NCBI RefSeq assembly: GCF_035961655.1
Contig: NZ_CP108393.1
Span: 930,001 to 994,000, forward strand
Source of the DNA: Streptomyces sp. NBC_01317
Lineage (GTDB): Bacteria; Actinomycetota; Actinomycetes; Streptomycetales; Streptomycetaceae
Direction of reading: 5' to 3'
Length of the DNA: 64,000 nt
In this document: positions 1-64,000 of the stretch, piece after piece
Layout: each line of letters opens with the position of its first letter
Numbering within the stretch: the first letter of the stretch is position 1
The notes under the pieces: generated by a model
Databases searched by the model: none
Told to the model about the DNA's origin: nothing
The model's input: only the letters and a program-made list of their open reading frames with translations
Translations under genes and position numbers: made by a program

Positions 1-587
1 GCGTGACGCCGGCCGGCGAGGACGGAGATGAGGTGCTCGGCCGTGCCGGCGACGTCGAGGTTCCGATCGCCGGGGTGGTGCCAGTCGGTGTCGGTGGTAC
101 GGAGGGTGAGGCCGCGGGCCCGTGCGCGGGCCGGAATGAACGGGTTGGGAACGGTCGTCTCGATCTTCAGGACGGCGTTGGCGACTTCGGGAGCGGTACG
201 GGCCGGGCGGCCGAGGGCAAGGGCGATGTCGAGGTGGTGGACGGTGTGGTCGCCGAGCATGAGCGGGGCGGGCAGGAGTCGTCCGATGCCCCGGGGCCGC
301 ACGCGGGCCCGGTCGAAGGCGTCGAGGAGTTCGGCCGGGGTGTGACGGTGGCCGTGGCGGCGGGAGAGGTCCGCGTTGGCGCTGTCGAAGGACGCGCGGT
401 GGCTGCCCAGGGCGACGAGCAGCCGTGACAGCGGAAGCCGCAGTCCGAGGACGAGATGGGCGAGGACGTCCCGGTTGGTCCACCCGGCGCACAGGCTGGG
501 GCGGTGCCACTCGTCATCGGTGAGGGTGCGGGCGAACGAGGCGAAGTGGTCGTCCTGGCGGGCGAGGAGCGCGGCGTGGTCGGTCAC
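1..587 (-). CDS. Maleylpyruvate isomerase / DinB-like mycothiol-dependent enzyme, 3' end beyond window
   Basis: Read on the minus strand from a GTG at 587 the frame stays open to the window edge (about 195 codons). The N-terminal half has the signature of the mycothiol-dependent maleylpyruvate isomerase/DinB family: a CAGWTNRDVLAHL segment near residue 33 and LGDHTVHHLDIALALGRP near residue 110, with the His residues that bind metal in DinB folds. These enzymes use mycothiol, the actinobacterial thiol, as cofactor; the substrate cannot be read from the sequence. The GTG is chosen because the protein aligns from there and no better start is seen upstream; the ribosome site is weak. It is divergent from the TetR gene at 776, with two operators between them, so it is the likely target of that regulator. 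Family call is firm, function inferred. Confidence 0.72.
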   Translation of the reverse strand, partial: MTDHAALLARQDDHFASFARTLTDDEWHRPSLCAGWTNRDVLAHLVLGLRLPLSRLLVALGSHRASFDSANADLSRRHGHRHTPAELLDAFDRARVRPRGIGRLLPAPLMLGDHTVHHLDIALALGRPARTAPEVANAVLKIETTVPNPFIPARARARGLTLRTTDTDWHHPGDRNLDVAGTAEHLISVLAGRRH

Positions 588-710
588 GGCCCACCCCGCC
601 GAGCACCGTCGGCCGTGGGTGCCCGGTGAGTTCGTGGCCGGATCGACGCGCGGGTCTCCGGCGGGGCGGTGGGGGTCGGGGGCATGGGTGGGCGTCCTCC
701 CTCTGATCTG

Positions 711-759
711 ATACGTACGGTGTACGTGTAGTGCCTTCGGATACGTACGCTGTACGTGT
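711..759. promoter_or_regulatory. Twin 19-bp palindromic operators between DinB-like gene and tetR
   Basis: ATACGTACGGTGTACGTGT at 711-729 is repeated as ATACGTACGCTGTACGTGT at 741-759, exactly 30 bp away. Each copy is an imperfect palindrome (TACGTAC / GTACGTGTA). The pair lies in the divergent interval just upstream of the TetR reading frame, the usual place for TetR-family operators. Binding by the adjacent regulator is inferred. Confidence 0.72.
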
Positions 760-775
760 CAAGGAGAGGGCCACG

Positions 776-1411
776 ATGAGAGCCCGGTTCACGATTGCGG
801 AGATCCAGTAGCAGGCGCTGGCCATCGTCGATCGCGACGGCCTGGCCGGGCTGTCGATGCGCTCGCTCGCGGGGGCACTCCGGACGGGACCGATGACGCT
901 CTACAACTACGTCAAGGACCGCGAGGCACTGGAGGAACTCGTGGTCGACGCCTTCGCCGCCCAGGTGGACCTGCGGGAACCCACCGACGACTGGGCCGCC
1001 GACACGCGGGCCGCCGCGACCGCCCTGTGGCACGCGGTCCGGGCGCACCCGGCCGCCGTACCGCTCGTCCTCACACGCCGCACGTCCGGCCCGGCGGCTC
1101 TGGCCCCGGCGGAGGTCCTGGCGTCCGCCCTCACCCGCTCGGGCCTGGGCGGCGCGGATCTGCTCGCCGCCTTCCGCGCCGTCATGGCCTTCGTGATGGG
1201 CCTCGCCCAGGCCGAACTCGCGGGCCCCCTGGCCCCGGAGGGCGCCGCGACCGCCGAGGCACGGCGCGTCGGCGCCCTCGCCGAGGGCACCCTCCCGGCC
1301 CTCTCCCGACTCGCCGCCGTCAGCGCCGGCCACGCGGACGAGGAGTTCGACCGAGGCCTCGCACTCATCCTCGGGGGCATCCGGCAGGCCGCGGCGAGCG
1401 AGCGAGCCTGA
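776..1411 (+). pseudogene. TetR/AcrR regulator interrupted by an in-frame amber codon at codon 12
   Basis: An ATG at 776 with a good ribosome site (AAGGAGAGG) opens a TetR frame, but codon 12 is TAG (809-811). The frame then continues with no further stop to 1411: the helix-turn-helix (LSMRSLAGALRTGPMTLYNY) and a full C-terminal ligand domain with TetR_C-like sequence are all there, about 211 codons in total. The next in-frame ATG (857) would remove the first HTH helix, so it is unlikely to give a working regulator. Possible readings are a recent nonsense mutation, a sequencing error (CAG to TAG) or low-level readthrough. The rest of the frame is undecayed, so the lesion is young. Its own twin operators sit directly upstream. 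Confidence 0.75.
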
Positions 1412-1438
1412 CCGGCGCGGGCGCAGGACTGTCCGAGG

Positions 1439-2028
1439 TCACACCTCGGGGACAACCGCCGTACGCACTGATGGAAGCCCTCGACCCCGGCCCCCGTCAG
1501 CGGCGCGCCGTGCGCCAACCCGACAGCCGTCACGTTGTGCGGGATACGGCTCAGGCTGCCGGCCCGGGTGGAGGGGTCGGCGGCCACCGAAGCGCCGGGA
1601 TCCCGTCGAGGAAGGGCCCCCACGCGCCGGAGCGTCCCCCTTGGGGAACACGACTGGGGAACACGACCCGCCTCCAGCCGGCCGGCGTCGGCCTCATGGA
1701 TCAGGATCCGGGCGCCGGTGCGGCGGCGCAGTTCCGCCGCACCCTTGACGTGGTCGGGGTGGGCGTGGCTCAGCACGATGTGCTTGATGTCGCCGGGCTC
1801 GCGGCCCAGTTCGCCCACAGCGGCGAGCAGAACGCCGGGGGCCTTGGCCCACCCGACGTCGACCAGAGTGAAGCCGTCGTCACCGTCGAGGCTCTCCCGG
1901 TTCCGTACGAACCGGAACCTCAGGTCGTCCGTGCCCACGTCACCCAGGAGCGACTTGCGCTCGGTGTCGGAAGGGGGGCGATCCCGGCCGATCCGGCGCG
2001 GTACGCGCCTCACATCCGCTCGGCCCAC
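1439..2028 (-). pseudogene. Remnant of a metallo-beta-lactamase-fold hydrolase
   Basis: On the minus strand, the part from about 1640 to 1900 encodes the N-terminal half of an MBL-fold hydrolase, with FTLVDVGWAKAP, then the zinc motif HIVLSHAHPDHVKG (HxHxDH), then a GARILIHEADAG segment. Past about 1640 the homology leaves this frame and no frame gives a convincing C-terminal half with the second and third metal motifs. The N terminus also runs into the end of the MarR gene with no clear start. I read this as a decayed gene. It sits between two other broken genes (TetR at 776 and MarR at 2010), which points to relaxed selection on this stretch. Confidence 0.6.
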
Positions 2029-2407
2029 CGCTCGATCAGAGGCGCGGCGGCCCGCAGCACCTCGATCTCGTCGTCGTCGAAGGCGGCGAGCAGGGCGTCG
2101 GTGAACCGGTCGGCGATCGCACTGTTGCCCGAGCGCAGCGCCTGCTCGCCCTCCGTCGTCGGTGCCAGGAACATGCGACGCCCGTATCGCGGATCGGGTG
2201 AGCGGGCGACGAAGCCTCGCTTCGCCAGCAGCGCCACGGTGGCGCCCATCGCTTGCGGGTTGATCTGCTCCTGCCGCGCCGGTCGGCCGTCGTCGCCGGG
2301 CCGGCCCGGTCGAGCCGGGAGAGGAGCCGCAACTCCGGGCTGGTGAGGGCCGCGTCGTCCACGCCGTCCCGGATCCGCCGCTTCGGCAGGCTGACGCTCA
2401 TCAGCAT
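2010..2407 (-). pseudogene. MarR-family regulator broken by a frameshift
   Basis: Two overlapping minus-strand frames each hold half of one MarR protein. The upstream frame (start ATG 2407) gives SLPKRRIRDGVDDAALTSPELRLLSRL, and the downstream frame gives QEQINPQAMGATVALLAKRG, the winged-helix recognition region, then the C-terminal dimer helix ending at 2010. The halves join near 2285, where the run GACCGGCGCGGCAGG looks like GACCTGGCGCGGCAGG with one base lost. Sequence upstream of 2407 reaches a stop before any good start, so the natural N terminus may also be gone. It is downstream of the SDR gene at 2453 on the same strand. Confidence 0.65.
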
Positions 2408-2452
2408 CGCCGCCGCGACCTCGTACGCCTTCGTCCGCCGCCTAGTGCAGGC

Positions 2453-3469
2453 CTAGGCTTGCACCCCTGGGTTGGCAATGCCGGACGGGTCGGCAATGCC
2501 GGACGGAAGCCCGTCGGCGGTGTGCGGCGGCCGGGCGGCGCCGCGAGGATCCGCCAGGGCCGGGAGAGAGACACCCGTCAGGCGTTCCGCCTCCATCCAC
2601 AAGCGCGCGGCGCTCGCGTCATCGAGAGCCTGGCGCGGGATACGGGCGGGGGCGGTCGGCCCCACCAGGTCGAACCGGCCGCCAGGACCGTAGTAGGCAC
2701 CTGCGGCCGCGTCGGGGTCGGTCGCGGCGAACAGCAGTGGTTCAGCGCCCTGTTCGACCCCCTGCGAAGGCAGGAAGGGCAGGCTGTTGAGCAGCGAGCG
2801 CTTGGGCCTGTCCCGGCCCAGACTCGCCCCCGCGCTCTGGAGGTTGGTACGGGTGAAGCCGGGATGCGCGGCCGCGCTCAGCAGGTTCCAGCCGCGCTCC
2901 CGGGCGAGGACGGCCAGGTGGCGGGCGAACATGAGGTCGGCGAGCTTGGACTGCGCGTAGGAACGGTTGGCGCTGTAGCGCCGCCGCTCCCACTGGAGGT
3001 CGTCGAAGGCGATGCTGCCGTACGACGCGGTACCGCTGCTCATGGTCACCACTCGCGGCGCGGGGGCGGCCAGCAGAAGGGGAAGCAGGCGCACGGTGAG
3101 GGCGAACGGGCCGAGGAAGTTGCTGCCGAACTGGAGCTCGAAGCCGTCGGCCGTGGCCATGCGCGACGGGGGCGCCATCACGCCGGCGTTGTTGACCAGC
3201 AGGTCCAGCCGGCCGTCGGCGAGGATGCCGTCGGCGAACTCCTTCACCGACGCCAGGTCCGCGAGGTCGATCCGGCGCACCTCAAGACTGGCTCGCGGGT
3301 CCCGCGCCAGGATCCCGTCGCGGGCGCGCTCGCCTTTCGCGAGGGTGCGTACGGCCATGACGACGTGCGCTCCGGCGGCGGCGAGCCGGCGGGCGGCCTC
3401 TTCGCCGGTGCCGCTGTTGGCGCCCGTGACAACGACGGTCTTTCCGGTCTGGTCGGGAACGGTGTACAT
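2453..3469 (-). CDS. Short-chain dehydrogenase (retinol dehydrogenase-like SDR)
   Basis: A 338-residue classical SDR. Visible motifs are the Rossmann TGANSGTG near residue 15, NNAGVM near 95, and the catalytic pair YAQSK near 175, so a functional NAD(P)H-dependent oxidoreductase is expected; the substrate is unknown. The fold ends near residue 310. The C terminus then adds a short repeat ([14 protein letters not shown]) produced by a near-perfect 16-bp direct repeat at about 2470-2505, next to the broken MarR gene; this tail may be a product of local rearrangement. The gene is divergent from the TetR gene at 3586 and shares the intergenic operators with it, so TetR control is likely. Confidence 0.88.
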
Positions 3470-3507
3470 GGGGGCTCCTGGATGGTCACGCTCAACCGCG
3501 CCATAAC

Positions 3508-3572
3508 GGACCAGCGGTCTCTTATGAAGAGGCTAACAGACTGGAGGTCCGATAACAACGGACCAAGGGTCT
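3508..3572. promoter_or_regulatory. Divergent SDR/tetR promoter region with paired operators
   Basis: GGACCAGCGGTCT (3508-3520) and GGACCAAGGGTCT (3560-3572) are two copies of a GGACCNNNGGTCT palindrome, 52 bp apart. A third palindrome, GGTCCG-N7-CGGACC, lies across 3546-3565. The copies flank the interval between the SDR start (3469) and the tetR start (3586). Auto-regulation by the TetR protein is inferred from position. Confidence 0.65.
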
Positions 3573-3585
3573 GTAAGCTGTGGGC

Positions 3586-4287
3586 ATGGCCTCGAACCCA
3601 CCCCCGGCACCGCTTCAGGGCTTCCAGCGCGCACGCAACGAGGAGCAGCGCGCCCAGCGCCGTCGGCTCATCCTGGAGACCGCGGCGGCGATGCTGGCGG
3701 AGATGCCGGTGGCGGAGGTGAGCCTCAACGAACTGAGCCGCCGCGTGGGCCTCGCGAAGTCCAACGTGCTGCGCTACTTCGAGTCTCGCGAGGCCGTGCT
3801 GCTGGAACTGCTCCACACCGCCTCGCAGGAATGGCTGGAGCACCTGGACGACGCGCTCGGCCGCGCGGTGGACTCACACGCGGATGTCGTCGGGCGCGGC
3901 CGAGCGGTGGCCGCCACGCTGGCGGCGACCCTGGCGGCCCGCCCCGTACTGTGCGATCTGCTGAGCGCCCAGGCGGCGGTGCTGGAACGCAACGTGTCGG
4001 CGCGTGTGGCCGCCGCGTACAAACGTGCCGCCATCGGCGACGTCGAGACCCTCGCGGGCCTGATCGGCGGGCGGCTGCCCGAAATGGGGGCGGCCGACGC
4101 CCTGCGCTTCGCCGCCGCGGCCGTGATGATGACCGGCACGATCTGGGCTCACGCGCATCCTTCGGCCGCCATGCTCGCCGCCTACGAAGCCGAACCGGCG
4201 CTGGCCGCGATGCGCCTGGACTTCACGGATCCGCTCCACCAGCTCCTCGAAACACTGCTCGCCGGCCTACTGGCCAAGTGGGGCTGA
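3586..4287 (+). CDS. TetR/AcrR family transcriptional regulator
   Basis: A 233-residue TetR regulator when started at ATG 3586 (a GTG lies six bases upstream at 3580). The N-terminal HTH is clear: RRRLILETAAAMLAEM leads into VSLNELSRRVGLAKSNVLRYF with the usual YFESREAVL. The C-terminal helical domain is unassigned and should bind a small ligand. There is no good ribosome site, and the operators are immediately upstream, so the transcript may be leaderless. The likely target is the divergent SDR gene. The frame is intact, unlike the TetR and MarR genes to its left. Confidence 0.9.
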   Translation: MASNPPPAPLQGFQRARNEEQRAQRRRLILETAAAMLAEMPVAEVSLNELSRRVGLAKSNVLRYFESREAVLLELLHTASQEWLEHLDDALGRAVDSHADVVGRGRAVAATLAATLAARPVLCDLLSAQAAVLERNVSARVAAAYKRAAIGDVETLAGLIGGRLPEMGAADALRFAAAAVMMTGTIWAHAHPSAAMLAAYEAEPALAAMRLDFTDPLHQLLETLLAGLLAKWG

Positions 4288-4432
4288 CGCGATCGTTTGG
4301 TGGTACGTCTTCCCGCGGCTCATCCCGAGCAAGGTGGTGACGGACGCCCGCGCGAGAGCGGCGGCGATCGCGTCACCGACGACCCGGCCCTGCGGAAGGA
4401 ATCACAGCGGGGTCCTTGGCGCCGGAGGGTAT

Positions 4433-5092
4433 CTAGTCGCAGATCTCGACGACGCCGACGTAGTCGAGTTTCTTTCTCAGGACATAACCGGTCGCGCTTC
4501 CCGAGATGACCTCGTCGACGGTCCCGTAGTAACGGTCATCGACGGGCGGCGGATAGCTCGCGGACTCCTGCCGGAAGAACAGGGTCCCCGACGCGACATC
4601 GCCGATGCGCTCCCCCTCGGCGTCCCAGATCTGGCCCTTGTTCGTCACCCGGTACTGCTGGCGCGACCGGCAGGTCCGCGTCGGTGACGGCTTCGGCGTC
4701 GGGTCTGCGGACGGGGTGCGCGGGGCAGTTGGAGCCGGGAGTCGGACCGGCGGCAGCGGTGTGGGCGGACGGACCGACGGCGCCGGTGAGATGCTCGGCA
4801 AGAGGGTCGGTAAAGGGCTCGGTGCGGCACTCGTGGTGGCCGACGGGTCAGACGACGGTCCCGGGAGCGCGGACGGAACGGGCTGGACGGGCCGGACGGG
4901 CCGAGCCGTCTCCACCGAAGAGTTGTTGCCACTGAAGACAACGGCCGCCAACGCCGCCAGTACGACGCCCGTCACCTTCCGCGAGAGGCTGTTGTGCTGG
5001 ACGGCATGGTCCCCGAAGACGACACCCTTGGCGTCGTTGAGGTGAACCGTGTACCGGCTGCCGCGGCCTTCGCCGGAACGCATCTTCCTCAC
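4433..5092 (-). CDS. Membrane protein with N-terminal RHIM/BASS-like amyloid motif and C-terminal SH3-like domain
   Basis: A 219-residue protein in three parts. Residues 13-36 carry the motif KGVVFGDHAVQHN, nearly the same as the C-terminal motif of the neighbouring gene (KGVVVGDNARQDN). Residues 38-54 are one hydrophobic transmembrane segment. A Pro/Ser/Thr-rich linker (about 60-135) leads to an ~80-residue C-terminal domain resembling bacterial SH3 folds (GQIWDAEGERIGDV, later GYVLRKKLDYVGVVEIC). The topology predicts a cytoplasmic motif and an exported SH3-like domain. The V-V-x-G core resembles the RHIM core and the bacterial amyloid signalling sequences (BASS) that join sensors to effectors. 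Start is GTG 5092 or ATG 5083. It follows the other motif gene by 3 bp, suggesting one operon. Function is unknown. Confidence 0.6.
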   Translation of the reverse strand: MRKMRSGEGRGSRYTVHLNDAKGVVFGDHAVQHNSLSRKVTGVVLAALAAVVFSGNNSSVETARPVRPVQPVPSALPGPSSDPSATTSAAPSPLPTLLPSISPAPSVRPPTPLPPVRLPAPTAPRTPSADPTPKPSPTRTCRSRQQYRVTNKGQIWDAEGERIGDVASGTLFFRQESASYPPPVDDRYYGTVDEVISGSATGYVLRKKLDYVGVVEICD

Positions 5093-5095
5093 CGG

Positions 5096-5389
5096 TCAGT
5101 GGAAGTGGTTGTCCTGGCGGGCGTTGTCGCCCACCACTACGCCCTTGACCTCATGCGCGACAAGGACGTACTTGCCGGCCCGCTCGTCGCGGCCGGGCTC
5201 GTCCACGGGCCCGCCCGCCTCGCCCGGGTCCGTGGCGGACGACTGCTCGTCGGCAGCAGCGCCCCGCTCACGGCGCACCAAGGAGATCGCTCCGTCCCAC
5301 GCGTCCCGCGCGACCCCCTGGACCGTCTGCGTCAACCCGGCCGTCGCCCCCGCGACCAAGGCCTGGGCCACCAGTTCCATCTCGGGCAT
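5096..5389 (-). CDS. Small protein with N-terminal helical domain and C-terminal RHIM/BASS-like amyloid motif
   Basis: A 97-residue protein starting at ATG 5389 after a strong ribosome site (AGGGGGA). Residues 1-42 are an Ala/Gly/Val-rich helical region (LVAQALVAGATAGLTQTVQG...) of the kind found in short actinobacterial proteins with membrane- or effector-type domains. Residues 45-72 are an acidic linker. Residues 73-97 end the protein with the motif KGVVVGDNARQDN. The next gene downstream starts with the matching motif. Shared motifs at the C terminus of one protein and the N terminus of its neighbour are the hallmark of amyloid signalling pairs described for bacterial NLR systems. No NLR or nuclease is seen here, so the pair would be an unusual membrane/SH3 version. 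Confidence 0.6.
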   Translation of the reverse strand: MPEMELVAQALVAGATAGLTQTVQGVARDAWDGAISLVRRERGAAADEQSSATDPGEAGGPVDEPGRDERAGKYVLVAHEVKGVVVGDNARQDNHFH

Positions 5390-5571
5390 CGTTCCCCCTA
5401 CACCGGCTCACCGGCGCCTACTGGCTCTACGGCAGCCCAGTATGGCCACGATTCACCACCGCCCCGACACACGATCACGCCCGAAACGGCACTGACCTGT
5501 GCGGACTCCAGGCCACATTCGCCCGGACGAGTGGCACCCCGGGCGATTCGGCCCGGCTGCCTGATCCCCCG

Positions 5572-5922
5572 TCAAGCGGCGCTAAGCGTCGACCGGGTCG
5601 ACCACGGCGAGTGGCTGCCGACCTCACAGTCGTAGTACTCGAACCACATCCCGCCATAGGAGTGCACACAGAACCGCCGCCAGTTGGGGGGCGCGGGCGA
5701 GGGAGTTGTCGGCGGCTGCCCGGGTGCTGACGAACGACGTGCTGACGCGTCTGGACGGGGAAACGGCCGAGGACTCCCCGGCGCACCGGAGCAACCCCGC
5801 GCCGCAGGACAGCGTACCGCCGGCGACGAGCACGGCCACGGAGTCAGGAGCAGCGCTCGAACACCGACTGATCGTTTCTCGGCGTCATCGGAGGGCTCAG
5901 CTGTACACGAGAAGGTGGTCAC
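5572..5922 (-). CDS. Doubtful Pro/Ser-rich hypothetical protein
   Basis: A 116-codon frame with no recognised homology. The C-terminal part after residue 75 (NWRRFCVHSYGGMWFEYYDCEVG) looks protein-like with paired cysteines, preceded by a proline-rich stretch. The N-terminal part reads poorly, and an overlapping frame (5624-5839) instead gives a hydrophobic segment (VAVLVAGGTLSCGAGLL) that looks like a lipoprotein or membrane anchor. One explanation is a single gene (anchor, Pro-rich linker, Cys-containing tail) split by a frameshift near 5750. The start overlaps the end of the cdh gene by 26 bp. Coding status uncertain. Confidence 0.3.
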   Translation of the reverse strand: MTTFSCTAEPSDDAEKRSVGVRALLLTPWPCSSPAVRCPAARGCSGAPGSPRPFPRPDASARRSSAPGQPPTTPSPAPPNWRRFCVHSYGGMWFEYYDCEVGSHSPWSTRSTLSAA

Positions 5923-6820
5923 ACGTATTCGTGCCGTCGTGGAGCGAAGGGTCGCTGTTCAGGATGTAGAAAGCCCCGGCGAATCCCGTGGCCGTCATCT
6001 TCGGCACCACGATCAGCGTCTGGTTCGCCATGTTCAGTCCGTTCGGCTTCACCACGTACTGTTGCAACTGCGCGAAGAGATTCATTCCGAGGCTGGGCAG
6101 CCTGAGGGCCCGGTACGTACGGTCCCCCGTCCCGTCCGAGCCCGTGACCGGTACCCGGTACTGCACGGCGTCCCATTGCGCGGGGTTGGTGGCCATGCGT
6201 CCCATCATCTCCAGTTCCTGTAGCCGTCGTTGCGTGCTCGCCCGGACGCCGGCCATGTGAATGTGCAACTGGTTCAGAAACCGGGCGCTCTGCGAGTTGA
6301 TCCCCAGACCGATATTGGGATATTGCACGGGGACGCTCCCCCCGCTCCGGGCGTTCTCCCATGCGTCGTTCCAGTAATTCGGCGCGCCGGAGGTCTCGAT
6401 GAACGGGCATTCGATACCGGTGATGCGACAGCTGGGGGTCAGGAGAAAGTTGTGCCGGCTCGACGGCCTGCCGTTCAGGACGACGTAGTCCGGGGTCACC
6501 TTCAAGCAGGCGGGAGGGTTCTGCCCAGGGGGCAGGGGTTTTCCCTGCGTGCAGTACTGGACGTCCCGCCACAGCGGATCGTTGTCGGAAGGGCTGCCGC
6601 AGAGGGGCTGGAGCTGAGCAGGGGGGCAGGTCGGGGTTCCCCCGGGAGGCGGAGTGGGGCACGTGTCGGGGACAGGGTCCGCGTGCACCGGGGCGGCTGC
6701 CGAAGCGGTGCGTCCGGCCGCCGCCTCCACGCCGGTCAGGAACGTCGCCGCACCGAGGCCGCCGGAGAACGCCACGAACCGACGCCGAGGCAGCTCGTTC
6801 GAGGTCTTGTCGTCATACAT
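5897..6820 (-). CDS. cdh: CDP-diacylglycerol pyrophosphatase family protein, Tat-exported
   Basis: 307 residues from ATG 6820, preceded by a ribosome site (GGAGAG). The N terminus has a twin-arginine signal (RRRF at 12-15, then an Ala/Gly/Leu-rich segment), so export by Tat is expected. The mature protein matches the Cdh family of the HIT superfamily: CLKVTPDYVVLNG, the block SCRITGIECPFIE followed by PNYWNDAWENAR, and the HxH catalytic motif in NQLHIHMAGVR near residue 198. Members hydrolyse CDP-diacylglycerol to CMP and phosphatidate. A Pro/Cys-rich segment follows the signal peptide. The protein sits downstream of no obvious partner; the role in lipid turnover is inferred from the family. 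Confidence 0.85.
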   Translation of the reverse strand: MYDDKTSNELPRRRFVAFSGGLGAATFLTGVEAAAGRTASAAAPVHADPVPDTCPTPPPGGTPTCPPAQLQPLCGSPSDNDPLWRDVQYCTQGKPLPPGQNPPACLKVTPDYVVLNGRPSSRHNFLLTPSCRITGIECPFIETSGAPNYWNDAWENARSGGSVPVQYPNIGLGINSQSARFLNQLHIHMAGVRASTQRRLQELEMMGRMATNPAQWDAVQYRVPVTGSDGTGDRTYRALRLPSLGMNLFAQLQQYVVKPNGLNMANQTLIVVPKMTATGFAGAFYILNSDPSLHDGTNTCDHLLVYS

Positions 6821-7452
6821 GCGTGCTCTCCGATGGTGATGTCGACTGCGTGGACGTCCCTGCCGCGAGTCAGAAAGGGCGGCCCGCCCGATTCTTGCCT
6901 CGCCGATTCGCTCACAGGGTAGGGAGCGACGAGCAGGTCTCCTATCGACCGACCCGGTCGGTGTCACGCGTTCCGCCATTCAGCGGCCATCCCGCTCAGC
7001 CAGGTGGCAACGCCAGACAGCCGATGTCGGCGGACGCTTGGGCGATGCCGAGCACGGCGTGGTGGACGCCATCGCGATCAACCGCTGGAAGGCCCTGGCC
7101 CCCTTCCGGATCACCCCGAGTAACTGCTCACCGGGCAGCGGATCACGCTGCCGGCTTGTCAGCAGCTCGCTCGCACGCGCCCCGTTCGACACTCAGAAAG
7201 CCGGCAGGGCCCGGTCCCGGTTTCACAAGCGCGGCAGTGGCCCCCTCAGCCCAGTCGAAGGACGGCGCGATTACCGCCGAAGGGCCCCCTGACCACCCGG
7301 GTTCGGCGGGGCTCCCCCGTGTCGGGGCTTCGAACCATGCTCGCACCGCCCCGGGGGGGGCGCTCGCTCCCAGCATTCGCTCCACCCCGTCCGCCGACCC
7401 GCCGGCACGAACCGCCGGGTCAAAAACTGCTCAGCCGTGCTACTTTTTGCTT
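6821..7452. other. 632-bp interval without a convincing gene
   Basis: Between the divergent cdh and tetR genes. Several short frames exist on both strands (for example 7038-7292 plus and 7143-7385 minus), but none shows a domain, a ribosome site or consistent codon bias. The part near 7030-7140 reads partly like protein (VDAIAINRWKALAPFRI) and could be a gene scrap. The last 10 bp belong to the tetR operator. Confidence 0.5.
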
Positions 7453-7464
7453 GTGAGTGCAAAA
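7445..7464. promoter_or_regulatory. Palindrome overlapping the tetR start codon
   Basis: TTTTGC (7445-7450) and GCAAAA (7459-7464) form an inverted repeat separated by 8 bp, spanning the GTG start at 7453. The position suggests autorepression by the TetR protein. Confidence 0.5.
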
Positions 7465-8100
7465 CCAGAGCGGCAGAGACCGGAACGAACATTCATCGAG
7501 TCGGCGCGGCGGGCCCAGATCGTGACCGCCGCGATCGAGACCATCGCCGAAGTCGGCTATACGAAGACGTCGTTCGCCAAGATCGCCAAACGGGCGCGGC
7601 TGAGCAGCACCGGGATGATCTCGTACCACTTCGCGGGCAAGGAGGACCTGGTCGGCGCGGTGACCGAAGAAGTCATGCGGGTCGCCACCGAGTTCATGCA
7701 GCCCAGGATCCGCGCGGCGCAGGGGTACACGGGGATGCTGCGGGCCTACATCGAGGCCAATGTCGAGCTGCTGGCGCATCATCCGGTGCACCTGCGGGCG
7801 CTGCTGGAGATTCTCAACAACGCGCGGAACGCGGCCGGCGAACCCGTGGTCGACGCCACCACGATCTCCCGGATCGGGTTGTTGACCGCGCATCTGCGGG
7901 ACGGGCAAAGGGCCGGGGAGTTCGCCGGCTTCTTCGACCCCGGCCTCATGGCCACCGCCGTCTCGGGGGCGATCGACGCCGTCATCACCAGCCGTCCGCC
8001 CGGGCTCGACCCGGCGGCCTGCGGGCGCGAACTGGCGGACACCTTCGCCCGCGCCACCCGGCCCTGCTCCGAGAACCCCGACGATCCGAAGGACACGTGA
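7453..8100 (+). CDS. TetR/AcrR family transcriptional regulator
   Basis: 215 residues from GTG 7453. The HTH is typical: AQIVTAAIETIAEVGYTKTSFAKIAKRARLSSTGMISYHF, with a GKEDL turn. The C-terminal domain is of the common TetR_C type with no recognisable ligand signature. No ribosome site precedes the GTG and the operator overlaps it, so a leaderless autoregulated transcript is likely. The VC0807-like membrane gene starts about 30 bp downstream on the same strand, forming a regulator-membrane protein pair, presumably co-transcribed. Confidence 0.9.
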   Translation: MSAKPERQRPERTFIESARRAQIVTAAIETIAEVGYTKTSFAKIAKRARLSSTGMISYHFAGKEDLVGAVTEEVMRVATEFMQPRIRAAQGYTGMLRAYIEANVELLAHHPVHLRALLEILNNARNAAGEPVVDATTISRIGLLTAHLRDGQRAGEFAGFFDPGLMATAVSGAIDAVITSRPPGLDPAACGRELADTFARATRPCSENPDDPKDT

Positions 8101-8130
8101 CCGAAAATGCGACAGACGGGGGATGACGAA

Positions 8131-8817
8131 GTGACAAGGAACCTCACCGACAAACACGCTCAGGACGCCGCGGCGGATCGGCGTGCGGGCGTACGACGGC
8201 TGGTCCGGGCGAACATCCTGTCCGTCGTCGTCGACCTCCTGCTGCCGATGGCCCTCTACTACGGGCTGCGCGGCGCCGGGACCGGCCAGTGGTGGGCCCT
8301 GATGGCCAGCACCGCGGCCACCTTGCCGCGAGCCGGATACCAACTGATACGGCAACGGAAGACCGATCTGGTGGCGCTGTTCAGCGTCAGCGTCATCGTC
8401 TTCAGCCTGGCCATCGGGACCCTGACCGGCAGCCCGCGGGCGCTGGCAGTACGCGAGGGGTGGGTGCACGCGCTGCTCGGGCTCTTCGGACTGTGGATGA
8501 TCATCACCGTCTTCACCGGCCGCCCCGCGCTGATGGTGATCGGCCGGACGATCGCCGTCACCAAGACCGGCGAGGCCGGGGCGCGGGCCTGGACGCGGCG
8601 GTGGGACGACGAGCCCCGCTTCCGTACCGGCATCCAGGTGCTGACCGCGGTCTGGGGGACGGCGCTGTTCCTGGACACCGTCCTGACGATGGTACTGACC
8701 TACCTGCTGCCGATCGATCTGATCGAGGTGGTCACCCAGGGCCAGTGGTACGTGGTGCTGGCCGGCCTGCTCGCCTTCCATCTCGTCCACACCAAGCGAC
8801 TGGACCTCCGCGCCTGA
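8131..8817 (+). CDS. VC0807-family integral membrane protein
   Basis: 228 residues from GTG 8131, which has GGGGGA seven bases upstream; ATG 8107 is an in-frame alternative without a ribosome site. Hydrophobic segments near residues 28-50 (NILSVVVDLLLPMALYYGL), 52-70, 85-105, 115-130 and two near the C terminus give about six membrane spans. The pattern, including the PRAGYQLIRQRKTDLVALF loop, matches the VC0807 family, which has no established activity. It follows the TetR gene directly and is probably controlled by it. Confidence 0.8.
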   Translation: MTRNLTDKHAQDAAADRRAGVRRLVRANILSVVVDLLLPMALYYGLRGAGTGQWWALMASTAATLPRAGYQLIRQRKTDLVALFSVSVIVFSLAIGTLTGSPRALAVREGWVHALLGLFGLWMIITVFTGRPALMVIGRTIAVTKTGEAGARAWTRRWDDEPRFRTGIQVLTAVWGTALFLDTVLTMVLTYLLPIDLIEVVTQGQWYVVLAGLLAFHLVHTKRLDLRA

Positions 8818-8892
8818 CCGGCCCCGAACGCCGGGAGGCGCGTGGGCGGCGCGTAAGCCGGCAGCCCGCCGTACCGATCGATGAGGGCCAGA

Positions 8893-9542
8893 ACACCAAC
8901 TGGCGGTCAGCGACAGCACAGTTGCGCCAGTCCAGGACCTACTCCCGGGCGAGCTCGTCGAGGACCAACTCCTGCTCGTCGTCGGCAGGTTCAGGCTGCG
9001 GAGCGGAGACGACAACGGCCGGATCCACACCGCCGCTGCCCTCCGATCCTGGATACGCTTCGGCCTCCCTCCCACGGGCCACCAGGCACCCGGCAGCCAT
9101 CACCGGCGTGGAACTGGTCGCCGAAGCGGAACTGGACCGCAGGCTGGCCGAACCGTCCATCCCTGACCCGGTTGGCGTCTCGGAGATCGCAGAGATGCTG
9201 TCGGTTGTCCGGCAGAGAGTGACGCAGCTTGCCCAGCGTTCAGACTTCCCGCCGGCTGTCGCTCACCTGAAGTCCGGTCCGGTGTTCGTCCGCGAGCAGG
9301 TGGTCGCGTTCGAGAAACAGTGGGACCGCCGCGGCGGCAGACCTGCGAAACGTGGAGATCCGACTCCTGTGGAGCGCAACATCCTGGCAGCTCTGTCGAC
9401 CGGTGCAGGCAGTCCCGACGAAGACCCCACCTGGGATCTTGAGGGGCATCTGGAGTTGCGGATCTTCTACTTGGGGGTAGGCCCCGGGGGCCCTCGACGT
9501 TCCGGGCCCCGGTTCGAACCCCGGGGCCCGCTGGGCCGGTGA
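8893..9542 (+). pseudogene. Degenerate helix-turn-helix DNA-binding protein
   Basis: One frame (about 9060-9480) encodes ITGVELVAEAELDRRLAEP and then a clear AlpA/MerR-like HTH: VGVSEIAEMLSVVRQRVTQLAQR, followed by FPPAVAHLKSGPVF and WDRRGGRPAKR. The upstream part (LPGELVEDQLLLVVGRF, about 8940-9040) continues in a different frame, and no start codon with a ribosome site leads into it. The downstream end runs past the expected stop into a GC-rich hairpin. I read this as a frameshifted remnant. Such HTH proteins occur beside toxin genes or in mobile elements, but no partner is preserved here. Confidence 0.45.
9504..9529. repeat. GC hairpin resembling a tRNA T-arm
   Basis: GGGCCCCGG (9504-9512) pairs perfectly with CCGGGGCCC (9521-9529) around TTCGAACC. 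The GGTTCGAACCCC core looks like the T-arm and 3' stem of a tRNA, but no D-arm or anticodon arm lies upstream. It may be a terminator for the decayed gene to the left or the 3' scrap of a tRNA left by an old integration. Confidence 0.5.
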
Positions 9543-9735
9543 CCGGCAGATGCCGTTCTCACCGGAGCAGCCGCACCTTACCTGCGTGCGCTTGCGCGAC
9601 TGACGGGCTGGTACGCAATACCTGGCCCAGAAGCAAGGGTCCTCCAAGGATTCCCCAAGTCTTCGCTGGGAGGCTCTTGCCACCAACCCACCCGGATGAA
9701 GGGCCAGCCCCCTCATCCCCAATGAAGGGTCTGAC

Positions 9736-10149
9736 GTGAGCAGAGCCGTAAAGTCCGCCGTTGCCGCAGCGAGCGGCTTGCTGATCACCCTCGGTGCGGC
9801 GTCCAGCGCCCAGGCGTATCCCTACGAAACGTTCATTGGCTACGCCGGTTCTTCCAGCTACGGCTACGGCGCATACGTGGGCTACACGGACGGCGATCCC
9901 GCCATCATCTACGCCGACGACACATCCGCCGACGGATACCGCATCGTGACGCGGGTGTACAACAACACGCAGGGCACTCTGGTGGGCTACGCGGAGGACG
10001 CCAACGGGGGCAACAACGGCCCCGGCGCGTCCGACTACGACTACAGCGGCCATGCCGGGGACTCCATGAGTATCCAGACGTGCCGCCAGAACGGCGCGGC
10101 TGGCACACCGGTCAACTGCCGGACGACGAGTTTCAAGCTGCCTTGGTGA
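9736..10149 (+). CDS. Small secreted protein of unknown function
   Basis: 137 residues from GTG 9736, with GAAGGG six bases upstream. Residues 1-27 are a classical signal peptide ending in SSAQAYP, so the mature protein has about 110 residues. It is rich in Tyr, Gly, Asp and Asn (GYAGSSSYGYGAYVGYTDGD), with one Cys pair near the C terminus (QTCRQNG, NCRTTS) that probably forms a disulfide. No family is recognised. A strong hairpin terminator follows. A hairpin also precedes it at about 9692-9718 (GGATGAAGGG/CCCTCATCC) and may affect the leader. Confidence 0.75.
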   Translation: MSRAVKSAVAAASGLLITLGAASSAQAYPYETFIGYAGSSSYGYGAYVGYTDGDPAIIYADDTSADGYRIVTRVYNNTQGTLVGYAEDANGGNNGPGASDYDYSGHAGDSMSIQTCRQNGAAGTPVNCRTTSFKLPW

Positions 10150-10205
10150 CAACAGCGGAAGGCGCCGGCGCCGGGCGTGCATCGACTGTTCTCTGAAGGG
10201 CGAGT

Positions 10206-10236
10206 GCCCCGCCGCGGACTTCGGTCCGGGCGGGGC
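10206..10236 (+). terminator. Intrinsic terminator after the small secreted protein gene
   Basis: GCCCCGCC (10206-10213) pairs with GGCGGGGC (10229-10236), with an inner CGGAC/GTCCG stem and a TTCG loop. It begins 57 bp past the stop at 10149. There is no U-tract, which is usual for high-GC actinomycetes. Confidence 0.75.
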
Positions 10237-10381
10237 CGCTGCGTCGCGTCTGGGGGTAACCCGACCATCCCTGTCGCGTTGGTCAGCCTGTGACTGCAGC
10301 AGACGCCTACGACTTGCACCTGCCCCGCTCTCGACGACCCACCACGAAGCGAGGTTGAGGAGCGGCTGCACGACCTCCTCG

Positions 10382-10537
10382 GTCCTCCCCGCCGGTGCAG
10401 GGGTGTTCCGTGTGGCCATGCCCGGCCCGATTCCCAAGAGGGGTCTTCCCCGCCGACGCCGGGGGTACTGCGCAAAGCCCTCGGACAACGCCCCAGACCG
10501 ACCGAACGCTACTCCCTGCCGACGCGGGGGAGGGCCA
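10382..10537 (+). CRISPR. Decayed type I-E-like CRISPR remnant (about three repeats), no cas genes
   Basis: Repeat 1 at 10382-10410 and repeat 2 at 10443-10471 start 61 bp apart, the 29+32 period of actinobacterial type I-E arrays. They match at 18 of the first 22 positions around the hairpin core CTCCCCGCCGGTGCAGGGG versus TTCCCCGCCGACGCCGGGG. A third, poorer copy (CTCCCTGCCGACGCGGGGG) lies at 10509-10537, 66 bp on. The core has the CCCCGC...GCGGGG dyad of Streptomyces repeats, and repeat 1 ends in TGTTCCG as those do. The 3' ends of repeats 2 and 3 are degenerate. No cas gene is in the window, so it is called a relic. The spacers (10411-10442 and about 10472-10508) were not matched to anything. 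Confidence 0.5.
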
Positions 10538-10706
10538 CTCGCCGGACTCGCGGAGAGCGAGGGAAAAGGTCCTCGACAACGAGACAGCACCAGCGCGCGG
10601 CACCCACTCCCGTACGGCTTTGAACCACCGCATGGCACTGCAAAGTTCGCACGATCCTGCTCGATCGGATGCTATCTCCACGTACCCTGACCAGCACTCC
10701 AGAGCA

Positions 10707-10735
10707 CCTGACGCTCCATCATAAAGAGCGTCAGG
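10707..10735. terminator. Perfect 10-bp inverted repeat hairpin
   Basis: CCTGACGCTC (10707-10716) and GAGCGTCAGG (10726-10735) are perfect complements with a 9-base A/T-rich loop. It could end transcription on either strand; it lies just beyond the 3' end of the RNA-methyltransferase scrap on the minus strand, the expected place for that gene's old terminator. Confidence 0.6.
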
Positions 10736-10789
10736 ATATCGCCCTCAACGCACATAGGGAACATCACGCGCATCCGCCAAAGCCACAGG

Positions 10790-10864
10790 TCAGCGGCCCT
10801 TTGCGACAGGTTCAAGGATCGCCACGCACTCCACGTGATGGGTCATCGGGAATGGGTCAAGGGC
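10790..10864 (-). pseudogene. C-terminal scrap of a TrmA/RumA-type RNA (uracil-5-)-methyltransferase
   Basis: A minus-strand frame reads ALDPFPMTHHVECVAILEP and then stops at 10790-10792. This is the C-terminal signature of actinobacterial TRAM-domain RNA m5U methyltransferases (a PMTHHVECVALL block close to the stop). Nothing upstream on the minus strand continues the protein; sequence past about 10864 is unrelated. It is a roughly 25-codon remnant of a deleted gene. The assignment rests on one motif recalled from the family. Confidence 0.45.
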
Positions 10865-11297
10865 TTTCCGATAACGGTAGCGGTGTGAAGAAAGATCACG
10901 CTTGCCCTCCTGCCTCCACGCTGGACAGAGCATCGTGCCCTCCGTGGTGTTTCCGGCTCTGTCTTCGCTGAGACGGCCGTGCGGTATCTGCGTACGACGG
11001 CGGCTTTTAGAACTCCTAACGAAATGATCTTCGAGGTGGTTGGATCACTCCGGGAGTGATGATCCGGGGGCATCGTACGGTCCCGGAGCCGGCGGCTCCT
11101 GACCCCCACACCCGCCTCCTCACCGGCCCCCGCGACGGACGCATCTCCACCCCAGTCCTCCGTGACCCCACCCACCGGAAAGACGACGTCACCTCACCCG
11201 GCCACGAACATCTACGCCACCTCAACCCCATCCGCACCCCCCTTTCCCTCGCCCCGGACCCCGCCGCCAGACCAACTGGTCCCCAAGAACGACGGAA

Positions 11298-11327
11298 AGG
11301 CGGTACCGGATTTCTCCGATACCGCCT
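11298..11327 (-). terminator. Terminator of tRNA-Pro
   Basis: AGGCGGTA (11298-11305) and TACCGCCT (11320-11327) form a hairpin with a supporting inner CCGG/CCG pairing. It starts 18 bp past the 3' end of the minus-strand tRNA, so it fits as its terminator. Confidence 0.6.
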
Positions 11328-11344
11328 GCGACCTGCGAAAACGC

Positions 11345-11421
<77 letters not shown>

Positions 11422-11544
11422 ATGGATCCCGGGTCACTTGGGGAGAACCCCGCGTGACCACGTAGGAGAACATTACCGCACTCCGTGGGGCGTCGAGACG
11501 TGGGTTGTCCGGGTGGCGGGGCGGGAGCGGCGGACAATGGGGGG

Positions 11545-12033
11545 ATGACGGAGAACCCGCGGGACCGTGACGGTGAGGGGCGGGCGCGTAACGCGCGGCC
11601 GCGGGACGGGTTGGGGCGGCCGCTGCCCTACGGGGCGGCGGGTGTGGAGCGCCAGCCGGAGGGCGTGGTGCGCTCGCCCGCGGAGACCGTACGGGAGGCG
11701 CAGCTGCTGCTCGACGCCGGGAAGCCGTTCCACGCCCACGAGGTGTTCGAGGACGCGTGGAAGTCCGGTCCTGACGAGGAGCGGGCGCTGTGGCGGGGGA
11801 TGGCGCAGCTGGCAGTGGGGCTCACCCACGCCGCCCGGGGCAATACGGCCGGCGGGGCGCGCCTGTTGCTGCGTGGTGCCGGGGGTATCGCCCCGTACCG
11901 CGACCCGCACGGCCTTGACGTGAGTGGACTTGTCGCGTGGGCACGGGAGTTGGCCGCCCGGGTCGACCCGGTGGAGGGTCGTGCGGTCGCGGTCGTCGAC
12001 GCCGGCCGCGAAGCTCCCCGGCTGTTGGGGTGA
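11545..12033 (+). CDS. DUF309 domain-containing protein
   Basis: 162 residues from ATG 11545, placed after GGGGG. Residues 45-115 match DUF309: [24 protein letters not shown], then [21 protein letters not shown], with the conserved HEVFE and W residues. The family is a small all-helical protein of unknown activity. The N terminus is a basic, disordered extension. It converges on lutC, with only 9 bp between the two stops. Confidence 0.88.
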
Positions 12034-12042
12034 TGGGGCCGA

Positions 12043-12702
12043 TCAGTTCTCCACCAGCACCACCTCCAGCGTGCGCGGGCCGTGTACGCCCTCCACGCGG
12101 TCCAGTTCGATGTCGCTCGTCGCCGACGGGCCCGAGATCCAGGTCAGGGGGCGGGTCGGGTCGAGCCGCGGCATCGCCTGCGGTACGGAGCCGACGACCT
12201 GGTCCGCCACCCGTACGACACAGATGTGGTGGTCCGGTACGAGCGTCACCCGCCGCCGGCCCTGGTCCGGGGAGCCGTCGAGCACAAGGGTGCCGGTCTC
12301 CGCGACCGCCAGCGCGCAGCCGGTGATCACGCTGTCCACCTGGTCGAGTTCGCGGGCGGTGGAACCGGGGATGTCCTCGACCCGGGCGATCTCGGGGGCC
12401 AGTGCGGCCAGCCAGGCGGCTGGGACGCCCGGTGGTGCGAGGACGCTGGTCGATCCCCTCGTGGTCAGGAGGGTCGCGATGAGGGCGGGCAGGCCCTCCT
12501 CGTCCGTACGGTGGACCAGCGCGCGGTAGTCGGCGAGGTTCTCCGCCAGCAGCTCGACGACACGCTCCGGCCCGGTGTGCGTGGTGCGGTAGTCCCGGGT
12601 GGCCGGTGGTGCGTCGGGGGCGTCCGCCACCGCGGCGCGTACCCGCGCGAGGATCTCTTCCCTGGCGGTCATGCCCCTGGCGGTCATGCCCCTGGCGCTC
12701 AT
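12043..12702 (-). CDS. lutC: Lactate utilisation protein C (LUD domain)
   Basis: 219 residues. The LUD-domain core is visible: ALAVAETGTLVLDGSP near residue 132, then VTLVPDHHICVVRVADQVV and TWISGPSATSDIEL. LutC works with LutA and LutB in the iron-sulfur complex that oxidises L-lactate to pyruvate. The start at ATG 12702 overlaps the lutB stop as ATGA, implying translational coupling. Two more in-frame ATGs follow at 12687 and 12672, because the first residues are a duplicated 15-bp unit (MSARGMTARGMTARE), so more than one start may be used. Confidence 0.92.
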   Translation of the reverse strand: MSARGMTARGMTAREEILARVRAAVADAPDAPPATRDYRTTHTGPERVVELLAENLADYRALVHRTDEEGLPALIATLLTTRGSTSVLAPPGVPAAWLAALAPEIARVEDIPGSTARELDQVDSVITGCALAVAETGTLVLDGSPDQGRRRVTLVPDHHICVVRVADQVVGSVPQAMPRLDPTRPLTWISGPSATSDIELDRVEGVHGPRTLEVVLVEN

Positions 12703-14207
12703 GTGGCGCTCCCTTCGCCGCGGTTCTTCGCTGAGCTGTTGCTCTCGGCGCTGTTGCTCTCGGCGCTGTTGTTCCCGGCGCTGTTCTTCTCGGCCCTGTT
12801 CTTCTTCCACCAGTCACGGAACGGCTCGGGCGGCAGTTCCGGCAGGTCCCGGCTGTCCGTCCAGGCGCCCGCGCCCGGCACGCGCGACGGATGCAGCTTG
12901 CGCGTCCTCGACGCCACCCGCTCCCCCGCCGCGAGCACCTTGGGATGGTCGAAGACCCACCCGGACGCCTTGATCGCCGCCTTCTCCAGCCGGTGCCCCT
13001 TCCCGCCCCGGTCGGCGATCCTCTCCCGCAGGTGTACGAGCACCTCGGGGATGTCGATGGCGACCGGGCAGACGTCGTAGCACGCGCCGCACAGCGAGGA
13101 GGCGTACGGCAGGGAGGCGTCGACCTCACTGCCGATGCCCCGGAGCTGGGGGCTGAGGATCGCGCCGATCGGGCCGGGGTAGACCGAGCCGTAGGCGTGC
13201 CCGCCCGCCCGTTCGTACACGGGGCACACGTTCAGGCAGGCGGAGCACCGGATGCACCGCAGAGCCTGCCGCCCCACCTCGTCGGCCAGCGTGTCCGTGC
13301 GGCCGTTGTCGAGCAGGACGAGGTGGAAGGCGCGCGGCCCGTCGCCGTCCGTGGTGCCCGTCCACATGCTCGTGTACGGGTTCATCCGCTCCGCCGTCGA
13401 GGAGCGCGGCAACGTCTGGAGGAACACCTCCAGGTCCTGCCAGCTCGGCACGATCTTCTCGATCCCGACGACGGAGATGAGCGTCTCCGGGAGGGTCAGG
13501 CACATCCGGCCGTTGCCCTCGGACTCGACCACGACCAGCGTGCCCGTCTCGGCGACCATGAAGTTGGCGCCCGAGACACCGACCTTGGCGCGCAGGAACT
13601 TCTCGCGCAGATGCAGCCGGGCCGCCTCCGCCAGGTCCGCCGGGGTGTCGGACAGTCCCTCGGGGGCCGCCCGGCCCCACGCGCCCATCTGCTCGCGGAA
13701 GATGTCACGGATCTCGCCGCGGTTGCGGTGGATCGCCGGGACCAGGATGTGGGAGGGCAGGTCGTCGCCGAGCTGCACGATGAGTTCGGCGAGGTCCGTC
13801 TCGTACGCGCTGATGCCCTCGGCTTCGAGGGCCTCGTTGAGGCCGATCTCCTGCGTGGCCATCGACTTGACCTTGACGACCTCCGACTCGCCGGTCGCCT
13901 TGACCAGTTCGGCCACGATCCGGTTGGCCTCGGCCGCGTCCCTCGCCCAGTGCACGACGCCGCCGGCCGCCGTCACCGACTCCTCCAACTGCACCAGATA
14001 CCGGTCCAGGTGGCGCAGCGTGTGGTCCTTGATCTGCTTGCCCGCCTCCCGCAGCAGGGCCCAGTCGTCCAGCTCCGCCACCGCCTTCTCCCGCTTGTCG
14101 CGGATGGTGTGCGTGGCGTGGCGCAGGTTCCCGCGCAGCGTCTCGTTGCCGAGCGCGGCCTTCGCCGCCACCGGGAAGGCCGGCATCCCCAGATACGTAC
14201 CGCTCAT
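12699..14207 (-). CDS. lutB: Lactate utilisation iron-sulfur protein B
   Basis: 502 residues. An N-terminal LUD domain (VAETGTLVVVESEGNGRMCLTLPE near 245) is followed by two 4Fe-4S binding motifs, CIRCSACLNVCPVYE and CGACYDVCPVAIDIP, then a C-terminal tail, as in LutB/YkgF. It is the electron-transfer subunit of lactate oxidation. The start at ATG 14207 overlaps the lutA stop (ATGA), and its own stop overlaps lutC. The last ~30 residues are low complexity (Asn/Ser/Ala/Glu in units like NSAESNSAE), encoded by a decayed 15-bp tandem repeat at 12719-12795; this tail is not part of the family. Confidence 0.95.
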   Translation of the reverse strand: MSGTYLGMPAFPVAAKAALGNETLRGNLRHATHTIRDKREKAVAELDDWALLREAGKQIKDHTLRHLDRYLVQLEESVTAAGGVVHWARDAAEANRIVAELVKATGESEVVKVKSMATQEIGLNEALEAEGISAYETDLAELIVQLGDDLPSHILVPAIHRNRGEIRDIFREQMGAWGRAAPEGLSDTPADLAEAARLHLREKFLRAKVGVSGANFMVAETGTLVVVESEGNGRMCLTLPETLISVVGIEKIVPSWQDLEVFLQTLPRSSTAERMNPYTSMWTGTTDGDGPRAFHLVLLDNGRTDTLADEVGRQALRCIRCSACLNVCPVYERAGGHAYGSVYPGPIGAILSPQLRGIGSEVDASLPYASSLCGACYDVCPVAIDIPEVLVHLRERIADRGGKGHRLEKAAIKASGWVFDHPKVLAAGERVASRTRKLHPSRVPGAGAWTDSRDLPELPPEPFRDWWKKNRAEKNSAGNNSAESNSAESNSSAKNRGEGSAT

Positions 14208-14923
14208 GACCAGGGCTCCTCTTCGGTGGACGCAAGGATCTCCGCCAGGTGCAGTGCCCGCATCGGGGCGTCCTCGCGGCTCAGGATGCCGCCGAGGTGC
14301 ATCAGACAGGAATTGTCGGCTCCGCAGAGCACGCCGGCTCCGGTGGAGACGGCACTGCGGACCTTGTCCTGGCCCATCGCGGCGGAAACATCGGAGTTCT
14401 TGACCGCGAAGGTGCCGCCGAAGCCGCAGCACTCCTCGGCGCCGGGCAGCTCTCTCAGCTCCAGGCCCTTCACCGCCTCCAGCAGCTTGCGCGGCCGCTC
14501 CCCCAGGCCGAGCATCCGCAGGCCGTGGCAGGAGGGGTGGTAGGTGACGACGTGCGGGAAGTACGCCCCGACGTCCGTCACGCCCACCACGTCGACCAGG
14601 AACTCGGTCAGTTCGTAGGTGCGGGAGGCGAGGGACGCGGCGGCCGCGTCGCCGATCTCGGGGTAGTGCCGGCGGACCATCGCGGCGCAGGACCCGGAGG
14701 GCGTCACGACGTACTCGTACCCCTCGAAGGCCCGCGTCGTGCGGCGGACCAGCGGCTCCGTCTCGCGGCGGTAGCCGGTGTTGAACTGGGGTTGTCCGCA
14801 GCAGCTCTGCGCCTCGGGAAAGTCGACTTCCACACCCAGGCGTTCCAGGAGTCGTACGGTCGCGATCCCGGTGGACGGGTATACGGCGTCATTGACGCAG
14901 GTCACGAAGAGGGCGGCGCGCAT
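14204..14923 (-). CDS. lutA: Lactate utilisation protein A ((Fe-S)-binding, CCG domains)
   Basis: 239 residues from ATG 14923. Two cysteine-rich CCG motifs are visible: SCCGQPQFN near residue 43 and ECCGFGGTFAVK near 170, with further Cys/Gly pairs (PSCHGLRML, GADNSCLMHLGG). These are the heterodisulfide-reductase-type CCG domains of LutA/YkgE. It is the first gene of lutABC. The operon is transcribed leftwards from about 14950, divergent from cobF. No GntR-type lutR is next to it, so control must come from elsewhere. Confidence 0.94.
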   Translation of the reverse strand: MRAALFVTCVNDAVYPSTGIATVRLLERLGVEVDFPEAQSCCGQPQFNTGYRRETEPLVRRTTRAFEGYEYVVTPSGSCAAMVRRHYPEIGDAAAASLASRTYELTEFLVDVVGVTDVGAYFPHVVTYHPSCHGLRMLGLGERPRKLLEAVKGLELRELPGAEECCGFGGTFAVKNSDVSAAMGQDKVRSAVSTGAGVLCGADNSCLMHLGGILSREDAPMRALHLAEILASTEEEPWS

Positions 14924-15080
14924 GGGCGGAGCATATGCCGCGCGCGGGGGCATACGAAAGTCTTTCCGGCGACTGATGGGGCGTCAGACATCCGAGGGGT
15001 GATCAGGTCTGCTTCTGTGGGGTTCTGTGGTGTCCGCACCCCCGTCGGGCGGCCGGGCGGCATGGGGCAGACTCGGTGCG

Positions 15081-15896
15081 GTGAGAAAGATCTATGTCAT
15101 CGGCATCGGGGCGGGCGACCCGGACCATCTGACGCTTCAGGCGGTCAAAGCGCTCAACGAGGTCGACGTCTTCTTCCTGCTCGACAAGGGTACGGAGAAG
15201 TCGGACCTGATCCGCCTCCGGCACGAGATCCTGGAGCGGCACGCGACCGGCCGCCCCCACCGGCTGGTCGAGGCCCGGGACCCGGACAGGGACCGGGACC
15301 GCGCGGCCGACGGAGTCGCGTACGCGGGCGCCGTCGACGACTGGCGCAGCAGGCGCGCCGAGATCTACGCGCGCCTGATCACGGACGAGCTGGACGACGG
15401 CACCACCGAGGACGGGGACGGCGGGCCCGGCACCGCCACCGGCGACCGGAGTGTCGGGGCCTTTCTCGTCTGGGGCGACCCCTCCCTCTACGACTCCACG
15501 CTCGCCATCCTGGAGGAGATCCTGGAGCGGGGCACGGTCCGCTTCGAGTACGAGGTGATCCCGGGCATCAGCAGTGTCTCCGCGCTGGCCGCGAAGCACC
15601 GGATCGGGCTGAACCGCGTCGCCAGGCCCGTCCAGATCACCACGGGCCGGCGGCTGGCCGAGGGATGGCCGCAGGACGCGGACGACGTCGTGGTGATGCT
15701 GGACGCGCACCAGTCGTTCCGTCACCACTTGGCGGACGACCCGGTCATCTACTGGGGCGCCTATGTGGGGACCGAGGACGAGATCCTGGTCTCCGGGCGG
15801 CTCTCGGAGGTCGCCGGGCGGATCGAGGAGCTGCGGGCCGAGGCGCGGGCGCGAAAGGGCTGGATCATGGACACGTATCTGCTGCGACGGGACTGA
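15081..15896 (+). CDS. cobF: Precorrin-6A synthase (deacetylating)
   Basis: 271 residues from GTG 15081. The N terminus has the tetrapyrrole methylase signature VIGIGAGDPDHLTLQAVKAL, then DVFFLLDKG; the SAM loop FLVWGDPSLYDS is near residue 137, with VIPGISSVSALAA near 165. CobF makes precorrin-6A from precorrin-5 in aerobic cobalamin synthesis, using SAM and releasing acetate. A spacer near residues 108-135 rich in Asp/Gly is an insertion relative to other members. It stands alone, apart from other cob genes. The only other cobalamin-type traces in the window are the broken BtuF/ECF genes near 44.8 kb. Confidence 0.93.
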   Translation: MRKIYVIGIGAGDPDHLTLQAVKALNEVDVFFLLDKGTEKSDLIRLRHEILERHATGRPHRLVEARDPDRDRDRAADGVAYAGAVDDWRSRRAEIYARLITDELDDGTTEDGDGGPGTATGDRSVGAFLVWGDPSLYDSTLAILEEILERGTVRFEYEVIPGISSVSALAAKHRIGLNRVARPVQITTGRRLAEGWPQDADDVVVMLDAHQSFRHHLADDPVIYWGAYVGTEDEILVSGRLSEVAGRIEELRAEARARKGWIMDTYLLRRD

Positions 15897-16457
15897 GCGG
15901 CGGCAGCGGGTCCGACCCCTCAGCGCCTCAGGAAGCACGGCGGTCATCGGCTGCTGTCACCGAGTCGTACGTACCGCGCGCCCGGAGAGCGCCGTTCGGC
16001 GTCCTCCGGACCTGAGCCACGGCGTACGACACGGTGACAGCAGCCGACGGTTCCCCCGTTCCCGTCCCCGCCGGGCCCCCGCACCCGCCCCCCGCTCGCG
16101 CGGACGATGCAGCGACCATAACCACCTTCCGCCGCCGTCCGACAGCCTTTGCGCACAGACGCAAAGGGCGCTTGCCGGGCGCGGTCGGCATGATCCCGTC
16201 CGCTTGCCTCATTTGACATGTTTTTTGCACCCACCCTCAGGCCGGTCGCCCCAAGGGATTTCCCGGCATCCCCCTCCTCAAGTCCGCGCACCTCTGGGGA
16301 AGTTGGGCACATACGACCGGTATACACCCTTCCACATGCTCCGCCGGGTCGATGATTTTTACGTCAGGCTTCAAAATTTGCGCAGATTCATAGACTTCCT
16401 GCGGTCCCACTCCTAGCCTTTTCGCGTCCGCAGAGTCCCCACGAGCCGCAAGGACGT
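15897..16457. other. Intergenic region before the GH87 gene
   Basis: 561 bp without a convincing gene. Besides the 101-bp inverted repeat it has a perfect 8-bp hairpin, CCTTTGCG/CGCAAAGG, at 16146-16167. A TTGACA at 16213 sits in an AT-richer stretch (TTTGACATGTTTTTTGC) and is the best -35 candidate for the gene at 16458, although no good -10 at 17 bp is seen. Confidence 0.4.
15947..16047. repeat. 101-bp inverted-repeat element (MITE-like)
   Basis: A 25-bp arm at 15947-15971 (starting TCGGCTGCTGTCACCG) is matched by its reverse complement at 16023-16047 with a single mismatch. The 51-bp middle also folds (GGAG-CGCCG/CGGCG-CTCC). It contains no gene and lies 50 bp past the cobF stop. Such long, nearly perfect arms exceed a normal terminator and suggest a small non-autonomous element or an RNA structure. 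No clear target-site duplication is visible at its edges. Confidence 0.6.
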
Positions 16458-18857
16458 ATGTCTGTGACACTCCCTCCGAGACGCCGTCTGCTTCGGCGCG
16501 GCATATACGCATCGGTCTCGCTGGCCCTCGCCGTGGCCGGGACGGCCACCGCTGTGGTGCTGTCGACCGCACCCGCCGCGCAAGCCGCGGCGGTCCCCGC
16601 CCCCTCCCCCCTCAACGTTCCCGGCCGCGGCGCGACAGTGCCGTTCAAGGAGCAGGAGGCCGAGTACGCCGCCACCAACGGGACCCTGATCGGCCCCAAC
16701 CGCCTCTACGGTTCGCTGCCTTCGGAAGCGTCCGGCCGTCAGGCCGTGACGCTGGACGCGGTCGGTGAGTACGTCGAGTTCACCCTCTCCGCACCGGCGA
16801 ACGCGATGACGTTCCGCTATTCACTGCCCGACAACTCCGCGGGCACCGGCCGGGACGCCGCTGTCGACCTGCGCGTCAACGGCACCTCCCTCAAGAGCGT
16901 GCCGGTGACCTCCAAGTACGGCTGGTACTACGGCGGTTACCCCTTCAACAACAACCCCGGCGACACCAACCCGCACCACTTCTACGACGAGACCCGCACG
17001 ATGTTCGGGTCGACCCTGCCCACCGGTACGAAGATCCGGCTCCAGGTCTCCTCCACGGCCGCGTCGCCGACCTTCACCATCGACCTGGCCGACTTCGAGC
17101 AGGTGGCCGCGCCGATCGGCAAGCCGGCCGGCGCGCTGGACGTGGTGACCGACTTCGGCGCCGACCCGTCCGGGGCCACCGACTCCACGGCCAAGATCCA
17201 GGCCGCGGTCGACGCGGGCCGGACGCAGGGCAAGCAGGTCTACCTCCCCGAGGGCACGTTCCAGGTCCGCGACCACATCATCGTCGACCAGGTGACCCTC
17301 GCGGGCGCGGGCCCCTGGTACAGCGTGCTGACCGGACGCGATCCGTCGAACCGCGCCAAGGCCGTCGGTGTGTACGGCAAGTACGCCAACCAGGGCGGCA
17401 GCCGGAACGTCACCCTGAAGAACTTCGCCATCATCGGGGACATCCGCGAGCGCGAGGACAACGACCAGGTCAACGCCATCGGCGGGGCCATGTCCGACTC
17501 CACGGTCGACAACATCTGGATGCAGCACACCAAGTGCGGCGCCTGGATGGACGGCCCGATGAACAACTTCACCATCAAGAACAGCCGCATCCTCGACCAG
17601 ACCGCGGACGGCGTCAATTTCCACATGGGCGTCACCAACTCCACCGTCACCAACACCTTCGTACGCAACTCCGGTGACGACGGCCTGGCCATGTGGGCCG
17701 AGAACGTGCCGAACGTGAACAACAAGTTCACGTTCAACACGGTGATCCTGCCGATCCTGGCGAACAACATCGTCACGTACGGCGGCAAGGACATCACCAT
17801 CTCCGACAACGTCATGTCGGACACCATCACCAACGGCGGCGGGCTGCACATCGCCAACCGCTATCCCGGGGTCAACTCCGGTCAGGGCACGGCCGTCTCG
17901 GGCACCACGACCGCCGCGCGCAACACCCTGATCCGGGCCGGGAACAACGACTACAACTGGCAGTTCGGCGTCGGCGCCGTCTGGTTCAGCGGTCTCAACG
18001 AACCGGTCAACGGCACCATCAACATCACCGACAGCGAGATCCTGGACAGTTCGTACGCCGCGATCCACCTGATCGAGGGCGCGACGAACGCGTTGAACTT
18101 CAACAACATCCGGATCGACGGCGCGGGGACGTACGCGCTCCAGATCCAGTCGCCGGGCAAGGCCACGTTCACCAACGTCAAGGCCACGAACATCGCCCAG
18201 TCCAACCCGATCCACAACTGCGTCGGGACCGGCTTCCAGATCACCCAGGGCACGGGCAACTCCGGCTGGTACGCGAACCCGCCGGCCTGCACGGGCCAGT
18301 GGCCGGCCCCGGTGTGGACCAACGGCGGTGTCCCGCAGGGCGGTACGAACCCGCCCACCGACCCGCCGACCACACCCCCGACCACACCGCCCACGACCCC
18401 GCCCACCACTCCCCCGACGACCCCGCCGGCGGACACGGGCAACCAGGCCCAGGGCCGCCCGATCGCCGAGACCGGTCACGCCGACGTGTACGGCGCGGGC
18501 AACGCGGTGGACGGCAACGCCAACACGTACTGGGAGAGCACGAACAACGCCTTCCCCCAGTCCGTCACCGTCGACCTCGGAGCGGCGAAGGCGATCAAGC
18601 GCGTCGTCCTCAAGCTGCCCCCGGCGGCGGCGTGGGCGACCCGTACCCAGACCCTGAGTGTGCTGGGGAGCACCAACAACTCCTCGTTCAGCACCCTCAA
18701 GGCCTCGGCGGGTTACACCTTCAACCCGTCGGTCAACAGCAACTCCGTGACGATCACCCTGGACGGCACGTCCACCCGCTACCTGCGGGTGAACATCACC
18801 GGCAACACCGGGTGGCCGGCCGGGCAGCTCTCCGAGCTGGAGGCCTACACCAGCTGA
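16458..18857 (+). CDS. Secreted GH87-type alpha-1,3-glucanase (mycodextranase) with F5/8C domain
   Basis: 799 residues from ATG 16458 (ribosome site AAGGA). Residues 1-44 are a signal peptide ending in AQAAA. Residues 50-225 form a beta-sandwich, CBM-like domain. The catalytic right-handed beta-helix runs from about 225 to 630, starting VTDFGADPSGATDSTAKIQAAVD. It has DGVNFHMG (D384) and NSGDDGLAMW (D407, D408), the same 23/24 spacing I recall for the three catalytic Asp of Bacillus circulans alpha-1,3-glucanase. A PPTTPP linker (about 632-660) leads to an F5/8 type C (discoidin) domain with NAVDGNANTYWES. It should degrade fungal-wall or dental alpha-1,3-glucan. It is monocistronic and ends at a strong terminator. 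Confidence 0.85.
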   Translation: MSVTLPPRRRLLRRGIYASVSLALAVAGTATAVVLSTAPAAQAAAVPAPSPLNVPGRGATVPFKEQEAEYAATNGTLIGPNRLYGSLPSEASGRQAVTLDAVGEYVEFTLSAPANAMTFRYSLPDNSAGTGRDAAVDLRVNGTSLKSVPVTSKYGWYYGGYPFNNNPGDTNPHHFYDETRTMFGSTLPTGTKIRLQVSSTAASPTFTIDLADFEQVAAPIGKPAGALDVVTDFGADPSGATDSTAKIQAAVDAGRTQGKQVYLPEGTFQVRDHIIVDQVTLAGAGPWYSVLTGRDPSNRAKAVGVYGKYANQGGSRNVTLKNFAIIGDIREREDNDQVNAIGGAMSDSTVDNIWMQHTKCGAWMDGPMNNFTIKNSRILDQTADGVNFHMGVTNSTVTNTFVRNSGDDGLAMWAENVPNVNNKFTFNTVILPILANNIVTYGGKDITISDNVMSDTITNGGGLHIANRYPGVNSGQGTAVSGTTTAARNTLIRAGNNDYNWQFGVGAVWFSGLNEPVNGTINITDSEILDSSYAAIHLIEGATNALNFNNIRIDGAGTYALQIQSPGKATFTNVKATNIAQSNPIHNCVGTGFQITQGTGNSGWYANPPACTGQWPAPVWTNGGVPQGGTNPPTDPPTTPPTTPPTTPPTTPPTTPPADTGNQAQGRPIAETGHADVYGAGNAVDGNANTYWESTNNAFPQSVTVDLGAAKAIKRVVLKLPPAAAWATRTQTLSVLGSTNNSSFSTLKASAGYTFNPSVNSNSVTITLDGTSTRYLRVNITGNTGWPAGQLSELEAYTS

Positions 18858-18887
18858 TCAGCTGGTGATCCTCCGCCCGGAACACGC

Positions 18888-18920
18888 GTGCGGGCCCGTC
18901 CGAAGAGGTCGGGCCCGCAC
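18888..18920. terminator. Bidirectional terminator between GH87 and cupin genes
   Basis: GTGCGGGCCCG (18888-18898) and CGGGCCCGCAC (18910-18920) are an 11-bp perfect inverted repeat with an 11-base loop, lying between two converging genes. Confidence 0.8.
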
Positions 18921-18937
18921 TGCTCACCGCTCATGCC

Positions 18938-19735
18938 TCACGCGTCGCCGAGGTGGTACGTGTCCAGACGCCCGCACATGCCGAAGCGGCCCCGGACGTC
19001 CGGGAGCCGGGCGCGCAGACGGGCCTCGGTCAGGTACGAGGAGTCGCCCGCCGCGAGCCGGTCGAGCTGCTCCCCGGTCCGCCGTGCCGCCTCGGCCGCC
19101 CCCGCCTCCCAGCGGGCCCGCCAGTCCGCCAGCCGGGGCCGTACCAGCGCGGCGGCGGCCCGGTGGAACGCCCGCAGGGGCCCCGGGTCGCCGCGCTCCC
19201 CCGCCGTACGCAGCGCCACGAAGCCCTCGACGGCCAGATCGCGCCGGCGGCGGGCGGCGGCGGCCTGCTCGGCCTCGGTGCCCTCAGGTATGAGGACGGC
19301 TCGCGCGTACGTCTCCGGGTCGGTGAGGTACGGCGGTGGCAGCGTCAGCACGGCGTCCCCGGCCTCGGGCAGTCCGTTGTTCTGCATCAGGACGACGAGG
19401 CGCAGCCCGTCCTCGTTGACGAGACGGTGGACGGTCCCGGGGGTGAACCACACCAGACCGCCCGGCTCCAGGGGCGTGCTGGCGAAACCACCGGTCTCCG
19501 TCAGGGTCTGGACGGCCCCGTGGCCCGCCGTCACGACGTACCCCTCCGCGCAGGTGAGGTGGAGGTGCGGGGTGCCGCCCCGGAGCCCGTCGGCGGCCTC
19601 CCAGTCGTACACGGCCAGGTGCGAGACCGCGACCGCTCCGGGCAGTCCGGCGAAACCGGCCGCCGCCTCGCGCGTGCGGTGCTCTCCCCGCTCTCCCAGC
19701 TCTCGCCGCTCCGGAAGCTCTCGCAGCTCTTCCAT
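18938..19735 (-). CDS. Cupin-domain protein
   Basis: 265 residues from ATG 19735, preceded by GGAAGGAG. Residues 45-130 form one cupin barrel: GTPHLHLTCAEGYVVTAGHG supplies the HxH...E metal motif and PGGLVWFTPGTVHRLVNEDG the second motif with His. The C-terminal half is helical and charged (RRRRDLAVEGF, ADWRARWEAGAAEAARR) and unassigned. Similar two-part proteins are annotated only as cupin proteins; a sugar- or acid-binding or isomerase role is possible. It converges on the GH87 gene but there is no evidence of a joint function. Confidence 0.75.
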   Translation of the reverse strand: MEELRELPERRELGERGEHRTREAAAGFAGLPGAVAVSHLAVYDWEAADGLRGGTPHLHLTCAEGYVVTAGHGAVQTLTETGGFASTPLEPGGLVWFTPGTVHRLVNEDGLRLVVLMQNNGLPEAGDAVLTLPPPYLTDPETYARAVLIPEGTEAEQAAAARRRRDLAVEGFVALRTAGERGDPGPLRAFHRAAAALVRPRLADWRARWEAGAAEAARRTGEQLDRLAAGDSSYLTEARLRARLPDVRGRFGMCGRLDTYHLGDA

Positions 19736-19855
19736 GGGACTCCTTCCGTCTCCCGGAAGGATGCGCGCCCGTGGCGGCGGGAAAACGCGCGTGGCGTGGA
19801 TTCGCCGGGGCAGCGCGGCCCCGGAACGCCGGTCCCGGGGCACCGGCCCGGAGGC

Positions 19856-20320
19856 TCAGCGGGCGAGCACCGCCCGGATGGTCTTCCCGCCGTCCGGGCG
19901 TGGCAGGACGGTGACCCTCTCGGCCAGGCGCTGGATCATCGGCCAGCCGAACCCGCCCGTCCTGCCGGTGAGATCGGGGGTCCGGTCCTGCGGCTGCGCG
20001 GGGCTGGGGTCGTCCACGGCGACCTGGAGGCTCCGGCAGTCCGCGCGCAGCCGCAGGGACGTGACGTCCCCCGCGTGCCGCAGCGCGTTGGCCACCAGCT
20101 CGGACACGACCAGGATGACGTCCTGGGTCCTGCGCGGCGACGGCGCGGGACTGAGGCCCGCGAGGAAGCCGTACGCGGCGTCACGGGCGTCGGCCGCCAG
20201 CTGTGGCCGGGAATCGCACTCCGCGGGAGGAGGGAACGGCTTGTCGTGCGGCTGTGGGCGCTGCGCGTGGGTCGAGTGGTTCGAATGGGAGGGATGGTGC
20301 GGGTGGTACATGCGGCTCAC
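19856..20320 (-). CDS. Anti-sigma-type ATP-binding protein (HATPase_c_2)
   Basis: 154 residues. After a His/Pro-rich, disordered N terminus (1-45), residues 55-150 form an RsbW-like GHKL ATPase: VILVVSELVANALRHAGD is the N-box, DDPSPAQPQDRTPD corresponds to the G1 region, and GGFGWPMIQRLAERVTV to G2. Such proteins bind sigma factors or STAS antagonists, or act as serine kinases. It is followed on the same strand by a STAS gene upstream at 20433-20807, so the two could be a kinase/antagonist pair. Confidence 0.85.
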   Translation of the reverse strand: MSRMYHPHHPSHSNHSTHAQRPQPHDKPFPPPAECDSRPQLAADARDAAYGFLAGLSPAPSPRRTQDVILVVSELVANALRHAGDVTSLRLRADCRSLQVAVDDPSPAQPQDRTPDLTGRTGGFGWPMIQRLAERVTVLPRPDGGKTIRAVLAR

Positions 20321-20432
20321 CCCGAAGATCGGTCACGTCTTGCGGCGTCGGACGTCCCGACGTCTACCCCCTCAACCGCGAGCGAAGACCGTCAGCGGCG
20401 GCGATCCGGCCGGCGGGACGATTTCCCCGGGG

Positions 20433-20807
20433 TCACCGGATCTCCCTCTCGCCCGCGTCCGCGGTGAGAGCCGCCTCGACCGTCTCGTACAGAGGCAGTG
20501 CCGTCTCCAGGCCGATCACGGCGAACAGGCGCCGTACGAAGGCGGAGGGCCGGGCCAGGCGCAGCCGGGGCCCGAGCGTGGCGCGGGCCTGGAGAAGCAC
20601 GTTCACCGTCGTGGAGTCGGCGAAGCCGACAGCGGACAGATCCACGACCACGGGACCCGTGACGGATTCGCCCGAGTGGGCCAGCGCCGTGGCGAAGGGC
20701 CCGACGCTGTCGAGGTCGAGCTCACCGGAAACCGTGAGAACGACGGACTCGCCGTTCTGTCGCGCCGTCACTCCCACGGTCCGGCCTGCGTTGTGAGGAG
20801 GTAGCAC
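20433..20807 (-). CDS. STAS-domain anti-sigma factor antagonist
   Basis: 124 residues from GTG 20807, which has GAAGGAC upstream. The STAS fold is plain: ESVVLTVSGELDLDSVGPF, then PVVVDLSAVGFADSTTVNVLL, where the Ser of ADST is the usual phosphorylation site, then LRLARPSAFVRRLFAVIGL. It would be switched by phosphorylation by an RsbW-like kinase (19856-20320) and dephosphorylation by a PP2C (21615-22790). An operator-like palindrome lies about 65 bp upstream. Confidence 0.87.
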   Translation of the reverse strand: MLPPHNAGRTVGVTARQNGESVVLTVSGELDLDSVGPFATALAHSGESVTGPVVVDLSAVGFADSTTVNVLLQARATLGPRLRLARPSAFVRRLFAVIGLETALPLYETVEAALTADAGEREIR

Positions 20808-20872
20808 GGTAGGTCCTTCGGGGCAGCGGAAAGGGCGTTCACAACACGGTGGCACCCACGATAGAAGCGATA

Positions 20873-20888
20873 GTTGCCATTTGACAAC
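20873..20888. promoter_or_regulatory. Palindromic operator upstream of the STAS gene
   Basis: GTTGCCATTTGACAAC is a near-perfect 16-bp palindrome, with one symmetric mismatch pair. It falls in the promoter interval of the minus-strand STAS gene and just past the marR gene. A weaker related palindrome (GTGAGCAACA...GTTCAC) follows at about 20897-20916. The MarR protein encoded next door is the obvious candidate to bind. Confidence 0.55.
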
Positions 20889-21020
20889 ATTCTCTGGTGA
20901 GCAACAATCTGTTCACTGCTCCGGAGCCGCCCCGCGCGCCTCCGGAGCGGCGATGTCGTGCGCGAAGTGATGTCGCGCGGAGAGTAACGTGCCCATCCCA
21001 GGAAGTAGGGCTGAATGAAG

Positions 21021-21536
21021 CTACGCGCTGTCCGCCACGTGGTCCCGCGCAGGCCCTGCGGCTGCGCTGTCCCCGGCGCCGAGGCGCTCGGCAGCGGCGG
21101 CACGGAACGCGGTGAGGCCCTTCGCCAGCATCAGGATGTCCGAGGGATCCATCTGCTCCAGCACCATGGCCACCTCGCGCGTCCGGAAGGCGCGGTACTC
21201 GTCCAGCACCTGGTGGCCGCGCCGGCTCAGCCGCAGCTCCACCTCGCGGCGGCTCGTCGGGCTCGGCGAGCGGACCACCAGCCCCATGGCCTCCATCCGG
21301 TCGCAGAGCCTGCTCACCGAGGACGGGCGGGAGCCGAGGGCCTCACCGAGTGTCCGCAGATTCGCGCCCTCGTACTTCTCCATGACGAGAAGGGCACGTA
21401 GTTGGGAGGGCGAGACCGGCCCCGAAGGCGCGGCCTCCTGACCTCGCCCCCACAGCACCTCGAGCAGTTCCGAGGCATCGGACGCGGCCTCGGCAACCTG
21501 CTCGGGCTGGTGCGGCTGACCGGTGAAGCGGGACAT
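21021..21536 (-). CDS. MarR family transcriptional regulator
   Basis: 171 residues from ATG 21536. The winged helix is clear: SPSQLRALLVMEKYEGANLRTLGEALGSRPSSVSRLCDRMEAMGLVVRSPSPTSRREVEL, with the wing Arg/Asp residues. The dimerisation helices follow. It is divergent from the PP2C gene at 21615, and these MarR/PP2C pairs with STAS and HATPase genes are common in Streptomyces, where the MarR protein is thought to control the phosphatase. No redox-sensing Cys is present. Confidence 0.9.
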   Translation of the reverse strand: MSRFTGQPHQPEQVAEAASDASELLEVLWGRGQEAAPSGPVSPSQLRALLVMEKYEGANLRTLGEALGSRPSSVSRLCDRMEAMGLVVRSPSPTSRREVELRLSRRGHQVLDEYRAFRTREVAMVLEQMDPSDILMLAKGLTAFRAAAAERLGAGDSAAAGPARDHVADSA

Positions 21537-21614
21537 CGATTCACTCTTTCATCCGGCACGGGCCTTTGTCAGCCCAGACGGACCCGACCCTGGCAGAAGA
21601 AGGCCTGAACAACA

Positions 21615-22790
21615 GTGACTCTACTCGCGGACGTCGAAAGAGCGGTTCGCACAGCGGCGCCGCATGCTCTGGTGGACTCGCTCACCGGCGCGCTGGCCCC
21701 GCACGGCGCGACCTCCGTACGGCTGTACCTCGCCGACTACGGGCTCACGGTGCTCCAGCCCGTCACGGGCGTCTCGGGCGCCCCGCACCCCGACGAGGCC
21801 CTGTCGCTGCACAACACGCCGGAGGGCCGGGCGTTCGGCAGCCAGGAGCCGCACGGCGAGCAGGTCAGGCACAAGGACGCGGTGGACCACCACCTGCCGG
21901 TCACCGTGCGGGGCGAGCGGCTCGGGGTCCTGACCGTACGTCTGCCGGGCGACCGTTCCACCCCCCGGACCGTCGAGGAGCTGACGCAGGTCGCCGAGTT
22001 GCTGGGGCACGAGATCCTGGTGGCGGAGCGCGACACCGACCTGTACCGGCGGGCGCGCCGGGTGAACCGGCTCACCCTGGCGGCGGAGATGCAGTGGGAG
22101 CTGCTCCCGGCGCGGGCCTGCACCGCGCTGGAGTACGCGATCGGCGCCCAGCTGGAGCCCGCGTACGCCATCCACGGCGACAACTTCGACTGGTCCTCGG
22201 ACGGCGACCAGCTCACCCTCGCGGTGACCAATGGCATGGGCGAGGGCATCCAGGCCTCCCTGCTGACCAATCTGGCGGTCAACGCGCTGCGCAACGCCCG
22301 CCGGGCGGGGATCGGGATCGCCGACCAGGCGGCGCTGGCGGACCAGGCGCTGTACGAGCAGCACCGGGGCGCGTCCTACGTGTCGACGCTGCTGCTCCGC
22401 TTCGAGCTGGCGACCGGCTCGGTCGAGGCGGTGGACGCGGGGTCGCCGCAGCTCTGGCGCCGGCGGGACAGGACGGTGGAGCGGATCCCGTTCGACGCGC
22501 AGCTGCCGCTGGGCATGTTCGAGGAGTCGGACTACCGGGTGCAGAGGTTCCAGGCGCTCCCCGGTGACCGGTTCTTCTTCGTCAGCGACGGGGTGTACGC
22601 GGCGGTGTCGCCGCAGGGTGAGATCTACGGGGAGCGGGCGCTGGCCCGCGCGATCAACGCGACGAGCCTGCTGCCGGCGGCGACGGTGCCCCGCGCCGTA
22701 CTGCAGGAGCTGGCCACGCACCGCGACGCCGAGTCGACCGACGACGCGCTGGTCCTGTGCCTGGACTGGTTCGGCCGGCAACACGAGTAA
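21615..22790 (+). CDS. PP2C-family serine phosphatase (SpoIIE domain)
   Basis: 391 residues from GTG 21615. The N-terminal ~150 residues look like a GAF-type sensor (ATSVRLYLADYGLTVLQPV). A linker helix (RVNRLTLAAEMQWELLPARA) joins the SpoIIE phosphatase domain, which has GDNFDWSSDGDQLTLAVTNGMGEG in place of the usual GDFYD...DVSGHG, then VDAGSPQLWRR and GDRFFFVSDGVYAA. The first metal-binding Asp is kept, but the D-G-H-G motif reads TNGMGEG, so activity may be altered. It is divergent from marR and convergent with an HATPase gene. Confidence 0.87.
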   Translation: MTLLADVERAVRTAAPHALVDSLTGALAPHGATSVRLYLADYGLTVLQPVTGVSGAPHPDEALSLHNTPEGRAFGSQEPHGEQVRHKDAVDHHLPVTVRGERLGVLTVRLPGDRSTPRTVEELTQVAELLGHEILVAERDTDLYRRARRVNRLTLAAEMQWELLPARACTALEYAIGAQLEPAYAIHGDNFDWSSDGDQLTLAVTNGMGEGIQASLLTNLAVNALRNARRAGIGIADQAALADQALYEQHRGASYVSTLLLRFELATGSVEAVDAGSPQLWRRRDRTVERIPFDAQLPLGMFEESDYRVQRFQALPGDRFFFVSDGVYAAVSPQGEIYGERALARAINATSLLPAATVPRAVLQELATHRDAESTDDALVLCLDWFGRQHE

Positions 22791-22800
22791 CACCGCCTGA

Positions 22801-22818
22801 CGTCGGTCGACACCGACG
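22801..22818. terminator. Small hairpin between PP2C and HATPase genes
   Basis: CGTCGGT (22801-22807) pairs with ACCGACG (22812-22818) around CGAC, 11 bp after the PP2C stop. It lies between converging genes and probably ends transcription on one or both strands. Confidence 0.55.
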
Positions 22819-22847
22819 GAACACCGACCGGCACCGCACAGGGCGCC

Positions 22848-23306
22848 TCAGAGGTCGAAGACCGCCCTGATCCGCTTGCCGACCGGGACCAGCTCCGAGG
22901 TGAGGCGGTCGCACAGGGCGTGGACGATCTCCAGGCCGTGCCCGCCGAGCCTGCTGGGGTCGCGCTCGAAGCGGCGCGGCAGCGTCACGCTGCTGTCGTA
23001 CACCGTCACGGTCACCTGCCGGTCGGTGCCCTCCAGCTCCAGCAGGTACGGTCCGTGGCTGTGCCGCTCGGCGTTGGTGACCAGCTCGCTGACGACCAGG
23101 AGCAGGTCACCGCGCCGGCGCTCCCCCACCTCGGCCAGCCACTCGGCCTCCAGCTGCTGGAGGAACTTGTCCGCCAGCAGCCTGGCCTCCGCGATGCAGC
23201 CGGGCTCGCCGGTGAACTGGCCTGCCCGGACCAGCGGCTGCACGTACGCTCCCGCGCCGGACGCGAAAGCCGAATCATTCATCCCACTCGTCATCTGATC
23301 GTTCAC
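22848..23306 (-). CDS. Anti-sigma-type ATP-binding protein (HATPase_c_2)
   Basis: 152 residues from GTG 23306 (AGGAG five bases upstream); ATGs at 23294 and 23282 are in frame. The GHKL ATPase has LLLVVSELVTNAERHSHG as N-box, VTVYDSSVTLPRRFERDPSRLGGHGLEIVHALCDR covering G1 and G2. It is the last gene of a leftward group RR-PP2C, histidine kinase, receiver, HATPase (26923 to 22848), with a 104-bp gap before it. A role as anti-sigma factor or kinase in that circuit is inferred. Confidence 0.87.
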   Translation of the reverse strand: MNDQMTSGMNDSAFASGAGAYVQPLVRAGQFTGEPGCIAEARLLADKFLQQLEAEWLAEVGERRRGDLLLVVSELVTNAERHSHGPYLLELEGTDRQVTVTVYDSSVTLPRRFERDPSRLGGHGLEIVHALCDRLTSELVPVGKRIRAVFDL

Positions 23307-23410
23307 CGAACTCCTGCCCGCGCTCCCCGAGGGCGTCGGGCACCCCCTATCTCGGGACGGCTTATGCCCCCCGATGCCGGAGGTATGCCCGGCGATTTTT
23401 GTGAGGGGGG

Positions 23411-23863
23411 TCACGTCCGTCCGGGAAGACGGACCACGGAGACGAAGAACTCGTCGATCTGCCGTACGGCGGCGATGAACTGATCGATGTCGACGGGCTT
23501 GGTGACATAGGCGTTGGCGTGCAGTTTGTAGCTGCGGAGGATGTCCTCCTCCGCCGACGACGTGGTCAGGACGACCACGGGGATGAGCGCCAGCTCGGGG
23601 TCGGTCTTGATCTGTTCCAGCACCTGGCGGCCGTCGTACTTGGGCAGGTTCAGGTCGAGCAGCACCAGGTCCGGCCGCGGCGCGTCCGCGTACGGGCCGC
23701 GCCGGTAGAGGAAGTCGAGCGCTTCCTCCCCGTCACGCACGACGTAGAGGTCGTTGCGGATCTTGTTGTCCTCGAACGCCTCGCGGGTCATCAGCTCGTC
23801 GCCCGGGTCGTCCTCCACGAGAAGGACGGCGATGGGCTGCACCGGCACGATGGGTGTGTTCAC
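23411..23863 (-). CDS. Single-domain response regulator (Rcp1-like receiver)
   Basis: 150 residues, only a receiver domain. Acidic pair in VLLVEDDPGDELMTREAF, phospho-acceptor Asp in LVLLDLNLPKYDGRQVLEQIK, Thr/Ser switch VLTTSSAEED, and Lys in AYVTKPVDIDQF. There is no output domain; such Rcp1-like receivers usually accept phosphate from bacteriophytochrome- or CHASE-type kinases. The GTG start overlaps the stop of the upstream kinase gene (GTGA), so the two are translated together and are almost surely partners. Confidence 0.92.
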   Translation of the reverse strand: MNTPIVPVQPIAVLLVEDDPGDELMTREAFEDNKIRNDLYVVRDGEEALDFLYRRGPYADAPRPDLVLLDLNLPKYDGRQVLEQIKTDPELALIPVVVLTTSSAEEDILRSYKLHANAYVTKPVDIDQFIAAVRQIDEFFVSVVRLPGRT

Positions 23864-25608
23864 TGGGCGGCTCCCGGCGGAGTGGTGAGAAGGGCGTCCT
23901 GGGGCGGTTCCCCCGCGGGCGCGCCTTCCGGAGAGGATACGTCGAGCGCGGGCACGGTGAAGTGGACACGGGTGCCCCCGGTCTCCACGGGCTCCAGCCA
24001 GATCCGGCCGCCGTGGAACTCCACGATCTTGCGGCAGAGGGCGAGGCCGATACCGGTGCCTTCGTAGCTGTCGCGGGCGTGCAGCCGCTGGAAGATGACA
24101 AAGACCTTCTCGGCGAACTCGGGGGCGATCCCGATGCCGTTGTCCGAGACGGTCAGGTGCCACTCCCGGCCCTCGCGGACACATCCGACCTCGATACGGG
24201 ACGGCTCGCCGGCCCTGCGGAACTTGACGGCGTTGCCGATGAGGTTCTGCCAGAGCATGGCGAGTGTGGTCGGATCACCGTTCATCTCGGGCAGCGCGTC
24301 CCGCCGTACGACGGTGGTGCCCGACTCCTCCACGACGAGGGCGAGATTGGCGAGCGCCCGGTCCAGCGCGCGGTCCAGGTCGACGGTCTTCCACGCGTCG
24401 TGGACCCGGCCCACCCGGGAGAAGGTGAGCAGGTCGTTGATGAGGATCTGCATGCGCTTGGCGCCGTCGACCGCGAAGTCGATGTACTGCTTGCCGCGGT
24501 CGTCCAGCTCGGTTCCGTACCGCTTCTCCAGCAGCTGGCAGAACGAGGCGACCTTGCGCAGGGGCTCCTGGAGGTCGTGGGAGGCCACGTAGGCGAACTG
24601 TTCCAGCTCCGAGTTGGAACGCCGCAGCTCCTCGGACTGTTCGGCGAGGCGGTCCTCGCGGAAGCGGGTCGAGGCGAGTTCGTCGGCCAGGCGGCGGCGC
24701 ATGTCCTCGACGGCCGCGCCGACGGCCCGCAGGTCGGAGGGGCCGCCGACCTCGATGCGCTGGTCGAACGCGCCGGCGCGCACGCCGTCCGACGCGGCGC
24801 GCAGCTTGTTGAGCGGCCGGCCCACCATGCGGTGGAGGACGATCGCGAGGCCGCCGACCGCGAAGAGGAAGAGGACGAGGAGGGTGAAGAACACGACGTC
24901 GCGCAGCGTCCGGGCGTGGTTCAGCTGGTCCCGCGCCCGGTCGCGGGCGGTGTCCAGGTGCTTCTGCTGTACGGCGAAGAGGCGGCGCAGCTCGTCGAAG
25001 GCGGTCTTGCTCCCGGTGAGCCGGTCCGCGGAGGCGGCTTCCGCGCCCCGCGTCCGTACGGAGGCGATCAGCGGCTCCGCCTGCCCGGTCCGCCACCGCT
25101 CGGCGGCGCGGGTGATCCGGTCGAGGTCCTGGGTGAACTGACGGTCGGAGGCCACCCCGGCGGCGAGGGACCGGGTGTACCGGCGCTCGTCCTGGCGGCC
25201 CTGGTCGTACGGGGCGAGGAAGGAGGACTCCGCGGTCAGCGCGAAGCCCCGTACGCCGGTCTCCTGGTCGAGCAGCGACTTCTGGAGCTGGAGGGCACCG
25301 GCGCGGGCGGGCTGGATGCGGTCGACGAGCTCGTCGGTGCGGGCGTTCGTCGTGGACAGCAGTACCCCGCCGACGACCGCGCAGACGCAGACGACCAGCA
25401 CCACGGCGGCGAGGATCAGCCGGACCCAGCCCTGGACGGAGAGCCGGGTGAGCGCGGCGCGCCAGGCCGAGGGGGGCGGGGGTGGGGCCGGGGGCGTACC
25501 ACTCCGCCCGGGAATCCGTTCCTTGTCCGTATGCGTCACATCCTCCGTGCTCGTCCCGGTCCGCGTGCTCGTGTCGGCCCCGGTCCCCGTACGGGTCCCC
25601 GTCCTCAT
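23860..25608 (-). CDS. CHASE3-HAMP sensor histidine kinase
   Basis: 582 residues from ATG 25608 (an in-frame ATG at 25683 would overlap the previous gene). A Thr/Gly/Pro-rich N terminus is followed by TM1 (VRLILAAVVLVVCVCAVVGG), an extracytoplasmic CHASE3 domain with LLDQETGVRGFALTAES, TM2 (VVFFTLLVLFLFAVGGLAIVL), HAMP, a coiled coil, and the kinase core: H-box YVASHDLQEPLR, N-box NLIGNAVKFRRAG, DNGIGIAPEF and GTGIGLALCRKI. It resembles the phytochrome-like HisKA kinases that pair with Rcp1 receivers. It ends overlapping the receiver gene. The signal sensed by CHASE3 is unknown. Confidence 0.92.
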   Translation of the reverse strand: MRTGTRTGTGADTSTRTGTSTEDVTHTDKERIPGRSGTPPAPPPPPSAWRAALTRLSVQGWVRLILAAVVLVVCVCAVVGGVLLSTTNARTDELVDRIQPARAGALQLQKSLLDQETGVRGFALTAESSFLAPYDQGRQDERRYTRSLAAGVASDRQFTQDLDRITRAAERWRTGQAEPLIASVRTRGAEAASADRLTGSKTAFDELRRLFAVQQKHLDTARDRARDQLNHARTLRDVVFFTLLVLFLFAVGGLAIVLHRMVGRPLNKLRAASDGVRAGAFDQRIEVGGPSDLRAVGAAVEDMRRRLADELASTRFREDRLAEQSEELRRSNSELEQFAYVASHDLQEPLRKVASFCQLLEKRYGTELDDRGKQYIDFAVDGAKRMQILINDLLTFSRVGRVHDAWKTVDLDRALDRALANLALVVEESGTTVVRRDALPEMNGDPTTLAMLWQNLIGNAVKFRRAGEPSRIEVGCVREGREWHLTVSDNGIGIAPEFAEKVFVIFQRLHARDSYEGTGIGLALCRKIVEFHGGRIWLEPVETGGTRVHFTVPALDVSSPEGAPAGEPPQDALLTTPPGAAQ

Positions 25609-25645
25609 GGGACCGCTCCGCTGCGGTCCCACGCGCCGGCACATC

Positions 25646-26923
25646 TCACCGTGTGCCCCAACCGAGATGAAGTACGGCCACATCGTCCGCGAGGCCGCCG
25701 TACGGCGCCGCTCCCTCGGCCGCCTCGTCCACCAGCGCGTCCACGAAGGCGTGCGCCGGCAGCGTGCCGTGCTTCCTGGCCAGGGCGAGCAGCCCGTCCT
25801 CGCCGAGGCGGGACGACGGTCCCGTACGGCCCTCGAAGAGACCGTCGGTGAAGACCACGACCTGTCCGCCGGGCGGCAGCGCCAGCTCGGTCCTGCTCCA
25901 TCGGCCGAGACCGGGCAGCAGCCCCAGGGCCATGCCCACCTCGGGTTCCTCCCACGTCACCGCCGAGAGGTCGCGGGAGTGGTCGCGTACGAGCAGGCCC
26001 GGGTGGCCGGCTCTGACCACCTGTACGGTCCGGCCGCCGGGCGCGAAGTCGAGCGAGGTGACCGTGGCGAACACATGCGGGTCGGCGCGTTCCGCGACGA
26101 GGATCTCCTCCAGCAGGCGCACCTGCTCCAGCTGTTCGGTGCCGCACAGCACGGCGGTGCGCCAGGCGACCCGCAGGCAGACGCCGAGGGCGGCCTCCGC
26201 GGCCCCGTGCCCGGACACGTCGCCTATCACCGCGTGCACGGTCCCGTCGGCGGTCTGCACGACGTCGTAGAAGTCACCGCTCAGCAGGCCGTGGGCACGG
26301 CCCGGCTCGTAGCGGGCGACCGCCTGGAAGTTGTCGTCCCGGAGCAGCGGTACGGGCAGCAGGCCGCGCTCCAGGCGGGCGTTCTCCTGGGCCATCAGCG
26401 CGTTGACGCGGAGGGCCGCGGTGGTCCGTTCGACCTGCTTGCGCTGGAGGGCGTAGCGGACCGCGCGGCTCAGGGTCTCCGGGTCGAGGCGGCCCTTGAC
26501 GAGGTAGTCCTGGGCGCCGGTCGCCACGGCCGTGAGCCCGGCCTCGCCCTCGGCCGTGCCGGTGAGGACCACGATGGCCGCGTCGGGGGCGGTGCGGACG
26601 ATACGGGTGACGGCGTCGAGGCCGTGGACGTCGGGCAGGTGGAGGTCGAGCAGGACGCACACGGGGGTGGTACAGCCGTCGAGGAACCGCTGCGCCTCGG
26701 CGAGCGATTTGCACCACGTCAGCGACGAGTCCAGGTCGCTGTCGGCGAGCATCTCCTCGACCAGCAGGGCGTCGCCGGAGTCGTCCTCGACGAGCAGGAT
26801 CTCCGTGTCGGCGGCGTGCGGGGCATCGCCGTCGAGCGCGGTGGTGTCCTGCGCGGGGACCGTTCCCCGGGTCCGGCGGTCCCGCACGGGACGCGACGAC
26901 AGGTCAACGGGCAACTCGACCAC
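25646..26923 (-). CDS. Receiver domain-PP2C phosphatase (RsbU/SpoIIE type response regulator)
   Basis: 425 residues from GTG 26923 (GAGGGG upstream; an ATG lies 15 bases earlier at 26938). Residues 40-160 are a receiver: ILLVEDDSGDALLVEEML, LLDLHLPDVHGLDAV, TGAQDYLVKGRLDPE. A coiled linker leads to an SpoIIE phosphatase with intact motifs GDFYDVVQTADGTVHAVIGDVSGHGAAEA, VRAGHPGLLV and VVFTDGLFEGR, and GLADDVAVLHL at the end. It would dephosphorylate a STAS protein when its receiver is phosphorylated. It is the first gene of the leftward operon with the kinase (37-bp gap). Confidence 0.92.
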   Translation of the reverse strand: MVELPVDLSSRPVRDRRTRGTVPAQDTTALDGDAPHAADTEILLVEDDSGDALLVEEMLADSDLDSSLTWCKSLAEAQRFLDGCTTPVCVLLDLHLPDVHGLDAVTRIVRTAPDAAIVVLTGTAEGEAGLTAVATGAQDYLVKGRLDPETLSRAVRYALQRKQVERTTAALRVNALMAQENARLERGLLPVPLLRDDNFQAVARYEPGRAHGLLSGDFYDVVQTADGTVHAVIGDVSGHGAAEAALGVCLRVAWRTAVLCGTEQLEQVRLLEEILVAERADPHVFATVTSLDFAPGGRTVQVVRAGHPGLLVRDHSRDLSAVTWEEPEVGMALGLLPGLGRWSRTELALPPGGQVVVFTDGLFEGRTGPSSRLGEDGLLALARKHGTLPAHAFVDALVDEAAEGAAPYGGLADDVAVLHLGWGTR

Positions 26924-27304
26924 ACTCCACCCCCTCATGCGTACGACGCGGGTTCACGGCGTCGTTTCCGGGCGGAAGCATATGCGACAACCGGAGCATC
27001 ATTCCGGGCGTGTCGCGAGCACACCACTTCCGGGGGACGTTGCGGGATCGAGGAGGGGGCGGTGCCCCTTGGCGAAGGCGGTGGCGACACGCGGCGGAGG
27101 GGGTGACGGCGCCCGGTGGGAGCTGTGGCACTGTGAGGAATCCGACGGCGAGAATGACGTGAATCATGCGATGCTCTTCGGCGGACACCCGTGCCGGCGG
27201 TCCGGTGATGAGGGTCACCCGGTGACTCGTGGGGCACACAGAAGACACAGAGAAGAAACAGGTACTCATCGGCTCGCACGACGGCCGCGTACGGGGGTGC
27301 GGGG
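26924..27304. other. Divergent promoter interval of the two-component/PP2C operon and an HATPase gene
   Basis: 381 bp with no convincing coding frame. It must hold promoters for the leftward operon (from 26923) and the rightward HATPase gene (27305). AT-richer sequence lies at about 27225-27275 (CACAGAAGACACAGAGAAGAAACAGG), close to the rightward gene. No certain promoter boxes were recognised. Confidence 0.4.
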
Positions 27305-27721
27305 ATGACTACGGTCGACGACGGAGCGGACAACGCCGTCACGGGAGCGCCGCTGTGGTGCGACGCGCGCCCGGCGGACGCGGCGGAGGCCCGCGCGCTC
27401 GCGCGCTCCTTCCTGGACGGGCACGCGGCGCCGGAGCACACGCTCGCCGATGTGCTGCTGGTCGTCTCGGAGCTGGTGACGAACGCCGTGCGGCACGCCG
27501 GCGGGGTGACGGCGTTCCGGGTCGCCGCCCGGCCCGGTGCGGTGGAGATCGTGGTGCAGGACGCGAGCCCGGTGCCGCCGGTCACCAAGGAGCACCGGGG
27601 GCAGTGGCTGCCCGGGGGGTACGGCTGGCCGCTGGTCAACCGGCTGGCCGAGGTGACCGTGGTGTCCCTGGGGGACGCCGGGAAGATCGTACGGGCGTCG
27701 ATGCGTCACCCGGGTGTGTAG
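27305..27721 (+). CDS. Anti-sigma-type ATP-binding protein (HATPase_c_2)
   Basis: 138 residues from ATG 27305 (ribosome site GGGG). A compact RsbW-like ATPase: LADVLLVVSELVTNAVRHAGG is the N-box, VVQDASPVPPVTKEHRG the G1 region, GGYGWPLVNRLAEVTVV the G2 region. It is the third such protein in 8 kb and is divergent from the RR-PP2C/kinase operon. A direct repeat CGTCTCTCGCGGCC (27724-27737, 27760-27773) follows the stop. Confidence 0.87.
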   Translation: MTTVDDGADNAVTGAPLWCDARPADAAEARALARSFLDGHAAPEHTLADVLLVVSELVTNAVRHAGGVTAFRVAARPGAVEIVVQDASPVPPVTKEHRGQWLPGGYGWPLVNRLAEVTVVSLGDAGKIVRASMRHPGV

Positions 27722-27963
27722 GCCGTCTCTCGCGGCCGGCCCGTCTCTTGCGAGCAGATCGTCTCTCGCGGCCCGGGGCCTCCCAGTGGCGAGGCTCCGC
27801 CGGGGAGCGTTCACTGAAAGTCCGGGGCCGGCCCCGTGCGCATGGGGAAGCGGCTCCGCCGTAAGCAGCTCATGACGTCCAGCAGCAGGGCATGCGTGCT
27901 CCGCGGCCTGCACGGTGCCACGGGGCGCCGTCCCGGCGGCGAGAGCAGAGAGCAGGCACCCCT

Positions 27964-28797
27964 ATGCCGTTCGTGAACGTCGGCCAGGAGAACAGTGGCC
28001 CCATCGATCTCTACTACGAGGACCACGGCAGCGGCCGGCCGGTCGTCCTGATCCACGGCTATCCGTTGAACTGTCACTCGTGGGAGAAGCAGGAGCGCGT
28101 CCTGCTGGAGGCCGGGTACCGCGTGATCACGTACGACCGGCGGGGCTTCGGCAACTCCAGCCAGCCCGTGACCGGCCACGACTACGACACGTTCGCCGCC
28201 GACCTCAACACGCTCCTCGACCATCTCGCGTTCCCCGAAGTGACCCTGGTCGGCTTCTCGATGGGGACCGGCGAGGTGACGCGGTACCTCGGCACGTACG
28301 GCTCCGGCCGGGTCGACAAGGCCGTGCTGATGGGCGCCATCCCGCCGTTCCTCCTCAAGACCGACGACAACCCCGAGGGGGTGGACCGGTCGGTCTTCGA
28401 GGACATCAAGAAGGCGGTGGTCGCGGACCGGCCCGCGTACTTCAAGACGTTCCTGGACAACTTCTACAACGTCGACCAGTTCGCCGGGACCCGGATCAGC
28501 GACCAGGCGTGGAACAACAGCTTCAACATGGCCGTGGCGGCCTCGGCGCACTCCGCGTACGCGTGTGTGGACACGTGGCTGACGGACTTCCGCGAGGATC
28601 TGCCGAAGATCGACGTGCCGACACTGCTCGTGCACGGCACCGCCGACCGGATCCTGCCGTACGACAACACGGCGAAGCGGCTTCCGCCGCTCATCAAGGA
28701 CCTGACGCTCGTCACGGTCGACGGCGGGCCGCACAACGTGTCCTGGACGCACCCGGAGATCGTCAATCCGGCGCTGCTCGACTTCCTGGCGAACTGA
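27964..28797 (+). CDS. Alpha/beta hydrolase, cofactor-free haloperoxidase/esterase type
   Basis: 277 residues from ATG 27964. It matches the non-heme chloroperoxidase/esterase group. The oxyanion region is VVLIHGYPLNCHSW, the nucleophile elbow VGFSMGTGEVTRY (Ser near 98), the acid HGTADRILPYD and the His GGPHNVSWTHPE. The whole triad is present, so it should be an active hydrolase; perhydrolysis with peroxide is a known side activity of the family. It is monocistronic, converging with the PBP gene at 28833. Confidence 0.9.
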   Translation: MPFVNVGQENSGPIDLYYEDHGSGRPVVLIHGYPLNCHSWEKQERVLLEAGYRVITYDRRGFGNSSQPVTGHDYDTFAADLNTLLDHLAFPEVTLVGFSMGTGEVTRYLGTYGSGRVDKAVLMGAIPPFLLKTDDNPEGVDRSVFEDIKKAVVADRPAYFKTFLDNFYNVDQFAGTRISDQAWNNSFNMAVAASAHSAYACVDTWLTDFREDLPKIDVPTLLVHGTADRILPYDNTAKRLPPLIKDLTLVTVDGGPHNVSWTHPEIVNPALLDFLAN

Positions 28798-28832
28798 GCG
28801 GTCGCTCCTGGCCGACCGGGTGGCCGCGCGCG

Positions 28833-30323
28833 TCAGGTCCCGGGGTCACCGGCTTCCCGGGGCCTTCCGCTCGCGGCCGAGACCTCCACGAACTCCGCCC
28901 GTCCCGTCGCGGTCAGCCGCAGCACCGGGACGGCCTTGTCACGTGGGTTCCCGTTGTTCTGGAAGGAGAGGAAGCCGCTGGCCCCGGCCACTTGCTGCCC
29001 TCCGTTCATCTGGTGGAACATCCGGGCCACCGCGTCTCCCGTGACGGTGACCTTCCCCTGGCCGGCGGCCATCTGGATGCCTCTCGCCGCGGTCAGGACG
29101 GCGTCGTGCGCCATGATCGCCTGGCCGTCCTCCCGTGAGTTGTTGGGGAAGGTGGTGTCGAGGAAGCCGCCCTCGGTGAAGTACCGCGCGGACGGCGCCG
29201 AGACCGCCTTCGGGTCCGTGCGGTACATGTCCGGGTGGGCCAGGCCCGTGTAGAGCACCTCGACCTGGGTCTTCGCGGCGGCGGCGAGCTGCTCCCTGGT
29301 CAGGTTGGTGGTGTCGTCACCGGCCATCACGGTGAACTCGACGTCCTGGCAGGCGCGGTTGGACAGCGCGTCGAGGAACCGCATGAGGTGCGTGCCGCGC
29401 CCGGCGAAGTAGATGACCTGGGGCTCCTCGTCGCAGAGCTGCGACGACATGAAGTTCATCTCGCTCTCCCAGGCGTTGGCCACCGACGAGTCGTACGTCA
29501 TGGTCTCCGCGACCAGCCGGTGACCGGTGGCGGGGTCATGGAAGGCGCGGGTGAACTCCGAGCCCAGGGTGGTGGCGTAGAGATTGCCCTTCGCCGCGTC
29601 CTGGACGACCACGGCCGTCCGGAACTTCTTCCGCTTGAGGTACGCGGCGGCGGCGTACGCCTCGTCGACGTTGGTGGGCGACACCCGGACGAAGTTGTGT
29701 ATGTCCTTTATGCTCGTCGCCGTCATCGTGGACGCGACCATGGCGATGCCCCGCGTCGACAGCAGGTCGACGGCCGCGCGGTTCTCGTCGGTGCTCGGGC
29801 CGAGGCCGGTGACCGCGACCAGCCTGTCGTCGGTGCTCTTGCGCTTGACCAGCTCGCCGACGGTGAAGCGCCAATGGTCGGAGCCCCCACCGGTGTTGGC
29901 GATGAGGAGCCGGATCTTCGGGGACGCGGCCAGGTCGCCCCGGTTGTGCCGGTACTGCGCGAGATAGGCGCCCTGGAGTTCGTGCCGTACCGATTCGTCC
30001 GAGTTGCTGTCCGTACCGTCGAGGGTGAGGGACGTCATGTAGGCGACGCTGACGTACGGTTCGCCGCCGTTCTCGACGCGGTTGTTCTCCTTCTCGATCG
30101 CCCTCTCGACCTGGGTGAGGTGGCCGCGGAAGACGTACGAGCCGTCCGTCACCCCGACACACTCCTTGTCCTCCCCCCGTTTCACCACCCCGTCACCGCA
30201 CCGCGCCCTGCTGTCCTCCAGCCAGGACACGGCGAACCAGCCGCCCACCGCCAGGACGGCGGCGGCGACGCCGGCGAGCACGACCCGGCGCACGATGTGC
30301 AGCGGCCATTCGATTCTGACCAT
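28833..30323 (-). CDS. Membrane-anchored type 1 periplasmic-binding (branched amino-acid receptor-like) protein
   Basis: 496 residues. One transmembrane anchor at residues 12-31 (VVLAGVAAAVLAVGGWFAV), no lipobox. The outer part has the two-lobed fold of type 1 periplasmic binding proteins: YVSVAYMTSLTLDG, RLLIANTGGGSDHWRF, LVAVTGLGPSTDENRAAVDLLSTRGIAMVAST, VVVQDAAKGNLYATTLGSEF, PQVIYFAGRGTHLMRFLDAL, EVLYTGLAHP, and VLTAARGIQMAAG. No ABC permease or ATPase is encoded nearby. It starts 4 bp after the stop of a large P-loop protein gene, so the two form a coupled pair, possibly an outside sensor tethered to an inside NTPase. Confidence 0.8.
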   Translation of the reverse strand: MVRIEWPLHIVRRVVLAGVAAAVLAVGGWFAVSWLEDSRARCGDGVVKRGEDKECVGVTDGSYVFRGHLTQVERAIEKENNRVENGGEPYVSVAYMTSLTLDGTDSNSDESVRHELQGAYLAQYRHNRGDLAASPKIRLLIANTGGGSDHWRFTVGELVKRKSTDDRLVAVTGLGPSTDENRAAVDLLSTRGIAMVASTMTATSIKDIHNFVRVSPTNVDEAYAAAAYLKRKKFRTAVVVQDAAKGNLYATTLGSEFTRAFHDPATGHRLVAETMTYDSSVANAWESEMNFMSSQLCDEEPQVIYFAGRGTHLMRFLDALSNRACQDVEFTVMAGDDTTNLTREQLAAAAKTQVEVLYTGLAHPDMYRTDPKAVSAPSARYFTEGGFLDTTFPNNSREDGQAIMAHDAVLTAARGIQMAAGQGKVTVTGDAVARMFHQMNGGQQVAGASGFLSFQNNGNPRDKAVPVLRLTATGRAEFVEVSAASGRPREAGDPGT

Positions 30324-30327
30324 CGGA

Positions 30328-32334
30328 TCAGACCTCCCCCGTCGTCTGCGGATGGCGCCAATGCCGGTAGCGTTCGGCCTCGTTGAAGAGGGGCACGATG
30401 TCGTTCCTCCGGAGTTGGGACAGCTGGGTGAACCCCTCGGCGATCAGATGGGCCAGCCGCATCCCGGGGTCGGCGAGCGGATCGCTCCACACCCACCGGG
30501 CGACGACCAGGCCCTGGATCAGGGAGGCCGCGTCCACGGCCCGGGCCGGCCCGCGCCGGGAGCCCAGGGCGGCGAGCAGCTCCAGCGGGCCGCCCTCGTC
30601 CGGCAGGCGGTTGGGGGCCGAGGTGACCGTGTCGTACTCACTGATCCACTGAGCGGCGGGCACCGCCGTGAAGCGCCGCAGCAGCTGGTCCGCCACGTCG
30701 TCGACGCGCTGCACGGCGAGTTGGTGGTACATCTCCTGGACGGGCCGGCCCTCCGACCTGTAGTGCTCGGCGAGCAGCTCGTGGGCCATGTCCCAGTCGT
30801 CCGGGCGGCGGGCGAGCTCCCACAACAGCAGGCGCCGCAGCCAGGGATGGAGGGTGGGGACAAACGTGCCGGGGCCCGCCAGCAGCCAGCGTGCGCGCAT
30901 CTCGCCGAACAACTCCTCGCCGTGGCCGAGGACTTGCGTACCCACCGAGAGGTCGCGGGCGGCGGCGCACTCGGCGAGCATGGCGCGCTCCACCGGGTCG
31001 ATGCCGCGCAGCAGATGGCCGAGCGCGGTGTCGGCGAGGGTCGAACTGACCTCACCGGTACGGAGTTGGCGGTCGGGGAGCTTGCGCAGCCAGCGGTCCT
31101 GGTCGGGTCCGGACTCGGCCGGGGCGCCCGACTGGCGTAAGACGTCGAGGATCTGCTGCACCGCGCGCGGCAGACCACCGGTGAGCCGGTGCACGAACGG
31201 GGTGAGGCGGGTGTACTGCGCCAGCTCCGGGTGCCCGCCGAGCTGGAGTTCGATCCGGATGCGCACCTCGTCCAGGTTGAGGTCGCGCAGCCGCAGCGGA
31301 TACCACCAGGTGTCCTCGCCGTCCCGGGTGGGCCGGTAGGTGTGCCAGTCGGCGAGGGAGGCGCGGTCGGGGCCGCGCAGCTGCCACGGCCAGGCGTCGC
31401 CGGTGGCCGGCCCCCAGCGGGGCAGCCAGCGGTTGGAGCTGGCGACGACCGTGAGCGGGTCGCAGTCCCCGCCCGTCACGACGGTGTCGTCGTGACGGGC
31501 CCGTACCAGCAGGTCGAGGAAGCGCCTGCCGTACGGGGCGTGGGTGTTGTCCAGCAGGAGCAGGTGCGAGCGGGGCATGAAGTTGCGCGCGGTGTTGCGG
31601 CGCAGGTCTTCGAGGAACGCGGAGAACAGCACCCGGTCCAGCCGTTCCTGCTGCTGTTCGTCACCGTCGTGGCGCCACAGGTTGAGCTCGACGAGCGCCT
31701 CCCAGCGGTCGCCGCTGCGGATCAGGGGATGCGCGCCGAACCAGTGCGCCCCGGCGGTGAGCCGTCCCATGAGGCCGCGGACGGGCAGCCGCCGGCCACG
31801 CCGCAGGGCGTCCTGGAACACCGCGAGAGCGACGGACGAGGCGCCTTCCGGGACGCCGATGGCGCCCATGCCGACCTCGAAGAACGCCGCGAGGTAGTCG
31901 CCGTGCCTGGCTTCGTTGGCCTGCTGGAAGTGGTCGAGCTGGCGCTGCACCGCCCGGCGGCCCTGCGCCATGCTGTGGCCCTGGGCCATGCCGCGGATGT
32001 TCAGCTCCTCGTCCGAGGCGAGCAGCCCGAGGCTGAGGAGGGGGAAGCGGGAGCGGCCGTACCGGGGCAGCTTGCGCTCCAGCTGGCGGGCGAGCAGGGC
32101 GAGGGCGTAGCGCGGCAGCAGCGACTGCGTACCGCCGAAGTTGACGTACGCGAAGGGGTGGTCGGGGCCGAAGTGCTCCATCAGGGCGCTGTGGGCCTCG
32201 CTGGCGCCGCTGCCGCGCGGGCCGAGCAGCATCGTGACCGGGCGGTCGGCGGTGGGCGGCTGTTTCAGGCACTCGTCGACGAGCGACACGATGCCGCTGC
32301 GGCCGCGCAGGCCCAGACCGCTCCCGGACTCCAT
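30328..32334 (-). CDS. Large P-loop NTPase-like protein with degenerate Walker A, paired with the PBP
   Basis: 668 residues from ATG 32334, which follows a strong ribosome site (GGAGGGGGG). The N-terminal P-loop region reads MLLGPRGSGASEAH (38-47): the Walker A pattern is there but the invariant Lys is Ala. A Walker B-like RSHLLLLDNTHAPYG lies near residue 255, then a WW-containing segment, then a helical C-terminal half with STAND-like features (LTGGLPRAVQQILDVL, VERAMLAECAAARDL, WLRRLLLWELARRPDDWDMAHELLAEHY). The family is found in Streptomyces as ATP/GTP-binding protein with no role. Coupling to the membrane PBP suggests signal transduction. ATP binding is uncertain because of the missing Lys. 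Confidence 0.78.
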   Translation of the reverse strand: MESGSGLGLRGRSGIVSLVDECLKQPPTADRPVTMLLGPRGSGASEAHSALMEHFGPDHPFAYVNFGGTQSLLPRYALALLARQLERKLPRYGRSRFPLLSLGLLASDEELNIRGMAQGHSMAQGRRAVQRQLDHFQQANEARHGDYLAAFFEVGMGAIGVPEGASSVALAVFQDALRRGRRLPVRGLMGRLTAGAHWFGAHPLIRSGDRWEALVELNLWRHDGDEQQQERLDRVLFSAFLEDLRRNTARNFMPRSHLLLLDNTHAPYGRRFLDLLVRARHDDTVVTGGDCDPLTVVASSNRWLPRWGPATGDAWPWQLRGPDRASLADWHTYRPTRDGEDTWWYPLRLRDLNLDEVRIRIELQLGGHPELAQYTRLTPFVHRLTGGLPRAVQQILDVLRQSGAPAESGPDQDRWLRKLPDRQLRTGEVSSTLADTALGHLLRGIDPVERAMLAECAAARDLSVGTQVLGHGEELFGEMRARWLLAGPGTFVPTLHPWLRRLLLWELARRPDDWDMAHELLAEHYRSEGRPVQEMYHQLAVQRVDDVADQLLRRFTAVPAAQWISEYDTVTSAPNRLPDEGGPLELLAALGSRRGPARAVDAASLIQGLVVARWVWSDPLADPGMRLAHLIAEGFTQLSQLRRNDIVPLFNEAERYRHWRHPQTTGEV

Positions 32335-32553
32335 GACGGATCCCCCCTCCGCGGCCCGCCGTGCGCCCCCGTGACGGTCGGACGTCCCGCGACTGCCCAC
32401 GGTAGGCGGGACATACCCGTCGCGTCACGTGTGTTGCTGTTTCCTCAGCAGTAGGGGGCGCGGGAAGGGAGCACCGGGGGGGGCGCGCGGGAAGGGACCG
32501 TGGCGCTTCGGCCGTCCCGCCGGGCCGTCGTGTCCTCAGCCGCCGTCGTGTCC

Positions 32554-33387
32554 TCAGCTCAGGACGCCGGTGCCCAGCAGGCCGAGGAGCAGCACACCGA
32601 TGATGATCCGGTAGATCACGAAGGCGTTGAAGGAGTGCTTGGCGACAAACTTGAGGAGCCAGGAGATGGAGGCGTACGCGACGACGAAGGAGACGAGGGT
32701 CCCGGCTACCAGGGGGGCGGCGCCGACCCCCGCGCCGAGCGCGTCCTTCAGCTCGTAGAGGCCGGCGCCGGTGAGGGCCGGGATGCCGAGGAAGAACGAC
32801 AGGCGGGTGGCGGCGACGCGGTCGAGGTCGAGGAGGAGCGCGGTGGACATCGTGGCGCCGGACCGCGAGAAGCCGGGGAAGAGCAGGGCCAGGATCTGTG
32901 AACTGCCCACCAGCATCGCGTCCTTGAACGAGGTGTCGTCCTCGCCGCGCTTGTGCCGGCTCATCTGGTCGGCCACCCACATCACACCGCTGCCGACGAT
33001 CAGGGAGGCGGCCACCACCCACAGCGACGCCAGCGGGCCCTGGATCAGTGGTTTGGCGGCCAGTCCGACCAGCACGATCGGGATCGTGGCGTAGATGACC
33101 CACCAGGCGAACTTGTAGTCGTGGTGGTAGCGCTCCTCGGGCTCCCGGAGGCCGGTGACCCAGGCGGTGAGGATCCTGACGATGTCCTTGTAGAAGTAGA
33201 CGAGCACGGCGGCGATGGCGCCGACCTGGATGACGGCGGAGAAGCCGATGACGGCGTGGTGGTCGACCGGGATGCCCATCAGGCCCTCGGCGATCTTCAG
33301 GTGGCCGGTGGAGGAGACCGGGAGGAACTCGGTCACCCCTTCGACGGCGCCGAGGATGACGGCCTGGCCGACGCTGATCACGCTCAT
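32554..33387 (-). CDS. uppP: Undecaprenyl-diphosphate phosphatase
   Basis: 277 residues from ATG 33387 (GGAAAGAG upstream). Multi-spanning membrane protein of the UppP/BacA family, with both catalytic blocks: EGVTEFLPVSSTGHL near residue 15 and LLFPGFSRSGATMS near 170. It removes a phosphate from undecaprenyl diphosphate, recycling the lipid carrier for peptidoglycan; extra copies give bacitracin resistance. A perfect palindrome 95 bp upstream may be an operator. Confidence 0.95.
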   Translation of the reverse strand: MSVISVGQAVILGAVEGVTEFLPVSSTGHLKIAEGLMGIPVDHHAVIGFSAVIQVGAIAAVLVYFYKDIVRILTAWVTGLREPEERYHHDYKFAWWVIYATIPIVLVGLAAKPLIQGPLASLWVVAASLIVGSGVMWVADQMSRHKRGEDDTSFKDAMLVGSSQILALLFPGFSRSGATMSTALLLDLDRVAATRLSFFLGIPALTGAGLYELKDALGAGVGAAPLVAGTLVSFVVAYASISWLLKFVAKHSFNAFVIYRIIIGVLLLGLLGTGVLS

Positions 33388-33482
33388 CGGATCTCTTTCC
33401 GGAGGGTTCGAGGGGGACGGCGGCAAAGACACGGGCGCCGACCGCCCGCGGGTCCGCCTGCCTGCGGGTCCGCCCGCCTGTA

Positions 33483-33502
33483 CGTCTACTGCACTGTAGA
33501 CG
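33483..33502. promoter_or_regulatory. Palindrome upstream of uppP
   Basis: CGTCTAC (33483-33489) and GTAGACG (33496-33502) are perfect complements separated by TGCACT. The CTAC...GTAG shape recalls BlaI/MecI-type operators, but the spacer differs from the classic one, so the regulator is uncertain. It lies in the promoter region of uppP and 58 bp before the stop end of the next gene. Confidence 0.5.
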
Positions 33503-33560
33503 ATGTCGGCGGCCGCGACGCTCCCGGCCGTCCGGCAGCGTGTCCCCGTGCCTCCCGGGG

Positions 33561-34226
33561 TCAGGCGCCCAGCCGGTTGATCTCCGGGCTGTACAGCACG
33601 TGCGGCTCGGCTCCCCGCAGGGCGACCACGGCGAGCATGGCCCGGCCCAGGTGTTCCGTCGTGGTCACGTGCGCGGGCATCAGGCGGCGCAGCAGCGGAT
33701 AGAGCCAGGAGGTCAGGTCGTACATCAGCCGGTAGACGGCCGTCCTGGACCTCGCCCCGTCGCGGGGCCGGATGTAGCCGGGCCGGAACATGTAGGCCGG
33801 GAAGTCCATGGCCAGCAGTTCGTTCTCGGTACGGCCCTTGACCCGCGCCCACGCCCTCCGGCCGCGCTCGGTGCTGTCGGTGCCCTCGCCGGAGACGTAC
33901 GTGAAGGTCAGACCGGGGCTGCGGCGCGCCAGTGCCCGGGCGGCGGCGAGTGTGTAGTCGTAGGTGATACGGCGGTACTCGTCCTCGCTCCGGCCGGACG
34001 AGGAGACGCCGAGGCAGTAGAAGCACGCGTCGAGGCCCGAGAGCTCGTCCTCGATCGCGGTGAAGTCGGTGAAGTCCTCGTGGACGATCTCGCGGACCTT
34101 GGGAGGGTGGCCGCCGGTTCTCGTACGGCCCACCAGGACCACGCTCTCGACCCGCTCGTCCAGCACACATGCGCGCAGGACACCCTGCCCGACCATGCCG
34201 GAAGCCCCGAAGATGATGACCTTCAC
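33561..34226 (-). CDS. NAD(P)-binding epimerase-like protein (atypical SDR)
   Basis: 221 residues from GTG 34226. Starts with the Rossmann motif VIIFGASGMVGQGVLRACV, then VVLVGRTRTG and DACFYCLGVSSSG; later TFTYVSGEGTDS and YMFRPGYIRPR. These mark the NmrA/HTATIP2-like extended SDR group. No catalytic YxxxK is seen, in keeping with that group, which often serves as a redox sensor or binds NAD(P) without classical chemistry. It is divergent from the SDR gene at 34432. Confidence 0.83.
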   Translation of the reverse strand: MKVIIFGASGMVGQGVLRACVLDERVESVVLVGRTRTGGHPPKVREIVHEDFTDFTAIEDELSGLDACFYCLGVSSSGRSEDEYRRITYDYTLAAARALARRSPGLTFTYVSGEGTDSTERGRRAWARVKGRTENELLAMDFPAYMFRPGYIRPRDGARSRTAVYRLMYDLTSWLYPLLRRLMPAHVTTTEHLGRAMLAVVALRGAEPHVLYSPEINRLGA

Positions 34227-34431
34227 GTTCGACCGCCCTCGTGTGACGCGGCGCGGACCCGTGCGAGTCCTCACGCCGGCTCAACCGTCCGGTTGGGCAG
34301 GGGCAGCGTAGCCATGACGAATGGATCGGACGCCACGCCGTCGTCGTGTCGGTGGGCCGCCCGACCCGCCCGCCCAGGGCACTCTGGGGACTCGTCCCTC
34401 CACGCCCGCACCGTCCCACCAGGAGTCCCCG

Positions 34432-35382
34432 ATGAGCAAGGCCCTCCCTCTCGAACCGGCCCCCGATCTGCGAGGCCGCCTGGCCCTGGTCACCGGGGCC
34501 AACAGCGGCATCGGGTCCGGTGTCGCCCGCCGCTTCGCGCAGGCGGGCGCCGAGGTCGTCCTGGCCGTACGGAACGCCGCCAAAGGGCGGGAGGCCGCTC
34601 AGCGCTTCGGCGACCCGCCGCCCGGCGGCGGCCCGGTGCGCGTGGAGCAGGTGGACCTGGCCTCTCTCGCCTCGGTCAGGGATCTGTGCGCCAGACTGAA
34701 CGCCGAAGGCCGGCCGCTGCACTACCTGGTGAACAACGCCGGGATCCTCGCCCCGCCGCAGCGCTCACTCTCCCCCGACGGCTTCGAGCTCCAGCTCGCC
34801 ACCAACCACCTGGGCCATTTCGCCCTGACGGGACTGCTCCTGCCCCTGCTGCGGCAGGCCGGCGGACGGGTGGTGAGCGTGGCCAGCCTCACGGCCCGTA
34901 CCGCTCGCCTCTCCCCCGGGGACCTCCGGGGCGGGAGGTACCGCCCGTACGCCGCCCATGGCACGTCCAAGCTCGCCCAGCTCGTCTTCGCCCTCGAACT
35001 GGACCGGCGCGGCCGGCTGCACGGGTGGGGCATCAGCAGCAACGCCGCCCACCCCGGTGGGGTGGTCACCAACCTCCAGGTGACGGGACCGACCCTCGGC
35101 GGCCACCGCGCGGGGCCCGTGGCCCGGCTCTCCACCCGGATCTACCGGCTGCCCGGGCTGGGGAACGACGTGGCGCGGGCGTCCCTGCTCCCGTTCTTCG
35201 CCGCGACGGCGGGGCGGGCGGAGGGCGGCGCCTACTACGGGCCCGCGGGCTTCGCGGAACTCGCCGGGCCGCCCGGCCGGGCGAAGGTCCCCGCCCGGGC
35301 CCGGGACACGCGGACGGCCGCGGGACTGTGGACGGCCTCGGAGGCGCTGACGGGGGTCGCGTTTCCCGACTCGGAGGACTGA
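34432..35382 (+). CDS. SDR family protein with catalytic Tyr replaced by His
   Basis: 316 residues from ATG 34432 (AGGAG five bases upstream). The SDR fold is complete: VTGANSGIGSGVARRFA, NNAGILAPPQ, VVSVASLTA and the downstream AAHPGGVVTNL. However the active-site segment reads AHGTSKLAQLVF: the residue four before the catalytic Lys is His, where Tyr is expected (compare YAQSK at 2453-3469 and YGRSK at 52326-53297 in this window). It may be inactive as a dehydrogenase or use an altered mechanism. It is divergent from 33561-34226 and upstream of the TDT transporter gene. Confidence 0.85.
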   Translation: MSKALPLEPAPDLRGRLALVTGANSGIGSGVARRFAQAGAEVVLAVRNAAKGREAAQRFGDPPPGGGPVRVEQVDLASLASVRDLCARLNAEGRPLHYLVNNAGILAPPQRSLSPDGFELQLATNHLGHFALTGLLLPLLRQAGGRVVSVASLTARTARLSPGDLRGGRYRPYAAHGTSKLAQLVFALELDRRGRLHGWGISSNAAHPGGVVTNLQVTGPTLGGHRAGPVARLSTRIYRLPGLGNDVARASLLPFFAATAGRAEGGAYYGPAGFAELAGPPGRAKVPARARDTRTAAGLWTASEALTGVAFPDSED

Positions 35383-35480
35383 CCGGCCGTACCCGTACCC
35401 GTACTGACCGTCTGTTCATTTATCACGACCACCCCGGTGGAACGACACCGACGCGACTGTCATCTGCGGAGGAGCACGCC

Positions 35481-36434
35481 ATGGCCGCCCAACGGATCCC
35501 GCTCAACCTCTTCGGCACACCCTTCGGCCTGGTGGGCCTGGCCGGCTGCTGGGTGACCGCAGGCGCGCAGGGCCACGTGTCCGACTCGGTCGGGGACGCC
35601 CTGCTGGCGCTGACCGCCGTGGTCTGGCTGGCCACCGTGGTGTTCTACCTGCGGTACGTCCTGACCACACGCGGCGCCTTCGTGGCGGACCTGCTGGACG
35701 AGGTGGGGAGCCCGTTCGCCTCCCTCGCGCTCATCACCCCGATGCTGCTCGCGTCCGAGGGCATCGCCCCGCACGCCCCGACCGCCGGGAAGGTCCTGGT
35801 GGACGTCTTCCTCGTCCTCACCGTGCTGGCCGGTGGCTGGTACACCGGCCAGTGGATCTACGGTCCGCTCGCGCTCGACCGACTGCACCCCGGGTACTTC
35901 CTGCCCACCGTCGCCGGCGGATTCGTCGCGGCGACCAGTGCCGCGCAGGTCGGTCAGGAGCGGCTGGCCCAGGCGATGTTCGGTCTCGGCATCGCCTGCT
36001 GGTTCATCCTCGGGTCGATGATCATGGGGAGGCTGTTCGTCCGCCCGTCGCTGCCACCCCTGCTCATGCCGACCCTGGCGATCGAGATGGCGCCCCCGAC
36101 GGTGGGGAGCGTCGCCTACTTCGCCCTCGACGGGAACCGCCTGGACATCGTCGCGGCGGGCCTGGCGGGGTACGGGCTGGTGATGGTGGGGGCGCAGCTC
36201 AGGCTGCTGCCCGCTTATCTGCGCCTCAGCTTCGCCCCCAGCACCTGGTCGTTCGCCTTCTCCTGGGCCGCCGTGGTCACCACCACGCTGCACTGGAACG
36301 AGTTGGGGCGGCCGGACGGGCACACCGTCTACACGTACCTGCTGCTGGCCGCGATCACGGCGTTCGTGGGCGGTATCGCCGCGAGGACGGTGCTCGCGCT
36401 CGTACGGCGCCAACTGCTGCCGCGGGCCGGCTGA
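35481..36434 (+). CDS. TDT/SLAC1-family transporter (TehA-like)
   Basis: 317 residues from ATG 35481 after GGAGGAG. About ten membrane segments are visible, beginning FGLVGLAGCWVTAG and including VGSPFASLALITPMLLA, the conserved SPFASL/ PPxVGS blocks (EMAPPTVGSVAYFAL), and SFAFSWAAVVTTTLHW. This is the tellurite-resistance/dicarboxylate transporter and SLAC1 anion channel fold; the substrate is not known. Its end, and that of the converging rraA-like gene, are buried in one hairpin. Confidence 0.85.
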   Translation: MAAQRIPLNLFGTPFGLVGLAGCWVTAGAQGHVSDSVGDALLALTAVVWLATVVFYLRYVLTTRGAFVADLLDEVGSPFASLALITPMLLASEGIAPHAPTAGKVLVDVFLVLTVLAGGWYTGQWIYGPLALDRLHPGYFLPTVAGGFVAATSAAQVGQERLAQAMFGLGIACWFILGSMIMGRLFVRPSLPPLLMPTLAIEMAPPTVGSVAYFALDGNRLDIVAAGLAGYGLVMVGAQLRLLPAYLRLSFAPSTWSFAFSWAAVVTTTLHWNELGRPDGHTVYTYLLLAAITAFVGGIAARTVLALVRRQLLPRAG

Positions 36435-36470
36435 CTTCGGGGCGCCACGGGCTTTCCGCCCCGGTCAGCC
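36429..36470. terminator. Bidirectional terminator overlapping both stop codons
   Basis: GGCTGAC (36429-36435) pairs with GTCAGCC (36464-36470), with an inner CGGGGCG (36438-36444)/CGCCCCG (36457-36463). The outer stem includes the TGA of the TDT gene (36432-36434) and the stop of the rraA-like gene (complement of 36465-36467), an unusually tight arrangement. Confidence 0.8.
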
Positions 36471-37088
36471 CTCGAAGCCGTTGTCCGCCAGGATTTGGTC
36501 GATCCGGGCGCGGTGCGCCGCCTCCCACTCGTCGGGGGATTCGCCGGCCTCCTTGGCCAACTTCGCGCGGGCGTCGAGCAGTACGGGCTCCTGGCGGGCG
36601 TGGGGAACCACCACGATGCCCTCTTCGTCGGCCACGACGACATCGCCGGACCGTACGTCCACGCCGCCGCAGCGCACCGGCTGGTCGAGCGACCCGATCG
36701 CCGCCTTGACTCCGGGAATGGGGATGACGCCCCGGGCGAAGACGGGAAAGCCCATCTCCCGCACCTCGGCGAGGTCACGGACGACCCCGTCCACCACAAA
36801 CGCCGCGATGCCCCGCCGTTGGGCGACGGCACAGACGTTTCCCCCGGCGACCGCGTAGTCCACGTCACCGGCCTGGACGACGATGACGGAGCCGGGCTCC
36901 GCGCGGTAGATGGCGGCGTGGAGCATGAGGTTGTCGCCCGGAGGACACCGCACGGTGAACGCCGGCCCGGCCACGCGGGGCGACGAGGGCCACAGCGGGC
37001 GGATACCGATGTCCATGACCTGCTCACGCCCCAGTACGTCGGCGAGAGTGGTCGGCGGGATGCTCCGGAATCCGTTGACGTCGTCCAT
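36465..37088 (-). CDS. RraA-like / 4-hydroxy-4-methyl-2-oxoglutarate aldolase family protein
   Basis: 207 residues from ATG 37088. Motifs of the RraA/HMG aldolase fold: TTLADVLGR, GPAFTVRCPPGDNLMLH, VDYAVAGGNVCAVAQRRGIAAFVVDGVVRDLAEVREMGFPVFARG, with the G-G-N and R-D residues of the active site, then GDVVVADEEGIVVVP. In these enzymes the metal-bound site cleaves HMG or oxaloacetate. True RraA (RNase E inhibitor) is shorter; the C-terminal helical extension fits aldolase use. Confidence 0.87.
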   Translation of the reverse strand: MDDVNGFRSIPPTTLADVLGREQVMDIGIRPLWPSSPRVAGPAFTVRCPPGDNLMLHAAIYRAEPGSVIVVQAGDVDYAVAGGNVCAVAQRRGIAAFVVDGVVRDLAEVREMGFPVFARGVIPIPGVKAAIGSLDQPVRCGGVDVRSGDVVVADEEGIVVVPHARQEPVLLDARAKLAKEAGESPDEWEAAHRARIDQILADNGFEG

Positions 37089-37200
37089 GGCTCTTCCTTC
37101 GTCCGGGCGGCCCTCCCGGGCGGAGGGGGCGTGGTGCGCGGCGGCCGAGACTACCGAAGCGCCGGCGCGGCGACGCATGCGATCTCACTAGGATCGCGGC

Positions 37201-37593
37201 ATGTTCGAGTGCCACGGCTGGATCACGGTCAGGGAGTCCGCAGGTGAGGACGACGAAATCCGGCTGCGGCAGATCGTCGATGAGCTTCGGCTTCGCATCG
37301 CCCGGATGGCCGGCCCCTACCTCCTTGACCTCAGGTGGATGAACGGCGAGCCGTTCGTCCACCTGGGAGGCCATTCCAATCACCGCTCGCCGCCCGATGT
37401 CGCCGGGCTGTTCGCGCATGTGGCGGCGGTGTCTCCCGGCTCCTACGGGCTCCTCCACATCCGCGACGACGAGGACCCGGACCACGGGAACGAGGTACGG
37501 GTGCTCAGGCTCGCCCGGGGCAGGGTCACGCATCACACGGAGGCACTGCTGTCTCCGTGCGTCCCGGCCCTGGAGGACCCCTTCATCGGCTAG
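37201..37593 (+). CDS. Imm7-family immunity protein (orphan)
   Basis: 130 residues from ATG 37201. Starts MFECHGWITVRES, and ends TEALLSPCVPALEDPFIG; with LDLRWMNGEPFVHLGGHSNHR and GSYGLLHIRDDED these match the Imm7 immunity family of polymorphic toxin systems. Immunity proteins of this kind block a cognate toxin domain. No toxin gene is next to it: neighbours are an aldolase and an excalibur protein. It may be a captured immunity gene, or its toxin may be elsewhere. Confidence 0.8.
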   Translation: MFECHGWITVRESAGEDDEIRLRQIVDELRLRIARMAGPYLLDLRWMNGEPFVHLGGHSNHRSPPDVAGLFAHVAAVSPGSYGLLHIRDDEDPDHGNEVRVLRLARGRVTHHTEALLSPCVPALEDPFIG

Positions 37594-37719
37594 AAGCGGC
37601 CCCGAGCGGCCGCCCCGCACTTTTTCATCACAACTCGGCCACCAATAAGACGCATTGCTCACATCGGCTCAATCCTCGCCGCTACGGTCATGCCTCCACG
37701 AAGTACCCCTGGGGGACAC

Positions 37720-38259
37720 ATGTCGTACAACCAACCACCGCAACCGCCGCAATGGGGGCAGCCGCCCGCCGGCCCGAACCCCTACACACCTCCGCCCGTG
37801 CCGGGTGGTCGGCCGGGGTGGGCGCGGAAGCGGGTGCTCCTCCCGGCCGCTTTTCTGCTCTTCTGTCTCGGTATCGGCATCGGTGGGGCCGGTGGCGGTG
37901 CGGAGAAGACCGAGGGGGTGGCCGCGTCGGAGCCCGGGCCCACGGCGACCGCGACCGTGACGGCCACACGGACGGAATCGGTGGCGCCCACCGCCACGCC
38001 CGAGCCCGCCGTGACCACCACGGTGACCGCGAAGGCGAAGCCGGCTCCGACCGTCACCAAAACGAAGACGGTACGGGTCACGGTGGCGCCGGCCGCGGGC
38101 GGTGGTGGCGGTGACGATTCCGGCGGGGACGACAGCTCCTCGACGTACTACGCGAACTGCACCGCGGTCCGCGCCGCCGGGGCCGCCCCCATCCGTCGTG
38201 GCGACCCCGGCTACGGGTCCCACCTGGACCGCGACGGTGATGGAGTCGCCTGCGAGTAG
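37720..38259 (+). CDS. Membrane protein with excalibur calcium-binding domain
   Basis: 179 residues from ATG 37720, preceded by GGGGGA. A Pro/Gln-rich cytoplasmic N terminus (1-35) leads to one transmembrane segment (LLPAAFLLFCLGIGIGGAGGG), a Thr/Val/Pro-rich spacer, a Gly/Asp patch, and an excalibur domain at the C terminus: YYANCTAVRAAGAAPIRRGDPGY and then DRDGDGVACE, with the conserved Cys pair and the D-x-D-x-D-G Ca-binding loop. Extracellular location is predicted. The role is unknown; the domain is common in secreted nucleases and surface proteins. Confidence 0.87.
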   Translation: MSYNQPPQPPQWGQPPAGPNPYTPPPVPGGRPGWARKRVLLPAAFLLFCLGIGIGGAGGGAEKTEGVAASEPGPTATATVTATRTESVAPTATPEPAVTTTVTAKAKPAPTVTKTKTVRVTVAPAAGGGGGDDSGGDDSSSTYYANCTAVRAAGAAPIRRGDPGYGSHLDRDGDGVACE

Positions 38260-38310
38260 GCGGGGAGGAGGGGCAGCCTGCAGCCCGGCCGGAACGGGGG
38301 CGTGCGCTGG

Positions 38311-38368
38311 TAAAATGGCGGCACGCTTCGACGTCGCCGGGGCCCGTACCTCACGCGGTACGGGCCCC
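38311..38368 (+). promoter_or_regulatory. Promoter and hairpin leader of the DEAD-box helicase gene
   Basis: TAAAAT at 38311-38316 is a good -10 box. Downstream a perfect 12-bp hairpin, GGGGCCCGTACC (38339-38350)/GGTACGGGCCCC (38357-38368), sits in the untranslated leader, 36 bp before the ATG at 38405. It has no following U-tract. It may be an attenuator, a stability element, or a cold-responsive structure, since DEAD-box helicases are often cold-induced. Confidence 0.6.
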
Positions 38369-38404
38369 GGGGCGTTCCGGGCGTCAGACCGAGGAAGGTT
38401 CCCC

Positions 38405-39823
38405 ATGAACGCGAAGCCGTCAGCCTCCGGGCGCTCCGGTGCCGGCAGGACCGAGCGTGCCGCCGCGCCGCGGGGCGAGCTGTCCGTACCGGAGACCGTG
38501 GTCCCCGGCCTGCCGCCGGCCCGGTCCTTCGCCGAGCTGGATCTGCCTGCCGAGCTGCTGGCGACGATGGCCGGGCTCCAGGTGCGGGAGCCGTTCCCCA
38601 TCCAGGCGGCCACGCTGCCCGACGCCCTGGCCGGCCGTGACGTCCTCGGCCGCGCGCGGACCGGCTCGGGCAAGACGCTCGCCTTCGGGCTCGCGCTACT
38701 CGCCCGTACGGGCGGGCGGCGCGCCGAACCGAAGCGGCCCCTCGGGCTGGTCCTCGTACCGACCCGGGAACTCGCCCAGCAGGTGAGCGACGCGCTGGCG
38801 CCGTACGCGAAGGTGCTCGGACTCCGGCTCACGACCGTGGTCGGCGGTCTGTCGATCTCGCGGCAGGCGGCGGAGATCAAGGCCGGCGCCGAGATCGTGG
38901 TCGCGACCCCCGGACGCCTCGCCGACCTGGTCGGACGGCGGGACTGCCACCTGGACCGGGTACGGATCACGGTCCTGGACGAGGCGGACCAGATGTGCGA
39001 CCTCGGCTTCCTGCCGCAGGTGTCGGAGGTCCTGGACCAGGTGCGGCCCGGGGGACAGCGGATGCTGTTCTCGGCGACGCTCGACCGCAATGTCGACCAC
39101 TTGGTACGGCAGTACCTGCACGACCCGGTGTTCGCCTCGGTCGACCGCGCGGCGGCCTCGGTCACCACGATGGAACACCACGTACTGAACGTTCATCCGG
39201 CTGACAAGTACGCCACCGCCACCGAGATCGCGGCCCGCGACGGGCGGGTGCTGATGTTCCTGGACACCAAGGTCGGTGTGGACCAGTTCACCCGGCACCT
39301 GCGGGACAGCGGCATCCGGGCCGCCGCCCTGCACAGCGGCAAGTCGCAGCCGCAACGCACGCACACGCTGGCCCAGTTCAAGGACGGGGAGGTCACGGTG
39401 CTGGTGGCCACCAACGTCGCCGCCCGTGGCATCCACATCGATCACCTCGACCTGGTCGTCAACGTCGACCCGCCCGCCGACTCCAAGGACTACCTGCACC
39501 GGGGCGGGCGCACGGCGCGTGCGGGCGAGTCGGGCCGGGTGGTCACCCTGGTCACCCCCGGCCAGCGGCGCGACGTGAACAAGATGATGTCGGACGCCGG
39601 GATCCGGCCGACGACCACTCAGGTCCGGTCCGGCGAGGAGCAGTTGACCAGCATCACCGGGGCCAAGCGGCCTCCGGTGGGCGACAAGGGCAAGACCGGC
39701 AGCATTCCCTTCCGGGGCATGGGCAACCGTACGGGCCGTCCTCCGAAGGAATCCCGCAAGGCCGCCGACGCCCGGAAGACCGCGGAGGCGCGGCGGGCCG
39801 CGCAGGTGCGCAAGGCGCGCTGA
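38405..39823 (+). CDS. DEAD/DEAH-box RNA helicase
   Basis: 472 residues from ATG 38405 (GAGGAAGG upstream). All helicase motifs are seen in order: Q-motif FPIQAATLP, Walker A ARTGSGKT, PTRELAQQ, VATPGRLADL, DEAD in VLDEADQMCDLG, SAT, FLDTKVGVDQF, ATNVAARGIHID and HRGGRTAR. The C-terminal tail (410-472) is basic and repetitive, as in RNA-binding tails of cold-shock helicases. It would remodel mRNA or rRNA structure. It has its own promoter and ends at a strong terminator. Confidence 0.95.
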   Translation: MNAKPSASGRSGAGRTERAAAPRGELSVPETVVPGLPPARSFAELDLPAELLATMAGLQVREPFPIQAATLPDALAGRDVLGRARTGSGKTLAFGLALLARTGGRRAEPKRPLGLVLVPTRELAQQVSDALAPYAKVLGLRLTTVVGGLSISRQAAEIKAGAEIVVATPGRLADLVGRRDCHLDRVRITVLDEADQMCDLGFLPQVSEVLDQVRPGGQRMLFSATLDRNVDHLVRQYLHDPVFASVDRAAASVTTMEHHVLNVHPADKYATATEIAARDGRVLMFLDTKVGVDQFTRHLRDSGIRAAALHSGKSQPQRTHTLAQFKDGEVTVLVATNVAARGIHIDHLDLVVNVDPPADSKDYLHRGGRTARAGESGRVVTLVTPGQRRDVNKMMSDAGIRPTTTQVRSGEEQLTSITGAKRPPVGDKGKTGSIPFRGMGNRTGRPPKESRKAADARKTAEARRAAQVRKAR

Positions 39824-39844
39824 CCGCCGGCCGTGGATCCCCCG

Positions 39845-39881
39845 GCGCTGGGCCGCCCCCCACGTGGAAGCGGCCCAGCGC
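39845..39881. terminator. Bidirectional terminator between helicase and PQQ dehydrogenase genes
   Basis: GCGCTGGGCCGC (39845-39856) and GCGGCCCAGCGC (39870-39881) are a perfect 12-bp inverted repeat with a 13-base loop, between two converging genes. Confidence 0.85.
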
Positions 39882-39892
39882 GAAGCGAGCCG

Positions 39893-42463
39893 TCAGTCCG
39901 AGCGTGCCGTCGGCGGGCGGCTCACCCCCGGGCCCGTGAACGTGTAGCTGTCCAGGTCCAGGATGGCCCCCGAGCCTCCGGTGAAGACCACATAGATGTC
40001 CCGAGGGGCGTCCACAGCTCCGGTGATCGGTGCGCTGACCTCGGTGTACGTCTCCCAGCCCCCCGTGTTCGGCACGGTCACCCGCGCGAGCACCGGGCCG
40101 GTGACGGAGTCGTACCGGAAGGTGGCGACGTTGCCCGCCTTGTCCGACGAGACGCGCGCCCGGACTCCGGTGATGCCCCTGAGGCTCACCGGGTGGTAGC
40201 GGACCCATTCGTTGTTCTGTACGTCTCCGAGGCGCTGGCCGCCCTCCGCCCCGGCGGCGGTGATGATCTGCGGTCCTGACAGCTGGGCGAAGTGCTCGGC
40301 CTGCCACCGCTTGGGCCACAGGGTCTGCTGGCGTTCCCCGGTCAGCGCGACCGTACCCGGGGCGCCCTGGTCGGTGTAGGTCGCGCGCACCACGTAGAAC
40401 TGGGTGGCGTCGAGCCCGGAGTGGATCGGGCCCGTGTTGAACGTCATCGAGCAGCCCGTGCCCTCCGCGACCTCGTGGGCGTGCTCCTGGTGGCCGAGCG
40501 CGACCCGGACGATCACCTTCGAGCAGTCGACGGTCCCGTCCTGCGGGTCCGTCGCGGAGGCCGTCACGGTGACGTTCTCGTTCCACTCGAAGGTGGCGCC
40601 GTCCGGTGGGGCGCCGATGGTGAGGGTGGGACGGTTGTTGCCGACCACCACCGGAATGGTCGTGGTGCCGCTGCGCCCGGTGCCGTCGCTGACGGTCAGC
40701 CTGGCCTGGAAACTGCCGTTGGCGGTGTACGTGAACGACGGGTTGGCCGCCGTGGAGTCGGTGCTGCCGTTGTTGGTGAAGTCCCAGGCGTAGGTGAGCG
40801 GATTGCCGTCCGGATCGCTGCTGCCCGCGCTGGAGAACGTCACGGCCAGCGGGGCGAGGCCGTTGTCCCTGTTCACGGACGCCTTGGCCAGGGGTGACCG
40901 GCCGCCCTGCACGTAATTGATCTTGTAGAGCCCCGCGTCCTCCGCGCCCGAGAAGTAGCCGCTGCCGTATTCGAGCAGGTAGAGCGAGCCGTCGGGGCCG
41001 AACTCGGAGTCGATGGGGTGGACGAACCGCATGCCGTCGAGGACCGGTTCGATGGCGGTGGGGGTGCCGGTGGAGGGGTTGCCGTTGTTGAACTGCACTT
41101 CCTTGATCCAGTTCCGGCAGTACTCGGAGATCAGCAGCTTGTTGTCGTAGTACTGGGGCCACTTGACGTCGGAGTTCAGGTTCGGGTCGTAGTGGTAGAC
41201 CTCGGTGTGGTTGGGCGAGCCGCAGCCTCCCGGGGTGTCGAGCTGGGGCCATTCCTTGCTGCCGCCGTGCTGCTCCCACACGAGCGAGGGCTTGGTCGCC
41301 GGAAGCTGCTGAAGGCCCGTGTTCCGGGGGGAGTTGTTGACGGGTCCCGCCGAACCGCCGCAGGGGAACCAGCCGCGCGGGGCGTTGGCGGCGAAGTCCC
41401 AGTCGTTGTAACTGACGTTGGGGCCGCCGCAGTACGGCCAGCCGTAGTTGCCGGGGCCGGTCGCGCGGTTGAACTCGTCGTACGCGGCGGGGCCCCGGTT
41501 GGGGATCGTCGCCCCGGCGTCGGGGCCGACCTCGCCCCAGTACAGGGTGTTGTTGGCCTTCTTGTCGACCCAGACGCGGTACGGGTTGCGCACGCCCATG
41601 ACGTAGACCTCGGGACGCGTACCGGCGGCTCCCTTCGCGAAGAGGTTGCCGTCGGGGACGGTGTACGTCCCGTTGTCCTCCGGATGGATCCGGTTGATCT
41701 TCCCGCGCAGGTCGTTGGTGTTGCCCGAGGTGCGCTGCGCGTCGTACTGGGGGTTGCGCGAGGTGCGTTCGTCGATGGGGGCCATGCCCGCCGCGTCGCC
41801 GCCGGAGTTGGTGTTGTCACCGACCGCGAAGTACAGGTTCCCCGCGGTGTCCCAGGACATGGATCCCGCGGAGTGGCAGCACAGCTCGCGCTCGGTCCGC
41901 CATTCGATGATCATGTCCTCGCTGGCCGGGGCGATCGTGTTGGTGGTGCTGTTGAAGGTGAAGCGGGAGATGCGGTTGACCAGCGGGGTGACCTTCGGGG
42001 AGTAGAACAGCATGACCCAGCCGGTGGTGGCGAATCTCGGGTGCAGGGTGATGCCGATGAGCCCGTCCTCGAACCGGGCGTCGAGCGGGAGGGTCAGCGC
42101 GACCGTGGTCGCCTTGGTGACCGGGTTGTAGACGCGGACCTGGCCACCGCCGTCGGTGGTGCCGCGGTTGATGTAGAGGACCTTGCCGTCCGGCAGGACG
42201 GCCAGCTCGATCGGCTCCCCCATCGGGAGTCCGCCGTCGAGCTTCACCTTCTCGAACCCACTGGCCGGCGGGGGCGCGGCGGCGGCCTTGGGTTCAACGG
42301 CCGCCTTGAGTACGGCAGCTGACTGGAGTGCGGGGGTCGCCTGGGGTGCGGCGGTCACTTGGGGTACGGCTGTCGCCTGGGGTACGGCTGTCGCCTGGGG
42401 CGCGAGCAGCAGGGCGGACACGGTCAGGAGCGCGGCGAGCAAGGAACGAGTGCGCGATAACAC
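39893..42463 (-). CDS. Secreted PQQ-dependent sugar dehydrogenase-like protein with PKD and CBM6 domains
   Basis: 856 residues from GTG 42463 (GGAGG upstream). Signal peptide 1-25, then a repeated PQATAVPQVTAAPQATP stretch. The soluble glucose dehydrogenase beta-propeller covers about 65-430 (DGLIGITLHPRF, MGVRNPYRVWVD, YGWPYCGG, GPDGSLYLLEYG). A PKD domain follows (PLAVTFSSAGSSDPDGNPLTYAWDF), then an Ig-like part, then a CBM6-type domain at about 715-850 (AEGGQRLGDVQNNEWVRYHPVSL). Such proteins oxidise or bind sugars outside the cell. It forms an operon with the ThuA gene 62 bp upstream, the usual genetic partner of this architecture. Confidence 0.9.
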   Translation of the reverse strand: MLSRTRSLLAALLTVSALLLAPQATAVPQATAVPQVTAAPQATPALQSAAVLKAAVEPKAAAAPPPASGFEKVKLDGGLPMGEPIELAVLPDGKVLYINRGTTDGGGQVRVYNPVTKATTVALTLPLDARFEDGLIGITLHPRFATTGWVMLFYSPKVTPLVNRISRFTFNSTTNTIAPASEDMIIEWRTERELCCHSAGSMSWDTAGNLYFAVGDNTNSGGDAAGMAPIDERTSRNPQYDAQRTSGNTNDLRGKINRIHPEDNGTYTVPDGNLFAKGAAGTRPEVYVMGVRNPYRVWVDKKANNTLYWGEVGPDAGATIPNRGPAAYDEFNRATGPGNYGWPYCGGPNVSYNDWDFAANAPRGWFPCGGSAGPVNNSPRNTGLQQLPATKPSLVWEQHGGSKEWPQLDTPGGCGSPNHTEVYHYDPNLNSDVKWPQYYDNKLLISEYCRNWIKEVQFNNGNPSTGTPTAIEPVLDGMRFVHPIDSEFGPDGSLYLLEYGSGYFSGAEDAGLYKINYVQGGRSPLAKASVNRDNGLAPLAVTFSSAGSSDPDGNPLTYAWDFTNNGSTDSTAANPSFTYTANGSFQARLTVSDGTGRSGTTTIPVVVGNNRPTLTIGAPPDGATFEWNENVTVTASATDPQDGTVDCSKVIVRVALGHQEHAHEVAEGTGCSMTFNTGPIHSGLDATQFYVVRATYTDQGAPGTVALTGERQQTLWPKRWQAEHFAQLSGPQIITAAGAEGGQRLGDVQNNEWVRYHPVSLRGITGVRARVSSDKAGNVATFRYDSVTGPVLARVTVPNTGGWETYTEVSAPITGAVDAPRDIYVVFTGGSGAILDLDSYTFTGPGVSRPPTARSD

Positions 42464-42525
42464 GGCACCTCCATGGGCCGATCGCGGGTGGGATGGTGCG
42501 GTTCCGGGCGGCGAACGCGCTCCGG

Positions 42526-44313
42526 TCAGCGTCCGAGCACGGCCAACTCCCAGAGGGAGTAGCCCCATTGGGTCGCCCGGGCGGTGCCCTGGACCCGTAC
42601 GTACCGGGCGGTGGCGCCTACAGGAATCGTGTCGAGCCCGCCGTCGCCCGCCGTGGTGGTGGAGACGGTGCGCCATGTCGTGTTGTCCGCCGAGATCTGG
42701 ACCGTGTACGCCCTGGCGTAGGCGGTCTCCCAGGTGAGCCGGACCTGGTCGACGGTACGGACGGACCCGAGGTCCACCGTGATCGACTGCGGGTCCGTGT
42801 AGGCGCTGCCCCAGCGGGTGGCGGGGTCGCCGTCCACGGCGTTGGCCCCCACATGTGCGCTGCCCGGCTCGACGCTGGTGACCGTGACCGGCCGGCCGCG
42901 CGCCAGGTCGGTGCTCTGGGCGCCGTCCTGCCTGATCCTGATGTCGCGGTAGTTGATGTCCATCCCGGCGCCGTCGTTCTGCACGCCGATGTACCCGGTC
43001 GCGATGTCCCGGGTGCTGGTGTAGTCGTTGATCTTCACGCCGTTGAGGTAGATCTCGACCCGCCGGTCGTGCACGGCGATCTCGTAACTGTTCCACGTCC
43101 CGGGCGGGTTGAGCGCGGCGGCGCGGGCCGCCGTGTCCGGGGCCTTGAGGCTGTAGACACTGCCGGTGGTACGGGAGGGGTCCGCGTCGGTCGCGTCGAT
43201 CTGGATCTCGTGGCCGAGGTCGACCGGCCGCCACGGATCGCCCTGCGGGTCGGGGAAGCCGATGAACACGCCGCCGTTGTCGTCACCCGGCATCATCCAG
43301 TCGACCTTGACCGAGTAGTCGCTGAACGGGGTGACGGGGTACCAGAGCAGCCCCATGCCGCCGACGGAGGTGAGGGTGCCGTCGGCGAGCGAGAATCCAC
43401 CGGGGCCTGCCTGGCGCCACCGGTCCAGGCTGCTCTGCGTCCCGTCGAAGAGCCGCGTGTACCCGTTCTCCGGGCGGCAGTCGGCGGGGGTCGCGCCGGC
43501 GGCGGTCCGGATGCCGCCGAGCAGCATGGTGGTGAAGGCGGGGTCGCCGTACGACTCCTCGGTATGGCCGAGACCCGTGTACCAGGACCGGCCGCCCCGG
43601 TAGTTCTGGCACCAAGTGATCGGATGATCTCCCATGCTGCCGCCCGTGTACGAGGTCTCGTCCAGGCTCGCGAGCACCTTCACGGCGGAGCGGGGATTCG
43701 CGCGGTAGTTGTACCACTCGTCGGTCCGCGTCCAGCGCTGCGGCAGGTGGGCGGTGGAGGGCGAGGAGCGGTCCTCGACCTTGACCGCCGCCTGCTGGGT
43801 CGCCGGGTGGGAGGCGAAGTAGGCGCCCACCAGGCCGCCGTACCAGGGCCAGTCGTATTCGGTGTCGGCGGCGGCGTGCACGCCGACATAGCCGCCGCCG
43901 GAGGCGATGTACGACTCGAACGCCGTCTGCTGGGCGGCGTTCAGTACGTCTCCGGTGGTCGACAGCCACACAACGGCCTGGTAGCGGGCCAGGTTGGCGG
44001 TGGTGAACGCGGCGGCGTCCTCGGTGGCGGTGACGGAGAACCCGTTGGCCGTACCGAGCTGCCGTACGGCGGCGATGCCAGCCGCGATGGCAGAGTGCCG
44101 GAAGCCGGCGGTCTTGGAGAAGACAAGGACGCTGGTCAGCGGGGCGGCGGGCGCGGCGGAAGTGACAGGGGCGCCACGGGAGACCGACGCGGGGAGGGCG
44201 GCGGAGGACGGGGTGGTCCGGGTCGCCAGGGACGCCTGGGCCGCCTGGGGTAGGACGGCGACGGCCAGGACAAGCGGAAGAAGCACGGTCACGACGCGGG
44301 ACAGAAGGCGCAC
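42526..44313 (-). CDS. Secreted ThuA - DUF1080 - F5/8C multidomain protein
   Basis: 595 residues from GTG 44313 (GAGAGGA upstream). Signal peptide 1-28. ThuA domain about 60-265 ([58 protein letters not shown]). DUF1080/3-keto-disaccharide hydrolase domain about 285-460 ([38 protein letters not shown]). F5/8 type C domain about 470-595 ([20 protein letters not shown]). ThuA proteins act in trehalose/3-keto-sugar use; DUF1080 members cleave 3-keto-glycosides. With the PQQ protein downstream this suggests extracellular oxidation and cleavage of a disaccharide or glycoside. Confidence 0.9.
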
Positions 44314-44422
44314 AGTTCAGTCCTCTCTCGGTGCGCCCTGGGGCGCCGGCGGAGGTACGAGTACGTGGCCTCACGAGTGAACATCGGAGGTTTGGGAGGG
44401 TCAAGGGGCGGCGTCGAACTAT

Positions 44423-44437
44423 CGCAACTTTGTTGCG
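44423..44437. promoter_or_regulatory. CGCAAC-TTT-GTTGCG palindrome upstream of the ThuA operon
   Basis: A perfect 6-bp inverted repeat with a 3-base centre, 110 bp upstream of the GTG at 44313. Short symmetric sites of this kind are bound by LacI- or ROK-type sugar regulators; none is encoded nearby. Operator function is inferred from position and symmetry. Confidence 0.5.
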
Positions 44438-44489
44438 TCCATGCCAAGATCGGAAGACGACCACGTCACGGCGACACGCGCGTCGATGC

Positions 44490-44795
44490 TCACCCGGCCG
44501 GATCCGCGCCGCTGTTGTCGTCCGTGGCCGGCGGCCGCGGGAAGCGGACCGGGGCCTGGAAGCGGGCGCGGCGGGCGGCGCGGCGGAACGTGGTCAGGAC
44601 CGCCAGGCCCGCCAGGGTGACGCACAGGAAGTTGGTCACCGCGCGCCCCGTGTCCCAGCCCAGGGACGTGGCGAGGTCGAAGGCGAGGTAGCGGTGCCAC
44701 TGCTCGGTGAAGGGCAGGCCGGGCAGGTACGCGAGAGAGCTGTCCGGGTCGAGGGAGAAGGGCCAGAAGGAGAGGTTGAGGAGGAACTGCGCCGC
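44490..44795 (-). pseudogene. C-terminal remnant of an ECF transporter S component
   Basis: The minus-strand frame from about 44795 to its stop at 44490 encodes [23 protein letters not shown], then [20 protein letters not shown] and [22 protein letters not shown]. This is the C-terminal third of an energy-coupling-factor transporter S component (last two membrane spans and tail), of a type linked to corrinoids in actinomycetes. Homology stops abruptly at about 44795, where a head-to-head BtuF-like remnant begins. The 5' part and promoter are missing. Confidence 0.65.
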
Positions 44796-45251
44796 CGTCC
44801 GGAGCGCGTGTCCCGGCTGACGGCCGGCCGCGCCCGTCCCCGGGTGGTGGCGACCGAGTGGCTCGGCCCGCTGTGGCCCGCCGGGCACTGGGTCCCCGAA
44901 CAGATCGCCGTCGCCGGAGGTGAGGCACTTCTCGCCGCGCCGGGCGAGCACACGGAACCGATGACGTGGGACGCCGTACGCGCGGCGCGCCCCGACGTCG
45001 TCCTGGTCCTGCCGTGCGGGTTTCCGCCCGAACGCGCCCTGCGCGAGGCGGAGTTGCTGACCGCGCTGCCCGGCTGGGCGGACCTGCCCGCCGTGCGGGC
45101 GGACCGGGTGTGGGTCCTGGACGGACCCGCGTACTTCAACCGGCCCGGTCCGCGAGTGGTACGGGGTGCGGAAGTCCTGGCCCATGTCCTGCACGGAGTA
45201 CAGGCCGGCGAGGCGGTGACGGAGGCCGAGGCCCGGCCGCTGCCTGGCTAG
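44790..45251 (+). pseudogene. C-terminal remnant of a BtuF-like cobalamin/iron-complex binding protein
   Basis: The plus-strand frame ending at 45251 encodes [58 protein letters not shown] and [25 protein letters not shown]. This is the C-terminal half of a helical-backbone metal-receptor binding protein (BtuF/cobalamin-binding). The upstream part of the frame is unrelated (antisense to the ECF remnant), so the N-terminal half was deleted. It has no start or signal peptide. Confidence 0.65.
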
Positions 45252-46654
45252 GGGGTGGCTCCGCCGGTGAGCGCGGTCTGGTTGGCCGCCACCGCGCGTT
45301 CCAGCAGCAGGGGGTCCGCCAGGGTGAGGGGGTGGCGGAGCATGAAGGAGACGTTGTTGAACGCCTTGGCGATGCTGCCGTCGACCACCGTGGCGCCGAT
45401 CACCTGCTGGAGGGCCCAGCGCTGTTGCCGTACCTCCTCCGGGACCTCGACGCCGTTCTCCGTGTCAAGACGTACCGCGTCACCTCCGGCGGACACGGCC
45501 CACGCGGCGTCCACGACCACTTCCTGCAATTGGAAGAACTCCCCTGCCTGCCGGTCGAGTTGAGGGTCGCCCTGGAGGAATTCGGACAGGCAGGAGGCGT
45601 GAAGGGCGGCGGAGGACATGCCCTGCCCGTAGACGGGGTTGAAGGACGCGACAGCGTCGCCCACGCTCACCAAGCGGGCCGGGAAGCGGCCCAGACCCGT
45701 GAAACCGCGCCGCCGGCTGTCGGCCTGACGGTACGTCACCACCTCGCGCGCCGAAGCACCGCGCGCGGCCTCCCGGTAGATCGGGGGCAGTTCCTCGCAC
45801 ACCGCGCGGAAGTCCTCGACCGAAGCGCCCGGCCGGTCCTCCCCGAAGCCGACCAGCAGGGCCAGCCACTTGTCGTCCTCGATGGCGTTCACGGCGGCCA
45901 CGCCTGTCCCGCCGGCCGGGTACGGCGGTGAGTACACCACCAACGAGCAGGCCACCGGCAGGTCTTCGGCCTGCGTGGAGCGCTCGAAGAGCGCGGAGGC
46001 GTAGTTGATCCCGGAGGGCAGCCGCTCCAGGCGCGGCTTGTCGTAACCGTCGCTGTGGACCCACTCCGACAACCTGCTGGAACGGCCCATCGCGTCCACG
46101 ACGAAGTCCGTCTCCAGTACCTCTTCCCCGTGGCCCGTGGTGTGGCGGACGGCGCTGACGGCGTCGTTCCGGTACAACAGGCCGGTCGCCCGGCTCCGTA
46201 CGGTCGAGACGTTGGAAAGCGCCAGGACCCTGGCGCGCAAGCGGGATTCGAGGAAGGGACGGCTCGCCCCGAGCAGCGCGTGCGCCCCGCCCGGGGCCTG
46301 CGGATGACCGTCGAAGCAGGTGAGGGCCTGTTCCGGGGAGGCGAGGACCGCGCCCAGGTCCTGTGCCTCCTGGGTGAATCCGGGGAGCCACCGCTCGATC
46401 CACAGCCGCCCGGCCGGCAGCAGCGAGTGCACCTGCTGGTCCTGGGGCACCCCCGCACGCGACCGGCCCTCCGTGCCGACCTCGTCCCGTTCGACGATGA
46501 CAACCCGGCGCGCGTGATCGGCGAGCACCCGGGCCGCCAGCAGCCCCGCGATGCTGCCGCCGAGCACACAGGCCGTGTCGAGGGTCGGACGCGTGGCCGT
46601 GGAAGGCCCCGCGTCGACCAGTCGCTCGAACACGGATATGGGCGATTCGGTCAT
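45248..46654 (-). CDS. FAD-dependent monooxygenase (halogenase/hydroxylase-like)
   Basis: 468 residues from ATG 46654. FAD-binding GxGxxG variant [19 protein letters not shown] near residue 29, then [10 protein letters not shown], the mid-domain [15 protein letters not shown] and the second FAD motif [22 protein letters not shown] near 340. It is of the group A flavoprotein monooxygenase fold; similar actinomycete proteins are annotated simply as FAD-dependent oxidoreductases. The substrate is unknown. It is divergent from the NAGPA gene and its stop overlaps that of the BtuF remnant by 4 bp. Confidence 0.87.
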
Positions 46655-46921
46655 CAACGACTCTTTCCCTGGGCCCGGTTGCCAAGACGGATCGGGTCCG
46701 TCCTCCGACGCTCGTGGAGCGTAGCCACGCGATGGTGGTGAAACCAAAGCTCCGGGACGGCCCGGCGTGGCGCCTTCACCCCGGCTTCCGCACCGGGCCC
46801 CCGGCTGTTGTCGCCCCGGCCTCCGTACACGGCTGGAATGACGTCGCCCCCTCCCGGCCGGCGTGCGCGGACACGCCCTGGGGCCGGGCCGTGTCGAGCA
46901 CCAACCTGAGGGAACCACACC

Positions 46922-48589
46922 ATGTACGAGTACGACGGACAAGACCCGCACGGGCCACACGCGCCCCGGCGCACCCTGCGCGGACGCCTCACCCTGGCCG
47001 TCGCCTTCGGGCTCGCGGCCGCCGTCACCCTCGCCGTCCCGGGAGTGGCACAGGCCGACGCCCCGGTGGCGTTCACGGGGGCGGTCGGTCCCATCTCCGC
47101 GTCCTCGCAGGTGCGGTGGACCACCGAGACCGTCGCGCCCGGAGTACAGGTGCGTACGGGCGTCCTGCGGAACGCCGGCGTCACGCCGGTCTGGACGGTC
47201 ACCGTCCAGGCCCCGGCCGTCAACCGGCTGACAGGCGCGGCGACTTGGGCCCCGCTGGGCGACCGCGCGTGGGCCGGCGCCACCCAGAGGCAACTGAGCG
47301 CGGCCGGGTTCGAGCCGCGCGTGGAGAAGGTCGTCTGGGACAGGTACGCGGACACACCGCGCGGCACCATGGGGTGGCAGGTACGGGTGGGCTCGTACGG
47401 CACCCAGGCCGCGGCCCAGACCGCCGGCCAGGCGGTCACGGCGACCGGCCTGCGTACGGCGGTGGAGTGGACCGGGTACGACGGTCGGCAGCTCGCCGAC
47501 CGGGAGAGCATCCACGTCGCGGTCATCGACCCGGACCGGTTCCGCGGCACGGTCGCGGGGACCCACGACGGCAATGTCGCGGACCGCGAGACGACGTCGT
47601 CCGTCGCCGTACGGAACGGTTCCCTGCTCGCCGTCAACGGCGGCTTCTTCATCACCGCCGACGCGGACGGCGTGCAGGGCACGGTGGCCGGGATCGCCGC
47701 CTACGACGGCGAGTTGGAGTCCATGGCGGTGGGTTCCCGCGCCGCGCTCATCCTCGCGGACGGAGGCCGCCGCCCCCGGATCGCCGACCTGTCCACGACG
47801 GTCACCGCCCGGGCGGGGTCGTCCGCGTACGCCGTGCAGGGCATCAACCGGCTCCCCGGAAAGGTGCGCAACTGCGGCCGCCCCGGCGCCGTTCCCACCG
47901 CACTCCCCCGGCACGACACCACCTGTTCACTGCCCGACGACCTGGTGAAGTTCACCCCGGGGTTCCGCGCGGCCCTGCCCGAGGGCGCCGGTACCCAGGT
48001 CGTGCTCGACGCCGGGGACCGCGTGGTCTCGGCCGGTCCGCGCGGCGGTACGGTCCCGGCGGGCGGCTCCGTACTCCAGGGGATCGGGGGCGCGGCCGAC
48101 TGGCTGAGCGCCCACAGCCGCGCGGGCGAGCAGATCTCCGTACGGGAGGACATCCGCGACACATCCGGGCGGCGGATCGAACTCGGCGCGCACGACAGCG
48201 TCGTCAGCGCCGCGCCGACCCTGGTGAGGAACGGCCGGATCGCCGTCGACGCCGCCACCGAGGGCACGCTCGACCCGCTGGACCTCTCCTTCGGATTCGC
48301 GTGGTCGAACGTACGGCAGCCCCGCACCCTGGCCGGTGTCGACGCGCACGGGCGGCTGCTCCTGGTCACCGTCGACGGACGCCAGCCGGGCGTCAGCGAG
48401 GGGTTCACCCTGGCGGAGGCGGCGGAGTTCATGCGCTCCCTCGGGGCGGAGCAGGCCCTCAACCTGGACGGCGGCGGTTCGAGCGCGATGGTGGTCGGCG
48501 GCAAGGTCGTCAACATCACCTCGGACGCGACCGGCGAGCGCGCGGTGGGCGACACGATCCAGGTCGTCCCGGCGGCCCCCCGCCGCTGA
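46922..48589 (+). CDS. Secreted phosphodiester glycosidase (NAGPA) with SPOR-like region
   Basis: 555 residues from ATG 46922 (AGGGAAC upstream). A long signal peptide (1-46, cleaved near AQADA). Residues 130-195 look like a SPOR repeat (GWQVRVGSYGTQAAAQTAGQAV). The NAGPA domain covers about 260-550, with LLAVNGGFFITAD, GVDAHGRLLLVTVDGRQPGVSEGFTLAEAAEFM and ALNLDGGGSSAMVV. In animals this domain uncovers mannose-6-phosphate; in bacteria such exported proteins are thought to cleave glycosyl phosphodiesters of the wall. It is monocistronic. Confidence 0.88.
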   Translation: MYEYDGQDPHGPHAPRRTLRGRLTLAVAFGLAAAVTLAVPGVAQADAPVAFTGAVGPISASSQVRWTTETVAPGVQVRTGVLRNAGVTPVWTVTVQAPAVNRLTGAATWAPLGDRAWAGATQRQLSAAGFEPRVEKVVWDRYADTPRGTMGWQVRVGSYGTQAAAQTAGQAVTATGLRTAVEWTGYDGRQLADRESIHVAVIDPDRFRGTVAGTHDGNVADRETTSSVAVRNGSLLAVNGGFFITADADGVQGTVAGIAAYDGELESMAVGSRAALILADGGRRPRIADLSTTVTARAGSSAYAVQGINRLPGKVRNCGRPGAVPTALPRHDTTCSLPDDLVKFTPGFRAALPEGAGTQVVLDAGDRVVSAGPRGGTVPAGGSVLQGIGGAADWLSAHSRAGEQISVREDIRDTSGRRIELGAHDSVVSAAPTLVRNGRIAVDAATEGTLDPLDLSFGFAWSNVRQPRTLAGVDAHGRLLLVTVDGRQPGVSEGFTLAEAAEFMRSLGAEQALNLDGGGSSAMVVGGKVVNITSDATGERAVGDTIQVVPAAPRR

Positions 48590-48693
48590 GGGACGGGGCC
48601 GCTGAGGGACGGGAGGGGCCGGCCGGCCGAAGTCACTTCCCCGGCCGCTCCCGGCCTCCCGGCCCCCGGCCCTCCCGGCCTCTCCCGCCGTCC

Positions 48694-49452
48694 TCAGCCG
48701 ACGAGTTGCTGACCGCCGTCGATGTCGTACGTCCCGCCGGTCAGCGCCGTGTTCGCCATGAGGTGCACGGCGAGCGCCGCTACGTCGTCCGCCCCCACCA
48801 CACGCCCGATCGGCAGTGTGGTCCGCAGCTCCTCGCGCCGGGCGTCCAGTCCGTCGCCGAGGAGCTGCGCGGACAACGGTGTGTCGACGAAGCCGGCCGC
48901 GATCAAGTTGACGCGGACCGGGGCGAGTTCGAGCGCGAGACTGGCCGTGAGCACCGGCATCGCGATGGTGACCGTCGGCAGGATCCCCAGGTCACGCTTG
49001 ATCCGCCGGCCGCCGGTGCCGCCCATGAACAGGAGCGTGCCGCCGGGGCGCACCGTGTCCACGGCGTGGCGCGCGACCTCCAGCGGCAGCACCATGTGGT
49101 CGGTCATCGCCCGGCGCGCCTGGTCCGCGTCCATGTCGAGGAGCGGCCCGTAGGAGGGCCGGCCCGCCGTGACCAGCACATGGTCGACCTGTTTCGGCAG
49201 CTCCTCGAAGAACCGCGCCAGCTTCGCCGGGTCGTTCGCGTCGAAGGCGGTACTGCTGAGCGCTTCGACATCCGCCGCCGCGCTCCGCAGCCGCTCCGGA
49301 TCCCGGCCGGTCAGGATCACGTCGGCGCCCTCGGTCCGCGCGTGCCTGGCCGTGGCGAGCCCGATGCCGGCGCTCCCGCCGATGATCACCACGGTCTGCC
49401 CGAGCAGGGCGGGGTCACGGTGGCCGACAGAGACAGTTGTCGCGGTGCCCAT
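48694..49452 (-). CDS. SDR family protein lacking the YxxxK active site
   Basis: 252 residues from ATG 49452. The cofactor motif VIIGGSAGIGLATAR and the C-terminal ALTGGTYDIDGGQQLV are typical SDR. But the region before SLALELAPVRVN, where Tyr-xxx-Lys should be, reads LPTVTIAMPVLTA and has neither residue; the usual catalytic Ser is in GGTGGRR instead. I recall a Streptomyces SDR subgroup with this same substitution, so it is likely a family trait and not local decay. Activity is uncertain. A low-complexity GC block (48590-48690) follows. Confidence 0.83.
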   Translation of the reverse strand: MGTATTVSVGHRDPALLGQTVVIIGGSAGIGLATARHARTEGADVILTGRDPERLRSAAADVEALSSTAFDANDPAKLARFFEELPKQVDHVLVTAGRPSYGPLLDMDADQARRAMTDHMVLPLEVARHAVDTVRPGGTLLFMGGTGGRRIKRDLGILPTVTIAMPVLTASLALELAPVRVNLIAAGFVDTPLSAQLLGDGLDARREELRTTLPIGRVVGADDVAALAVHLMANTALTGGTYDIDGGQQLVG

Positions 49453-49654
49453 GGTGCCTCCACTGTCGTGTGTGTCTTCACAGGTTTCGACGGGCCACCC
49501 TCATGCCCCGACGGTCGCGTACCGCTCCTACGGTCGCTCCTTTCGCGGTACGTCGCACCTTCGCGACGCCCGGGCGGTTGATCAACAAGCCGCCGCGCCC
49601 GGCCGTCGATAAAATGAGGGTCACCAGCCCCTCGGCGGGAAGGGTGGCCAGGCC

Positions 49655-50032
49655 ATGGGCGGACGGTTCAGCTACCGGAGGATCTACGAGGACACGCCGC
49701 CGTCACAGGACGGCAGACGGGTGCTCGTGGACCGGTTGTGGCCCCGTGGAATGAGCAAGGAACGCGCTCACCTGGACGAATGGCTCCGCGATGTGGCGCC
49801 GTCGGACGACCTGCGCCGCTGGTACCACCACGATCCCCAGCTGTTCGCCGACTTCCGTGACCGCTACATCGCCGAGCTGGAGGACGCCGGGCACCGGCCG
49901 GCCGTGGAACATCTGCGGAGCCTCGCGGCCCGCGACAAGGTCACTCTCCTCACCGCCACGAAGGACCTCGATCACAGCGAGGCCGCGGTGCTCGCGCACT
50001 GGCTGGACAGTGTCGGCACCACGAGCGGTTAG
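49655..50032 (+). CDS. DUF488 domain-containing protein
   Basis: 125 residues from ATG 49655. The whole protein is a DUF488 domain: RRVLVDRLWPRGMSKERAHLDEW, then LRRWYHHDPQLFADFRDRYIAEL and VTLLTATKDLDHSEAAVLAHWL. The family is small and widespread, with the conserved D-R-L-W-P-R-G motif. Its activity is not established. It stands alone between the SDR and SRPBCC-like genes. Confidence 0.9.
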   Translation: MGGRFSYRRIYEDTPPSQDGRRVLVDRLWPRGMSKERAHLDEWLRDVAPSDDLRRWYHHDPQLFADFRDRYIAELEDAGHRPAVEHLRSLAARDKVTLLTATKDLDHSEAAVLAHWLDSVGTTSG

Positions 50033-50124
50033 CCCGGTGGGATCCGTAGCGTCGGCAGGCGTGTCCATGCCCCGCGCGACGAGGTGCGGACGCGTCCCTG
50101 GGGGGAGCTACCCCGAGTGTCTGA

Positions 50125-50682
50125 TCAGGCCGCCGACCGGGCGAGCGCACGCCGTTCGATGCTGGCGGCGAACAGCGGGGTCTCCCGGCGGTTGTGGTCG
50201 CCGGACGCGGCCTGCCGACTCGCCGAGGCCTCCTCGAAGCTGATGCCGTGCTCCTCGTTGAAGGCCATGAACTCCGAAGTCGGGTGGCTCGACACCTGGT
50301 TGGTGTACGTGAGGGTCCCGTCACCGTTGTCCGTGACGGACAGGTCCCAGATCACCTGGACCGTCGTCCAGCCGTGCGGGGTGAGGACGTCCGAGGTGGA
50401 GACCATGTGGCAGTGGTGCCTCTCCAGGGTCTCCCCGACGTAGTGCTGAATCGCCAGACCGGTACCGATCATCTCGACGTTGATGGACATCGGCCTGCCG
50501 TCGTCGGTGGTGGTGTAGCCGGCCGCCTTGTGGTCCGGCGGGGCGCAGCGCTGGTACTCCTTGTCGGGCAGGTTCAGGAGCCAATTGCCGATGTCGACGG
50601 CGTCCATCGGGGCGTTGACGGTCGCCGTTTCCGTGGAGGAGGAAAGGAAGAGATCGGAAAGAACCTCGTTCTGCACGGTCAT
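50125..50682 (-). CDS. Hypothetical protein, possibly SRPBCC/START-like
   Basis: 185 residues from ATG 50682. No certain family. Segments such as ETATVNAPMDAVDIGNWLLNL, HYVGETLERHHCHMV, HGWTTVQVIWDLSVTDNGDGTLTYTNQVSS and EFMAFNEEHGISFEEASASRQAAS resemble a helix-grip (SRPBCC) ligand-binding fold. It is divergent from a TetR gene at 50827, so a regulator/target pair is likely. The fold assignment is inference. Confidence 0.7.
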   Translation of the reverse strand: MTVQNEVLSDLFLSSSTETATVNAPMDAVDIGNWLLNLPDKEYQRCAPPDHKAAGYTTTDDGRPMSINVEMIGTGLAIQHYVGETLERHHCHMVSTSDVLTPHGWTTVQVIWDLSVTDNGDGTLTYTNQVSSHPTSEFMAFNEEHGISFEEASASRQAASGDHNRRETPLFAASIERRALARSAA

Positions 50683-50826
50683 CGCGCACGCTCCCTCTGG
50701 GGCACCCGTTTCCCCCTCTCCCACGCTAACTCCACTGTGACGGAGAGCGCTCAGCGCGGACACCTGGGCAGACGCCTGGCCAGGCCGTACGGATGTGAGG
50801 CGAAGCGAGGCCGATATACTCGGTGC

Positions 50827-51420
50827 ATGCCTCGGGGAATCACTGCCAAAGGCCTCGCGACGAGGCAGCGCATCGTAGAAGGCGCGGCGGAGGTGGTTCG
50901 TACGCGCGGTGTGGCGGCCACGGGGCTGGAGGACATCCGCGAGGCGACCGGGACCAGCGGCGGTCAGATGACCCACTACTTCCCCGGCGGCAAGACGGAG
51001 CTGCTGCTGGCCGTCGCGCGCCATGAAGCGGAGCAGATCCTTCAGGAGCAGCGCCCTCTGCTGGACGACCTCACCTCGTGGGGGGCGTGGCTGGCGTGGG
51101 CGGACGGTTTGGTGGAGCGGCACGAGCGGCAGCGTGAGCACTGTGGTCTGAGCACTCTGCTCAGTCAGCTGGACCCGGGTGACCTGGGTGTCCGCCAGGT
51201 TCTGCTGGAGCTGTTCGACGGCTGGGGCAAGGCTCTGGAGCAGGGGATCCTGGCGATGCAGCGTGCCGGGGAGATGGACCCGGGGGCGGATCCGCACGAG
51301 TCCGCGCGTGCCTTGCTGGCGAGTGTCCAGGGCGGTGTGGTGATGCTGCTCGCGACGGGTTCGCCGGATTATCTCAGGTCCGCCCTGGACACCTGCTTCG
51401 CCAGACTGCGCGTCAACTGA
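50827..51420 (+). CDS. TetR/AcrR family transcriptional regulator
   Basis: 197 residues from ATG 50827. HTH: ATRQRIVEGAAEVVRTRGVAATGLEDIREATGTSGGQMTHYF, then GKTELLLAV. The C-terminal domain is TetR_C-like (WLAWADGLVERHERQREHCGLSTL). A TATACT -10 box at 50815-50820 lies 7 bp before the ATG, so the mRNA is probably leaderless. It is divergent from the SRPBCC-like gene. Confidence 0.92.
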   Translation: MPRGITAKGLATRQRIVEGAAEVVRTRGVAATGLEDIREATGTSGGQMTHYFPGGKTELLLAVARHEAEQILQEQRPLLDDLTSWGAWLAWADGLVERHERQREHCGLSTLLSQLDPGDLGVRQVLLELFDGWGKALEQGILAMQRAGEMDPGADPHESARALLASVQGGVVMLLATGSPDYLRSALDTCFARLRVN

Positions 51421-51490
51421 GGCCTGTAGTCGGGCCGTTGTGGGGCCTTTGTGCGGCCGGTGTGCGGCCCTTGTTTGAACAGGGCTCCGA

Positions 51491-52249
51491 TCACACCGCC
51501 AGGAATCCGCCGTCGACCGGCAGCGTCACCCCGTGAATGTGCGCCGCGTCGTCACCGGCCAGGAAGACCACGGCGGCGGCCACCTCCTCGGCGGTGCCCG
51601 GTCGCCGCCGCGGATGGGCGGTCGTGAGGCTTTCCAGCATGTCCTTGGACGCCGCGTTGTGTTCCGTGACGGTCGGGCCGGGAGCGACGGTGTTGACACG
51701 TACGTTCTTGGCCGCCAGTTCGGCCGCCCATGACTTGGTCAGGGAGTGCAGTCCCGCCTTGCTCGCCCCGTACAGGGCGGCGACGTCCATACCGATCTCC
51801 CCGTTGATCGAGCCCATGTTGACGACCGCGCCGCCACCGCGCTCCACCATCGCGGGCACGAGGGCGGCGGTCAGCAGGAAGGGGGCCTTGATGTTGACGG
51901 CCAGGGCCCGGTCGACCTCCTCCTCGGTGGCCTCCAGCATGGACTGCGCCGGAATGAGGACGGCCGCGTTGTTGACGAGCACGTCGATCACCCCCACCGC
52001 CGCGGTCGCGTCGCGCGCGAGGTCCCGTACCGCCTGCTCGCCGGCGCCGAGGTCCGCGCGGACGAAGACGGCCTTGCCGCCCTCGTCCCCGATGCGGCGC
52101 ACGATGTCCTCCCCGCGCTCCGCGTCCCGGCCCGAGACCACCACGGTGGCCCCCTCGCGGGCGAGGGCTATGGCGACGGCCCGCCCGATCCCTCCGGTCG
52201 CTCCGGTGACCAGTGCGTTGCGTCCCTGCATGCGGCCGGTTCCAGCCAT
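51491..52249 (-). CDS. SDR family oxidoreductase (FabG-like)
   Basis: 252 residues from ATG 52249. Full classical SDR set: VTGATGGIGRAVAIALA, NNAAVLIPAQ, VVNMGSINGEIG, catalytic YGASKAGLHSLTKSWAAEL, and APGPTVTEHNA. It should be an active NAD(P)H oxidoreductase, substrate unknown. Two palindromic operators of the TGGGTT...AACCCA type lie just upstream (52261-52314). The same sites are found upstream of the SDR gene at 52326-53297, so both genes probably answer to one regulator. Confidence 0.92.
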   Translation of the reverse strand: MAGTGRMQGRNALVTGATGGIGRAVAIALAREGATVVVSGRDAERGEDIVRRIGDEGGKAVFVRADLGAGEQAVRDLARDATAAVGVIDVLVNNAAVLIPAQSMLEATEEEVDRALAVNIKAPFLLTAALVPAMVERGGGAVVNMGSINGEIGMDVAALYGASKAGLHSLTKSWAAELAAKNVRVNTVAPGPTVTEHNAASKDMLESLTTAHPRRRPGTAEEVAAAVVFLAGDDAAHIHGVTLPVDGGFLAV

Positions 52250-52260
52250 CGCGCGCCTCC

Positions 52261-52314
52261 ATTATGGGTTGGTGAGCCCATAATGTTGGGCGAGGGAATG
52301 GGTTGTCAAACCCA
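52261..52314. promoter_or_regulatory. Operator pair upstream of the FabG-like SDR gene
   Basis: Site A (52261-52284) has arms ATTATGGG/CCCATAAT. Site B is TGGGTTGTCAAACCCA (52299-52314). Their centres are 34 bp apart, about three helical turns. Sites C and D at 53373-53422 share the same TGG(G/T)TT...AACCCA core and 33-bp spacing. Confidence 0.65.
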
Positions 52315-52325
52315 GACTTGCGACC

Positions 52326-53297
52326 TCACCCGCCGTCGCCCAGCGGCCACCCCATCCCCGCCACGCGCTCCGTCGCCGACCAGAGCCGTTCGCCGACCTG
52401 CGGGTCGGTCATCTTCGCGAAGGGCTTCTCCCTCACGGGCCGCCCCCGGCCGCGCAGGAAGCGGGGCCCCCACAGCTGCCCGCCCTCGGCGAGCGGATCG
52501 AGGGCGGCACGCACCGCCGGCCAGGCAGCATGCTCCTTGCTCTGCGCGACGGGGGCCTTGGGCAAGGCCCCGAGAAAGCCGGTGGCCGTACGGACATGAA
52601 GCGGCGGACGCGAGGGGGTGAGGCCGTCGAGCGCCCCGCCGGGATGGGCCAGGACGCTCGCCACCGGGCTGCCGGTGTCACGCAGGCGCCGGTCCAGCTC
52701 GGAGGCCAGGACCATCTGCGCGAGCTTGCTCCTGCCGTACGTACGAAAACCCTTGTACGGGGGTCGAACGGCCTGGAGATCGTCGAAGTCCAGGTCGGCC
52801 AGGCGTGCGGCGACGCTGCCCATCGTGACGATCCGGCTGCCGGTCGTGCGCGCGAGCAGCGGGTAGAGGGAGGCCGCCAGGACGAAGTGGCCGAGATGGT
52901 TCGTACCGAACACCAGCTCGTTGCCGTCGACCGTCTCGCGGCGTTCCGGCTGCGCCGTCAACCCGGCGTTCAGGATGAGCCCGTCGAGCCGCCCGAGGGA
53001 CGCGCTCAGACCGTCCGCCGCCTTGCGGACGGATTCCAGGTCGGCCAGATCGAGGACGAAGGTCCGTAGCCGGGTCCCGGGGACGCGGGTCCGGATCGCC
53101 TGCCGGGCCAGTTCGGCCCTGGCGCTGTCGCGCCCGGCGAGGATCACGGTGGCGCCTGTCCCCGCGAGCTGTTCGGCGATGAAGTAGCCGATGCCGGACG
53201 CGCCTCCGGTCACCAGGAACGTTCTGCCGTCCTGGGGTGGCAGCTCGTGGACGTTCCACCGACGGGCGCGGCCGTTCCGCCGACCGGCGTCGCTCAC
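52326..53297 (-). CDS. SDR family oxidoreductase (retinol dehydrogenase-like)
   Basis: 323 residues from GTG 53297 (GGTGAGGA upstream). Motifs VTGGASGIGYFIAEQLA, ILNAGLTAQPE (NAG), IVTMGSVAARL and YGRSKLAQMVLASEL are intact. It belongs to the same broad SDR group as the gene at 2453-3469. Operators C and D lie 75-125 bp upstream of the start. It precedes the FabG-like gene on the same strand but each has its own operator pair, so they are separate transcripts under common control. Confidence 0.88.
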   Translation of the reverse strand: MSDAGRRNGRARRWNVHELPPQDGRTFLVTGGASGIGYFIAEQLAGTGATVILAGRDSARAELARQAIRTRVPGTRLRTFVLDLADLESVRKAADGLSASLGRLDGLILNAGLTAQPERRETVDGNELVFGTNHLGHFVLAASLYPLLARTTGSRIVTMGSVAARLADLDFDDLQAVRPPYKGFRTYGRSKLAQMVLASELDRRLRDTGSPVASVLAHPGGALDGLTPSRPPLHVRTATGFLGALPKAPVAQSKEHAAWPAVRAALDPLAEGGQLWGPRFLRGRGRPVREKPFAKMTDPQVGERLWSATERVAGMGWPLGDGG

Positions 53298-53372
53298 GTC
53301 CTCACCGCCAGGACTGGATCTGCCGCCCGGCGGCCGGGTTCGTGCGGGGTCGCGGCCATGCGCACCTCCATA

Positions 53373-53422
53373 TTGGTTTCTCCAACCCACTATGGATGCG
53401 CGATTTTGGTCTGTCAAACCCA
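53373..53422. promoter_or_regulatory. Operator pair upstream of the retinol-dehydrogenase-like SDR gene
   Basis: Site C is TTGGTTTCTCCAACCCA (53373-53389), inside a longer CCATA...TATGG palindrome. Site D is TTGGTCTGTCAAACCCA (53406-53422). Centres are 33 bp apart, matching the spacing of sites A and B at 52261-52314. Confidence 0.65.
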
Positions 53423-53464
53423 ATCTGACGCCTGCCACCGCGCTCCGCCGCTCGGCTGCCGCCG

Positions 53465-53717
53465 TCAGCTTTCCAGCTCGGCCAGTTCACGGTCCCAAAT
53501 CAGACCGGCCCGCCGGTCGTCCCAGTACTTCCACATGTCCGTCCCGGAGCCCAGCACCTGGTCGCGCCAGTGGCCCGGCAGCATCGGCCCGGCGGGCACG
53601 AACACGGCCGGCAGATCCGCACAGCAACTCCTCCGCCTCCGGGGCGGGAAGGTTGCGGTAGAGCATCGGGTCCAGCGGGTAGCCACCCGCCGATCCGCCA
53701 CTCCTCGGCGGCCTGGA
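53465..53717 (-). pseudogene. Unidentified gene remnant with two frameshifts
   Basis: Three minus-strand frames read in turn as one protein: VQAAEEWRIGG, then GYPLDPMLYRNLPAPEAEELLC, then CADLPAVFVPAGPMLPGHW and TDMWKYWDDRRAGLIWDRELAELES ending at 53465. The switches fall near 53685 and 53622. Codon bias is good within each piece, so a real gene was present. The family is not recognised. It lies directly downstream of the TetR gene that ends at 53718. Confidence 0.45.
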
Positions 53718-54395
53718 CTACTCGGCGCCCGTACCGCCCTGGAACGCGACGACCGCACGGCTGGCGCGGTACAGCGACCTGGCGAGGGTCCGCGAGTCGC
53801 CGAGGTAGCCGCCCACCATCGCGCCGTCCCGCAGCATGACCAGCTGGTCGGCGGTGCCGGAGACGTCGGTGACCCCGATCTGTTCGAGCATCTCCCCGAT
53901 GGCTTCCTTGAACCAACGCCGGTGGGCGTCCACGACCTGGCGCACCGGGTGCTCGGCGTCCGCGTACTCGGCTGCGGCGTTGATGAACGGGCAGCCCCGA
54001 AAACCCGGGGAGCAGCTCTCGGCCCCGATCCCCTCGGCGACCATACGGAACACCTCACAGACGTCCCCGGCGGCGGCCAGCCGGGCCCCCGCGACGGCGT
54101 CGCGCTCCCATCGGGCTCGACGTTCGAGGTACGCCACGATCAGGTCGTCCTTCGTGGGGAAGTGCCGGTAGAAGGTGACCTTGGTGATCCCGACCTTGGC
54201 GATGATCTTCTCGGCGCTCACCGCCCGGATGCCCTGCGCGTAGAACAGTTCCGTCGCGGCCTCGATGATCCGTTCCCGCATCGAGGGCTTGCCGGTACGC
54301 CCCTGAGCGGGCGCCGGAGCGCCGGGCGCGTCCGCCACCGCATCCGCCGCTGTCGTCTCCGCCGCCGGTTCGGGGTGCTGCGTCATGTGATCCAC
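53718..54395 (-). CDS. TetR/AcrR family transcriptional regulator
   Basis: 225 residues from GTG 54395 (GGGGGAGG eight bases upstream; ATG 54386 also in frame). After an Ala/Pro-rich N terminus, the HTH is RERIIEAATELFYAQGIRAVSAEKIIAKVGITKVTFYRHF with TKDDLI. The C-terminal domain has the CSPGFRGCPFINAAAEYAD block typical of the subgroup controlling hydrolase and oxidoreductase genes. It is divergent from the hydrolase gene at 54549, whose promoter carries an ACTAGT-centred palindrome. Confidence 0.9.
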   Translation of the reverse strand: MDHMTQHPEPAAETTAADAVADAPGAPAPAQGRTGKPSMRERIIEAATELFYAQGIRAVSAEKIIAKVGITKVTFYRHFPTKDDLIVAYLERRARWERDAVAGARLAAAGDVCEVFRMVAEGIGAESCSPGFRGCPFINAAAEYADAEHPVRQVVDAHRRWFKEAIGEMLEQIGVTDVSGTADQLVMLRDGAMVGGYLGDSRTLARSLYRASRAVVAFQGGTGAE

Positions 54396-54504
54396 GCTTC
54401 CATCCTCCCCCGTTCCTGCCCCACTCCCGACTCCCGTTCCGGCTCCCTTTCCGACTCGGCGCGGGCGGGTGCCGCCTCGCGAGGCCGTGCTACGTTGATG
54501 TGGA

Positions 54505-54518
54505 GTTACTAGTTAGTC
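54505..54518. promoter_or_regulatory. ACTAGT-centred TetR-type operator
   Basis: GTTACTAGTTAGTC at 54505-54518 is an imperfect palindrome around ACTAGT, the sort of site bound by TetR proteins of the group encoded at 53718-54395. It lies 31 bp before the hydrolase start at 54549. Confidence 0.55.
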
Positions 54519-54548
54519 TACCCGGTGCAGGCACGGAGGAATCTAGGC

Positions 54549-55358
54549 ATGTCCCCATCAACCCCGGTCCCCACCCCGGTCGTCTTCGTCCATGGGCTCT
54601 GGATCCACTCGGATTCCTGGCGGAACTGGGCGGATCTCTACCGGCGGGCCGGCTACGACCCGATCGCCCCGGGATGGCCGGGTGACGCCGCCACCGTGGC
54701 CGAGACCCGGCAGAACCCGGCCGCCGTCGGCAACCACGGCATCGACGACATCACCGCGAGCTATCTGCGCGTGATCAACGGGTTCGGCGCCCAGCCCGTC
54801 GTCGTCGGCCACTCCTTCGGCGGCCTGATCGCGCAGAAGCTGCTGGCCGGCGGACACGCGTCGGCCGCCGTCGCCATCGACCCGGGCCAGATCAAGGGCG
54901 TCAGGCCCGTACCGCTCGCACAGATCCGCGCGGGCCTGCCGGTGCTCTCGCGTCCTGGCAACAAGAAGAAGGCGGTCTCACTGACCCGGAAGCAGTTCCG
55001 GTACGCCTTCGGCAACGCCGTCCCGCAGGCCGAGTCGGACGAACTGTTCGACCGCTGGACCATCCCCGGCCCCGGCCGGCCGCTCTTCGAGGCGAGCACC
55101 GCCAACTTCAGCAGGCGCTCCCCGGCGGCGGTGGACACCGGGAAGCACGACCGCGGGCCGCTGCTCGTCATCGGCGGGGGCCGGGACCACACCGTCCCCG
55201 AGGTCGTCGCCAGGGCCGCGCACAAGCTGTACGCCGGATCGCGGGCCACCACCGACTACCGGGCGTTCCCCGATCGCGGCCACTCCCTGGTCCTCGACCA
55301 CGGCTGGCAGGAGATCGCCGACTTCACCCTCGCCTGGCTGAAGCGGCAGGGCATCTGA
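54549..55358 (+). CDS. Alpha/beta hydrolase
   Basis: 269 residues from ATG 54549. Motifs: VVFVHGLWIHSDSW (oxyanion loop), VVGHSFGGLIAQKL (nucleophile Ser near 98), GGGRDHTVPE (acid), and FPDRGHSLVLDHGWQE (His). The triad is complete. It starts an operon of two hydrolases under a TetR-type operator, with the signal-peptide hydrolase 70 bp downstream. The substrate is unknown. Confidence 0.9.
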   Translation: MSPSTPVPTPVVFVHGLWIHSDSWRNWADLYRRAGYDPIAPGWPGDAATVAETRQNPAAVGNHGIDDITASYLRVINGFGAQPVVVGHSFGGLIAQKLLAGGHASAAVAIDPGQIKGVRPVPLAQIRAGLPVLSRPGNKKKAVSLTRKQFRYAFGNAVPQAESDELFDRWTIPGPGRPLFEASTANFSRRSPAAVDTGKHDRGPLLVIGGGRDHTVPEVVARAAHKLYAGSRATTDYRAFPDRGHSLVLDHGWQEIADFTLAWLKRQGI

Positions 55359-55428
55359 CCAGGCTCCGTCCGCCCCTCCGTACCGCGCGCCGCCCGAGCG
55401 GCCCGCTCCCCTGAGAAGAGAGAACCCC

Positions 55429-56313
55429 ATGAAGTCAGCGTTGAAGCCAGCCGGGAAGTCCGCAGGAATGTCCGCAGGAATGTCCGCAGGGAAACCACGC
55501 AAGCGCGGAATACGGTTCGCCGTCCTCGGCACCGCCCTGGCCCTCGCGACGGCGATCGTCCCCGCCGCCGCGGCCTCCGGTGCGAGCGGGAAGTCCGGCC
55601 ACCCGGGAGTCAAGCCGACCGTGGTGCTCGTCCATGGCGCGTGGGCGGACGGCTCCAGCTGGAACGGTGTCGTCCGCGACCTCCAGCACGACGGGTACAC
55701 CGTCGACGTGCCGCCGAACCCGCTGCGCGGTGTGGCCGGCGACTCCGCCTATCTCGCGAGTTACCTGGCCACCGTCCCAGGACCGATCGTCCTGGTCGGA
55801 CACTCGTACGGCGGCTTCGTCATCTCCAACGCCGCCACCGGCAACGCCAACGTCAAGGCGCTCGTCTACGTCGACGCCTACGTCCCGGCGAAGGGCGAGA
55901 CCCTGAACGCACTGACCGCCCAGTTCCCGGGCAGCCAAGTCGGCCCGGACGCGCTCAACTTCGTCCCGTCGGCCGGCGGTGTCGTCGACGCCTCCATCAA
56001 GCCCGCACTCTTCCGCGGCATCCTGGCCAACGACCTGTCGGCCCGGCGGGCCGCCGAACTCGCCGCCACCCAGCGCCCGCTCGCGGCGTCCGCGCTCAAC
56101 GAACCGTCCGGCGCACCGGCTTGGAGCACCATTCCCAGCTGGGACGTGATCGGAACCGCCGACCACGCGCTGCCCGCCGCCGCCCAGCAGTTCATGGCCG
56201 AGCGCGCCGGAGCGACCGTCACCCGGCTGAACGCCTCCCACCTGTCGATGATCTCCCACCCGAATCAGGTCACGGACGTCATCGAGGACGCGGCACACCA
56301 CACCACCCACTGA
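55429..56313 (+). CDS. Exported alpha/beta hydrolase
   Basis: 294 residues from ATG 55429 (GAGAAGAGAG upstream). The first 22 residues contain a 4-residue repeat (SAGMSAGMSAG) coded by 12-bp tandem copies, followed by RKRGIRFAVLGTALALATAIVPAAAASG, a signal peptide. The hydrolase domain has VVLVHGAWADGSSW, VLVGHSYGGFVISNA (Ser), VIGTADHALP (Asp) and ASHLSMISHP (His), the pattern of the AB_hydrolase_6/EstC-like group. It follows the cytoplasmic hydrolase gene and ends at a strong terminator. Confidence 0.9.
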   Translation: MKSALKPAGKSAGMSAGMSAGKPRKRGIRFAVLGTALALATAIVPAAAASGASGKSGHPGVKPTVVLVHGAWADGSSWNGVVRDLQHDGYTVDVPPNPLRGVAGDSAYLASYLATVPGPIVLVGHSYGGFVISNAATGNANVKALVYVDAYVPAKGETLNALTAQFPGSQVGPDALNFVPSAGGVVDASIKPALFRGILANDLSARRAAELAATQRPLAASALNEPSGAPAWSTIPSWDVIGTADHALPAAAQQFMAERAGATVTRLNASHLSMISHPNQVTDVIEDAAHHTTH

Positions 56314-56332
56314 CCCGGCCGGGCCGGGAGTC

Positions 56333-56366
56333 GGGGCCGCGCGGGAAGAACCTCCCGCGCGGCCCC
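56333..56366 (+). terminator. Strong intrinsic terminator after the hydrolase operon
   Basis: GGGGCCGCGCGGGA (56333-56346) and TCCCGCGCGGCCCC (56353-56366) are a perfect 14-bp stem with a 6-base loop, 20 bp after the stop at 56313. Confidence 0.88.
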
Positions 56367-56406
56367 GGCCACCGCCGGAACCCTCGTCAGGTGCGATCCT
56401 GCGTGG

Positions 56407-56964
56407 ATGCCTGCGTGGATGAACGATCTCGGCGACGCGCACCTGCGTACGTGGACACTGCGGATGATGGCCCTCCTCGCAGCCGGCACCCAGGATCAGC
56501 TCGCCTGGCTGGGCGAGCGTGAGGTGGCCATGGAGTCCCTCGTCCAAGAGGCGGAGCTGCTCTGGCGCGTCCGCGCGGAAATCGCCGAGCGCGGAGTCCT
56601 TGAACCCAGGAATCCGCCCGCTCTTCAGGCCGTCCGCCGTCGCCTCGGCGAGATCGATGTCGCCGGCCGCCCGGTCCTCTGGGGCGACGCACTGGCCACA
56701 GACCCGGCTTGGGACGAGATACGTACGCTCGCCCGCCGGTTTCTCGCCACGATGCCGGGCGACTGGCTCAGCATCCCCTGCCACACCCCGTGCGGCCGGA
56801 CCCTCCTTCCGTACGTGGGGCCGCACATGAGGGCGATATCCGAGTGCGCGCGGACCCACGGCGCTGAGACACTTCCGGTATGCCGATCATCGAAGCCTCG
56901 CCAGGAGTGTCCCTCGCCTACGAGACCTTCGGTGATCCGTCCGATCCGGCCGTCCTGCTCGTGA
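56407..56964 (+). CDS. Hypothetical protein, C terminus overlapping next gene
   Basis: 185 codons from ATG 56407. Residues 1-150 look like real protein, rich in helices (LRTWTLRMMALLAAGTQDQLAWLG, LVQEAELLWRVRAEIAERG, WDEIRTLARRFL). No family is recognised. The last ~28 codons run antiphase through the start of the hydrolase gene at 56880 and turn Pro/Ser/Arg-rich, which suggests either an 85-bp gene overlap or a frameshift near 56860 that removed the natural stop. Confidence 0.55.
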   Translation: MPAWMNDLGDAHLRTWTLRMMALLAAGTQDQLAWLGEREVAMESLVQEAELLWRVRAEIAERGVLEPRNPPALQAVRRRLGEIDVAGRPVLWGDALATDPAWDEIRTLARRFLATMPGDWLSIPCHTPCGRTLLPYVGPHMRAISECARTHGAETLPVCRSSKPRQECPSPTRPSVIRPIRPSCS

Positions 56965-57761
56965 TGGGCTTCAGCGCTCAGATGATCGCCTGGCACGAGG
57001 ACTTCTGCCGTGCCCTGGCGGCACGCGGACGCTATGTGATCCGGTACGACAACCGCGACTGCGGGCTGTCCACCAGGTTCGACGAGCACCCCGTCGACAT
57101 GGGCCGCTTCATCCACGCCGTGAGCACCGGCGACCTCGCCTCCGCCGTCGCGATGGCGCCGTACACGCTGCGGGACATGGCAGACGACGGCCTGGGCCTG
57201 CTCACCGCGCTCGGCATCGAACGCGCTCACGTGGTCGGGTCCTCGATGGGCGGCATGATCGCGCAGACGATGGCCATCAGCCGGCCGGAGCGCGTACTGA
57301 CCCTGACGTCGATGATGTCCTCGACCGGCGAACCCGAGTACGGCCGCCCGAGCGCCGAGGCCCAAGCAGTGGTCTCCGCCCCGAAGCCGGCCGATCGCGA
57401 GGGATACGTCGCGGCGTCGGAGGCGGAGCTGGTGTGGGCCTCGAAGCGTTACGGCAACGCCGCGCCCCTTCGTGAACTGGCCGCCCGGAGCTACGACCGT
57501 GCCTACTACCCGGCCGGAGCCGGACGCCAGCTCGGAGCGATGATCCTCGCCGGCTCACGCGCCGACGCGCTGCGCGAACTGCGCGTACCGACCCTGGTGA
57601 TCCACGGTCTGGACGACACACTGATCGACCCCGGCGGCGGCCGGCGCACCGCCGACCTCGTGCCCGGAGCGAAACTCCTGCTGCTCCCCGACATGGGGCA
57701 CGACCGGCCCCGTGAACTCTGGCCCGAGATCATCGACGCCCTGGACACGCACACCGAGTGA
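56880..57761 (+). CDS. Alpha/beta hydrolase
   Basis: 293 residues from ATG 56880. Motifs: LLVMGFSAQMIAWHEDF, YVIRYDNRDCGLST, VVGSSMGGMIAQTMAI (nucleophile Ser near 123), VIHGLDDTLIDP (Asp) and LPDMGHDRPRELW (His). The D-N-R-D-x-G-x-S block and overall pattern match the subgroup often annotated as alpha/beta fold hydrolases near aclacinomycin methylesterase RdmC. The start lies inside the preceding frame. It converges with the LysR gene, with 16 bp between stops. Confidence 0.88.
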   Translation: MPIIEASPGVSLAYETFGDPSDPAVLLVMGFSAQMIAWHEDFCRALAARGRYVIRYDNRDCGLSTRFDEHPVDMGRFIHAVSTGDLASAVAMAPYTLRDMADDGLGLLTALGIERAHVVGSSMGGMIAQTMAISRPERVLTLTSMMSSTGEPEYGRPSAEAQAVVSAPKPADREGYVAASEAELVWASKRYGNAAPLRELAARSYDRAYYPAGAGRQLGAMILAGSRADALRELRVPTLVIHGLDDTLIDPGGGRRTADLVPGAKLLLLPDMGHDRPRELWPEIIDALDTHTE

Positions 57762-57777
57762 GACCCCGATCGCGGAA

Positions 57778-58620
57778 TCAGACGTCGTAGACCTCTGCCC
57801 GTGCGGCGCGCGGCTCGGTGCCGACACGCTCGGCTGCCACGCGCCGGACCGTACGGGCGAAGGCGGCCATCTCAGGGCCCGAGGTCTGCGGGAGCCACCC
57901 CAGGGCCAGCGTGGTCATGGGCAGATCCGCCACGGGGACGGCGACCACCTCCCTCGTCAGGCGGGCGACGGCGGCCGAGCCGACGACGGTGACGAGCCGG
58001 CCCAGGGCGACCCGGTCGAGGATCTCGTCCAGGCCCGTCGGCGGGCACTTCTCCCGGAAGGCCGGCTCCTGGCGGAGCTCGGCGGTGGTCACCCCGGCGC
58101 GGCCCGCGAGACGGTGGTCGCGCGGTACGAGGGCGACGGGCCACTCCTCCGCCACCTCGGTGGTGTGCAGGCCCGCGAAGTCGTCGCTGTCCGTGCAGAG
58201 CAGGGCGACGTCGGCCGTACCGTCGCGCAGGGCCCCCGCCCCGGAGTGGGTGAAGACGAGTTCGGGGTCCGTACCGTCGTGGGAGCGCAGGACCTGGGCG
58301 AGCAGCCCGGAGCCGGTGCCGGGGCGGACCGCGAGGATCAGCCGCCCGGGGTGGGCCGCTCGTTGGGTACGGCGCACCGCGGCGTCCAGGTCCCGGAGCA
58401 GGCGGCGGGACTCGTCGAGGAAGACACCGCCCGCCGCCGTCAGTTCCACCCGGCGGCTGGTGCGCTCCAGGAGACGTACTCCCATGCGGCGCTCCAGCCG
58501 GGCCACCGCCCGGGACAGCGGCGGCTGGGCGATGCCCAACCGCTCCGCCGCCCGGCTGAAGTGCAGTTCCTCGGCCACGGCGACGAAGTAGACCAGCTCT
58601 CGGGTCTCCAGATGATCCAT
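57778..58620 (-). CDS. LysR family transcriptional regulator
   Basis: 280 residues from ATG 58620. The N-terminal winged helix is typical: ELVYFVAVAEELHFSRAAERLGIAQPPLSRAVARLERRMGVRLLERTSRRVELTAAG. The co-inducer domain follows. It is divergent from the SnoaL-like gene at 58785, which is probably its target together with the quinone reductase gene that overlaps it. Confidence 0.93.
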   Translation of the reverse strand: MDHLETRELVYFVAVAEELHFSRAAERLGIAQPPLSRAVARLERRMGVRLLERTSRRVELTAAGGVFLDESRRLLRDLDAAVRRTQRAAHPGRLILAVRPGTGSGLLAQVLRSHDGTDPELVFTHSGAGALRDGTADVALLCTDSDDFAGLHTTEVAEEWPVALVPRDHRLAGRAGVTTAELRQEPAFREKCPPTGLDEILDRVALGRLVTVVGSAAVARLTREVVAVPVADLPMTTLALGWLPQTSGPEMAAFARTVRRVAAERVGTEPRAARAEVYDV

Positions 58621-58784
58621 ACCTCCAGGGTATCGCCGCGTACGGGAACGGTCATGGCTCCCCGGGCGGCGTCCTGGTCTGATGGAGACGCGGGCCGCCG
58701 CGGAGCTTGTTCCCGCGGGAGTGGCGCCCGGTGCCGGGACGCCTCGGAAGGTCCCGGATGCGACGACGAAAGGACACCCCCCTC

Positions 58785-59273
58785 ATGAGCGACGAGCGCA
58801 AGGTCCAGGAAGTCCTGGCCCGCTATGTCCGTGCGACGGACCGGCGCGACGGCAAGACCCAGGGAGGTCTGTTCACCGACGACGCGGTCGTGCGGATCTT
58901 CACCAGGACCGGCCCCGACGCCTACGAGCCGGTCGGTGAGCCCCTGATCGGCGGGGCGGGCGTGGAGTACGCGGTCACCCACCTCATGGCCCCGCATCCG
59001 GAGGGAGGCACGAGCCACCACACCACCCAGGACCACCTCATCGAGGTCGACGGCGACCGCGCCCACCTCAACGCCCAGTTCGTCGTCTTCCGGGTCCAGG
59101 CCTCCGCGCGCCCCGCCGGCGGCTGGCCGGCCGGGGTCTCCGGCGCGCAGGGCACGGTCGGGCCGATCGAGTCCGGGTACTACGACACGGATCTGCGCCG
59201 GGTCGGCGGCGAGTGGAAGATCGTCAAGCACAGCGTGCTGATGGACATGCCGATCGCGTTCCCGGGCGCGTGA
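58785..59273 (+). CDS. SnoaL/NTF2-like protein
   Basis: 162 residues from ATG 58785. It begins VQEVLARYVRATDRRDGKTQGGLFTDDAVVRIF, the N-terminal helix-turn pattern of SnoaL_4/NTF2-like proteins, then GTSHHTTQDHLIEVDGDRAHLNAQFVVFRVQ, and ends GGEWKIVKHSVLMDMP. Members are cyclases, isomerases or binding proteins with a cone-shaped pocket; the activity here is unknown. Its TGA overlaps the ATG of the quinone reductase gene (TGATG), so the two are coupled. Confidence 0.87.
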   Translation: MSDERKVQEVLARYVRATDRRDGKTQGGLFTDDAVVRIFTRTGPDAYEPVGEPLIGGAGVEYAVTHLMAPHPEGGTSHHTTQDHLIEVDGDRAHLNAQFVVFRVQASARPAGGWPAGVSGAQGTVGPIESGYYDTDLRRVGGEWKIVKHSVLMDMPIAFPGA

Positions 59274-60193
59274 TGAGAGCCATGGTCTACCGCCGCTACG
59301 GCGGCCCCGAGGTCCTGGAGCCGGCGGAGCTGCCCGAGCCCAAGACCCATGTCGACTCGGTGCTGGTACGGGTACGGGCCGCGGCGCTCAACCCCGCCGA
59401 CCTGGCGCTCCAGGCCGGGGCGCTCCGCGGCGCCGTGGAGACGTACTTCCCGGTCGTCCCCGGCTGGGACCTCGCGGGGGTGGTGGAGCGATCCGGCCCC
59501 GCTGCCCCGGAGTTCGCCCCGGGGGACGAGGTCATCGGGTACGTACGCGGCGACGTGCAGCGCGCCCACGGTGGTCTGGCCGAACTGGTCTCCGCCGATG
59601 TACGCACGCTCGTCCGCAAGCCCTCCGCGCTGAGTTTCGCCGAGGCGTCGGCGCTCCCCCTGGCCGGGCTGACCGCGTACCAGGCCATCGTCCACGCGCT
59701 GGAGGTGCGGCCCGGCGAGATCCTGCTCGTGCACGGAGCCGCCGGCGGGGTGGGGTCCCTCGCCGTCCAGATCGGACGGTCCCGCGGAGCCCGTGTCATC
59801 GGCACGGTCTCGGCGCGCGATCACGGTTACGTACGCACACTGGGCGCCGAACCGGTCACCTACGGGGAAGGGTCCGCCGACCGCGTCCGCGAACTCGCCC
59901 CGGACGGCGCCGACGTGGTCCTCGACACCGTGGGCGGTGTGCTCGCCGCGACGGCGCGTGCGGCCCGCCCCGGCGCGCGGGTGGCGTCGATCGCCGAGAT
60001 CGGCACCCCGGGTGTCACCCCGGTCTTCTGCCGGATGGACCACGCCGATCTCACCGCGCTGGCCCGTCTCGCCGAGTCCGGCGCACTCGGTGTGCGGGTC
60101 GGTGCCACCTTCCCTCTGGAACAGGCGGCCGACGCCCAGCGCGCACTGGCCGCCGGGGGCGTCCCGGGAAAGGTCGTTGTCGTGATCGCCTGA
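59273..60193 (+). CDS. NADPH:quinone oxidoreductase, zinc-free MDR family
   Basis: 306 residues from ATG 59273. The medium-chain reductase fold shows YRRYGGPEVLEPAELPEP at the start, GWDLAGVVERSG, and the NADPH motif LLVHGAAGGVGSLAVQIGRSRGARVIGTVS near residue 150, then DVVLDTVGGVLAATARAARPGARVASI. No zinc ligands are present, as in quinone reductases. It reduces quinones or enals with NADPH. It overlaps the SnoaL-like gene upstream and is probably under the divergent LysR. A 15-bp tandem repeat (60196-60225) follows the stop. Confidence 0.9.
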   Translation: MRAMVYRRYGGPEVLEPAELPEPKTHVDSVLVRVRAAALNPADLALQAGALRGAVETYFPVVPGWDLAGVVERSGPAAPEFAPGDEVIGYVRGDVQRAHGGLAELVSADVRTLVRKPSALSFAEASALPLAGLTAYQAIVHALEVRPGEILLVHGAAGGVGSLAVQIGRSRGARVIGTVSARDHGYVRTLGAEPVTYGEGSADRVRELAPDGADVVLDTVGGVLAATARAARPGARVASIAEIGTPGVTPVFCRMDHADLTALARLAESGALGVRVGATFPLEQAADAQRALAAGGVPGKVVVVIA

Positions 60194-60223
60194 CCCGGCG
60201 GACGGCGGTCCGGCGGACGGCGG

Positions 60224-61360
60224 TCAGCCCCCCTTGTACCACTTCTGGTTGGACGTGCCCTTGCAGGTCCACAGCTGCAACTTGGTGCCCGAGGCCGTGC
60301 CCTTGTCCAGGACGTCGACGCACTTGTCGGCCTGGGCGTTGACCAGATCGCCCGCATCCGCGAGGTAGAACTGCTGCCCACGGCCGCCGTCGCAGGTCGC
60401 CAGCTGGATGGCGGCCCCGCTGCTGGTGGAGTTCCCCGCCACGCTCATGCACAGGCCGAGTGAGCGGATGGTGCCGTCCGGGCGGAACGAGAACCCCTGA
60501 TTGGCCTGCTTCGGGTAGTTGCAGTCCCACAGCTGGAGCCGGGTGCCCGATCTGCCCACCCCGTCAAGGGCGTCGGTGACGTCGATGCAGCGCCCCGAGG
60601 CCACGCCCACCAGCCGGACACCCAGCGCCTTGGGCGTATCCGAGCCCTGGGCCTGGTTCACCGGCGTCTTGCTCCCCGAGCCGGTACCGCCCGTACCGCC
60701 GGTACCGCTCCCGGCTCCGGAGCCGCCGGTGGACCCGCCGCCCTGCTCCGTATCCTTCGCACCGTCGTCTTCCCCCGCAGGCGCCGACTTCGATCCGCCG
60801 CCCTTCGGCTGGTCCTTCGGCCGGTCCGAGCCGGCCGGCGCCCCACCACCGGCGGGCGGTACAACTCCCGCGCCCACGCCGGGATTCGGCGGGACGAACA
60901 CACCGCCACCGCCGCTGCCCCCTCGCGGGGCGGGCGGCCGGTCCGTGCGCTCCTCCGACGAGGTGGAGGAAGGGGAGGGGGACGGGGACGGGATGGCCGT
61001 GCCCGGCTCCCGCCCGGCCGCCGCCTCGGCCACGCTCGTGCTGGACTCCCCGGAGCCGGGGGTCAGATCGATCGACGCGAGCAGCGGCACGGTGAGGATG
61101 CCCGCACCCGTGAGGGCGGCGGCGACGGCCGTCGTCGCCCAGACCCGCGATCCCGGCAGCAGACCCCGGCGGGGCAGGGACGGGCGGCGGGCGAACGCCT
61201 CGGCGAAACCACCCCCCTGGGCCGTGCCGGACCCACCGGCCTCGCCCGTACCGGAGCCGCTGCCCTGGCTCGTACCGGAGCCGCTTCCCCGGCTCGTACC
61301 GGGGCCGGGAGTGGGGTCCTGGGGCCGTCCGGAAGGGGGCGTGTTGCGGATGGACGGCAC
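60224..61360 (-). CDS. Membrane protein with extracellular ricin-type lectin domain
   Basis: 378 residues from ATG 61360. A Gly/Ser/Pro-rich cytoplasmic tail (1-65) leads to one transmembrane segment (VWATTAVAAALTGAGILTVPLLA), then a long low-complexity Pro/Gly/Ser spacer (100-245) and a C-terminal ricin B-type beta-trefoil (250-378): GVASGRCIDVTDALDGVGRSGTRLQLWDC, GLCMSVAGNSTSSGAAIQLATC and DKCVDVLDKGTASGTKLQLWTC, three QxW-like repeats. It should bind sugars at the cell surface. It is divergent from the sigma-factor operon. Confidence 0.87.
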   Translation of the reverse strand: MPSIRNTPPSGRPQDPTPGPGTSRGSGSGTSQGSGSGTGEAGGSGTAQGGGFAEAFARRPSLPRRGLLPGSRVWATTAVAAALTGAGILTVPLLASIDLTPGSGESSTSVAEAAAGREPGTAIPSPSPSPSSTSSEERTDRPPAPRGGSGGGGVFVPPNPGVGAGVVPPAGGGAPAGSDRPKDQPKGGGSKSAPAGEDDGAKDTEQGGGSTGGSGAGSGTGGTGGTGSGSKTPVNQAQGSDTPKALGVRLVGVASGRCIDVTDALDGVGRSGTRLQLWDCNYPKQANQGFSFRPDGTIRSLGLCMSVAGNSTSSGAAIQLATCDGGRGQQFYLADAGDLVNAQADKCVDVLDKGTASGTKLQLWTCKGTSNQKWYKGG

Positions 61361-61626
61361 ATGGGCTCCGTACGGTCGGAGGGAATCGGACGAGCGGAAG
61401 GCTGTACTCCGAGGATCTCGGTCCCCACCGACACCGCTCCACGCACATTGGGAAAACGCTTGGTTAACACGACCCGCACAACCCGGCGGTTCGTCATGAT
61501 CGGCGCACAGATGCCCAGTTCAGAGCCGTGCGAGGCCGACACCGGGCGAACCGCACACCGCCTATCCTCCTCTCGTCCGCCACTCATTCCGTACGCCGTT
61601 CCCGAGGGAACCAGGGGGCTGAGGCC

Positions 61627-62205
61627 ATGCCACGCATCGACATCGGACACACCGGCATCGAGCACACCGGCGAGGAGCCGTCGGCGGCCCACGCCCCGCC
61701 CCCGGGTGACCGCACACTCCCCCTGCTGCTCGCGGAGCGCGACAGCCTGCGCCACTACGTCGCGGGACTGATGGGCCGCGACAGCCAGGGCGCCGAGGAC
61801 ATCGTCCAGGAGACCCTGTTGCGGGCGTGGCAGTTCGCCGGGCGGCTGGACTGGCAGGACAGGCCGATCAGGATGTGGCTGTTCCGGGTGGCGCGCAATC
61901 TTGTCATCGACGCGAAGCGCAAGGACCGGGCCGTCCCGGTCGGTCTCTCCACGGCCGACTTCGGGGCCACCGCGCCCGCGCCGGTCCCCGACCACGCCGA
62001 AGAAATCAGCGAACGCTGTGTGTTGGTGGAGGCGATGCGCACGCTGGACCCGCCGCGCAGGGAGGCGGTCGCCCGCGTCCACCTCCTGGGTCAGCCGGGC
62101 GAGGACGTCGCCCGGCTGCTGGGCGTCCCGAGAGGGACGGTCAAGTCCCGTACGCACCACGGGATCCGGGCGCTGCGCGCGGAGCTGAGCGGGAACGCCG
62201 CGTGA
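61627..62205 (+). CDS. RNA polymerase sigma-70 family (ECF-like) factor
   Basis: 192 residues from ATG 61627. Region 2 is RDSLRHYVAGLMGRDSQGAEDIVQETLLRAWQF then RMWLFRVARNLVIDAKRK; region 4 is MRTLDPPRREAVARVHLLGQPGEDVARLLGVPRGTVKSRTHHGIRALRAEL. The N terminus is a short unstructured extension. Its TGA overlaps the GTG of the next gene (GTGA). No anti-sigma gene is adjacent; the next gene is a membrane protein, so control may be unusual. Confidence 0.92.
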   Translation: MPRIDIGHTGIEHTGEEPSAAHAPPPGDRTLPLLLAERDSLRHYVAGLMGRDSQGAEDIVQETLLRAWQFAGRLDWQDRPIRMWLFRVARNLVIDAKRKDRAVPVGLSTADFGATAPAPVPDHAEEISERCVLVEAMRTLDPPRREAVARVHLLGQPGEDVARLLGVPRGTVKSRTHHGIRALRAELSGNAA

Positions 62206-63533
62206 GCGCGTCGGGCGGGACGGCCCAGTGGCTCGGACTCGCCGGGATCCTGGTCCTGGTCATCACGCTCACTCTCTGGCTGGTACGGCGCGCGGGCGGC
62301 CCCCGGGCGGTATGGCGTCGGACGGCGCGTCAAGTACGCCTCACAAGGCGGGCGTTCAGCGAACCGGTGCGCGCCCAGCTGCGCTACCAGCGCCGGGTGC
62401 GACTGCTCGGCCGGCTGCTGCGCGACCGGGCCGGATGGGCCGACGCGGAGCGGGCGGTACTGCTGGCGGCACGGCTCCACCCGGGGTTCACCCCGTACGG
62501 GGCGCTGCTCGGACCCGACCTGGTCGGCGTGCTGGTGACGGGTCGGACGGACAACACGACGGTGGGTACAGGGGGTTCGGGCGGGGTGCCCGAACTGCCC
62601 GAGCCCTGGGTCGCGGACGACGCGGAGCCCCGGCTGTGGTGGATCGCCCGGTCGGACGTGGCGCCGGCGGAGAAACCGGACGCCAGGGCGGGTGAACCGG
62701 CAGGTGCGGAGGGCGTGTTGGCCCTGGCTTCCCCCGCCTCCCCGCCCCTGCTCGCCTGCGTCGGGACCGACGGCCGACGTGCCGTCCTGCTCGATCTGCA
62801 CGCTTCTCCCCCCACCGTCGCGGTCCTGGGCGTTCCCCGTACCGCCCGCGCGGTCGTGCAGTCGCTCGCCGCGCAGCTCGACGCGCGGCTTCCCGCCGGG
62901 TCCGTGGAGGTCGCGTCGGAAGTGCACCCACGGTACGCGGGCCGTACCGGTGCGGAGGTGCTGGCCGCGCCGGTCGGCACGTACGTGGTGTGCGCCGAGC
63001 CGCCACGGACGGCGTTGCCCGACGGGGTCAGGCTGCTGTGCCTGGGAGTGGGCCGGGGGCGCGCGCTGCTGCTCGAAGCCTCCCAGGACGGACTGTTGGA
63101 GGTACACGGCGCCGCGCCGTCGCTGCGGGTCGACACGCTGCCGCTGGCACGGGCGGTCGTACGGTCCCTCCCGGTCCTGCCTCCCTACGACGACGCGGAT
63201 CCGGTGAACTCCGCACGCCCCGGGGCCGGTTCGGGCGCCGCGCGCGCCCTCGCCGGTCCGGGCACCGCGTGCCCCGTGGCCGTCGCTGTCACTCCCGACG
63301 AGTTCGAGGAACCCGAGGCGACCGTCGGGGCCAGCGCCGTACCGCGGGGACCGGAACACACCGGTACGCGTACACCACCCGCCGTACAGCGAACCGAGCC
63401 ACCCGCCCCCGCATCCCTCCCCCGGCCCGGCGACGACGATCTCGCCGAGCCCTCCGAGTCCGGCACCGCCGGCGTCTCCGCCGCAGGGGCGTCCGCCGCG
63501 GGCGCGGCGCCCGCGGCCCGTGGAAAGAGCTGA
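62202..63533 (+). CDS. Hypothetical membrane-anchored protein, possibly type VII secretion-associated
   Basis: 443 residues from GTG 62202. One transmembrane segment near residues 9-28 (WLGLAGILVLVITLTLWLV), a basic segment, and a cytoplasmic domain of about 300 residues with no clear family (LLACVGTDGRRAVLLDLHASPPTVAVLGV, VVQSLAAQLDARLPAGSVEV). The last ~100 residues are low complexity. The order sigma factor, this protein, FHA/FtsK ATPase suggests a membrane partner of the ATPase, similar to EccB/EccE-type partners; that is inference only. Confidence 0.7.
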   Translation: MSASGGTAQWLGLAGILVLVITLTLWLVRRAGGPRAVWRRTARQVRLTRRAFSEPVRAQLRYQRRVRLLGRLLRDRAGWADAERAVLLAARLHPGFTPYGALLGPDLVGVLVTGRTDNTTVGTGGSGGVPELPEPWVADDAEPRLWWIARSDVAPAEKPDARAGEPAGAEGVLALASPASPPLLACVGTDGRRAVLLDLHASPPTVAVLGVPRTARAVVQSLAAQLDARLPAGSVEVASEVHPRYAGRTGAEVLAAPVGTYVVCAEPPRTALPDGVRLLCLGVGRGRALLLEASQDGLLEVHGAAPSLRVDTLPLARAVVRSLPVLPPYDDADPVNSARPGAGSGAARALAGPGTACPVAVAVTPDEFEEPEATVGASAVPRGPEHTGTRTPPAVQRTEPPAPASLPRPGDDDLAEPSESGTAGVSAAGASAAGAAPAARGKS

Positions 63534-63534
63534 C

Positions 63535-64000
63535 GTGCACCTCACTCTCACCACCGTCGACAGCGCGGACGGTGTCCGCCGCGACCATCTGCTGCGACTG
63601 TCGCCGCACGCCACCGTCGGCGAGGTCGCGGCGGCGGTGTCCGAGCCGCCCCGGCCGCTGTACTCCGGTGCCGACCGGCTCGACCCGGCCCTCGCGGCGG
63701 CCAGGGCGGGGCTGCGCGACGGTGCGCTCCTGGGCGTCGGCGGCCCGGCCGAAGGGCCGGATCTCGTACGGCTGCCGGCCGACGACACGCGGCCCGCGCT
63801 GGTCGAGCTGCACGCGGTGTCGGGACCGGGAGCGGGCCGCACCTGGCGGCTGGGCCAGGGCAGTCACGAGATCGGCACGGACGTGCTGTGCGCGGTCGGA
63901 CCGCTCGGCGACGGCGCGGACGCCCCCGCCGACACGCCCGGTGTCCCCACCCACGGCCTCTGGTTGACCGTTCGCGCGGACGGCTCCGCCTACTGGCACC
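63535..64000 (+). CDS. FHA-domain FtsK/SpoIIIE-type ATPase, N-terminal part only
   Basis: 155 residues from GTG 63535, running off the window. It starts HLTLTTVDSADGVRRDHLLRLSPHATVGEVAAAV, a ubiquitin-like/YukD-type fold, then an FHA-like region (LVELHAVSGPGAGRTWRLGQGSHEIGTD). In Streptomyces such N termini belong to large FtsK/SpoIIIE-like proteins of the EccC type. The ATPase part is not in the window, so the assignment rests on the N-terminal domains and the context after the sigma factor and membrane protein. Confidence 0.65.
   Translation, partial: MHLTLTTVDSADGVRRDHLLRLSPHATVGEVAAAVSEPPRPLYSGADRLDPALAAARAGLRDGALLGVGGPAEGPDLVRLPADDTRPALVELHAVSGPGAGRTWRLGQGSHEIGTDVLCAVGPLGDGADAPADTPGVPTHGLWLTVRADGSAYWH

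Follow-up and report, generated by a model that had tools for sequence, protein, structure and literature searches.

Can a membrane protein take the place of the NLR in a bacterial amyloid-signaling gene pair? RHIM is an amyloid-forming motif known from animal cell-death proteins. BASS3 is the RHIM-like bacterial motif of Bell/NLR pairs, as passages of four papers describe it (PMC7889193, PMC8086366, PMC9815663, PMC7885112), and a passage of one of them, a 2021 review (PMC7889193), poses the question of whether signaling amyloids occur in NLR-independent pathways of fungi and bacteria. A pair of adjacent genes in Streptomyces sp. NBC_01317 raises this question anew. It lies in a stretch of 64,000 nucleotides (contig NZ_CP108393.1, positions 930,001 to 994,000), the whole of which is called the window here. 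The sequence-only reading of the window had placed open reading frames (ORFs) at 4433-5092 and 5096-5389, and both are present there on the minus strand, with the gene for P1 upstream of the gene for P2 and a gap of 3 nt between them. The features of the pair are listed below in window positions; type A is the kind of pair to which it belongs.

5096..5389, minus strand: P1, 97 aa, with a helical N-terminal part, a linker, and a C-terminal RHIM/BASS3-like motif
5264..5389, minus strand: P1 residues 1-42, the helical part common to the P1-type family (alignment of 12 relatives)
5099..5179, minus strand: P1 residues 71-97, RHIM/BASS3-like motif, core KGVVVGDNARQDN at residues 82-94 (profile without type A)
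4433..5092, minus strand: P2, 219 aa, GTG start, consisting of a motif, one hydrophobic span, a linker rich in Pro/Ser/Thr, and a C-terminal domain
4988..5056, minus strand: P2 residues 13-35, RHIM/BASS3-like motif, core KGVVFGDHAVQHN at residues 22-34 (profile without type A)
4931..4987, minus strand: P2 residues 36-54, predicted membrane span (Kyte-Doolittle)
4673..4930, minus strand: P2 residues 55-140, Pro/Ser/Thr-rich linker (sequence)
4436..4672, minus strand: P2 residues 141-219, domain at the C-terminus, probably an outer one, bracketed by Cys141 and Cys218 (sequence)
5517..5533, minus strand: CACTCGTCCGGGCGAAT, upstream element that all three type A pairs have in common (found at 3 of 48 loci)
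5438..5444, minus strand: CATACTG, second upstream element (4 of 48 loci, L056 in addition to all three type A pairs)

P1 ends in KGVVVGDNARQDNHFH (a longer excerpt of its terminal sequence is AGKYVLVAHEVKGVVVGDNARQDNHFH), and P2 has RYTVHLNDAKGVVFGDHAVQHNS near its N-terminus, followed by the hydrophobic stretch, the linker, and the C-terminal domain. A motif at the C-terminus of P1 and another near the N-terminus of P2, in adjacent genes, had been claimed from the letters, and both the alignment and the profile bear this out; the gene pair and its matching motifs are real. When the last 30 residues of P1 are aligned with the first 45 of P2, the local BLOSUM62 score is 56, and the highest score among 20000 shuffles is 52. 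The same end-to-start alignment of 28 other same-strand neighbor pairs, which are mechanically chosen ORFs of the window, scores 31 at most. A recent DNA copy of the motif is not seen because, over the 24 codons, only 12, 17, and 14 of 24 bases are identical at codon positions 1, 2, and 3.

The matching of partners extends to other pairs. In a set of 10 pairs from which near-copies were left out, true partners score 60.1 compared to 50.1 for reshuffled ones, and the true-partner score is reached in 17 of 20000 reshufflings; when only the seven core positions are scored, the matching is weak (559 and 1093 of 20000, the same 10 pairs). Val replaces the core Gln in both members of the window pair and of the SID3212 pair, Ala replaces it in both members of the G044 pair, and two NLR pairs (L023, L025) are mismatched at this position. 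Of course, common descent of the operons can yield matched motifs without any contact between them.

To which family do the motifs belong? Membership in BASS3 was judged with a profile of relatives rather than with a BASS3 profile. An independent profile of 30 motifs, type A excluded, ranks P2 first (E 3.8e-6) and P1 second, though weakly (E 0.058), out of 565 ORFs in the window. Applied at E<=0.05 to the 7182 ORFs of the collected loci, it lists P2 of the window and P2 of SID3212, and the type A P1 proteins and the G044 P2 are absent; because these are missed, type A is regarded as a diverged branch. Another profile, A7, consists of 24 hand-chosen motifs, three of them from type A, and its invariant residues are two Gly, one Gln, and one Asn. 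Against 177635 PDB sequences at E<=10 it finds three matches only, all of them RIPK3 RHIM chains, with 19 positions aligned and E values (0.064-0.11) that are non-significant alone. The Pfam RHIM family (PF12721) touches 6 of 12 P1-type proteins at E<=1, the best at 0.0062, below the cut-off, and has no match in P1 or P2 of the window. Across 246 Streptomyces genomes, A7 has 18 hits with E<=1e-4, spread over 12 genomes, and all 18 are P1-type genes (12) or their adjacent partners (6); most of the matched families are already inside A7, and the point of the count is that nothing else turns up. In the genome of the window it finds the pair alone, the next match having an E of 1.58.

The core V-V-x-G that the sequence-only reading had called RHIM-like does hold for this group, but the usual core of the relatives is V-Q-x-G, and V-V-x-G is its Gln-less variant. 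A core of the form (V/I)-Q-x-G with Gln is found in neither P1 nor P2, which have Val instead. In most P1-type motifs two Gln stand seven residues apart; the window keeps the second, and the first is Val in both motifs.

P1 belongs to a family that is spread thinly through the genus. With P1 as the sole query, hits at E<=0.001 occur in 10 of 246 Streptomyces genomes, that of the window among them, and an alignment of 12 relatives at E<=1e-5 matches 38 of 392 Streptomyces genomes and, in a search of the class, 9 of 394 genomes, five of them outside the genus. At the start of the relatives is a helical stretch, for example MTEVELVAAALAAGASAGLTDTA, and the C-terminal end of those that bear the motif resembles GVQVGDHNTQTNTF. 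P1 retains the first helical part and the motif without the middle part present in most relatives and is, judging by the alignment of 12, a shortened family member. An AF2 model of a 127-aa relative of P1, made from 27 sequences, has five helices and a mean pLDDT of 71, with low confidence in the motif region, and fold searches with this model give no placement. For residues 1-42 of P1, comparison with SID3212 gives a dN of 0.104 and a dS of 0.166. By sequence, then, the P1 family is one of small helical Streptomyces proteins with a C-terminal RHIM/BASS3-like motif and often with an NLR neighbor that opens with the same motif. Some P1-type genes are entirely without the motif (L057-L061, L063, L064, L088, L092), and several of these adjoin a gene on the opposite strand of about 1000-1100 aa whose opening, judged by eye, is like that of a SARP-type regulator.

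What stands beside P1-type genes elsewhere? A census of 392 Streptomyces genomes gave 42 rows, which amount to 41 P1-type genes since one row (G061:61429) is a partner. The partner classes, counted by reading the neighborhoods, are as follows.

NLR-type partner: 11 of 41 (G019, G034, G097, G116, G147, G230, G236, G645, G687, G707, G750)
Membrane partner with a single span and the motif at its N-terminus: 9 of 41, in 8 genomes (G000, G044, G061, G087, G438, G639, G691, and G745 twice)
Membrane protein with two spans and internal repeats resembling RHIM: 2 of 41 (both in G642, where the P1-type genes have degenerate motifs)
Other or none: 3 of 41 (G032, a 468-aa motif protein upstream; G212, a small motif-less protein; G725, a broken gene)
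P1-type gene itself without the motif: 16 of 41

An NTPase-type domain is found in six of the 11 NLR-type partners (L023, L026, L054, L056, L087, L096), the assignment of L023 being PADLOC STAND_TPR with a Pfam hit below the cut-off. The domain scan of L081 was without a hit, and L022, L025, L080 (cut by a contig end), and L082 were classed without a domain scan; L022, L025, and L080 open with the same residues as L023. By Kyte-Doolittle, all 10 of the single-span partners, SID3212 counted, show a span, and none of nine NLR-type partners (L022, L023, L025, L026, L054, L056, L080-L082) does; another NLR-type partner, L096, has several. The motif is C-terminal in the P1-type proteins and N-terminal in both NLR and membrane partners. 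The membrane cases are not all independent, as the G438 partner is identical to that on one contig of G745, a genome with 8% contamination. They fall into three types.

Type A: window, SID3212 (L018), and G044 (L009/L021), with the C-terminal domain in common
Type B: G061, P0003, 295 aa
Type C: G087, G438, G639, G691, and G745, 215-232 aa

By BLASTP, these three types have little in common beyond the motif, which is the best match between A and C (E 0.017) and between B and C (E 3e-5); the best match between A and B is the Pro-rich linker (E 0.51). A Pfam scan gives no family above the cut-off for any of them. Because 9 of 41 P1-type genes have a single-span partner, with three types of outer domain, the membrane arrangement is a recurrent one. 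The proposal of a membrane-linked variant therefore stands in that a membrane protein does occupy the place of the NLR, but the variant is not unique to this locus, since it recurs with other outer domains. The genes are also found together elsewhere with their motifs conserved, as both motif skeletons are kept in the SID3212 and G044 pairs.

Several other neighbors of P1-type genes deserve mention. The two membrane proteins of G642 (L094:4369-6003 and L095:3396-5171, both plus strand) have hydrophobic stretches at the N-terminus and a long tail with several internal repeats resembling RHIM; L095 scores 22.9 against the Pfam RHIM cut-off of 20 bits, no single stretch passing alone, and L094 is marginally under the cut-off. 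The motif-bearing neighbor (10290-11696, minus strand, 468 aa) of the P1-type gene L062:9453-9839 (minus strand) lies upstream, not downstream, and is unmatched in Pfam at E<=0.01. In the partners of type C (L065, L071, L083-L086) a second conserved stretch, TVTAGDHSTVTQKNTHLRF, lies between motif and span (about residues 35-50 of P0004), and it resembles a degenerate motif repeat.

P2 has one hydrophobic stretch (residues 36-54), which is borderline, with a Kyte-Doolittle peak of 1.65 against a cut of 1.6; its G044 homologue peaks at 2.85 at the same position. The C-terminal domain is 90% identical to that of SID3212 and 68% to that of G044 (80 columns), and the linker, at 53% identity to SID3212, is the lowest among the long parts. 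The domain had been described as SH3-like, which is not confirmed: a Pfam scan gives nothing above the cut-off, a PDB profile search is without a match (best E 0.62), and an AF2 model from 3 sequences has a mean pLDDT of 50. It is also rare, being found in 2 of 246 genomes, its own counted, and additionally in SID3212. The Pfam scan of all 219 aa finds no NTPase domain in P2. After the span there are two Cys in type A, four in type B, and two in type C, so that all 10 single-span partners, SID3212 counted, have 2 or 4; before the span there are none, except for three in G044. An even number of Cys after the span suits an oxidizing outside and is no proof of it, and the charge around the span is uninformative for the topology of P2 and of the partners.

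Compared to SID3212, both motifs are under strong purifying selection, with few changes (dN 0.016 and dS 0.267 for P1; dN 0.039 and dS 0.824 for P2; dN/dS of about 0.06 and 0.05); the linkers, unlike the motifs, vary freely. In the comparison with G044, the motifs (44% and 35% identity) are among the less conserved parts, below the outer domain at 68%, which fits either co-divergence or weaker constraint. Upstream elements were sought within 400 nt at 48 loci. The one at 5517-5533, CACTCGTnCGGGCGAAT, lies 5' of P1 in all three type A pairs, and CACTCGTnCGGGCGAAT is possibly a regulator site. Elsewhere in the window, the ORF at 907-2028 (minus strand) and a 296-aa intact-looking gene near the SID3212 pair (L018:7335-8225, plus strand) have the stretch SDTE.KSLLGDVG.DDLRFRFVRN.ESLD in common and then diverge. 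The window ORF is probably a decayed or rearranged copy, and the common stretch may be taken as a sign of partial synteny between the loci.

We put the probability at roughly 0.6 that P1 and P2 form a two-gene RHIM/BASS3-type signaling module in which the single-span P2 stands where related modules have an NLR. The starting points, all legible in the sequences, are the gene pair, the two motifs, the family, the predicted span, and the recurrence with other outer domains. From them we infer a topology in which the P2 motif would lie inside the cell and the Cys-framed domain outside. Sensing of a ligand, or damage to the envelope, would cause P2 to cluster, and the clustered motifs would nucleate a cross-beta (RHIM-type) amyloid that templates the C-terminal motif of P1 and thereby recruits and activates P1. 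The helical part of the polymerized P1 would then act as the effector, probably at the membrane, bringing about cell death or growth arrest, as the literature proposes for Bell proteins in NLR modules. A signal would thus pass from the outside inward.

The same contact could also run in reverse, with P2 as a membrane anchor or effector at which an assembly started by P1 or by a third protein docks. P1 has only 97 aa and is without the middle helical part of its relatives, so that it may be an adaptor, and the outer domain of P2 has no recognized binding function (no Pfam or PDB match). However, P2 has the place and the motif position of the NLR, the receptor of related modules, and three different outer domains on one layout are what is expected of sensors, which leaves the reverse direction unlikely. 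The chances are poorer still that the motifs pair by an ordinary beta-strand or other stoichiometric contact without polymerizing into amyloid. Both motifs do lack the core Gln of RHIM, but the closest solved relatives are RIPK3 RHIM chains, BASS3 motifs described in passages of two papers give fibrils (PMC7885112) and foci (PMC9815663), and Drosophila RHIMs without a conserved Gln still form amyloid, according to a passage of PMC9496462.

One could also consider the motif pair a relic of an earlier NLR or membrane module whose signaling has been lost, given that few genomes have type A (2 of 246, its own counted), P1 is shortened, and the motifs have diverged in G044. The purifying selection on both motifs, the upstream elements in common, and the intact frames of both genes in three genomes make this quite improbable. 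A chance likeness of two short Gly/Val-rich stretches is scarcely credible: one shuffle did come as close as 52, but 0 of 20000 reach 56, and the independent profile detects both motifs. Chance similarity is refuted by the motif skeletons kept in two other pairs.

A more general proposal can be made, tentatively and at somewhat less than even odds. Streptomyces surface receptors would signal across the membrane by RHIM-type amyloid, each being single-span, with an outer domain of one of at least three exchangeable kinds, a cytosolic RHIM, and its own small effector. On this proposal, and by analogy, the type A RHIM would be a Gln-less “cryptic” one, as in Drosophila PGRP-LC. If true, this would mean bacterial amyloid signaling without NLRs that is driven from outside the cell, and RHIM signaling from membrane receptors in bacteria, as in insects. 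The pairs are small, easily expressed candidates for NLR-independent signaling amyloids, and the matched motif pairs, whose core residue is Gln, Val, or Ala, would lend themselves to probing how amyloid specificity is encoded.

Among known systems, the signalosomes of Bell and NLR proteins, as passages on them describe, are similar in that a small helical protein with a C-terminal motif is followed by a gene whose product has the motif at its N-terminus. The relatives of P1 are likewise paired with NLRs, and their Gln spacing of seven is also that of the BASS3 tested from S. atratus, in which the key Gln residues are at positions 113 and 120 (in a passage of PMC9815663). P1 is likened to Bell by this arrangement and by its NLR-paired relatives, not by a Bell profile. 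The differences are that P2 is a single-span membrane protein and no NLR, that P1 is shorter, and that the first Gln is Val. With mammalian RHIM (RIPK3; PF12721), the V-x-x-G core and the flanking pattern are in common, but the RIPK3 matches do not reach significance by themselves and PF12721 leaves P1 and P2 unmatched. EAD systems such as EAD10, in passages of PMC7159879 and PMC8195603, likewise have operons in which a receptor-side gene and an effector-side gene carry one and the same domain. EAD10 (PF19954) differs in that P1 and P2 are without a match to it; it matches 2 of 12 P1-type proteins weakly, reaching into the motif, with a best E of 0.0029, below the cut-off. As is proposed for P2, whose motif likewise lacks a Gln, Drosophila PGRP receptors have an intracellular RHIM-like motif, in their case without a conserved Gln, and relay the signal to a cytosolic partner that bears a motif, PGRP-LC doing so from the membrane (a passage of PMC9496462). 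The two are alike in working principle; no membership and no sequence relation of the outer domains is claimed, and P1 is without a death domain match. The arrangement had been thought to be without a prior description, and indeed none was found in the literature searched, which takes in part of the long result lists and leaves the founding BASS paper (Dyrka et al. 2020) outside. Judged by sequence, what is known would thus be the motif family and its C-/N-terminal arrangement in adjacent genes, and what is new the replacement of the NLR by a membrane partner, a pair that may hint at the use of amyloids by bacteria to relay a signal inward from the cell surface.
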